From Pseudomonadota bacterium (GTDB lineage: Bacteria; Pseudomonadota; Alphaproteobacteria; Rhizobiales; Pleomorphomonadaceae): a DNA stretch of 36,436 bases. Positions 1 through 36,436 of the stretch are shown piece after piece. The notes beneath the pieces are model-generated. The model saw only the letters and a list, made by a program, of their open reading frames with translations. It searched no databases and had not been told where the DNA came from. The position numbers and the translations under genes are program-made. The stretch lies in assembly GCA_018262575.1 (NCBI GenBank), contig JAGSYU010000075.1, positions 1 through 36,436 on the forward strand, written 5' to 3'. Numbering within the stretch: the first letter of the stretch is position 1; each line of letters starts with the position of its first letter.

Positions 1-1
1 A

Positions 2-253
2 AAGCTGAAGGACCTCATTCCGCAGCACATGTTCCAGATCCCGATCCAGGCGGCGCTCGGCGGCAAGATCATCGCCCGCGAGACCATACGGGCGCTCCGT
101 AAGGACGTGCTTGCCAAGTGCTACGGCGGCGACGTGACGCGCAAGCGCAAGCTGCTCGACAAGCAGAAGGAAGGCAAGAAGCGCCTCCGCCAGTTCGGCA
201 AGGTGGAGATTCCGCAGGAAGCCTTCATCGCAGCGCTGAAGATGGACGACTGA
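2..253 (+). CDS. lepA: Elongation factor 4 (LepA), C-terminal fragment
   Basis: The window opens inside this gene; the last 83 codons are visible and end in TGA at 251-253. The tail has the LepA-specific C-terminal domain signature: a [17 protein letters not shown] segment, the ARETI helix, [20 protein letters not shown] and a final [14 protein letters not shown]. LepA is a ribosome-associated translational GTPase that acts on stalled or mis-translocated ribosomes; its GTPase domains lie upstream of the window. A short GC hairpin follows the stop, and the next gene (grpE) converges on it. The identification rests on the C-terminal domain only, but that domain is diagnostic and separates LepA from EF-G and TypA. 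Confidence 0.95.
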
Positions 254-258
254 GCGGC

Positions 259-274
259 GGCGGCAATAGCCGCC
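259..274 (+). terminator. GC hairpin just after lepA
   Basis: GGCGGC and GCCGCC form a perfect 6-bp stem around an AATA loop, five bases after the lepA stop. There is no T-run, so it is more likely a 3'-end-stabilising or weak termination hairpin than a classical intrinsic terminator. Confidence 0.35.
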
Positions 275-497
275 ATAGAGCCGACGCAAGGCCGAACGGC
301 ATCGGCGAGTCTGCCGCCGGGCTGGCAATGTCCCCCTCGTCCAAGACGCGGGGCCGTTCCGACATTGCCGCCCGAAGGCGACGATCCCCTCCTGGGGCCG
401 CCTTGAAGCTAGGCGCGGATGCGAGCGATTACCAGTCCCATTTTACGGGAAACCGCGTATAGGCTCGTCATCGGCTGAAAGCAGTCTTTGGAAACGG

Positions 498-525
498 AAA
501 AGGGCGCCGCTCCCGACGCCCTTTT
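498..525 (-). terminator. Intrinsic terminator between convergent lepA and grpE
   Basis: AAAAGGGCG at 498-506 is perfectly complementary to CGCCCTTTT at 517-525, with a 10-base loop. The stem has A and T tracts at its ends, so it can work in both directions. It lies 18 bases past the grpE stop on the minus strand and about 245 bases past lepA on the plus strand. The 254-497 stretch holds nothing else I can identify. Confidence 0.75.
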
Positions 526-543
526 GTTCGTGACCGTGCCCAC

Positions 544-1164
544 TCAAACCGTCTTGTCGACCCTGTGGCCACTCTCCGGCGGTGTTTCCGGCTGGGCGGC
601 CTCTTCGGTCGGCGCCACCTTCGGACCGCCGCGCCCGACGCCGACCAGCGCCGGCCGCAGCACGCGCTCACCGATCTTGAAGCCGATTTGCATCACCTGA
701 ACCACCGTGCCACTCGGCACGCTGGGATCGGGCACCTCGAACATTGCCTGATGGAAGTTGGGGTCGAACTTCTCGCCGGTCGGGTCGACGCGACTGACCC
801 CATGCTTTTCGAGCGCTTTCATCAGCTCGCGCTCGGTCAGCTCAACGCCCTCGACCAGCGAGATCAGCGCTTCACCGCCGGTGGCGCGCGCCTCGGCGTC
901 GACGGCGGCGATCGCCCGGGTCAGGTTGTCGGCGGCGCCAACGATGTCGCGGGCGAAATTGGTCGTCGCATAGGTGCGGGTGTCGGCGATTTCTCGCTCG
1001 GTGCGACGGCGGAGATTCTCCATGTCGGCGAGGGTGCGGAGCAACTGATCCTTAAGGTCGGCCGCCTCCTTCTCGAGGGCGGCGATGCGCTGGAATCCCT
1101 GGTCGACCACCGGGTCCAGTTCGGGAACGGTCGGTTCGGGAATCGGTGCTGTATCGTCTGCCAT
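544..1164 (-). CDS. grpE: GrpE, nucleotide exchange factor for DnaK
   Basis: A 206-residue cytoplasmic co-chaperone that releases ADP from DnaK. The N-terminus is acidic and proline-rich (residues 1-20). A long heptad-rich helix follows (about 25-95, including LRRRTEREI), which is the dimer coiled coil. The C-terminal beta domain carries the family signature GEKFDPNFHQAMFEVPD and a late GFKIGERVLRPALVGV stretch. ATG at 1164 is preceded by GAGGA at good spacing. It lies downstream of hrcA on the same strand with a 139-bp gap, the usual heat-shock arrangement. A possible heat-shock-type promoter and a palindrome sit in that gap. Length is normal and no defect is seen. Confidence 0.95.
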   Translation of the reverse strand: MADDTAPIPEPTVPELDPVVDQGFQRIAALEKEAADLKDQLLRTLADMENLRRRTEREIADTRTYATTNFARDIVGAADNLTRAIAAVDAEARATGGEALISLVEGVELTERELMKALEKHGVSRVDPTGEKFDPNFHQAMFEVPDPSVPSGTVVQVMQIGFKIGERVLRPALVGVGRGGPKVAPTEEAAQPETPPESGHRVDKTV

Positions 1165-1215
1165 CTTGTCCTCATACTGTCTCAGAGGCGGCGGGCGCCG
1201 CCAAACGTGCCTCGG

Positions 1216-1244
1216 ATTTGAGGGTTTCGGAGGCGAAAATCAAC
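1216..1244 (-). promoter_or_regulatory. Candidate promoter for grpE
   Basis: On the minus strand, GTTGATT (1238-1244) is followed after 13 bases by CCCTCAAAT (1216-1224). The spacing and the C-rich -10 region resemble alphaproteobacterial RpoH promoters, but the match is imperfect. It could allow grpE expression independent of hrcA read-through. This is a pattern match only. Confidence 0.3.
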
Positions 1245-1261
1245 CCTTGGCCGTTCATTCC

Positions 1262-1288
1262 GGGACAATCGCCTGAAAGCGATTGCCC
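1262..1288. repeat. Palindrome in the hrcA-grpE gap
   Basis: GGGACAATCGC (1262-1272) and GCGATTGCCC (1279-1288) form a stem of about 10 bp with one bulged A and a 6-base loop. It lies 15 bases past the hrcA stop on the minus strand. No T-run follows. It does not match the CIRCE operator (TTAGCACTC-N9-GAGTGCTAA). It may be a processing or stability hairpin, or a copy of a dispersed palindromic repeat. Confidence 0.45.
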
Positions 1289-1303
1289 TGTGCTCATTCC
1301 CTG

Positions 1304-2374
1304 TCAGCCGAGGATGCGGCCGACGATGCGGGCGGTGTAGTCGACCATCGGTACGACACGGGCATAGTTGAGCCGGGTTGGCCCGATGACGCCGACGACG
1401 CCGATCACCCGCGCCTCCGCGTCACGGTAGGGCGACACCACCAGCGACGAGCCTGAAAGGCCGAACAGCTTGTTCTCCGAACCGATGAAGATGCGCACCC
1501 CCTCACCGGCATCGGCAAGGCCCAGCAGCTCGATCAGGTCTTCCGAGCTTTCGAGCTCGTCGAAGAGAGCCCGAATCCTCTCGAGATCCTCGGCTGCCCG
1601 GACATCGTCGAGCAAGTTGGCGCGGCCCCGCACGATCAGCGTCTGCGGCCGGCTGCCCCCGGCATCCGACCAGGAGGCAAGGCCAGCGTCGACGACGCGG
1701 GCCGTCAAGGTGTCTAGCTCGAGCTTTCGGGCCGTGCGCTGGTGTTCAATCTCGGCGCGCGTTTCGCCGAGGGTGCGGCCGCGAATGTGAGCGTTGAGAT
1801 AGCTGGCCGCCTCCTGCAGGGCCGAGGCCGGCAGGTCGGGCGGCAGGTCGATCAACCGGTTCTCGACGGTGCCGTTGTCACCGACCAGCACGACGATGCC
1901 GCGTGTCGGCTCGATCCGAACGAACTCGATGTGGCGAAGGCGGGAATCGGCCTTCTGGGTCAGCACCACGCCAGCGCCGCGCGTCAGGCCCGACAGTGTC
2001 TGCGAGGCTTCCGTCAGCACGTCCTCGACGCTCTTGCCGGTACCGGACGCTCTGAGGCGGCCCTCGATCGCCGACCGGTCGCCCTCGGCAAGATCGCCGA
2101 TCTCCAGCATGGCATCGACGAAAAAGCGAAGGCCAAGATCGGTCGGCAGCCGGCCGGCCGACGTGTGCGGCGCGTAGAGCAAGCCCGCCGCCTCCAGGTC
2201 GGACATGACGTTGCGCACCGAGGCCGGCGACAGCGGCGCGGCGAGGAGGCGCGCAATATTGCGGCTGCCAACGGGATCGCCGGTGTCGAGATAGGCCTCG
2301 ACAATACGTCGGAAGATGTCGCGCGATCGTGCGTCGAGTTCCCGCAAGCCACCTTGTCCGCCTGTCATCGTCAC
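1304..2374 (-). CDS. hrcA: HrcA, heat-inducible transcription repressor
   Basis: A 356-residue repressor that binds CIRCE operators and depends on GroEL for folding. The N-terminus (about 12-80) is a winged helix: [20 protein letters not shown], then [11 protein letters not shown], then a recognition region with [18 protein letters not shown] and [19 protein letters not shown]. The C-terminal half ends with the [19 protein letters not shown] motif typical of HrcA. The start is probably GTG at 2374, with AAGGAG ten bases upstream (2385-2390); an in-frame ATG at 2368 is the alternative. It is divergent from tsaB, and I see no CIRCE in the 144-bp shared region, so autoregulation through CIRCE is not supported here. 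Confidence 0.95.
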
Positions 2375-2518
2375 GATGCCGAAACTCCTTTCCCGTCATT
2401 GCCAGTCTGGCGGCGCAGGCCCGACGACGCAAGCCCTGAAAGCCCTCGGACCAGAACGAGGGTGGACGACGCGGCTCGGCTGCTCGACAGCGGCGGCGGA
2501 CCGGGATAAAGGGGGCCA

Positions 2519-3205
2519 ATGCTGACGCTCGCACTCGATACCGCCAACGACCGGCTCGCCGTCGCCCTCGCAGGTGAGGGCCGAGCGGTGGCGCGTGCTG
2601 AGGCAATCGCGCGCGGTCACGCCGAGCGACTGTTTCCGCTGATCGACGAGATTCTGGCCGCGGCGGAAGCGGAGATCGAAGACATCCGGCGCATTGCCGT
2701 TAACGTCGGCCCCGGAAGCTTCACCGGCATCCGCATTGCCGTGGCAGCGGCGCGCGGCCTTGGCCTCGCCCTTGGTATTCCCGTCGTTGGCATCGACGCA
2801 CTTCACCTCATCGCCGCTTCGCTTGACGAGCCGGCGGATGGACCGGTGCTTGCCGCCGTCGATGCCCGGCGAGGCGAGGTCTATGCCGCCCTCTTCGGAC
2901 CAAAGGGCGACGTGCTCGAGGCGCCGTTCGCCGCCGACGCGGAAAGCGTGCTGACCCGCATCGGCGACCGTGCCGCCGTGCTGGCCGGCTCGGGCGCGGC
3001 GATCCTGGCCCATCAGGCGGCGATTTCAGGCCGGCGGGTGCCGCCGGTCGACGCCATGTTCACCACCGACCCACTGGCCCTCGCTCGGCTCGGCAGCCTT
3101 GCCGACCCGGCGACGGCCCTGCCCCGTCCGCTTTATCTCAGGGCGCCCGACGCCAAACCGCAGGCGCCAGTGCCCGGCCTTCTCGCCCGAACGCCAGATC
3201 CATGA
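2519..3205 (+). CDS. tsaB: TsaB, tRNA threonylcarbamoyladenosine complex subunit
   Basis: A 228-residue ASKHA-fold protein. TsaB scaffolds TsaD and TsaE in making N6-threonylcarbamoyladenosine at position 37 of ANN-decoding tRNAs. It opens with the family's LTLALDTAND strand-turn. It continues with GHAERLFPLIDEIL, the diagnostic VGPGSFTGIRIAVAAARGLG segment at about 62-81, and a DARRGEVYAALF segment in the second lobe. ATG at 2519 follows an AAAGGGGG Shine-Dalgarno sequence. Its stop overlaps the rimI start by four bases (ATGA), indicating translational coupling. It is divergent from hrcA. Size is normal. Confidence 0.93.
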   Translation: MLTLALDTANDRLAVALAGEGRAVARAEAIARGHAERLFPLIDEILAAAEAEIEDIRRIAVNVGPGSFTGIRIAVAAARGLGLALGIPVVGIDALHLIAASLDEPADGPVLAAVDARRGEVYAALFGPKGDVLEAPFAADAESVLTRIGDRAAVLAGSGAAILAHQAAISGRRVPPVDAMFTTDPLALARLGSLADPATALPRPLYLRAPDAKPQAPVPGLLARTPDP

Positions 3206-3696
3206 AGCTCTCAGACCTCAAACGCCTGTTCGCTGCCCCGCAACCGATCTGCGAGCCCGGCCACGTCGCCGACGCCGACGATCTTGCCGCCCTGCACGCC
3301 CACGCCTTCCGCCACGGCTGGCCGGCCACCGAGATGGAGGCGCTGATCGCCGACCCGACGGTGACGACAATCGTGGCCCGCCAGGGGCGGACAGCGTTCA
3401 CCCGCCGGCCGGTCGGCTTCGTCATGGTCCGTGCGGCCGCCGACGAGGCGGAGATCCTGACCGTCGTCGTCGCACCGGCACGGCGTGGTCGCGGCATCGG
3501 TCGCCTGATGATGGACGAGACCATCCGCCGCCTCTATTTCATGCGCATCGCCTCGTTGTTCCTGGAGGTGGATGAGGGTAACGACCCGGCGCTCGCTCTC
3601 TATCGACGCCTCGGTTTCCGGGAGGTCGGTCGACGTTCCAACTACTACGGCAACGGCACTGCGAACGCCCTTGTCATGCGAGCCGATCTCAAATAA
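3202..3696 (+). CDS. rimI: RimI-like GNAT N-acetyltransferase
   Basis: A 164-residue GNAT protein. RimI acetylates the N-terminus of ribosomal protein S18. Visible GNAT elements are the beta4 strand EILTVVVAPARRG, the acetyl-CoA-binding RGRGIGRLMMDE loop-helix (about 93-104), the FLEVDEGNDPALALYRRLGF motif, and an end in GNGTANALVMRADL. Overlap with tsaB and the fur/mur gene downstream reproduce the rhizobial tsaB-rimI-fur order, which favours RimI over another GNAT. The N-terminal extension of about 20 residues is not clearly conserved. The exact substrate cannot be read from sequence. Confidence 0.88.
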   Translation: MKLSDLKRLFAAPQPICEPGHVADADDLAALHAHAFRHGWPATEMEALIADPTVTTIVARQGRTAFTRRPVGFVMVRAAADEAEILTVVVAPARRGRGIGRLMMDETIRRLYFMRIASLFLEVDEGNDPALALYRRLGFREVGRRSNYYGNGTANALVMRADLK

Positions 3697-3743
3697 CCCA
3701 TAGTTGGCCGGCGACGGCGGCTGGCTGTCCGAGGGTATCAGCG

Positions 3744-4190
3744 ATGACCGATGAATCCACTCCGCTCTCCTTAGAGGAAGCTTGCGCGGCGCGCGGCATG
3801 CGCATGACCGAGCAGCGGCGAATCATCGCCCGCGTCTTGGAACAGGCGGTCGATCATCCCGACGTCGAGGAGGTCTACCGCCGCGCCTCGGCGATCGACA
3901 GCAACATTTCGATCTCCACCGTCTATCGCACCGTCAAGCTGTTTGACGACGCCGGCATGATCGCCCGGCTCGACTTCCGCGATGGTCGCTCGCGCTATGA
4001 GCCGCTGCCCGACGAGCACCACGACCACCTGATCGACTTCCGCACCGGCGCCGTCGTCGAATTCCACAGCGACGAGATCGAAGCGCTGCAGCGCGAGGTC
4101 GCCCGCAAGCTGGGCTACAAGCTGATCGACCACCGGCTCGAGCTCTACGGCGTGCCGCTCAGCGACGCCGACAAGGAGGACAAGGCGTGA
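3744..4190 (+). CDS. fur: Fur/Mur-family metal-responsive regulator
   Basis: A 148-residue Fur-superfamily regulator. The N-terminal winged helix (about 10-85) has RMTEQRRIIARVL, HPDVEEVYRRA and ISISTVYRTVKLFDDAGM. The C-terminal dimerisation domain has the metal-binding EHHDHLI motif. The CxxC pair that binds structural zinc in enterobacterial Fur is replaced (DFRTG after HHDHLI), and the Cys-containing tail is absent. Rhizobial members of this type, called Fur or Mur, sense manganese or iron and control uptake genes; which metal applies here is not decidable. The gene lies 47 bp after rimI and overlaps plsC by four bases (GTGA). Confidence 0.9.
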   Translation: MTDESTPLSLEEACAARGMRMTEQRRIIARVLEQAVDHPDVEEVYRRASAIDSNISISTVYRTVKLFDDAGMIARLDFRDGRSRYEPLPDEHHDHLIDFRTGAVVEFHSDEIEALQREVARKLGYKLIDHRLELYGVPLSDADKEDKA

Positions 4191-4975
4191 AGCCTGGCCA
4201 CGTCCGGGCAGCACTGACGCTGCCGCTGTTTTCCGTGGCCGCGATCGTCCTCGTCCTCGTCTATCTGCCAGCCCGACTCTTCCGCTGGCGTCTCGCCGGC
4301 CTTCTCCAGATGATCTTTCATCGGTTGGCACTGTGGGCGCTCGGCATCAGGCTGCATGTGCATGGCCGCCCGGCCACCGAGCGACCATTGCTTCTGGCTG
4401 CCAATCACGCCTCCTGGATCGACATTTCCGCTTATGGTGCGGTGATACCGGTATCGTTCATCGCCAAGCGCGAGGTCGGTACCTGGCCGCTGATCGGCTT
4501 CTTCGCCCGCCTGCAACGCTCGGTGTTCATTGACCGGACCCGGCGCGGCACCACCGCCGACCAGGCGGACAGCATCGGTCGCCGCCTGGCGGACGGCGAC
4601 GCCATCATGCTGTTTCCCGAGGGCACGACCTCGGATGGCAACCAGGTGCTGCCCTTTCGCTCGGCGCTGTTCGGCGCCGCTCGCACAGCTCTTGACGAAC
4701 CAGGCGTCGAGGCGGTGTTCGTGCAGCCGGTCGCCATCGCCTATACCCACATGCTCGGCCTGCCGCTCGGCCGGTCGGGACGATCGATCGTGTCCTGGGT
4801 CGGCGACCAGGACCTGGCGCCACACGCCCGCGAACTGCTTGCGGCCTCCGACTTCGACGTCACCATTGCGTTTGGCGAGCCGATCCGCTTCGACCGCTCC
4901 GCCGACCGCAAGAAAGTATCTTTCGAAGCGGAAACCGCCGTACGCCGTCTGCTGGCTACCGCGCTCAGAGGCTGA
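4187..4975 (+). CDS. plsC: 1-acyl-sn-glycerol-3-phosphate acyltransferase (PlsC family)
   Basis: A 262-residue membrane-bound acyltransferase that adds the second acyl chain to lysophosphatidate in phospholipid synthesis; related family members acylate other lysolipids. One N-terminal membrane helix is visible (about 8-27, LPLFSVAAIVLVLVYLPARLF). The catalytic HX4D motif is in AANHASWIDI (about 69-76). The FPEGTTSDG glycerophosphate-binding motif lies at about 144-152. The start is GTG at 4187, overlapping the fur stop, with a strong AAGGAGG just upstream. It closes the tsaB-rimI-fur-plsC run. In related genomes miaB comes next, but here about 12 kb of other genes intervene. Confidence 0.9.
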   Translation: MKPGHVRAALTLPLFSVAAIVLVLVYLPARLFRWRLAGLLQMIFHRLALWALGIRLHVHGRPATERPLLLAANHASWIDISAYGAVIPVSFIAKREVGTWPLIGFFARLQRSVFIDRTRRGTTADQADSIGRRLADGDAIMLFPEGTTSDGNQVLPFRSALFGAARTALDEPGVEAVFVQPVAIAYTHMLGLPLGRSGRSIVSWVGDQDLAPHARELLAASDFDVTIAFGEPIRFDRSADRKKVSFEAETAVRRLLATALRG

Positions 4976-5009
4976 GACGGACAAGCCGTATTTTTCGGAT
5001 CAGCAGATG

Positions 5010-6056
5010 CTAGCGTGGCATCAGCAGCCAGAGGTCGAGGTCCAGCACAATCGACGGCAGGTAGGCGCCCCCCTCGTCCCGGTCGGGAAAATCGGTTGCC
5101 AGTTGGTCGCGCGTACCGACCAGACGAACTCGCAAGGCCCCGAGGTCATCGCGGCCGTCGATCAATTCCTTGCCGACGATGGTCGACCAGGCATGGATGG
5201 TCGAACCGGTAAACACCGGCGCGACGTAGCGGCCACCGTTGATGGCCGCGACGTGAATGGCGTTGCCGAGGCCGTTGAAGGTCAACGCGCGGGTAACGGC
5301 CATGACGAGACCGCCGGGCACCAGCCAGCGCCCACGCAAACGCTCGTCGGAAAAGGGCAGCGGGTGTTGCCGGGCCGGATTGCCGAAGAAGCGGGCGGCC
5401 AGCATGGCGGTGCCTTCATCGACGAGTGTGCCGTCGACATGATCGATGCGTTCGCTGAGCTCGTAGTCGCCCCAGCGAAAGCGACTGCCGGAAAGACCGC
5501 TGTCCCAGGCGGACAGGTCGAGTACCGGCAGGTGGGAGCCCAGAACGTCGGCGGGGACCGCTGCCGGCAGCGGTGGCACCAGTTGTTCGGAGAAAGGTGG
5601 GACGCCCTCCTCGGTCTTGCGCACAGTCTGCCAGCGCGCAAAGTCGATCACCTCGACGTTGCCGTCCTTATGGCCGGTGGTGCGCAGGTAGACGACACCG
5701 GTGCGGCCACCGGTGTCGCGCAGGCCGATCACCTCGGTCACCGACGAGATCGTCTCGCCGGGATAGACCGGCGCGAGGAACCGACACCCGGCATAGCCGA
5801 GGTTGGCGACGGCGTTGACACCAACATCTGGCACCGACTGCGCGAACACGATGTTGAAGATCAGGAAATCGTCGACCGGCGCCATCGGATGACCGACGGC
5901 GTGGGCAAAGTCGTCCGACGATTGCAGGGCAAAACGGTTGCCGGTGAGCGCCCGGTAGAAAGCGACATCGCCGTCAGTCATCGTGCGCGGACTGGCATGG
6001 CGGAACACCTGCCCAATCCTGAAATCCTCAAAATGCCGGCCGCCGCTGCTCTTCAT
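5010..6056 (-). CDS. mch: MaoC-family hydratase, probably mesaconyl-CoA hydratase
   Basis: A 348-residue double hot-dog protein. The N-terminal half has HFEDFRIGQVFRHASPRT, the FALQSSDDFAHAVG catalytic-region helix, and NAVANLGYAGCRFLAPVYPG. A second hot-dog lies at about 190-340. This matches what I recall of mesaconyl-C1-CoA hydratase, which interconverts mesaconyl-CoA and beta-methylmalyl-CoA in the ethylmalonyl-CoA pathway. The frame stays open far upstream, but ATG at 6056 is chosen because a GGAGG sits five bases before it and homology begins there. It converges on plsC and diverges from polA. Another MaoC dehydratase remains possible. Confidence 0.8.
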   Translation of the reverse strand: MKSSGGRHFEDFRIGQVFRHASPRTMTDGDVAFYRALTGNRFALQSSDDFAHAVGHPMAPVDDFLIFNIVFAQSVPDVGVNAVANLGYAGCRFLAPVYPGETISSVTEVIGLRDTGGRTGVVYLRTTGHKDGNVEVIDFARWQTVRKTEEGVPPFSEQLVPPLPAAVPADVLGSHLPVLDLSAWDSGLSGSRFRWGDYELSERIDHVDGTLVDEGTAMLAARFFGNPARQHPLPFSDERLRGRWLVPGGLVMAVTRALTFNGLGNAIHVAAINGGRYVAPVFTGSTIHAWSTIVGKELIDGRDDLGALRVRLVGTRDQLATDFPDRDEGGAYLPSIVLDLDLWLLMPR

Positions 6057-6112
6057 GGCTGCCTCCGATCCCCGAGTCGCCGACCATGATGCCCCGCAAC
6101 GCCAACGTGTCA

Positions 6113-6132
6113 TCCCCGCCGATGGTCGGGGA
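6113..6132. repeat. Inverted repeat in the hydratase/polA divergent region
   Basis: TCCCCG and CGGGGA form a 6-bp stem with an 8-base loop in the 279-bp region (6057-6335) between the divergent hydratase and polA genes. No convincing promoter hexamers were found. The hairpin could be regulatory or a dispersed repeat. Confidence 0.3.
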
Positions 6133-6335
6133 CCAAGCCGAACCGCCGCTTTTAAGTGGCTATCCGACCTTTTCTTTCCCCGATCGCCCGTGGGCGGCGA
6201 CCGCTCGACCCGCACAGACGTGACTTCGCGGCTTCCGATGGTGTCCGTGGAAATCCTGCCGGAAACCGTCAGCAGCAGCGTCGGGCGGCAAAGGCGCGTC
6301 TTCCCTTCAGGCGGACAGGCGGGCATAGTCTGCCC

Positions 6336-9300
6336 ATGTCGAATGCAGAATCTCCCACGAGTCCCGCCTCGCGTCCGGTCAGGGCCGGCGACCACGTATT
6401 CCTGATCGACGGATCGGGCTACATCTTCCGCGCCTACCACGCGCTACCGCCGCTGACCCGCAAATCGGACGGCGTACCGGTCGGTGCCGTCTCCGGTTTC
6501 TGCAACATGCTGTGGCGACTCCTCAAGGAGGCCGAGCAGACCGTTGTCGGTGTCAAGCCGACGCATCTTGCGGTGATCTTCGACGCCTCCTCAATCACCT
6601 TCCGCAACGAGATCTACCCGCTTTACAAGGCGCAGCGGCCCGAACCGCCCGCCGACCTTCGGCCGCAGTTCGGTCTGATCCGTGAGGCCGTCCGCGCCTT
6701 CAACGTGGCCTGCGTCGAACAGCTCGGCTTCGAAGCCGACGACCTGATCGCCACTTACGCCTCGGAAGCTGCCGCGGCAGGTGCCGACGTCACCATCGTC
6801 TCGTCCGACAAGGACCTGATGCAGCTGGTGGGCGAGCGCGTCGTGCTGCTCGACACGATGAAGGACCGGAGAATCGGCATTCCCGAGGTAATCGAGAAGT
6901 TCGGTGTGCCGCCTGACAAAGTGATTGAGGTGCAATCGCTGGCTGGTGACTCCGTCGACAACGTGCCCGGCGTCCCCGGCATCGGCCTCAAGACGGCGGC
7001 CCAGCTCGTCCTCGAATACGGCACCCTCGAAGCGCTGCTCGCCGGTGCGTCCGGCATCAAGCAGCAGAAGCGACGCGAGAACCTGATCGCCTTCGCCGAA
7101 CAGGCCCGCATCTCGCACCGCCTGGTGACGCTGAAATGCGACGTGCCGTTGACGCACTCGATCGATACGCTCGGTGTCCGGCCGATCATCGGCGAGCAGT
7201 TGATCGCCTATGCCAAGGCGATGGAGTTCTCGACCATCATCCGCCGCGTGGCCGAGGCAACCAGCGTCGACCCGTCAAAGGTGGCACCAGCCGTGGTGCC
7301 GGTGACCCACTGGCCACCGGAGGGAGAAGATACATCCGGCACCCCGCTCTCCCCCCTCAGGGAGGGAGGGGACGGAGCCGATGGAGAGTCGCCTGTTGGA
7401 ACAGCCGACAGCGAGAGTGGAAACCCTTCTCCGACGACGGTGAGCGCATTTACCCCCGCCGGCCGTGCCGCCGAAGCGCAGGCAAAGATGCAGGCGATCC
7501 CGGTCGACTACTCGGCCTACGAGACGGTTACCGATCTCGGTCGCCTTGAGGCCTGGGTAGCGGAGGCCTATGAGGCCCGCCGCGTCGCCTTCGACACGGA
7601 GACCTCCGGCCTCGACCCCATGCAGGTGGAGATCGTCGGCGCTTCGCTGGCCGTCACCCCTGGCCGCGCCTGCTATATTCCGCTCGCTCACGTCTCCGGC
7701 GCGGGCGACCTCTTGGGCGGCGGCCTCGTGCCCGGCCAGATCGCCATCCGCGACTTCGTGCGCATTCTCAAGCCGCTGTTCGAAGATCCGTCGGTCCTGA
7801 AGATCGGGCAGAACGCCAAATACGACTTTATCATCCTGAAGCGCCTCGGCATCACGGTGGCGCCCTGCGATGACACCATGCTGATCTCCTACGCGCTCGA
7901 TGCCGGCCGCATGGGCCACGGCATGGACGAGCTGTCGGACGTGCTGCTCGGCCACAAGCCGATCCCCTTCAAGGACGTCTGCGGCTCGGGCAAGTCGATG
8001 ATCACCTTCGACCGCGTGCCGCTTGACCGGGCCACCCATTACGCTGCCGAGGACGCCGACGTCACGCTGCGTCTGTGGCACGTGCTGAAGCCGCGCCTTC
8101 CCGCCGAAGGCATGACCGCCCTCTACGAGACAGCCGAGCGGCCGCTCATCGACGTCATCGCCCGCATGGAGATGCGCGGCGTCTCCGTCGACCGGCAGAT
8201 CCTGTCGCGGCTATCCGGCGAATTCGCGCAATCGATGGCCGCCATGGAAGACGGCATCTTCGAGGTGGCCGGCGGCAGCTTCAACATCGGTTCGCCGAAG
8301 CAGATCGGCGATATCCTGTTCGGCAAGCTCGGCCTTGCCAGCGCCAAGAAGACCAAGACCGGCGCCTGGGCAACCGGTGCCGATGTGCTGGAAGACCTCG
8401 CCGCCGAAGGGCATGAACTGCCGCGCCGCATCCTCGACTGGCGACAGCTCTCCAAGCTGAAGTCCACCTATACCGACGCCCTGCCCGGCTACATCCATCC
8501 GGAGACCCGGCGCGTCCACACCAGCTATTCGCTGGCCGCCACCACCACCGGCCGCCTCGCTTCATCCGAGCCCAACCTTCAGAACATCCCGGTGCGCACC
8601 GAGGAGGGCCGCAAGATCCGCCGGGCCTTCGTGGCGCCGCCGGGTCGCAAGCTGGTGTCGGCCGACTACAGCCAGATCGAGTTGCGCGTGCTCGCCCACG
8701 TCGCCGACATCCCGGCGCTGAAGAATGCCTTCGCCGAGGGCATCGACATCCACGCCATGACGGCATCGGAAATGTTCGGCGTGCCGGTCGAGGGCATGGA
8801 TCCGATGGTCCGCCGCCGGGCCAAGGCGATCAACTTCGGCATCATCTACGGCATCTCGGCCTTCGGCCTTGCCAACCAGCTGTCCATTCGGCGCGAAGAG
8901 GCGGGCGACTACATCAAACGCTACTTCCAGCGCTTCCCCGGCATTCGCGACTACATGGAAGCCACCAAGCGGCAGGCGCGCGACACCGGCTATGTTACGA
9001 CCATCTTCGGTCGCAAGGCGCATTACCCCGAAATTGGCTCACCCAATGCGTCGATGCGCGCCTTCATGGAGCGGGCGGCCATCAACGCGCCGATTCAGGG
9101 CTCGGCCGCCGACATCATCCGCCGTGCCATGGCGCGCATGGAGACGGCGCTCGCCGAGGCAAACCTGTCGGCGCTGATGCTGCTGCAGGTGCACGATGAA
9201 CTGATCTTCGAAGCGCCGGACGACGAAGTGGAGGCGACCATCCCGGTGGTGCGTGCCGTCATGGAAGGCGCCGCCGAGCCGGCGGTGAAGCTCTCCGTGC

Positions 9301-9350
9301 CGTTGGTCGTCGATACCCGTGCCGCCCAGAACTGGGATGACGCCCATTGA
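6336..9350 (+). CDS. polA: DNA polymerase I
   Basis: A 1004-residue repair and Okazaki-fragment polymerase. The 5'-nuclease domain (about 20-300) has FLIDGSGYIFRAYHALPP and SSDKDLMQLV. The 3'-5' proofreading domain (about 400-590) keeps its acidic residues: FDTETSG (D420, E422), NAKYDF, and YAAEDAD. The polymerase domain has motif A SADYSQIELR (D777), the O-helix RRRAKAINFGIIYG and motif C QVHDELIFE (D954). ATG at 6336 is chosen because conserved sequence starts soon after; the frame is open further upstream, and its Shine-Dalgarno match is weak. The linker at about 322-375 is low-complexity and encoded by palindromic DNA. Unlike its neighbours, polA is not part of the usual tsaB-pnp block. 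Confidence 0.96.
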   Translation: MSNAESPTSPASRPVRAGDHVFLIDGSGYIFRAYHALPPLTRKSDGVPVGAVSGFCNMLWRLLKEAEQTVVGVKPTHLAVIFDASSITFRNEIYPLYKAQRPEPPADLRPQFGLIREAVRAFNVACVEQLGFEADDLIATYASEAAAAGADVTIVSSDKDLMQLVGERVVLLDTMKDRRIGIPEVIEKFGVPPDKVIEVQSLAGDSVDNVPGVPGIGLKTAAQLVLEYGTLEALLAGASGIKQQKRRENLIAFAEQARISHRLVTLKCDVPLTHSIDTLGVRPIIGEQLIAYAKAMEFSTIIRRVAEATSVDPSKVAPAVVPVTHWPPEGEDTSGTPLSPLREGGDGADGESPVGTADSESGNPSPTTVSAFTPAGRAAEAQAKMQAIPVDYSAYETVTDLGRLEAWVAEAYEARRVAFDTETSGLDPMQVEIVGASLAVTPGRACYIPLAHVSGAGDLLGGGLVPGQIAIRDFVRILKPLFEDPSVLKIGQNAKYDFIILKRLGITVAPCDDTMLISYALDAGRMGHGMDELSDVLLGHKPIPFKDVCGSGKSMITFDRVPLDRATHYAAEDADVTLRLWHVLKPRLPAEGMTALYETAERPLIDVIARMEMRGVSVDRQILSRLSGEFAQSMAAMEDGIFEVAGGSFNIGSPKQIGDILFGKLGLASAKKTKTGAWATGADVLEDLAAEGHELPRRILDWRQLSKLKSTYTDALPGYIHPETRRVHTSYSLAATTTGRLASSEPNLQNIPVRTEEGRKIRRAFVAPPGRKLVSADYSQIELRVLAHVADIPALKNAFAEGIDIHAMTASEMFGVPVEGMDPMVRRRAKAINFGIIYGISAFGLANQLSIRREEAGDYIKRYFQRFPGIRDYMEATKRQARDTGYVTTIFGRKAHYPEIGSPNASMRAFMERAAINAPIQGSAADIIRRAMARMETALAEANLSALMLLQVHDELIFEAPDDEVEATIPVVRAVMEGAAEPAVKLSVPLVVDTRAAQNWDDAH
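7342..7372. repeat. Palindromic element translated within polA
   Basis: An imperfect inverted repeat: CCCTC (7354-7358) pairs with GAGGG (7362-7366), and the stem continues past one mismatch into flanking C-rich and G-rich arms. It is part of an atypical stretch (about 7290-7445) encoding the Pro/Gly/Ser/Glu-rich linker between the 5'-nuclease and proofreading domains. The DNA resembles the C-rich/G-rich palindromic repeats often seen between genes in Rhizobiales, here kept in frame. Confidence 0.5.
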
Positions 9351-9375
9351 GGCGCCCTTCGCGGAAGGAACCGGC

Positions 9376-9981
9376 ATGACCGACGCAGAGGCCGAACGCC
9401 ACCGGCTGAAGATGGCGAAGCGCAAGGCAGTGCAAGACGCTGAGGTGGCCTCAAAGACGATCGCCGAGAAGGGGCTGCTGATCGTTCACACCGGCCCCGG
9501 CAAGGGCAAGTCGACCGCCGCCTTCGGCCTAGTCGTCCGCGCCCTCGGTCACGGCTGGAAGGTCGGCGTCGTGCAGTTCGGCAAGGGAGGCTGGGACAGC
9601 GGCGAGCGGCGCGTGCTGGAGAGTTTCCCCGGCGTATCCTGGCACACGCTCGGCGAAGGCTTCACCTGGGAAACGCAGGACCGGGTGCGCGATGTCGCCG
9701 CCGCGCAAGCCGCCTGGGAGAAAGCGGTGGCGCTGATGGATGACCCCGGCATCCGCCTCCTCGTTCTCGACGAACTCAACATCGCACTTCGCTACGAGCA
9801 CTTGCCGCTTGGCGAGGTGGTCGCGCGACTGAAAGCGCGACGAGGCGACCTCACCATCATCGTCACTGGCCGCAACGCCAAGGCCGAGCTGATCGAGGCC
9901 GCCGACTGCGTTACCGAGATGACCGCTGTGAAGCATCATTTCGCAGCCGGTGTGAAGGCGCAGGCGGGAATCGAGTTCTGA
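9376..9981 (+). CDS. cobO: Cob(I)yrinic acid a,c-diamide adenosyltransferase
   Basis: A 201-residue CobA/BtuR-type corrinoid adenosyltransferase that moves the 5'-deoxyadenosyl group of ATP to cobalt in cobalamin synthesis and salvage. It carries the family's unusual P-loop [14 protein letters not shown] at about 39-52 and [11 protein letters not shown] as the acidic motif. It also has [22 protein letters not shown] and a C-terminal [11 protein letters not shown]. The start is set at ATG 9376, preceded by AAGGA five bases upstream. In-frame ATGs at 9319 and 9337 would overlap polA and lack a ribosome-binding site. It follows polA by 25 bp and runs into cobQ with a one-base overlap (TGATG). 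Confidence 0.94.
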
Positions 9982-11450
9982 TGGTCAACCGGCTGATGTT
10001 TCAGGGGACCGGCTCGGACGTCGGCAAGTCGCTGATCGTCGCCGGCCTCTGTCGCCTGTTTGCCCGGCGCGGTCTCAGGGTGCGGCCTTTCAAGCCGCAG
10101 AACATGTCGAACAACGCGGCGGTGACCTATGACGGCGGCGAGATCGGCCGGGCGCAGGCGCTGCAGGCGCGCGCCGCCGGTGTGCCACCCTCGGTCCACA
10201 TGAATCCGGTGCTGTTGAAGCCGCAATCGGAGATCGGTTCGCAGGTGGTGGTGCAAGGGCGCGTCATCGGCAACGCGCGGGCTCGCGACTATCAGGCGAT
10301 GAAGCCGGACTTGATGCCGGCCGTGCTCGACAGTTTCGCCCGGTTGTCGGAGGACGCCGACCTGGTGCTGGTCGAGGGGGCCGGCTCGCCGGCCGAGGTC
10401 AACCTCCGGGCCGGTGATATCGCCAACATGGGATTTGCCCGGGCCACCGGCACCCCGGTCGTGCTGATCGGCGACATCGATCGTGGCGGCGTCATCGCCT
10501 CGATCGTCGGCACCAAGGCGGTGATGGCGGAGGACGACGCGGCGCTGGTGGCCGGATATCTCGTCAACCGCTTTCGCGGCGACATATCGCTATTCGACGA
10601 TGGCCTTGCCGAGATCACCCGCCATACCGGCTGGCGCCCGTTCGGCGTGGTGCCGCACTTCCCCGACGCCGCCCGGCTGCCGGCCGAGGACGGCCTCGGG
10701 CTCAGAAACCGCTACGACACCGGCGTTGGGGGAGCGCGCAAGCGTATCGTCGTGCCCGTGCTGCCGCGCCTCGCCAACTTCGACGATCTCGACCCGCTGC
10801 GGCAGGAGGGGGGCGTCGAGGTGATCCTGGCGGAGGCAGGCCGGTCGTTGCCGCTCGCCGACCTCGTGTTGCTGCCGGGGTCGAAGGCAACCATTCCGGA
10901 CCTTGTCGCGCTGAAGGCGGAAGGCTGGGACATCGACATCCGCGCGCACGCCCGGCGGGGCGGCAAGGTGCTTGGCCTGTGCGGTGGCTACCAGATGCTC
11001 GGCCGGACTCTCCGCGACCCGGGACGGATCGAAAGCGACATAGAAGCCATGGACGGCCTCGGCCTGCTCGACGTCGAGACTACGATGACCGGCGACAAGC
11101 ACCTCCAGCCGGTGAGCGGTGTATCGCTCCCGGACGGCACACCGTTTTCCGGTTACGAGATGCACGTCGGCGCCACCGTCGGCCCCGACCGCGGCAAGCC
11201 ATTCGCTCGCCTTTCCAATGGAAGCGACGAAGGGGCGACCTCGCCGGACGGTACTATCGCCGGCAGCTACTGCCACGGCCTGTTCGCCGACGACCGACAG
11301 CGGACAAGGCTCCTCACATGGATCGGCGCCGACACGTCAGCGCTCGTCTATGAAGCAGAGATCGACCGGGTGCTCGACGATCTCGCCGACCACCTTGCCG
11401 CTCATCTCGACGTCGACGGTCTCCTCAAGCTCAGCCGTAGGCAAGGATGA
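9981..11450 (+). CDS. cobQ: Cobyric acid synthase (CobQ)
   Basis: A 489-residue glutamine amidotransferase that amidates carboxylates b, d, e and g of adenosylcobyrinic acid a,c-diamide. The synthetase domain (about 1-235) begins [14 protein letters not shown] (P-loop type) and continues with [14 protein letters not shown] and [15 protein letters not shown]. The class I glutaminase-like domain has the Cys nucleophile in [12 protein letters not shown] (about 333) and the partner His in [10 protein letters not shown]. It is coupled to cobO by the TGATG overlap. Its 3' end overlaps the convergent cobD gene by 20 bp. No B12 riboswitch is seen upstream. Confidence 0.95.
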
Positions 11451-12423
11451 CGAGGCCGAGCCAGACCAGCCCCAGCAGCACGGCGATCAGGAACAAGGCC
11501 CGCCGATAGAGCCTCAGGGCCCGGTCGATGTCGTAGGCGTTGGCCTCGGCGCGGCCGTCCCCCATCCAGGCGTCTTCAACGCGGGTGTCGCCGTAGACCT
11601 TGGGGCCGTTGAGGCGCAGACCAAGAGCGCCCGCCATGGCCGCTTCCGGCCAGCCGGCGTTCGGCGACTTGTGGCGGCGGGCGTCGCGGTCAATCGCCCG
11701 GATGGCGGCGGCGGCCGAGGCGCCGTCGTCTGCGAGCGCCGCTGCTACGATCGCCCAGGCTGTCAGGCGGGAAGCCGGCAGGTTGACAAGATCGTCGAGC
11801 CTGGCCGACGCCCAACCGAAGGCCAGGTAGCGGGGCGTCTTGTGGCCGATCATCGAGTCGGCGGTGTTGATCGCCTTGTAGGCAGCCGCGCCCGGCAGGC
11901 CGAACACCGCCATCCAGAACAGTGGCGCCGTCACGCCGTCGGAGAAGCTCTCGGCCAGGCTCTCGATAGCGGCGCGGCAGACGCCGGCAGCATCGAGATG
12001 ATCCGGGTTGCGGCCGACGATCCGGCCGACGGCGAGACGCGCCGCATCAAGGCCGCCCATGCGCAAAGCGTCGGCGACGGCGGCGACATGGACGTGCAGG
12101 CTGCGGGCGGCCAGCAGCGTCGAGCCTGCGACTGCGGCGAGGCAAGGTCCGACAATGGGGCCGGCGAGACCGGCGAGCGAGCCGATCGCCGCGGCGACAA
12201 CGGCGGCAGCGATCACGTTGACCACGGCGGCGAGAACGCCGTTCAGCCGGCGGCGATCCGCGTCGAGATCCTCGCGGTTGAGCGCGCGGTCGAGAAGGCC
12301 GATCAGCGCGCCCATCCAGGTCACCGGATGCCCGATCCGCCGGAAGAGAACGTCGGGATAGCCGATCATCGCCTCGCAGCCGAGGGCCAGCAGTGCGACG
12401 AGGAGGAATTCAAGCGGAGCCAT
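11431..12423 (-). CDS. cobD: Adenosylcobinamide-phosphate synthase (CobD/CbiB)
   Basis: A 330-residue integral membrane protein that attaches the aminopropanol (phosphate) arm to adenosylcobyric acid. Several hydrophobic segments are visible: 2-16, 61-105, around 165-185 and the C-terminal 308-328. Family signatures are [41 protein letters not shown], and [16 protein letters not shown] at 12423 has only a weak Shine-Dalgarno match. It is tail-to-tail with cobQ, with a 20-bp overlap of coding ends. It completes a small cobalamin cluster; most other cob genes must lie elsewhere, if the pathway is complete. Confidence 0.94.
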
Positions 12424-12562
12424 GTCAGCATCTCATCCGGAGCGGTGGCCGATCGGCCTGAAGCGAGCGTCAAACCCTTCTGTCACGCATCCGGTCATCC
12501 CGGAAGCCCTGTGGCCTGTGGGCTTGGCCGTTCAGGCAAGGGATGATTCGCCCCGACTTTAC

Positions 12563-12636
12563 CAACCATGGGCCAGCCCGTACCGTCTCCAAAGCCATAC
12601 CGTCCAATACCTATCCGAGAATTCTATCCATGGTTG
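12563..12636. repeat. Separated 9-bp inverted repeat
   Basis: CAACCATGG at 12563-12571 and CCATGGTTG at 12628-12636 are perfect inverted copies 56 bases apart. This could be a looping operator pair or the ends of a small lost element. No target-site duplication was recognised. Confidence 0.35.
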
Positions 12637-12681
12637 ACGATATGGACCCAATATCGATCAGCGAGTTTTGCCTTTTCGCCG

Positions 12682-12695
12682 TCGTCTGAAGACGA
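12682..12695. repeat. Short palindrome TCGTCT-GA-AGACGA
   Basis: Two 6-base arms are separated by two bases. This could be a dimeric regulator site in the AT-richer region before the chemotaxis genes. Assigned by pattern only. Confidence 0.3.
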
Positions 12696-12875
12696 AATTG
12701 GGAACGTCGATTCATTTCAAGACTCTATTCCCACGTTCTCTGGATGACTCTCTTCGTTTTGCGTCCGCACCCATCGCCCGAAAGACCTTCTCTCAAAAAA
12801 GCTTGATCCAACAATTGACAAGGAGGACTCGTATAAATCGGTATCCTTAACCGTCGACCTGACCGAATTGGCAGT

Positions 12876-12896
12876 GAAGTGGAAAATCCACTTCAG
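12876..12896 (+). repeat. Perfect 9-bp hairpin upstream of the STAS gene
   Basis: TGAAGTGGA and TCCACTTCA flank an AAA loop. There is no T-run, so a terminator is unlikely. Its place about 90 bp before the likely start of the chemotaxis operon suggests an operator or leader hairpin. Confidence 0.4.
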
Positions 12897-12987
12897 CTTT
12901 CGGTAACCAATCCATGCGTGTATTGCCATGTCTCAGGTCCACGGACGGATGTGGCCCCAACCGCCCGCAGATTGCGGAGAGTCCAAG

Positions 12988-13312
12988 TTGCCGCAGTTCG
13001 AACAACACAAGGTCTCTCGCGATCTGCCCACCGTCCTCGACGCCGCCGCTATCCGCGATCTGCGCGCAGAGATCGAGCCCTTCGTTTCCAAAACCACACT
13101 CCTGACGCTGAACACCGCGGCCGTCGAATGCCTTGGCACACAGGCCGCCCAGCTTTTTGTTGCAACCGCCCGCGCGCTCGACATGAACGGCGGCCGGCTC
13201 GCGATCGTGAGTTCCACGTCCCCCCTTTCGCGAAGCCTATGCCGACCTTGGCCTTCTCGCCGACCTCGACGCCCGGAGCCCCGCAAATGCCGAGAAAGAT
13301 ACTGACGGTTGA
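12988..13312 (+). pseudogene. STAS-domain chemotaxis-associated protein, frameshifted
   Basis: The first part, from the TTG at 12988 (GGAGAG six bases upstream; an in-frame ATG at 12928 is the alternative), reads as a STAS domain: LPTVLDAAAIRDLRAEIEPF, LLTLNTAAVECLGTQAAQLF, and MNGGRLAIVSSTS. The frame breaks at a run of six C (13220-13225). One base fewer would restore PFREAYADLGLLADLDA, the expected end of a STAS domain, up to TGA at 13310-13312 inside the cheY start region. STAS proteins occupy this first position in rhizobial chemotaxis operons (the orf2 position before cheY1). As written, the product ends in an unrelated Arg/Pro-rich tail at 13305. A homopolymer sequencing error is possible. 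Confidence 0.75.
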
Positions 13313-13478
13313 CGATTCCAGGTCCCTGCGAGACATGGCCTTCTGTACGCTGAAGGGGGCTGGGTTCGAGGCCTTGGAAGCCAAGGACGGGCCAAAGGCG
13401 CTCGGCGGTCTCGCCACCATCCGCGTCGATCTGACCAGCACCGACGGAGCGTCACGGCCGATTGCCGTCAACGCCTGA
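13287..13478 (+). pseudogene. cheY: Truncated CheY response regulator fused to an unrelated tail
   Basis: The open frame encodes only 63 residues. The first 45-50 match the CheY start: MPRKILTVDDSRSLRDMAF, with the paired acidic residues of the phosphorylation pocket, then a KGAGFEALEAKDG helix-strand. At the point where the phospho-acceptor strand should follow (after IRVDL), the sequence switches to TSTDGASRPIAVNA and stops. The acceptor Asp, the Thr/Ser and Lys switch residues and the C-terminal half are missing. In related operons cheA lies between cheY and cheW, so the tail may be the end of cheA left by a large deletion; that origin is inferred. GGAG at 13275-13278 serves the start. Confidence 0.8.
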
Positions 13479-13496
13479 CCTCACGGAGCTCAGTCC

Positions 13497-13994
13497 ATGA
13501 CAGAGCTGCAAGACCCTCTCAGCACTGGCCCGGACGCCGCAGCGCAGGCGCGGCAGTTCCTGTCCTTCCGTGCCGGCGACGATGAGTTCGCCATAGACAT
13601 TCTGGCGATCCGCGAAATCCAGGACTGGACCGAAACACCCATCCCGCCGAACCAGCAGGACGACATGCTCGGCGTGCTCAACCTCAGAGGCACCATCGTG
13701 CCGATCTTCGACCTGCGCTGCCGTTTCGACCTCGGGTTCACCACTGCGACGCGCAGCCACGTGGTGGTCATCGTGGCGATCGGTGGCCACCTCCTTGGCC
13801 TTCTGGTCGATGCCGTTTCCGACATCCTGACCATCAACGCCGCCGATATCAGGCCAGTGCCTGACATCGACCCGCCGATCGACAACGCCTTCCTCGCCGG
13901 CATCATCCCCGTCGGCGACGGCATGATGGCCCTCCTCAGCCTCGAAAATCTCTTTGCCAATCATGGCCCGGTGACCACCGCCGTCGCCGCCTGA
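13497..13994 (+). CDS. cheW: CheW, chemotaxis coupling protein
   Basis: A 165-residue SH3-like adaptor that links receptors to the CheA kinase. It shows the full CheW pattern: QFLSFRAGDDEFAIDILAIREI, the LGVLNLRGTIVPIFDLRCRF core (about 61-80), VVVIVAIGGHLLGLLVDAVSDIL, and a last strand around MALLSLENLF. The start is ATG 13497 with CGGAG upstream. It is intact and of normal size although its usual partner cheA is absent from the locus. It could still work with a CheA encoded elsewhere. Confidence 0.92.
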   Translation: MTELQDPLSTGPDAAAQARQFLSFRAGDDEFAIDILAIREIQDWTETPIPPNQQDDMLGVLNLRGTIVPIFDLRCRFDLGFTTATRSHVVVIVAIGGHLLGLLVDAVSDILTINAADIRPVPDIDPPIDNAFLAGIIPVGDGMMALLSLENLFANHGPVTTAVAA

Positions 13995-14017
13995 CTGCCT
14001 CTTCCGGAACTGATGTC

Positions 14018-14162
14018 ATGTCACCCACCTCGCTGGAGCTTCACACAAAGATCAATCTGATCGTCGCGCTGATGAGCCTGCCGATCGTCATCCTCGGCTG
14101 GATCTACGTCGGCAAGAGCGAGGAGGGCGTGGCCCACAAAGAGGTCTACGGCATCGCCCAAG
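14018..14162 (+). pseudogene. N-terminal fragment of a methyl-accepting chemotaxis receptor
   Basis: Starting at ATG 14018, about 48 residues look like a receptor N-terminus. There is a short polar start (MSPTSLELHTK), a hydrophobic membrane helix (about 12-29, INLIVALMSLPIVILGWIYV), then a polar segment KSEEGVAHKEVYGIA. No periplasmic, HAMP or signalling domain follows. The sequence passes directly into the C-terminal part of cheR, so the rest of the receptor has been deleted. The open frame runs on nonsensically to 14242. Identity as a receptor is inferred from the membrane helix and context. Confidence 0.55.
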
Positions 14163-14390
14163 CAACTCAACCTGTTCGACACTTGACCGATGAAGGGGCC
14201 GTGCGACGCCATGTTCTGCCGCACCGTTATTATCTGCTTTGACACACCCACGAGGCCCCGTCTGGTGCAGCGCTTCTGCCACCTCCTGGCACCCGGCGGC
14301 TGGCTCCATATCGGCCATTTTGAGACCATTTTTGACCAGAAGACGGCCTTCCGCCTGCGCGGTCCGACCATCTACCAGAAGGAAAGCTGA
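14163..14390 (+). pseudogene. cheR: C-terminal fragment of CheR methyltransferase
   Basis: Only the last 75 codons or so of cheR remain. QLNLFDT, then TGA at 14184-14186 where CheR proteins usually have a Trp codon, then PMKGPCDAMFCRTVIICFD, TRPRLVQRFCHLLAPGGWL, HIGHFETIF and FRLRGPTIYQK. This is the C-terminal SAM-dependent methyltransferase core; the N-terminal helical domain and SAM-binding loop are lost. CheR normally methylates receptor glutamates and opposes CheB. The fragment is open from ATG 14190 to the TGA at 14388, and cheD starts three bases later. Confidence 0.85.
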
Positions 14391-14393
14391 ACA

Positions 14394-15038
14394 ATGTCAT
14401 GCGCTGGTCAACCAAGACCGCCCGAGCCGCCCGGTGGAGAAGCCGGCCCTTGCCGGCAGGCCGCACCGCGCACCTACGGCTGGCGGCGCGGAATGAAGGC
14501 GGTGCGCGTACTGCCGGGCGAGGCCTATGTGACGGCGCGATCCAGCGAGATGATCATCACCGTCCTCGGCTCCTGCGTTGCCGCCTGTGTTCGCAACCCG
14601 GCGACCGGCTTCGGAGGCCTCAATCACTTCATGCTGCCAGAGAGCGACTCCGGCTTCTGGAATGGCGCCAGCGCCGCCTTGCGCTATGGCAACTACGCCA
14701 TGGAAGTGCTGATCAACGAGGTCCTGAAATCCGGCTGCCGGCGTCAGGATCTTGAGATCAAGCTGTTCGGCGGCGCCGACCTCACGGACGGACCGACGCT
14801 GATCGGCTCGTCCAACGTTTCCTTCGTACTCGATTATCTCCGGACCGAAGACCTCGCGATCGCCTCCACCGACCTCGGCGGGTCCTATGGTCGCCGCATT
14901 CACTACCATCCCTCGACCGGCGTCGTGCACCGGCTGCTGCTCGGCACCGCCGTCAACCCCGCCTTCATCGAGGAAGAGCATAGTTTCAAGAACCGGCTCA
15001 CCCGAACGAAAATCAAGGGCGAAGTCGATCTTTTCTGA
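14394..15038 (+). CDS. cheD: CheD, receptor glutamine deamidase
   Basis: A 214-residue protein that deamidates specific glutamines of chemoreceptors. The thiol-hydrolase motifs are present: Cys in ITVLGSCVAACVRNP, His in GGLNHFMLPES, and an RYGNYAMEVLINEVLKSG helix. They are followed by LEIKLFGGAD and a C-terminal DLGGSYGRRIHYHPSTGVVHR. ATG 14394 has AAGGAAAG upstream and gives about 33 poorly conserved residues before MKAVRVLPGEAYVT. It lies directly behind the cheR fragment and nine bases before cheB. The gene looks intact. Confidence 0.92.
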   Translation: MSCAGQPRPPEPPGGEAGPCRQAAPRTYGWRRGMKAVRVLPGEAYVTARSSEMIITVLGSCVAACVRNPATGFGGLNHFMLPESDSGFWNGASAALRYGNYAMEVLINEVLKSGCRRQDLEIKLFGGADLTDGPTLIGSSNVSFVLDYLRTEDLAIASTDLGGSYGRRIHYHPSTGVVHRLLLGTAVNPAFIEEEHSFKNRLTRTKIKGEVDLF

Positions 15039-15047
15039 GGGACACTC

Positions 15048-16121
15048 ATGTCTGCACGCCCCATCCGCGTCCTCATCGTCGATGACAGCGCCCCGATGCG
15101 CGACATGCTCACCGGGATCCTCTCCCACGCCCCGGGCATCGAGGTCGTGGGCACCGCCGCCGATCCGTTTGCCGCGCATGAGGCGATCAAGCGTCTCAAT
15201 CCGGACGTGTTGACGCTCGACGTCGAGATGCCCGGCATGAACGGCATCTCCTTTCTGGAAAAGCTGATGGCCCTGAGACCGATGCCGGTGGTCATGGTGT
15301 CGACGCTGACCCAGGCCGGCGCGTTCACGACTCTCCGCGCCCTCGAGGTCGGCGCCGTCGAGGTCGTAGCCAGGCCCGGGCGGGCCTCCGACCTCGAGAA
15401 GATCGCCGCCGAGTTGATCGACAAGATCAAGATCGCCGCCACCGCCAACGTCGGCGCCCGCCGTGTCGTGGCGGAGGGGCCGCCAGCCCGCCTTGCCGCT
15501 CTGCCGCCGCCACTCGGCTGCTCACGCACCGGTACGGTGATCGGCATCGGCGCCTCGACCGGCGGTGTCGAAGCGATCCGCGCCGTGCTCACCGGCCTTG
15601 CCGCCGACCTGCCCCCGATCCTGATCGTCCAGCATATGCCAGGCCAGTTCACCGGCTCGTTCGCCAGCCGGCTCGACAGCCTCTCAGCTCTCCGCGTCAA
15701 GGAGGGCGAGGATGGCGAGGTCCTGCGGCCCGGCACCGCCTACTTGGCGCCGGGTGGTCGGCAGTTCGAACTCGGTCATGTCGGCCCCAACCTCGTCTGC
15801 CGCCTCGGCGGCGAGGAGCGTATCTCCGGTCACGCCCCGTCGGTTGACGTGCTGTTCCGCTCGATGGCCCGTGTCTGCCCGATCAATAGCCTTGGCATCA
15901 TTCTGACCGGCATGGGACGTGACGGCGCCGCTGGCCTTCTCGACATCCGACTCGGAGGAGGCCGCACCCTCGGCCAGAACGAGGCAACGTCAGTGGTCTA
16001 CGGCATGCCGCGCGCCGCCTTCGAGATCGGCGCGGTAGAACGACAGCTGCCGATTCACGGCTTTACCTCCTACCTGAATGCGATCTTTTCACCCGAGGCG
16101 ACCGAGACGGCGCATACCTGA
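15048..16121 (+). CDS. cheB: CheB, receptor methylesterase
   Basis: A 357-residue protein with an N-terminal receiver domain (about 6-120) and a C-terminal methylesterase domain (about 165-350). The receiver has IRVLIVDDSAPMRDML and phospho-acceptor D58 in LTLDVEMPGMNG. The catalytic residues are present: Ser about 169 in GIGASTGGVEAIR, His about 196 in VQHMPGQFT, and Asp about 292 in TGMGRDGAAG. One oddity is that the conserved Lys of the receiver switch (usually KP) is Arg here (VEVVARPG, about 109). This may alter phospho-signalling. It is the last gene of the chemotaxis remnant and convergent with the carbonic anhydrase-like gene. Confidence 0.93.
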   Translation: MSARPIRVLIVDDSAPMRDMLTGILSHAPGIEVVGTAADPFAAHEAIKRLNPDVLTLDVEMPGMNGISFLEKLMALRPMPVVMVSTLTQAGAFTTLRALEVGAVEVVARPGRASDLEKIAAELIDKIKIAATANVGARRVVAEGPPARLAALPPPLGCSRTGTVIGIGASTGGVEAIRAVLTGLAADLPPILIVQHMPGQFTGSFASRLDSLSALRVKEGEDGEVLRPGTAYLAPGGRQFELGHVGPNLVCRLGGEERISGHAPSVDVLFRSMARVCPINSLGIILTGMGRDGAAGLLDIRLGGGRTLGQNEATSVVYGMPRAAFEIGAVERQLPIHGFTSYLNAIFSPEATETAHT

Positions 16122-16129
16122 TGCGGCCG

Positions 16130-16663
16130 TCAGTCGGCGATCTTGCGGCAACCGGTCTTGAAGCGCTTGAAATTGGCTGCATAGTTGTCCGCCGACCGCC
16201 GCAGCTTCTCGATGGTTGCTGCATCAAGCGCTCGCACGGCCCGTGCCGGGGCACCGACAATCAGCGACCCGTCCGGAAACTCCTTGCCTTCGGTGACCAG
16301 CGCGTTGGCGCCGACCAGGCTATTGCTGCCAATCCTTGCCCCGTTCAGGATGGTGGCGCCCATACCGACCAGCACGTTGTCACCGATCTCGCAGGAATGG
16401 ACGATCGCCTGGTGCCCAATGGTGCAACCCTCGCCAATCGTCAGCGGAAAGCCGAGATCGGTGTGCAGGGTGGCGCCTTCCTGGATGTTGGTGCGGGCGC
16501 CGACGACGATTGGCTCGTTGTCACCGCGGATCACCGCGCCGAACCAGACGCCGACCTCAGCGCCAAGCTTCACCCGGCCGATCACGTGGGCGTCGGGGGC
16601 AACCCAGTAGTCGCCGTTGTCCGGCAGGTCGGGGGCGATTCCATCAAGTTCGTAAATCGGCAT
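16130..16663 (-). CDS. Gamma-class carbonic anhydrase-like hexapeptide protein
   Basis: A 177-residue left-handed beta-helix protein. Hexapeptide repeats fill about 20-140 (for example IGRVKLGAEVGVWFGAVIRG and IGDNVLVGMGATILNGARIG). Three His residues are in the gamma-carbonic anhydrase metal positions (ATLHTD, and both His of IGHQAIVH). A C-terminal helix follows. Bacterial members include YrdA, PaaY and CaiE types, and activity varies, so carbonic anhydrase function is a family-level assignment. It is a lone minus-strand gene, convergent with cheB; the Shine-Dalgarno match is poor. The 256 bp between it and miaB (16664-16919) show no gene or clear hairpin. Confidence 0.85.
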   Translation of the reverse strand: MPIYELDGIAPDLPDNGDYWVAPDAHVIGRVKLGAEVGVWFGAVIRGDNEPIVVGARTNIQEGATLHTDLGFPLTIGEGCTIGHQAIVHSCEIGDNVLVGMGATILNGARIGSNSLVGANALVTEGKEFPDGSLIVGAPARAVRALDAATIEKLRRSADNYAANFKRFKTGCRKIAD

Positions 16664-16919
16664 GGCAGGGTCTCGCGAGCGGGAAAGGGCCGGACGGCCG
16701 GTCGGAGGTTCTTTGTAAGGCTCCGCCGTCAGCGATCAAGACGGCAGGAGCGATGGGTCGGCAGCTAATCGTTCCAGCATCTGCAAGACCCGCGTCTCGG
16801 ATCATCGCGTGAATTTGTTGGAAAACCGCCTTTCGCTGCTCCCCAAAATGCACTAGATGCCGTTATCTTTGCCAGGGCGGTCTGCATTGGCCGTTCCCCA
16901 CAAGGGAAAGCGAGCGACG

Positions 16920-18280
16920 GTGACGGATAAGAAGTCTGTCTTCATCAAGACTTACGGCTGCCAGATGAATGTCTACGACAGCGACCGCATGTCGGACACG
17001 CTGGCGCCACTCGGATATGCCGCCGCCGACAGTCCCGAAAATGCCGACCTCATCATCCTCAACACCTGCCACATCCGCGAGAAGGCCGCCGAGAAGGTTT
17101 ATTCCGAACTCGGACGCCTGCGTGTCCTGAAGGCGCATCGAGCCGCCGAGGGCCACGAGACGCTGATCGCGGTGGCCGGCTGCGTTGCCCAGGCGGAGGG
17201 CGAGGAGATCATCGCCCGTGCACCGGTCGTCGACATGGTGTTCGGACCGCAGACCTACCACCGCCTGCCGGAGCTGATCGCGCGGGTGCGCTCGGGTGAG
17301 CGGCCGGCGGCCACCGAAGGCAAGGCGCCGGCCCGGCCGAAGGTGGTGGAAACCGAATTTCCCTCCGAAGACAAGTTCGATTACCTCGCCGCGCCGACCG
17401 AGACGGCGGTACGCTCGCGCGGGGTGACCGCCTTCCTCACCGTGCAGGAAGGCTGCGACAAGTTCTGCACCTTCTGCGTCGTGCCCTACACGCGCGGCTC
17501 GGAAGCCTCGCGACCGGTCGAGAAGATTGTCAGAACGTCAACGCCTATCACGGCATTGACCACGCAGGCCGGACGGTTGGCCTTGCCGATCTGCTGGCCC
17601 GCCTGTCGGAGCTGCCGCGTCTTGCCCGCATCCGCTACACCACCAGCCACCCCCGTGATCTCGATGACGCGCTGATCGCCGCCCATGCCGGCAACCCCAA
17701 GCTGATGCCCTATCTGCACCTGCCCGTGCAGTCGGGTTCGGACCGTATCCTCGCGGCGATGAACCGCCGCCACACCGCCACCGAATACGTTGCCCTCGTC
17801 GACCGCATTCGAGCGGCGCGACCGGACATGGCGATCTCCGGCGACTTCATCGTCGGCTTTCCCGGCGAGACCGACGAAGACTTCGCCGCGACCATGGATA
17901 TCCTCCGCGCCGTCGACTACGCCGCCTGCTTCTCGTTCAAATATTCGCCGCGCCCCGGCACGCCGGCAGCCGCGCTCCCCGATCAGGTGCCGGAAGCAGT
18001 GAAGGGCGAGCGGCTGCAGCACCTGCAGGCCCAGATCGACTTGCAGCAAAAAGCTTTCGCCGAGCGCCTCGTCGGCCGCACCCTGCCAGTGCTGTTCGAC
18101 AAGCCCGGCCGCCTTCCTGGCCAGATTGTCGGGCGCTCGCCCTATCTGCAGCCGGTGGTCGTCATGGCACCGTCGTCACTGATCGGCCAAATCGCCGAGG
18201 TGACCATCGAGGCGATTGCCAACTACAGCCTGATCGGCCGGCTCGAAGGCGAGCCTGTGCCGGCCCGACGGTCGGCATGA
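16920..18280 (+). pseudogene. miaB: miaB (tRNA methylthiotransferase), out-of-frame internal deletion
   Basis: MiaB is a radical-SAM enzyme that adds a methylthio group to i6A37 of tRNAs. The 5' part (16920-17531) has the first iron-sulfur motifs ([31 protein letters not shown]) and the radical-SAM CDKFCTFC. After SRPVEKIV the frame breaks. [20 protein letters not shown] and the rest of MiaB ([37 protein letters not shown]-terminal TRAM-like domain) continue in another frame from 17531 to the TGA at 18278. By comparison with known MiaB, about 18 residues (the strand before LLGQNV) are gone, roughly 55 bp. As written the product would end at 17675. The start is GTG 16920; ATG 16857 is an alternative. 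Confidence 0.88.
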
Positions 18281-18341
18281 AGCCATCCCGATACGCACCG
18301 ACCATGCCGTCGCGACTGCTGCGACTTACCCGGGGAACGCC

Positions 18342-19358
18342 ATGACCTATGCGTCCGACCTCACCCATCTGGTGCTGGTCTTCGAGGACAACCGGTTGAT
18401 CGGCCCACTCTATGGGCAGTTCGACCAGCATCTTGCCCTGATCGAGCAGAAGCTCAGTGTCGACGCCACGGCGCGCGGCAATCAAGTGACCATCCGCGGC
18501 TCCCACGACGCCGCCGCCCGCGCTCGCGATGTGCTGGAAGCGCTCTATGGCCGCCTGCAGGCCGGCCAGACCATCACCTCGGCCGACGTCGAGGGAGCGA
18601 TCCGCATGGCGCTGGCGGTCGGCGACCAACTGCCGCTGCCGACCATCGACGCTGCTTCGCGGCTGCAGCTCGCCGCCATCTCCACCCGCCGCAAGACCGT
18701 TGTCGCCCGCAATCCGGCGCAGGACGCCTATATCCGCGCCATGGACCGCTCGACGTTGGTATTCGGCCTGGGCCCTGCCGGTACCGGCAAGACCTATCTT
18801 GCCGTCGCGCATGCCGCGGCGCTGCTCGAGCGGGGCGAGGTGGCGCGCCTCGTGTTGTCGCGGCCGGCTGTCGAAGCCGGCGAACGGCTGGGCTTTCTGC
18901 CGGGCGACATGCGCGAAAAGATCGATCCCTATCTCCGGCCGCTCTACGACGCGCTGTACGACATGATGGCGCCCGAGCGGGTGGAGCGGGCGCTGACCTC
19001 CGGCGCCATTGAGATCGCGCCGCTTGCCTTCATGCGCGGCCGCACGCTGGCCAATGCCGCCGTCATCCTCGACGAGGCGCAGAACACCACGTCGATGCAG
19101 ATGAAGATGTTCCTCACCCGCCTCGGCGACGGCTCGAAGATGATCGTCACTGGCGACCCCAGCCAGATCGACCTGCCGCCAGGCCAAGTGTCCGGTCTGG
19201 TCGAGGCCAGCCGTATCCTGGCCGATGCTCCCGGCATCGTGCAGGTACGCTTCACCCACGAGGACGTGGTGCGCCACGAACTGGTGGCGCGCATCGTCAA
19301 GGCCTATGACGACGACAGCCGCGAGCGGCTCGCCGCCGCCCGCGGAGAGAAGAAATGA
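18342..19358 (+). CDS. ybeZ: PhoH-like ATPase (YbeZ)
   Basis: A 338-residue PhoH-family ATPase. An N-terminal KH-like segment (about 15-85) precedes the ATPase core. That core has the Walker A motif [15 protein letters not shown] at about 144, [18 protein letters not shown], Walker [11 protein letters not shown] at about 243, and [11 protein letters not shown]. YbeZ acts with the endoribonuclease YbeY in rRNA maturation and ribosome quality control. Consistent with this, its stop overlaps the ybeY start by four bases (ATGA). It follows miaB by 61 bp, the usual alphaproteobacterial order. Confidence 0.93.
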
Positions 19359-19855
19359 CCGCCATCGTCGTCGACATCCTGGCCGACAGCCAGCTGTGGG
19401 GCGAGGCGGAGGATTGGCGTGCCGACGTCGAGGTCGCCGTTGCCATGGCGGCGGCGGCTGCCGACGCCGAGATTGCTGACGACGCGGAGCTGTCCCTTCT
19501 GTTGACCGACGACGCGGCGATCCGCCTGCTCAACCGGGACCATCGCGGCTTCGACAAGTCGACCAACGTCCTGTCCTTTCCGCAAGACGATCCGGAGGCC
19601 GATGCCTACGGGCCGCTGCTCGGCGATATCGCGGTGGCCCACGAGACGGTCATGCGCGAGGCGGTCGAGGAAGGCATTTCCTTTCGGGACCATTTCCTGC
19701 ACATGATCGTGCATGGATTCCTGCATCTCGTCGGGTATGATCACATGAACGACGACGAAGCCGGGGAGATGGAGTCGCTTGAGACGGCCATCCTCGGCCG
19801 GCTCGGCATCGCCGACCCCTATGCCGACGCGCCGATGGGCGGCGCCGGCCACTGA
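19355..19855 (+). CDS. ybeY: YbeY endoribonuclease
   Basis: A 166-residue metal-dependent endoribonuclease for 16S rRNA 3'-end processing and ribosome quality control. The zinc motif HGFLHLVGYDH (about 130-140) is intact and preceded by a DHFLHMIVHG helix. The N-terminal LLLTDDAAIRLLNRDHRGFD and KSTNVLSFPQDDPE segments are typical. It is coupled to ybeZ by a 4-bp overlap and is followed by corC. Confidence 0.95.
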   Translation: MTAIVVDILADSQLWGEAEDWRADVEVAVAMAAAAADAEIADDAELSLLLTDDAAIRLLNRDHRGFDKSTNVLSFPQDDPEADAYGPLLGDIAVAHETVMREAVEEGISFRDHFLHMIVHGFLHLVGYDHMNDDEAGEMESLETAILGRLGIADPYADAPMGGAGH

Positions 19856-19921
19856 GGGACGGTACTATTGGGGCGTCCGCCAGCGGCCGGGAGGGCCAGC
19901 GGGCGGCGCGGAAGAAGGACG

Positions 19922-20950
19922 ATGAGCGACAGCGACAGTCACAGTACTGGCAGTCAGAGTATGGCCGCGGCGACCCAGTCAGGCGCCTCGGCCGAGGGTG
20001 GAACGGGTTCCGGATTGAGCTGGCTCGCGCGACTGCGCGAGACCTTTGGTTTCAAGACCTCGGCGACGCTCAGGCAGAATCTCGAGGCAGCCCTCAGCCA
20101 GGAGGATGCGCTCGACGCCGCCTTCTCGCCCGAGGAGCGGACCCTGATCCGCAACATCCTCCGCCTCAGGGAGACGCGTGTTGCCGACGTGATGGTGCCG
20201 CGCGCCGACATCGCCGCTGTCGATGCCGACACGACGCTCGCCGAACTGCTCGGGCTGTTCGAAGCGTCCGGTCATTCCCGCATGCCGGTTTACCGCGAGA
20301 CGCTCGACGACGCCATCGGCATGGTCCACATCAAGGACCTCATCACGCATATCACCGGCAAGGCACGCATTGATGCCGCGGCGGAGGACGATGGGCGCCT
20401 TGATGTCGGCAAGGTCGATCTCGACATTACGCTCGAGGCCGCGAAGCTGGTGCGCGCCGTGCTGTTCGTCCCGCCGTCCATGCCGGCGACCGACCTCTTG
20501 CAGAAGATGCAGGCGACGCACATCCAGATGGCGCTGGTCATTGACGAATATGGCGGCACCGACGGCATCGTCTCCATTGAGGACGTGGTCGAGACCATCG
20601 TCGGCGAAATCGACGACGAGCACGACGACGAGGACGGCCCGCTGGTCAAGACCGTGCAGGACGGCATCTATCTCGCCGACGCCCGTGCCGACCTCGACGA
20701 GGTACGCGCGGCCATCGGACCGAGCTTCTCCTTCGCCGACTATGACGAGGATGTCGACACGCTCGGCGGCCTGCTGTTTGCCGCTCTCGGCCGGATTCCG
20801 GCGCGTGGCGAAGTGATCGTCTCCGAGGATCTGCCCGGTTGGGAAGTGGAGGTGCTCGACGCCGATCCGCGCCGCATCAAGACGGTGCGGCTCGTTGCGC
20901 GGGCAACCGAGCCGGACGAGATGACCGAACAGTCCGAAGTGGGCGCCTGA
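19922..20950 (+). CDS. corC: CorC/HlyC-type CBS-domain protein
   Basis: A 342-residue protein of the CorC group: an acidic/Ser-rich N-terminus, two CBS domains (about 100-235), and a C-terminal CorC_HlyC domain (about 245-330). Landmarks are TLIRNILRLRETRVADVMVPR, SGHSRMPVYRETLDDAIGMV, MALVIDEYGGTDGIVSIEDV, VETIVGEIDDEHD and DTLGGLLFAALGRIP. The frame is open to a TTG at 19868, but ATG 19922 has AAGGA just upstream and suits the family. Roles proposed for the family include magnesium and cobalt efflux or membrane support. Its place between ybeY and lnt is conserved. Confidence 0.9.
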   Translation: MSDSDSHSTGSQSMAAATQSGASAEGGTGSGLSWLARLRETFGFKTSATLRQNLEAALSQEDALDAAFSPEERTLIRNILRLRETRVADVMVPRADIAAVDADTTLAELLGLFEASGHSRMPVYRETLDDAIGMVHIKDLITHITGKARIDAAAEDDGRLDVGKVDLDITLEAAKLVRAVLFVPPSMPATDLLQKMQATHIQMALVIDEYGGTDGIVSIEDVVETIVGEIDDEHDDEDGPLVKTVQDGIYLADARADLDEVRAAIGPSFSFADYDEDVDTLGGLLFAALGRIPARGEVIVSEDLPGWEVEVLDADPRRIKTVRLVARATEPDEMTEQSEVGA

Positions 20951-21077
20951 GGCGGTCTCACCCTCGAACCTGAGGTTGCCGACCGTTTGAGGCGATGGCG
21001 CGGCCATTTCCTCCCCGGCGACGACCGGCTATTGCTTCGGACGCAACGACCGATTCGTCGGCGCGGGAAGAGGTGCC

Positions 21078-22706
21078 ATGTTCGAGACCTATGCCCATCG
21101 GCTCCTGCTCCTGTGGGGATGGCGGCGGCGCCTCGTAACCTTTGCCGCTGGCGCGCTGTCCGCGCTCGCCATGGCGCCGGGGCACGCCGCGCCGATCCTG
21201 TTCCTGACACTGCCGGCGCTGGTCGTGCTGATCGACGGCGCCGTCGTCGCCGGACCGCACGGTGTCCGCCGGCTGAGACCGGCGGCCGCCACCGGCTGGT
21301 GGTTCGGGTTCGGGTATTTTTTGGCCGGCCTTCACTGGATAGGCGTCGCCTTCCTTGCGGAGGGCCGGACGGAACTCCTTCCGCTGATGCCCCTCGCGGT
21401 CGCCGGCCTGGCCGCAGGCCTTGCTCTGTTCACCGCCCTCGGCACTCTCCTTGCTCGTCTGCTGTGGAGCGACGGTCCGACCCGCATCTTCGCACTCGCC
21501 CTGGGGCTTGGCGCTTCCGAATGGCTGCGCGGCCACGTGTTGACCGGCTTTCCCTGGAACCTGATCGGGCAGGCGGTGGCATTCACCGACGTCACCGCTC
21601 AGGCGGCGAGCGTCGTCGGCGTCTACGGCCTGACCTTTGCCGGTATCGCCGTGTTCGCGGCACCGGCCCTCCTTGCCGATGAAGGAACGCATCGTCCCTG
21701 GCTGCGGCGGCTGACCTTCGCCCTGGTGCTGGCGTTCACTGCCGCCGATGTCGGCTGGGGCATCTATCGGCTCTCCGGCGTGGCCCCCGTCGGCGAGGCG
21801 GTGATCGCCGACGCCCGCATCCGTATCGTGCAGCCGAATATAGACCAGGCCGCCAAATGGTCGCCCGAGAAAAAGCAGGAAGCGCTCGACAAGCTGGCAA
21901 CCCTTTCCGACCGCCGGACAGATCCCGAGACGCTGGGCGCCATGTCCTTCTCCGAGATCGTCTGGCCGGAAACGGCGCTGCCCTTCTTCCTGACCGAGGA
22001 ACCCGAAGCGCTCGCCCGCATCGCCGACCTGTTGTCACCCGGCACGATCCTGCTGACCGGCGCGCCACGGGTCGAACCGGCCGACGATCCGAACACCGGC
22101 GGACGGCGCTACTACAACTCGCTGTTCGCCATCGACGACACCGGCGCCATCCGGGCTGCCTACGACAAGGTGCACCTTGTTCCCTTCGGCGAATACATGC
22201 CGCTCGGCACGCTGGTGAGCCGGTTGGGCGTCGGCGAACTTTTCCGCGGCATCGGCGGCTTCTCGCCCGGGCCCCGACGCAACCTGATTGCCCTTGCCGG
22301 CCATCCGTCCTTTTCTGTGCTGATCTGCTACGAGGCGATCTTTCCAGGTGAGGTCCTGCCGGAAGGTGGACGGCCAGACTATCTGGTCAACATCACCAAC
22401 GACGGCTGGTTCGGTCGCAGCGTCGGTCCCTACCAGCATCTCGATGCCGCTCGCACGCGAGCGATCGAGGAGGGCTTACCGGTGGTTCGAGCCGCCAACA
22501 CCGGCATATCGGCTATCATTGATGCTTATGGCAGGACGGTTGCAAGTCTACCGCTGGGCGAGGAAGGCGTGCTCGACGGTTTCGTGCCGTCCGAACGCCC
22601 CAATACCTTCTTTCAACGCGGTGAGTCGGCTTTTCTCTTGGCTTTTAGCGTCTCCTTCATCCTGCTGTCACTTGCGGGAAAGGGAAAACGCAGGACCGGG
22701 AGTTGA
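21078..22706 (+). CDS. lnt: Apolipoprotein N-acyltransferase
   Basis: A 542-residue inner-membrane enzyme that adds the third acyl chain to the N-terminal Cys of lipoproteins. The N-terminal half (about 20-235) has several membrane segments. The C-terminal periplasmic nitrilase domain (about 240-505) keeps the catalytic Glu-Lys-Cys triad: E in WPETALPFF, K in YDKVHLVPFGEYMP, C in SVLICYEAIFPG. One more membrane helix is near the end (SAFLLAFSVSFILLSLAG). ATG 21078 follows GAAGAGG. The stop codon lies inside a TTGACA that may serve the next gene. Confidence 0.95.
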   Translation: MFETYAHRLLLLWGWRRRLVTFAAGALSALAMAPGHAAPILFLTLPALVVLIDGAVVAGPHGVRRLRPAAATGWWFGFGYFLAGLHWIGVAFLAEGRTELLPLMPLAVAGLAAGLALFTALGTLLARLLWSDGPTRIFALALGLGASEWLRGHVLTGFPWNLIGQAVAFTDVTAQAASVVGVYGLTFAGIAVFAAPALLADEGTHRPWLRRLTFALVLAFTAADVGWGIYRLSGVAPVGEAVIADARIRIVQPNIDQAAKWSPEKKQEALDKLATLSDRRTDPETLGAMSFSEIVWPETALPFFLTEEPEALARIADLLSPGTILLTGAPRVEPADDPNTGGRRYYNSLFAIDDTGAIRAAYDKVHLVPFGEYMPLGTLVSRLGVGELFRGIGGFSPGPRRNLIALAGHPSFSVLICYEAIFPGEVLPEGGRPDYLVNITNDGWFGRSVGPYQHLDAARTRAIEEGLPVVRAANTGISAIIDAYGRTVASLPLGEEGVLDGFVPSERPNTFFQRGESAFLLAFSVSFILLSLAGKGKRRTGS

Positions 22707-22791
22707 CAACTTCTCGTTCAAAGACAACAATCCAAGCGCGCAACGATCCCTTTGTGGTTCGTTTGTCAAGAAATGGGCCGCAAGACAATAA
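22703..22791 (+). promoter_or_regulatory. Two candidate sigma-70 promoters before the XRE regulator
   Basis: TTGACA (22703-22708), 17 bases, then AACAAT (22726-22731); and TTGTCA (22763-22768), 17 bases, then CAATAA (22786-22791). The 148-bp lnt-XRE gap is AT-richer than its surroundings, which supports a promoter region. The upstream box overlaps the lnt stop codon. Confidence 0.45.
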
Positions 22792-22854
22792 ATAAAGACC
22801 GCGCCTTGCGAGCCTCATCGATAACCGCGGGCTTAATCCGCAGACGAGACCAAT

Positions 22855-23268
22855 ATGGCCAGCAAGAAGTCCCCCAACCCCATCGATATCCATGTCGGTA
22901 GTCGCGTCAGACTCCGCCGCATGATGCTCGGCATGAGCCAGGAGAAGCTAGGCGAAGCACTCGGTATCACCTTCCAGCAGATCCAGAAGTACGAGAAGGG
23001 CACCAACCGCGTCGGCGCCAGCCGTCTCCAGCACATCGCCACCGTTCTCAAGGTGCCGGTGGCCTTCTTCTTCGAGGATGCGCCCGGCACACCCGACGAG
23101 GCGGCCGGATTGGCCGATAGCCCGAGTCATTCCTACGTCGTCGACTTCCTGTCGTCGACCGAAGGCCTGTCGCTCAACAAGTCCTTCGTGCGCATCAAGG
23201 ATGCCCGCGTTCGTCGGCGCATCGTTGATCTCGTGCAGACGCTGGCTACCGAGGAAGGCGAGGCCTGA
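22855..23268 (+). CDS. XRE-family regulator (PraR/PhrR-like)
   Basis: A 137-residue transcription regulator. The N-terminal helix-turn-helix (about 14-70) reads VGSRVRLRRMMLGMSQEKLG, GITFQQIQKYEKGTNRVGAS, then RLQHIATVLKVPVAFFFED. The C-terminal tail (about 95-135) has FLSSTEGLSLNKSFVRIKDA and RRRIVDLVQTLA. This small regulator between lnt and metK is conserved in rhizobia, where relatives are called PraR or PhrR and affect quorum-sensing, attachment or stress genes. Its targets here are unknown. ATG 22855 has no strong Shine-Dalgarno sequence. An intrinsic terminator follows. Confidence 0.88.
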   Translation: MASKKSPNPIDIHVGSRVRLRRMMLGMSQEKLGEALGITFQQIQKYEKGTNRVGASRLQHIATVLKVPVAFFFEDAPGTPDEAAGLADSPSHSYVVDFLSSTEGLSLNKSFVRIKDARVRRRIVDLVQTLATEEGEA

Positions 23269-23289
23269 ACAAAGGCTGCGCAAGACATG

Positions 23290-23332
23290 GCGGATCGTCC
23301 CGACTCCGGTCGGCGCGGTCCGCTTTTCTTTT
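23290..23332 (+). terminator. Intrinsic terminator after the XRE gene
   Basis: GCGGATCG (23290-23297) pairs with CGGTCCGC (23316-23323), with one G-T wobble. A nested CCGAC/GTCGG pairing lies inside, and TTTTCTTTT follows. It starts 21 bases after the XRE stop and separates it from the metK leader. Confidence 0.75.
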
Positions 23333-23586
23333 GCCAAGAGGATGCTGACGACCCCCAATGTCCCTCGCCCGGGAACGGAATTTCCATCCGGCTGCCTTTG
23401 GAAGAATGAATTCGCCGCCGCCGTGTCGCGGCGCGCACGGTGCTTTTCAAACGCACGCAAAGCGGTATCCGACGCTTGCGCTTTTTGCGACGGCTTGCGA
23501 AAAGGAAACGCCGCGACGGACCCTCCTCCCGCGACAGATCAGTCTTCCGTCGACCGCGTCGACGTTTTCTTTGAGGGGTCAACCCT
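23333..23586 (+). promoter_or_regulatory. metK leader region with terminator-like hairpin
   Basis: The 254 bases before metK hold no gene. Several short inverted repeats are visible (for example CCGTG/CACGG around 23428-23450). At the end, CGTCGAC (23548-23554) pairs with GTCGACG (23558-23564) around a CGC loop and is followed by TTTTCTTT, just before the GAGGGG ribosome-binding site at 23573. A T-tailed hairpin this close to a SAM synthetase start suggests an attenuator or riboswitch platform. I could not match it to a SAM riboswitch class I know. Confidence 0.45.
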
Positions 23587-24762
23587 ATGTCTCGCCAGAA
23601 TTACCTCTTCACTTCCGAGTCTGTCTCGGAGGGCCATCCAGACAAAGTCTGCGACCGCATTTCCGATACCATCGTTGACGCCTTCCTCGCCGCCGAACCG
23701 CAGGCGCGCGTGGCTGCCGAGACGCTGGCTACGACCAACCGCGTCGTCATCGCCGGCGAGACACGGGGGCCGAGTTCCGTCGACAATGCCCTGATTGAGC
23801 ACCTGACGCGCGAAGCCATCCGCGACATCGGCTATGAGCAGGACGGCTTCCACTGGCAGAACGCCAAGATCGAGATCCTGCTGCACGAACAGTCGTCCGA
23901 CATCGCCCAGGGCGTCGACGCCGCGGGCCAGAAGGATGAAGGTGCCGGCGACCAGGGCATCATGTTCGGTTACGCCTGCCGCGAGACGCCAGAGCTGATG
24001 CCGGCGCCGATCTACTATGCCCACAAGATCCTCCGCGACCTCGCCACCGTCCGCAAATCCGGCCAGGAACCGCTGCTCGGCCCCGATGCCAAGAGTCAGG
24101 TGACCGTCGCTTATGAGGGTGGCAAGGCGGTGCGAGCGCCGCAGATCGTCCTCTCCACCCAGCATGCCGATGGCCTGTCATCGGCCGATGTACGCCGGAT
24201 CGTCGAGCCCTACGTCATTGCCGCGCTGCCGGCCGGCTGGGTCGACGACCGCACCATCTGGCACGTCAATCCGACCGGCAAGTTCGTGATCGGCGGCCCG
24301 GATGGCGACGCCGGCCTCACCGGTCGCAAGATCATTGTCGATACCTATGGTGGGGCGGCGCCGCACGGCGGTGGCGCCTTCTCCGGCAAGGACCCGACCA
24401 AGGTCGACCGCTCGGCGGCCTATGCCGCCCGCTGGCTCGCCAAGAACATCGTGGCCGCCGGCCTCGCCGACCGTGCCACCATCCAGCTCAGCTACGCCAT
24501 CGGCGTCAGCGATCCGCTGTCGATCTACGTCGATCTGCACGATACCGGCAACGTCGACCCGGCTCGGATCGAGGCGGTGCTCGGCGATCGCGACTTTGTC
24601 CGCCTCTCCCCGCGCGGCATCCGCGAGCGGCTCGGCCTCAACAAGCCGATCTACGCCCGCACCTCTGCCTATGGCCACTTCGGCCGGCCGGCCGAGGCCG
24701 ACGGCGGTTTCTCCTGGGAGGCGCTCGACCTCGTCGACGCCTTGAAGTCGGCCCTCGCCTGA
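23587..24762 (+). CDS. metK: S-adenosylmethionine synthetase
   Basis: A 391-residue cytoplasmic enzyme that makes SAM from methionine and ATP; SAM feeds the methyltransferases and radical-SAM enzymes encoded nearby (trmB, miaB). Motifs are [20 protein letters not shown], the ATP-binding [16 protein letters not shown], and [20 protein letters not shown]. It ends with [19 protein letters not shown] 23587 follows GAGGGG. It has its own leader and ends in a strong intrinsic terminator, so it is probably one transcription unit. No defect seen. Confidence 0.97.
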
Positions 24763-24786
24763 GGCAATGAAATAGGCTAGACAGCG

Positions 24787-24818
24787 GCCCCGGCAGCTCT
24801 ACTGCCGGGGCTTTTGTT
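24787..24818 (+). terminator. Strong intrinsic terminator after metK
   Basis: GCCCCGGCAG (24787-24796) and CTGCCGGGGC (24802-24811) form a perfect 10-bp stem with a CTCTA loop, followed by TTTTGTTT. It starts 24 bases past the metK stop. Confidence 0.92.
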
Positions 24819-24863
24819 TGCCCGGACGGCCGAGCCTCCGGACCTTTCACTCGACGGACGACA

Positions 24864-25595
24864 ATGAGCGACGACGATCACAGGCCGGAGCACAGGCCCG
24901 GCGAGCCGCGGGAAAACGCCTTTTTTGGCCGCCGCAAGGGCAAGACGTTGAGGAAGGGGCAAGCCGAACGGCTCGAGGCCGACCTGCCCCGGCTGTCGAT
25001 TGACCTTGCAACTCCGGCTCCCGCCCAGCTCGCCGCGCTGTTTTCTGAATCGCCGGCCGAGATCCGCCTGGAGATCGGCTTCGGCGGCGGCGAGCACCTG
25101 GTCCACCGGTCGCTCGAGCGACCGGACGTCGCCTTCATCGGCGTCGAGCCCTTCGTCAACGGCATGACCAAGGCGCTCGGTCGCATCGCCGACGAGGGGA
25201 TCGGCAACATTCGCCTCAGTGGTGAGGACGGCGTCAGAGTGCTCGACTGGCTACCGGCGGCGTCGCTCGATCGCGTGCTGCTGCTCTATCCCGATCCCTG
25301 GCCAAAGAAGCGCCATTGGAAGCGCCGCTTCGTCGGGCCGGATACCGTCGCCCGCTTCGCCCGCGTCCTGAGGGATGGCGGCGAATTCTGGTTCGCCTCC
25401 GACATCGACACCTACGTCGACTGGACGCTGCGCCATGTCCGCGCCAACCCGGCCTTCGTCTGGACGGCCTCGGCGCCCGACGATTGGCGACGGCCCTGGG
25501 ACGGCTGGCCGGGAACACGCTATGAGGCCAAGGCGCGCCGTGAAGGACGCGGATCGGCTTATCTCACGTTCCGCCGCGTCGCGCGTAGCGGTTAG
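24864..25595 (+). CDS. trmB: tRNA (guanine-N7-)-methyltransferase
   Basis: A 243-residue SAM-dependent enzyme that makes m7G46 in the variable loop of tRNAs. An N-terminal basic segment ([15 protein letters not shown]) precedes the SAM-binding [17 protein letters not shown] (about 70-86). It then has [11 protein letters not shown], the signature [18 protein letters not shown] (about 140-157), and a C-terminal [22 protein letters not shown] 24864 gives normal length. It follows the metK terminator by 45 bp, so its promoter must be close. About 300 bp of leader-like DNA follows before rimP. Confidence 0.95.
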
Positions 25596-25752
25596 GTTGT
25601 TTCGGCCTCAAGCACCGGTGGTGGCGTGGTTTTTCTGCCTCAATCGCCGGCGGGCCTTCGACCCTTGGCTTCGGCGTTTCGCGCCGGCGCCCTTGGCGCG
25701 GGAGCCGCTGTCACCGCTTCGGATACTCGCCTTGCCGATCGCATCCGGGCCA

Positions 25753-25781
25753 TTGATTTCCGGGCAAAAGCGGCCTATATG
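25753..25781 (+). promoter_or_regulatory. Candidate promoter of the rimP-nusA-infB operon
   Basis: TTGATT (25753-25758), 17 bases, then TATATG (25776-25781). Spacing is optimal and both boxes are close to consensus. Transcription would begin near 25788, about 108 bases before rimP. The upstream part of the gap (25596-25752) shows no gene. Confidence 0.55.
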
Positions 25782-25784
25782 GGA

Positions 25785-25802
25785 CGCATCAGTTCTGATG
25801 CG
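25785..25802 (+). repeat. Inverted repeat at the predicted start of the rimP-nusA leader
   Basis: CGCATCAG and CTGATGCG are perfect 8-base arms around TT. The right arm overlaps a second small inverted repeat (CGCTT/AAGCG, 25801-25815). It could be an operator at the transcription start or part of an RNA switch. Confidence 0.45.
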
Positions 25803-25821
25803 CTTTCATGAAGCGGGTTGG

Positions 25822-25851
25822 GAGTGGGCCCGAAAGGTCCCGCTCTTTTTT
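25822..25851 (+). terminator. Attenuator-like terminator in the rimP-nusA leader
   Basis: GAGTGGGCC (25822-25830) pairs with GGTCCCGCTC (25836-25845) through a 9-bp stem with a bulge and wobble, a CGAAA loop and a T-run to 25851. It lies downstream of the candidate promoter and 45 bases before rimP, so it could act as an attenuator rather than the trmB terminator. Confidence 0.65.
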
Positions 25852-25895
25852 ATTGCCTGTGACAACCGAAGCGCCGCGAGGGATATCGCCTGCCA

Positions 25896-26489
25896 ATGAC
25901 GTCCGAGGACCAGCCCCCCCTTCCGCCACTTGCCGGCCAGAGCGTCGAGACAACGCTCGACGAGCCGCGTCTTGTTACCGAGACGGGTGTCGAAGCGCGG
26001 GTTGCCGCCATTATCGAGCCGGCGCTGATCGATCTCGGCTATCGTCTCGTCCGCGTGCGGACGACCGGCCTGAACGGCGTGACGCTGCAGATCTTCGCCG
26101 AAAAGCCCGATGGCACCATGAGCGTTGAAGACTGCGAGGCGGCGAGCAACATCGTATCGCCGTTGCTCGACGTCGACGATCCCATCGGCAAAGCCTACAC
26201 CCTTGAACTATCGTCGCCAGGTATGGACCGCGTTCTGGTGCGGCGTTCGGATTTCATCCGCTGGTCGGGCTTCGAGGCCAAGCTGGAACTCGCGGTGCCG
26301 CTGATGGGCCGCAAGCGGTTTCGCGGCTGGCTTACCGGCGTCAAGGACGACAAGGGCAGCATGCACCTCTTGCAGGCGCTCGATGACGGTACCAAGGACA
26401 TCGAGTTCCCGCTCGACACGATTGCGGAGGCGCGTCTCGTGCTCAACGAAGCGCTGATCCGCGAGGCGCTCAAGGCGGGCAAGAGCTGA
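25896..26489 (+). CDS. rimP: RimP, ribosome maturation factor
   Basis: A 197-residue 30S-assembly factor, first gene of the nusA-infB operon. The N-terminal alpha/beta domain has ARVAAIIEPALIDLGYRLVR, and the family motif EDCEAASNIVSPLLDVDDPI is followed by YTLELSSPGMDRVLVRRSDF. The C-terminal SH3-like barrel runs from about 110 (GRKRFRGWLTGVKDD) to about 170. ATG 25896 is the usual-length start; the Shine-Dalgarno match is modest. The first 30 residues are poorly conserved. nusA follows after 86 bp. Confidence 0.93.
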   Translation: MTSEDQPPLPPLAGQSVETTLDEPRLVTETGVEARVAAIIEPALIDLGYRLVRVRTTGLNGVTLQIFAEKPDGTMSVEDCEAASNIVSPLLDVDDPIGKAYTLELSSPGMDRVLVRRSDFIRWSGFEAKLELAVPLMGRKRFRGWLTGVKDDKGSMHLLQALDDGTKDIEFPLDTIAEARLVLNEALIREALKAGKS

Positions 26490-26575
26490 CAACGGGCGGC
26501 CGCGCCGCTCGCAAGGAACCGGGATCATCCCGAAGGACGGAACAGGAACCCCATCGAGGGCAGGAGACGAAGACA

Positions 26576-28201
26576 ATGGCCGTCAGTGCGAACCGTTTGG
26601 AACTCTTGCAGATCGCCGATGCGGTGGCTCGCGAGAAGTCGATCGACCGGCAGATCGTCATCGCGGCGATGGAGGACGCCATTCAGAAGGCGGCCCGCTC
26701 GCGCTACGGTTCTGAGACCGACGTCCGTGCCGAGATCAATCCGCGCAGCGGCGAGATCAAGCTGCAGCGCCTCTTGCAGGTGGTCGAAGCCGTCGAGAAC
26801 TTTTCGACCGAGGTCGACCTCGTCGAAGCGCAGCGCCGCAATCCGGCTGCTCTCGTCGGCGACTTCATCTCCGAGCCGTTGCCGCCGATCGATTTCGGCC
26901 GCATCGCTGCCCAGTCGGCCAAGCAGGTGATCGTGCAGAAGGTACGCGAGGCCGAACGCGATCGCCAATTCGACGAATTCAAGGATCGCATCAGCGAAGT
27001 GGTGAACGGCGTCGTCAAGCGGGTCGAATACGGCAACGTCATCGTCGATCTTGGCCGCGGCGAGGCGATCTGCCGCCGCGACGAATTGATCCCGCGCGAA
27101 TCCTTCCGCTATGGCGACCGCATCCGCGCCATCATCCACGATGTGCGCCGCGAGCAGCGCGGGCCGCAGGTGTTCCTGTCACGCACTCATCCCCTGTTCA
27201 TGGCCAAGCTGTTCGCGTCCGAAGTGCCGGAGATCTACGACGGCATCATCGAGGTGAAGTCTGTCGCCCGTGACCCGGGCTCGCGCGCCAAGATCGCCGT
27301 CATCTCCAAGGATTCGTCGATCGATCCGGTCGGCGCCTGCGTCGGCATGCGCGGCAGCCGCGTGCAGGCCGTGGTGCAGGAGCTGCAGGGCGAGAAGATC
27401 GACATCATCCCCTGGTCGCCCGACCCGGCCACCTTCATCGTCAACGCGCTGCAGCCGGCCGAAGTCGCCAAGGTGGTGCTCGACGAAGATGCCGAGCGCA
27501 TCGAGGTGGTGGTGCCTGACGACCAGCTGTCGCTGGCCATCGGCCGTCGCGGCCAGAACGTGCGCCTTGCCAGCCAGCTGACCGGCTGGGCGATCGACAT
27601 TCTGACCGAGGCGGAAGAGAGCGAGCGGCGCCAGAAGGAATTCAACGAGCGCACCGAGCTGTTCATGAACGCGCTCAACGTCGACGAGGTGGTCGGCCAG
27701 TTGCTCGCGACCGAGGGCTTCTCGACTGTCGAGGAGCTCACCCTGGTCGAGCACGACGAGATCGCCGCCATCGAGGGCTTCGACGAGGACACCGCCAACG
27801 AGATTCAGGCGCGCGCCCAGGACTATCTCGACGCCAAGGAGCGCGAGCTCGACGAGGAGCGGATCAAGCTCGGTGTCGACGACGCCCTGCGCGAGATACC
27901 GGGCATTACCACCGCCATGATGGTCGCCCTCGGCAAGGATGGCGTGAAGACGGTCGAAGATCTTGCCGGCTGTGCGACCGACGACCTGGTCGGCTGGACC
28001 GAGCGCCGGAACGGCGAAACCGTTCGCAACAAGGGCAACCTCTCCGATCTCGACGTCAGCCGCGCCGATGCCGAGGCGATCGTCATGGCAGCGCGTGTCG
28101 CCGCCGGCTGGATCGAAGCGCCGGTCGAAGAGGAGGACGTTGTCGAAGACGTCGCCGACGAAGACGTGGTTGAAGAAGACGCGGCCGAAGAGGCGCGCTG
28201 A
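26576..28201 (+). CDS. nusA: NusA, transcription termination/antitermination factor
   Basis: A 541-residue RNA polymerase-binding elongation factor. The order is the N-terminal domain (about 1-125, [19 protein letters not shown]), an S1 domain (about 135-200, [20 protein letters not shown]) and two KH domains (about 230-345). The KH domains contain [17 protein letters not shown] and [18 protein letters not shown]. Two C-terminal helix-hairpin repeats (about 365-510) follow, then a strongly acidic Glu/Asp/Val tail. ATG 26576 has an AGGAG upstream. The acidic end and length are typical of alphaproteobacterial NusA. Confidence 0.97.
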
Positions 28202-28252
28202 TGACAAAGACGGAGGTCGCGCCAGGGCGACCTCCCAACCGGAACGAGGACG

Positions 28253-28951
28253 ATGGCACCGAGGTCTGAGACGGCGGAACGCAGTTGCATCGTGACGCGC
28301 GCCGCGCAGCCGCCCGAGGGCCTCGTCCGCTTCGTCTGCGGGCCGGACGGCGCCGTGGTGCCGGATATTCGTGGCAATTTGCCCGGTCGCGGCGTCTGGG
28401 TGACCTGCCGCCGCGACATCGTTACCGAGGCGGTGCGCAAGCGAGCGTTTTCGCGCGGGCTCAAGACAGACGCCAAGGCCGGCGACGATCTGCCGGATCT
28501 GGTCGAGGCGTTGCTTCTCAGGGGAGCGCTGTCGGCGCTATCCATGGCGCGCAAGGCTGGCCTCGTCGTCACCGGTTTCGGACAGGTGACCGAGGCGGCC
28601 GGCAAGGGCAGCGTGATCGCCGTCCTGCACGCCCGTGAGGCGGCCGACGACGGCCGCCGCAAGATCGGGCAGGCGCTCAAACGGCGCCTTCGCGCCATCG
28701 GAGCCGGTGGGGACGCGGACGAAATGCCCGAAAATGCGGCATTAAGGCAACATTCGCCGCGTTCCGGACCAAAGGTCATTGCCGGAATCTTCGCGTCGAG
28801 CGAAATGGATTTGGCATTGGGCGGCGCAAATGTGATACATGCTGCTCTGCTCGCCGGTGGGGCGAGCACCAGCTTCCTGAAATGCGCTGCAGCGCTGGCC
28901 CGTTACAGGGGCGGAGCGCCGGACACGGACTGGACAGCGGACCTTTCCTAG
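28253..28951 (+). CDS. ylxR: YlxR-family RNA-binding protein
   Basis: A 232-residue protein with an N-terminal YlxR domain (about 5-85: ERSCIVTRAAQPPEGLVRFV, LPGRGVWVTCRRDIVTEAVR) and an L7Ae-like segment (about 90-145: ALSALSMARKAGLVVTGFGQ, VIAVLHAREAADDGRRK). YlxR proteins bind RNA; in some bacteria they modulate RNase P. The two-domain form between nusA and infB is usual in alphaproteobacteria. The C-terminal 60 residues include SEMDLALGGANVIHAALLAG. It starts 51 bp after nusA and ends at 28951, 72 bp before the chosen infB start. Confidence 0.88.
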   Translation: MAPRSETAERSCIVTRAAQPPEGLVRFVCGPDGAVVPDIRGNLPGRGVWVTCRRDIVTEAVRKRAFSRGLKTDAKAGDDLPDLVEALLLRGALSALSMARKAGLVVTGFGQVTEAAGKGSVIAVLHAREAADDGRRKIGQALKRRLRAIGAGGDADEMPENAALRQHSPRSGPKVIAGIFASSEMDLALGGANVIHAALLAGGASTSFLKCAAALARYRGGAPDTDWTADLS

Positions 28952-29023
28952 GTGCGCGAATACGATTGGCCATTGCGCCGCCCGTCCGGGGCGCCGCCGC
29001 GGCCCGCGAGGATAGAGCACGGC

Positions 29024-31699
<2,676 letters not shown>

Positions 31700-31705
31700 T
31701 GGCCA

Positions 31706-31732
31706 GCCCGGCCTCCTTCGGGAGGGCCGGGC
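31706..31732 (+). terminator. UUCG-capped hairpin after infB
   Basis: GCCCGGCC-TCC pairs with GGA-(G)-GGCCGGGC through 11 bp with one bulge, closed by a C(TTCG)G tetraloop, an exceptionally stable RNA loop. It begins six bases after the infB stop. No T-run follows, so it may be an mRNA-stability or processing hairpin rather than a full terminator. Confidence 0.5.
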
Positions 31733-31751
31733 GCCCCTTCGACGGTATGCC

Positions 31752-32294
31752 ATGACCGACGCCGCCGAATCCGCCCGTACAGCGCCGCGCCACCTTGTCT
31801 TCACGACGACAGTGGCCGACGCGCTGGCGCTCGAGACGATCCTGAAGCCGCCAGATCGCGGCTGGCGATCCGTCCTTGGCTATGCCTTCGCTCTACCGCC
31901 ACTCATCGTCGTCTCCTGGCTCACGCGGGAGGCTGAATGGCCGGTGTGGTTTGCCGCCTTCGGGCTCGCCGGGGTGGCCGCCTGGCAGTTGGCGCGGCTC
32001 GTTCTCAGGGTGGAGCGAGTACGGGCGGCGCGGCACCATCCGGTTGGAGCGGGACAGGTTGAGTTCTCCGGCGATCGCCTCAAGGGCACGATCGGTGGCG
32101 TCGTGGTCGATATTCCGGCCGCCCCCGATGTCCGCGTCGAGACGGACGCCGGTCATCTCCATATCGTTGATGACGGTCAGCCGGCGTTGATCCTGCCGCT
32201 TTCCGCTTTCGCCGGCAGGGCCGACATGGCCGCCTTCGCCGCCGCGTTCGAGAGTGCCGGCCAGCGCACCCAGAGCATACTCGGCTCGGATTGA
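31752..32294 (+). CDS. Small membrane protein, YcxB-like C-terminus
   Basis: 180 residues. Two membrane segments are visible (about 40-58 VLGYAFALPPLIVVSWL and 64-86 VWFAAFGLAGVAAWQLARLV). A soluble C-terminal part has VEFSGDRLKGTIGGVVVDIP, then LHIVDDGQPALILPLSAFAG and a helix with DMAAFAAAFESA. The pattern of a two-helix membrane anchor followed by a beta domain ending in a PLSAF-like motif resembles YcxB-like proteins. Function is unknown. It sits between infB and rbfA, where many genomes have no gene. Its stop codon lies inside an inverted repeat. Confidence 0.65.
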   Translation: MTDAAESARTAPRHLVFTTTVADALALETILKPPDRGWRSVLGYAFALPPLIVVSWLTREAEWPVWFAAFGLAGVAAWQLARLVLRVERVRAARHHPVGAGQVEFSGDRLKGTIGGVVVDIPAAPDVRVETDAGHLHIVDDGQPALILPLSAFAGRADMAAFAAAFESAGQRTQSILGSD

Positions 32295-32336
32295 AGCAAT
32301 CCGTAGCTTGAGACTATGTGCTGCGGTTTCAATCCG
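32287..32336. repeat. 9-bp inverted repeat spanning the end of the YcxB-like gene
   Basis: CGGATTGAA (32287-32295) and TTCAATCCG (32328-32336) are perfect inverted copies 32 bases apart. The left arm includes the stop codon of the upstream gene. It abuts a second palindrome, and together they nearly fill the 107-bp gap before rbfA. Confidence 0.55.
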
Positions 32337-32384
32337 AAGCATTTCCTTTTCGCTCAGATGGGTCCATCTGGTTGGGGAATGCTC
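32337..32384. repeat. Large palindromic element before rbfA
   Basis: The outer arms AAGCATTTCC (32337-32346) and GGGGAATGCT (32374-32383) pair with small mismatches. The inner CAGATGG (32355-32361) and CCATCTG (32364-32370) pair perfectly. The form resembles dispersed palindromic intergenic repeats of Rhizobiales as I recall them. It ends 18 bases before the rbfA start. Confidence 0.55.
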
Positions 32385-32401
32385 TAACCGAGGTGTTTAT
32401 C

Positions 32402-32830
32402 ATGGTCCAGCACGACCAACGCCAGGGGCAGCCCCGCGCCCCTTCCCAGCGCCAGCTTCGCGTTGGCGAACTGATTCGTCATTCGCTGGCCGAGATTTTG
32501 GCGCGTGGTGAGCTGATGGATGACGAAGTGACGCGGATGATGGTCACTGTACCTGAGGTGCGCGTCAGCCCCGACCTGCGTAACGCCACCGTCTACCTCA
32601 CGCCGCTCGGCGGCGGTGATCCGAGGCAAGCCGAAAAGGCGATGACCCGCAATGTCCGCTGGCTGCGCGGCCAGGTCGCAAAACGGATCAATCTCAAGTT
32701 CGCTCCCGAACTCGTCTTCCGCTACGACGACCGTTTCGACGAGACCGCCCATATCGACTCCCTTCTTCAGTCGCCCGATGTGGCGCGCGATCTCGGCGGG
32801 CACAGCGAACCAGACGACAAGAATGAGTGA
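32402..32830 (+). CDS. rbfA: RbfA, ribosome-binding factor A
   Basis: A 142-residue 30S-maturation factor with a KH-like fold, needed for 16S rRNA 5'-end processing and cold adaptation. Family features are QLRVGELIRHSLAEIL, VTVPEVRVSPDLRNATVYL, RNVRWLRGQVAKRINLKF and PELVFRYDDRFDETAHIDSL. The start is ATG 32402, with GAGG about nine bases upstream; the frame is open further up, but that part is the palindromic element. A 6-bp hairpin (TGACAG/CTGTCA, 32828-32842) overlaps its stop codon. It stands between a YcxB-like gene and a GST remnant, both additions to the usual infB-rbfA-truB order. Confidence 0.95.
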   Translation: MVQHDQRQGQPRAPSQRQLRVGELIRHSLAEILARGELMDDEVTRMMVTVPEVRVSPDLRNATVYLTPLGGGDPRQAEKAMTRNVRWLRGQVAKRINLKFAPELVFRYDDRFDETAHIDSLLQSPDVARDLGGHSEPDDKNE

Positions 32831-32928
32831 CAGTTTCTGTCAGCAGTGAAGCTGCCAGTTCCTGACCGCAGTCAGACCGACAATCCCCGCCGACGGGCCG
32901 CCACCGCGGCCCCGAGGAGGGCATTTCA

Positions 32929-33464
32929 ATGACCGACGACCGCATTACCTTCCACTACGCGCCGCAGACCCGCGCCTTTGGCATCCGCGTCCTGCTGGAG
33001 GAGCTCGGCGCACCCTATGACCTCAACGTTCTCGACGTACGAGCCGGCGACCAGCTGAGGCCGGATTATCTGTCGGTCAACCCGATGGGCAAGGTGCCGG
33101 CCATCAGCCATCGGGGCACAGTGGTCACCGAGCAGGCGGCCGTCGCGCTCTATCTCGGCGATCTGTTTCCCGAGGCTGGTCTGACGCCGGGCATCAGCGA
33201 TCCCCGCCGCGGCGCCTATCTGCGCTGGATGGTATTCTATGGGTCCAGCTTTGAACCGGCGTTGGTCGACCACGCGATGAAGCGGCCGCCGCTGCCGCGC
33301 AACACCGCTCCTTATGCCGACTATGCGACCGTCGTTGCCGTCGTCAACGAGCAGGTGCGACAGTGCGCGCCCTTCTGGCTCGGAGAGCGCTTCTCGGTCG
33401 CCGACGTCATGTGGGGCACGACGAGGCGGCGCTGATCGCCGCGCGCGAGGCTGCCGCCAGCTGA
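32929..33464 (+). pseudogene. Glutathione S-transferase, out-of-frame deletion near the 3' end
   Basis: The N-terminal thioredoxin-like domain is clear (residues 1-80: FHYAPQTRAFGIRVLLEELG, NPMGKVPAISHRG, and VVTEQAAVALYLGDLFPEAG). The helical domain begins normally (YLRWMVFYGSSFEPALVDHA, and FWLGERFSVADVMWG). After WGT the frame runs into RRR and stops at 33435. In the next frame DEAALIAAREAAAS begins at 33420 and ends at a TGA at 33462-33464, four bases before the convergent transporter gene. That is how GSTs of this type usually end, so about 30-45 residues seem deleted out of frame. A strong GAGGAGGG precedes ATG 32929. Without the C-terminal helices, folding is doubtful. Confidence 0.8.
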
Positions 33465-33467
33465 TCC

Positions 33468-34301
33468 TCAGACGAGACGTAAGGCCACCACCCCGGCCAC
33501 CACAAGAAAGGCGGCGGCAAAACGTCGACCGCCGATCTTCTCGGCGAACACCAGCCGCGACAGCACCAGCGCGAAGACGATCGACGTCTCGCGCAGGGCG
33601 GCGATCGGTGCCACCGGCGCCCGTGTCATCGCCCAGAGCGCAACGCCGTAGGAGAGTGTCGTCGCCGCACCGCCGACAAGCCCGAGGCCGAGCGTGCGCG
33701 TGCCGAGGCGCAAGCGCCCCCCACCGGCAAATGCCAAGGCTATGGTCAGCAGGCCTGTCAGCACAGCGAGCAGCAGGGCGTAGGCGACGGGCGCACCGGA
33801 CAGCCGGGCGCCGGAGGCATCAACGAGCGTATAGGCGGCAATGACCACGGCATTGGAAAGGGCGGTGACCGCTCCGGTGATGGCCAGAGGCTGCCGGAAG
33901 GCACCGAGGGCAAGTGCCACGACGCCGGCCGAGATCAGGCCGACCGCCATCCACTGCCCACCGGCCAGCGTTTCGCCAAAGGCGGTGGCACCGAATATCG
34001 CCACGATGAGCGGCGCCGCGCCACGCATCAGCGGATAGGCAAGGCTCATGTCGGCGATGCGGTAAGCGCGGGCGAGCAGGAGATAGTAGACGCTCTGGAG
34101 CAACACCGAGACGCCGAGAAAGGGCCAGCTTTCCGGTGCGGGCAGTGACAGGAATGGCAGGACCACCGCGGCGACGACGCCGGCGCCGATCGCCACCGAT
34201 ACTGTCATGGCAAGCTTGTCGGCGGCTCCCTTGACGAGGACGTTCCAGCCGGCGTGGACGAGAGCAGCCGCGAGAACGGCGGCGAAGACGCCGAAAGACA
34301 T
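33468..34301 (-). CDS. EamA/DMT-family transporter
   Basis: A 277-residue integral membrane protein with about ten hydrophobic segments in two homologous halves, as in the drug/metabolite transporter superfamily. Landmarks are VHAGWNVLVKGAADK in the first half, YRIADMSLAYPLMRGAAPLI, and in the second half the matching ALWAMTRAPVAPIAALRETS and FAEKIGGRRFAAAFLVVAGV. The substrate cannot be predicted. It is the only minus-strand gene in the infB-pnp region and interrupts the rbfA-truB link. Together with the GST gene it looks like an insertion into the operon. Confidence 0.85.
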   Translation of the reverse strand: MSFGVFAAVLAAALVHAGWNVLVKGAADKLAMTVSVAIGAGVVAAVVLPFLSLPAPESWPFLGVSVLLQSVYYLLLARAYRIADMSLAYPLMRGAAPLIVAIFGATAFGETLAGGQWMAVGLISAGVVALALGAFRQPLAITGAVTALSNAVVIAAYTLVDASGARLSGAPVAYALLLAVLTGLLTIALAFAGGGRLRLGTRTLGLGLVGGAATTLSYGVALWAMTRAPVAPIAALRETSIVFALVLSRLVFAEKIGGRRFAAAFLVVAGVVALRLV

Positions 34302-34488
34302 CTGAACTCCGGAAAGATTCGCCGATGACCGGCGCCCTCACCTTTCCATGCCGGCGTGGCCGCCGCAATCGCCCAGGCCTTGCCATCCGCCGCCCCCCGG
34401 TGTAGGAGCGGCGCCTTCCGGACGCATCGTCCGCCGTCTTTCCGTCGCGTCGGGTTCTATCCCCGATCGGCGAACGCAGGATTCAGGC

Positions 34489-35400
34489 ATGGCACGCAAG
34501 AAAAAAGGCACGGTCCACGGCTGGGTGGTGCTCGACAAGCCCTATGGCATGACGTCGACGCAGGCGGTTGGCGCCATGAAGCGAATCTTCGGCACCCCCA
34601 AGGCGGGGCATGCCGGCACGCTCGATCCGCTTGCCTCGGGCATGCTGCCGATCGCCCTCGGGGAGGCGACCAAGACCGTGCCTTACGTGATGGACGGCGA
34701 CAAGCTCTACCGCTTCACCGTGCGCTGGGGCGAGGAGACCTCGACCGATGACGCCGAAGGCGAGGTGGTGCGGGCCTCCGACCATCGGCCGCCCGCCGAG
34801 GAGATCAACGCCGTGCTCGGCGCGTTTGAGGGTGAAATCCTGCAGACGCCGCCATCCTTCTCGGCGATCAAGGTCGACGGCAACCGTGCCTATGATCTTG
34901 CCCGTGCCGGCGAGGTCGTCGAGCTCGAGGCACGGCCGGTGACGGTCCACCGGCTCGAACTGATGGAATGCCCCGATGCGGACACAGCCGTCTTCGAAGC
35001 CGAATGCGGCAAGGGCACCTACGTGCGCGCCATCGCTCGCGACATGGGACGCCAGCTCGGCACCGCCGGCCACGTCGTCCAGCTTCGGCGGCTCGTCGTC
35101 GGCCCGTTCGGCGAGGGAGACATGGTGAGCCTCGACGCGCTGCAGGCAGCATTGGAAGCAGATGGCGACGCGCTGTCACTCCTGACGCCGATCGAGGCGG
35201 CTCTGGCCGAGCTGCCGCAGCTCGACGTCTCTTCCGATCAGGCGGTTCGGCTCAGAAACGGCAACCCGGTTCTGCTGCGCGGCCGCGACGCGCCGGTGGA
35301 GGAGGAAGCGGTCGGCGTGTTCGAGCGCGGCCGGTTGATCGCCATCGGCAAGGTGGAGCACGGCGAGCTGAAACCCATCCGGCTCATTCTGCCGGATTGA
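34489..35400 (+). CDS. truB: TruB, tRNA pseudouridine-55 synthase
   Basis: A 303-residue enzyme that makes pseudouridine 55 in the T-loop of tRNAs. The N-terminus has [20 protein letters not shown], then the catalytic Asp in [20 protein letters not shown] (about 45), [18 protein letters not shown], and [20 protein letters not shown]. It then has [17 protein letters not shown] and a C-terminal PUA-like domain (about 250-303). ATG 34489 has AGGA about eight bases upstream; the frame is open further upstream without homology. Hairpins follow before rpsO. Confidence 0.96.
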
Positions 35401-35470
35401 GCCTTGGTGGTGCTTCTCCGGCTTGCTGATTGCCGCTGGCATTCCACGGTGTTTTCCTGTACAGAAACCG

Positions 35471-35490
35471 CAACCTGATGACACAGGTTG
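35471..35490 (+). repeat. 7-bp hairpin in the truB-rpsO gap
   Basis: CAACCTG and CAGGTTG pair perfectly around ATGACA. It stands seven bases before a T-tailed hairpin, so the two may form a leader or tandem terminator structure upstream of rpsO. Confidence 0.5.
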
Positions 35491-35496
35491 CATCGA

Positions 35497-35530
35497 CCCG
35501 GCTGGACGACATCCCGGCCGGGCCATTTTT
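35497..35530 (+). terminator. Intrinsic terminator or attenuator before rpsO
   Basis: CCCGGCTGG (35497-35505) pairs with CCGGCCGGG (35514-35522), nine pairs including one wobble, followed by CCATTTTTG. It ends only 14 bases before the rpsO Shine-Dalgarno sequence, so it can serve truB termination or regulate rpsO. Confidence 0.7.
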
Positions 35531-35555
35531 GTTATCCAACGACAAGGAGTCCCCG

Positions 35556-35825
35556 ATGTCGATCACTGCCGAGCGCAAGGCCGCTCTCATCAAGGAATAC
35601 GCTACCCTCGAGGGCGACACCGGTTCGCCGGAAGTCCAGGTGGCGATCCTGTCGGAACGCATCGCCAACCTCACCGAGCACTTCAAGAGCCACGTCAAGG
35701 ACAACCACTCCCGCCGTGGCCTGCTGAAGCTGGTGAGCCAGCGTCGCCAGCTTCTCGACTATCTGAAGCGCAAGGACGCCGGGCGCTACACCACGCTTAT
35801 CGGCCGCCTCGGTCTGCGCCGCTAA
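35556..35825 (+). CDS. rpsO: Ribosomal protein S15
   Basis: An 89-residue primary 16S rRNA-binding protein of the 30S platform. The whole family pattern is present: [35 protein letters not shown], the [20 protein letters not shown] rRNA-binding region, and [12 protein letters not shown] at the end. ATG 35556 has AAGGAG at 35544-35549. S15 represses its own translation in E. coli by binding its mRNA; the hairpins just upstream could have a similar role here. pnp follows after a long structured gap. Confidence 0.97.
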
Positions 35826-36112
35826 CGGAACCTTCCGGGGGATGGGCGGCTCGCTGCCCTCTCCCTTCCGCCGCTCCGGCCCGCCGGGGCGGCTCCGATT
35901 TCCCGCCGCCCTGAGACGAGGGCGGCACGGGGTCCGCCCGTGGAAACGGGCAAGAACGACAGGCGCCGTCGCCCCGCCGGGGCGAGCGCCGATCCGGCGT
36001 GTCCCGCACCCTGGGGCAGGATTGCCAGACGCTCGCCCCGCATCCGGGAGGAGCTTCTCGTCGTCTTGCCCGTGGGCCCACGCGCCGGACCAGACAAGAA
36101 CGGAACAAACGC
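35826..36112 (+). promoter_or_regulatory. Structured leader between rpsO and pnp
   Basis: These 287 bases hold several strong inverted repeats. Local hairpins are GCCGCCCT/AGGGCGGC (35905-35926), GCCCGT/ACGGGC (35936-35951) and CGCCCC/GGGGCG (35970-35984). Long-range pairings are CGGGCAAGAACGAC (35947-35960) with GTCGTCTTGCCCG (36060-36072), one bulge, and GGGGCGAGCG (35979-35988) with CGCTCGCCCC (36030-36039), perfect. A 12-base palindrome CGTGGGCCCACG lies at 36071-36082. In E. coli the pnp leader is a long hairpin cut by RNase III and used for PNPase autoregulation; a similar role is inferred here. Confidence 0.65.
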
Positions 36113-36436
36113 ATGTTCGCTATCCAGAAAGTCGAGATCGACTGGGCCGGCCAGAAGCTGACCCTCGAGACGGGCCGTGTCGCCCGCCAGGCCGATGGCG
36201 CGGTTCTCGCGACGCTCGGTGAAACATCGGTCCTCGCCACCGTCGTCTCCGCCAAGCAGCCGAAGCCCGGCCAGGACTTCTTCCCGCTGACTGTCAACTA
36301 CGAGGAAAAGGCCTTTGCGGCCGGCAAGATCCCCGGTGGCTATTTCAAGCGCGAAGGCCGTCCGGCCGAGCACGAAGTGCTCACCTCGCGCCTGATCGAC
36401 CGCCCGATCCGCCCGCTGTTCCCCGATGGCTACAAG
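36113..36436 (+). CDS. pnp: Polynucleotide phosphorylase (PNPase), N-terminal fragment
   Basis: The first 108 codons of the 3'-5' phosphorolytic exoribonuclease are visible; the gene runs past the right edge. The first RNase PH domain starts with [20 protein letters not shown] and [20 protein letters not shown]. It continues with [20 protein letters not shown] and [16 protein letters not shown], which are characteristic of PNPase. ATG 36113 has only a weak Shine-Dalgarno sequence (CGGAAC). It follows rpsO as in most bacteria, with a structured leader that may control its expression. Confidence 0.97.

Follow-up and report, generated by a model that had tools for sequence, protein, structure and literature searches.

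A presumably decayed chemosensory operon of a Pleomorphomonas-like bacterium in which cheB, and probably cheD, may still be maintained

One of the three chemosensory operons in the draft genome of a Pleomorphomonas-like soil bacterium appears to have decayed, and we consider it rather likely that its cheB, and probably its cheD, are still maintained for receptors encoded elsewhere. The operon lies on contig C3, the whole stretch of 36,436 nucleotides analysed here (the window), in a draft of 295 contigs that is 86 percent complete with 4 percent contamination. That this operon has fallen apart, with its kinase and receptor lost, is the most likely reading of the data; it is a rather commonplace case of reductive evolution, in which lost and kept genes contrast clearly.

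We analysed the corresponding regions of 11 relatives, all of them species other than the organism of the window; regions L153 (G017) and L157 (G008) and genomes G018 and G022 lay outside the comparison. Flanks are collinear between the window and the relatives in blastn, and at the place of the window operon ten of the 11 regions carry a whole operon with the order STAS-cheY-cheA-cheW-mcp-cheR-cheD-cheB, not the orf2(STAS)-cheY-cheA-cheW-cheR-cheB-cheD that a first-pass annotation of the window had given as the rhizobial norm. In the eleventh (G007) none of the eight genes is missing; its cheR is short (191 aa vs 282–315 aa in the ten) and its mcp has 1119 codons (vs 987–991). In place, flanks and remaining gene order the window matches these whole operons (L043 of P. 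oryzae, L044, L046, L064 and others), and its CheB is 80–86 percent identical to those of the five closest Pleomorphomonas-relative records. Unlike L043, L044, L046 and L064, the window lacks cheA and most of cheY, mcp and cheR, its STAS gene is frameshifted, and its cheW is relaxed. Upstream of the operon, a 20-nt block at 12708..12727 (like the operon features below, on the + strand) is conserved in relatives and is a candidate regulatory or promoter element: 19 of its bases recur without change in 9/10 regions from relatives, JP5 having one mismatch, and it occurs at a single place in the window and nowhere in shuffled sequence.

The lesions that disable the operon are large deletions, a frameshift and a stop. 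The first-pass annotation had placed the genes and their contents correctly, and its proposal that an operon once whole suffered two large deletions and point lesions is borne out by alignment with relatives and by distances measured in ten of them (G007 was left out). The STAS-domain gene (cheS-like; 12928..13309) matches Pfam STAS at E=0.00056, below the family cut-off, and its identity rests on alignment with relatives; similarity to them resumes in another frame from about 13220, seen as a two-frame match to L046, in agreement with the frameshift first suspected. Similarly, cheY is cut short, as annotated: its first 51 codons (13287–13439) continue into the final few codons of cheA, so that a frame of 63 aa stays open as far as 13478 (remnant 13287..13478), and cheA is otherwise absent, again as annotated. 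Comparison with relatives placed the ends of both deletions. The first junction, at 13439..13455 (blastn against L043-L046 and L064), marks the loss of about 2.3 kb, comprising cheY beyond the retained codons and almost the whole of cheA; the starts of cheY and cheW are 210 bases apart in the window vs 2472–2499 in 10/10 relatives measured. At the second, 14134..14159 (blastn), about 3.5 kb is gone, including nearly all of mcp and the front of cheR, and the distance from mcp start to cheD start is 376 bases vs 3874–4043 in 10/10. This junction joins the first ~40 codons of mcp (14018..14137) to the last ~77 codons of cheR (14157..14390; Pfam CheR E=6e-12, and alignments), which contain one in-frame TGA. 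The join of a receptor start to a cheR end was therefore read correctly, although the cheR piece is nearer a quarter of the gene than the third originally stated. The cheY and mcp pieces, each searched alone, gave no Pfam match and are identified by alignment with relatives. Outside the operon, miaB lacks 55 bases at 17531, 1.4 kb downstream of cheB, that are present in all ten relatives aligned there.

Decay is also visible in private changes, defined as amino-acid changes of the window at columns invariant in the relatives. The truncated genes carry 8/41 (cheY piece), 5/35 (mcp piece) and 15/70 (cheR piece, one being the junction codon), and the open genes 17/130 (cheW), 5/130 (cheD) and 8/226 (cheB); flanking genes have 2/296 (phoH), 1/146 (gamma-CA-like), 5/125 (ybeY) and 6/241 (cbiB). 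These counts are not unambiguous: STAS is unremarkable (4/44, with relatives reaching 3/43), and G004, a relative with a whole operon, has 20/145 in cheD and 21/239 in cheB. G004 was included in this count; because its cheW frame reads through from upstream, it does not appear in the printed cheW alignment. These changes bear on the case that the first-pass annotation had itself set against its reading, namely a collapsed assembly. We regard it as very unlikely that the deletions are assembly faults, be they collapse or chimeric joins, and that the cell holds an intact operon. The state of the draft and the nearby gap in miaB would fit such faults, but a collapse would produce neither the surplus of changes at invariant positions nor the stop in the cheR piece and the frameshift in STAS, and is thus unlikely as the whole story. 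Moreover, scoring 40 of 325 candidates on other contigs yielded distant paralogues of the missing cheA, mcp and cheR DNA but no close copy, and no long repeat was seen by eye at the junctions in the comparison with L043. We infer that the deletions are present in the DNA of the cell.

Three genes remain open: cheW (13497..13994; Pfam CheW E=2.4e-33), cheD (14394..15038; Pfam CheD E=5.7e-27) and cheB (15048..16121; CheB_methylest E=2e-57 and Response_reg E=5.3e-20, each passing the Pfam cut-off). All three had been annotated as open, which holds, but cheW does not belong with the other two since its constraint is relaxed. The reported retention of catalytic residues is confirmed in alignment with relatives: CheB keeps GASTGG, QHMP and TGMGxDG, which we take to be its catalytic Ser, His and Asp motifs, and CheD keeps the Cys and His at the positions that we assign to its active site. 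In the CheB receiver, Asp58 is kept while residue 109 is Arg, compared to Lys in 79/79 CheBs (both positions presumably functional); residue 16 of CheB is Pro, found in 0/79. Because of Arg109 and Pro16, control of the window CheB may be damaged. The change at residue 109 would suit a stand-alone adaptation module, in which CheB and CheD, released from the operon's kinase and receptor, were selected to tune the receptors of other arrays and the receiver was being rewired by Lys109 to Arg toward less dependence on phosphorylation by a kinase; we find this doubtful. The tail of the cheR remnant holds a purine-rich stretch (by eye), a candidate ribosome-binding site of cheD, and apart from cheD itself the 86 percent complete draft has no CheD match.

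Codon models, run without Oryzibacter G007 and without rows or taxa missing a given gene, set cheB apart from the other genes in constraint. Omega was 0.133 vs 0.032 for cheW (p=0.00013), 0.143 vs 0.071 for cheD (borderline, p=0.057) and 0.056 vs 0.056 for cheB (p=0.97), so that no relaxation is seen in the last. The STAS, cheY, mcp and cheR pieces are relaxed like cheW. Four flanking genes were not raised and the miaB 3′ piece was (p=0.014; miaB 5′ was aligned on 199 codons). Relaxation relative to the flanks thus marks the broken genes and does not extend to every gene of the operon. A tree of flanking genes gave the same picture for the six genes rerun, and with each of the 10 relatives taken in turn as foreground none was significantly raised for cheW or for the cheY, cheR or mcp pieces. 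In this genome the cheW genes of the other two clusters are raised as well (p=0.013 and 0.02), and part of the cheW signal may therefore be lineage-wide.

A somewhat unlikely alternative is that the operon is dead throughout, with cheB and cheD the last genes to decay and their purifying signal a residue from before the deletions. The borderline value for cheD, the changes at residues 109 and 16 of CheB and the lack of CheD in G003 are all compatible with this reading, and a single neutral fraction fits cheD with cheW (p=1), as it also does cheD with cheB (p=0.10). However, joint release should give cheB the same neutral fraction as its neighbours, which disfavours this reading: a shared value can be rejected both across the seven genes together (p=0.00085) and for the pair cheW and cheB (p=0.0073), and the cheB fraction is bounded at 0–0.02 on the grid (the curve for cheR is not smooth at its last point). 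The window cheB and cheD also fall within the range of 10 relatives with whole operons.

Loss of chemotaxis as such by the organism is not supported. A search of the draft beyond the window operon returned two other CheA matches, a cheW-cheY-cheB-cheR set, 37 receptor matches and 8 flagellin-domain matches, and in the second cluster 6/6 pieces reject neutral evolution. For the third cluster the comparison is uninformative, with neutral evolution not rejected (statistic 3.1, 0.0 and 0.1 for cheY, cheA and cheW). Its contig, C165, ends inside mcp. In L213 and L216, a cheR and a cheB close the third cluster. The draft has two CheB matches, compared to at least three in 7/8 relatives with the third-cluster cheA (the eighth, G003, has two). 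These counts are what would be expected if cheB and cheD were kept to replace a third-cluster cheB, the far end of that cluster being missing from the draft; this, or a job outside chemotaxis, we judge highly improbable. The missing end is most simply put down to an assembly break, since in 6/8 relatives too the contig stops within 4 kb downstream of that CheA domain. When the draft was searched for this end and the flank beyond it, a single contig matched in part and was uninformative.

We return to maintenance of cheB, and probably cheD, for receptors elsewhere. Two deletions would have removed the kinase, most of the response regulator, the receptor and most of the methyltransferase, after which the leftover STAS, cheY, mcp and cheR pieces and the still-open cheW would have drifted, with cheB and probably cheD staying under purifying selection. 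Loss of the kinase module would have left both genes useful because CheB, a methylesterase, and CheD, a receptor deamidase, are proposed to act in trans on receptors of other arrays. On this reading, CheB and CheD would be made and would act on such receptors. The earlier idea that the surviving genes serve another array is compatible with the unrelaxed cheB and, with less confidence, with cheD. A loose modification motif with Gln occurs in 13/20 sampled other receptors (of the 37), a weak count without a chance control, and by the same loose motif, again without such control, the operon's own receptor has Glu-Glu only in 10/11 relatives, G005 having one match with Gln. One study reports that CheDs studied so far are active on certain receptors only (PMC12654446), which weakens the case for CheD acting in trans. 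G003, placed in the same genus by the classification tool, likewise lacks a working operon of this type; it has no CheD match yet two CheA matches, and CheD is therefore dispensable there, in contrast to the window with its retained cheD and cheB. The two CheB matches of G003 resemble, by score and place, those of the other two clusters.

Within the accessible literature on orphan cheB and cheD or on cheA pseudogenes, we found no description of this case. The che1 cluster of Bradyrhizobium diazoefficiens, described in PMC8429497 as class F5 without cheB, is similarly one of several clusters in its genome and incomplete in its adaptation genes; it keeps the kinase and misses cheB, whereas the window has lost the kinase and keeps cheB. 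Agrobacterium fabrum, with CheS, CheD and CheT, has a small STAS-only protein and CheD beside its che cluster, as in the window, but a single cluster (PMC12654446); the genome studied here has three sets, with CheD found in the broken one only. Where a species has several chemosensory clusters, one may ask how well these are insulated from each other. An operon without kinase and receptor whose adaptation enzymes are under selection would, if true, be a natural experiment on such insulation, and would point to CheB and CheD being common to arrays while CheA, CheY, CheR and the receptor were private to that operon. The genus offers matched genomes in which the operon is whole, partly decayed (the window) or absent (G003).

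The draft genome that holds the window comprises 295 contigs and is 86 percent complete; the closest CheBs to that of the window come from four records under the name Pleomorphomonas (82–86 percent identity) and from a soil MAG (80 percent). Within the operon (12928..16121, forward strand), open reading frames and Pfam matches bear out the first-pass annotation for cheW, the cheR tail, cheD, cheB and STAS (the last below the Pfam cut-off). The cheY and mcp pieces it had also named, neither with a Pfam match, were identified through alignment with relatives. Upstream lie grpE, hrcA, polA and cobalamin genes; the names gamma-CA-like, phoH and ybeY used for flanking genes were assigned by eye.

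Regions from 11 of the 15 relatives with a CheD match were analysed, and 10 of them contain full-length STAS-cheY-cheA-cheW-mcp-cheR-cheD-cheB frames. The Oryzibacter-type genome G007 carries all eight genes, with a cheR frame of 191 aa versus 282–315 in the others and a gap ahead of its cheD; the short frame may be due to a lesion or frameshift, or to another start codon being used. The comparison located and sized both large deletions postulated earlier: relative to the P. oryzae locus (L043), a stretch of ~2.3 kb is absent at 13445–13455 and a second one, of ~3.5 kb, at 14134–14152. The distance from the cheY start to the cheW start is 210 bases versus 2472–2499 in all 10 relatives measured, and that from the mcp start to the cheD start 376 bases versus 3874–4043 (10/10, G007 left out of both counts). 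Smaller lesions are a frameshift in STAS near 13220 and an in-frame TGA in the cheR piece. When ORFs of at least 100 aa from L043 and the corresponding locus of another relative, L046, were aligned to ~10.9–26 kb of the window (scores of at least 120 bits), STAS and miaB were the only sense genes with a frame change; a small gene near 22.8–23.3 kb was 76–84 percent aligned, its start being ambiguous.

The deleted DNA was not found elsewhere in the draft (40 of 325 candidates scored). Private changes, i.e. amino-acid changes at columns invariant in relatives, affect 8 of 41 columns in the cheY piece, 5 of 35 in the mcp piece and 15 of 70 in the cheR piece (one being the junction codon), compared with 2/296 in phoH, 1/146 in gamma-CA-like, 5/125 in ybeY and 6/241 in cbiB as flanking controls; STAS is unremarkable on this count (4/44). 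In codon models, omega on the window branch was raised over that of relatives for cheY (0.50 vs 0.047, P = 0.00013), cheR (0.27 vs 0.017, P = 0.000015), mcp (0.35 vs 0.047, P = 0.015) and STAS (0.77 vs 0.21, P = 0.026). No significant rise was seen for flanking phoH (P = 0.19), cbiB (P = 0.43), gamma-CA-like (P = 0.81) or ybeY (P = 0.098), but the 3′ piece of miaB, a flanking gene with a lesion of its own, was raised (P = 0.014). Since the deleted DNA was not found among the candidates scored, and the truncated pieces abound in private changes and have raised omega, real decay is favoured, and most likely one of three chemosensory operons underwent it.

The surviving genes differ in constraint. 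cheW has an open frame and is relaxed (omega 0.133 vs 0.032, P = 0.00013), cheD is borderline (0.143 vs 0.071, P = 0.057), and cheB shows no relaxation, either whole (0.056 vs 0.056, P = 0.97) or with receiver and catalytic parts tested apart (P = 0.56 each). The share of the window branch that evolved neutrally, fitted per gene, was 0.15–0.70 for the broken pieces, 0.10 (0.05–0.20) for cheW, 0.10 (0–0.25) for cheD and 0 (0–0.02) for cheB. A single fraction was rejected for all seven genes (P = 0.00085) and for cheW with cheB (P = 0.0073); it fits cheD with cheB (P = 0.10) and cheD with cheW (P = 1). As an empirical null, each of 10 relatives was taken as foreground in turn: none gave a significant rise for cheW or the cheY, cheR and mcp pieces, though two estimates for G006 were high, namely 0.235 for cheR (P = 0.057) and, for mcp, a value at the upper limit of the fit (P = 0.13). 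Window cheD and cheB fall within the range of these relatives, among which G004 is raised for both cheD (0.148, P = 0.008) and cheB (0.122, P = 0.0007) and G001 has a low cheB omega (0.017). Rerunning six genes on the flanking-gene tree left the picture unchanged. Most likely, cheB, and probably cheD too, was kept by selection as the operon decayed. Such reductive evolution is familiar; here the parts that were lost contrast clearly with those that were kept.

The search of the remaining genome proposed in the first-pass annotation revealed other cheA and cheR genes, receptors (37 matches) and flagellin domains (8 matches). A second cluster consists of a CheA-receiver hybrid in pieces on contigs C282 and C228, followed by cheW-cheY-cheB-cheR; neutral evolution is rejected for all six pieces, and omega is raised for cheW only (P = 0.013). 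The third, STAS-cheY-cheA-cheW-mcp, is interrupted by the end of contig C165; here cheY and cheA are not raised, cheW is (P = 0.02), but neutrality is rejected for none of the three, which leaves no evidence of constraint there. In two loci of the genus, L213 and L216, this cluster reads STAS-cheY-cheA-cheW-mcp-cheW-mcp-cheW-cheR-cheB, and no cheD was seen in it. Third-cluster contigs end within 4 kb downstream of the CheA domain in 6 of 8 relatives and in the window's genome, perhaps at repeated mcp-cheW units.

None of 19 genomes searched, including the window's own, has more than one CheD match; of 11 relatives in the same genus, all have one except G003, which has none. CheA matches number three in 9 of 11 and two in G000, G003 and G004. 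G004 keeps a window-type operon, yet has two CheA matches only; within the genus, it and G003 may have undergone losses independently of each other. Downstream of the third cluster, L216 has a stretch matched by G000:C68:3120-4800 (L282) that encodes, by eye, ADP-ribosylglycohydrolase-like and ADP-ribosyltransferase-like proteins, the adjoining 3 kb having no match.

CheB removes receptor methyl groups. Because CheB and CheD both target receptors and not the kinase, they may remain useful in trans without the operon's own kinase. According to PMC12654446, CheD deamidates receptor glutamines, and the CheDs studied so far reportedly act on certain receptors only, which counts against such usefulness. 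A loose modification motif with Gln occurs in 13 of 20 other receptors sampled from the 37, and in 10 of 11 relatives the operon's own receptor has Glu-Glu alone, both weak observations from a motif lacking a chance control. The window CheB retains Asp58; its residue 109 is Arg (Lys in 79/79 CheBs compared) and its residue 16 is Pro (in 0/79). Judged from sequence, Arg109 may be either a first sign of decay or loosened control.

Downstream, miaB (16857–18280) lacks 55 bases at 17531 that are present in all 10 relatives aligned. Omega is slightly raised for one half (0.081 vs 0.023, P = 0.046) and for the 3′ piece (0.162 vs 0.060, P = 0.014) of this gene, which bears its own lesion: either a tRNA-modification gene has been lost recently or the assembly is faulty here. 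All 10 relatives aligned share, almost without change, a 20-nt block (12708–12727) some 200 bases upstream of STAS, in surroundings much of which vary; an exact search of 282 loci placed 19 of its bases at the operon locus only.
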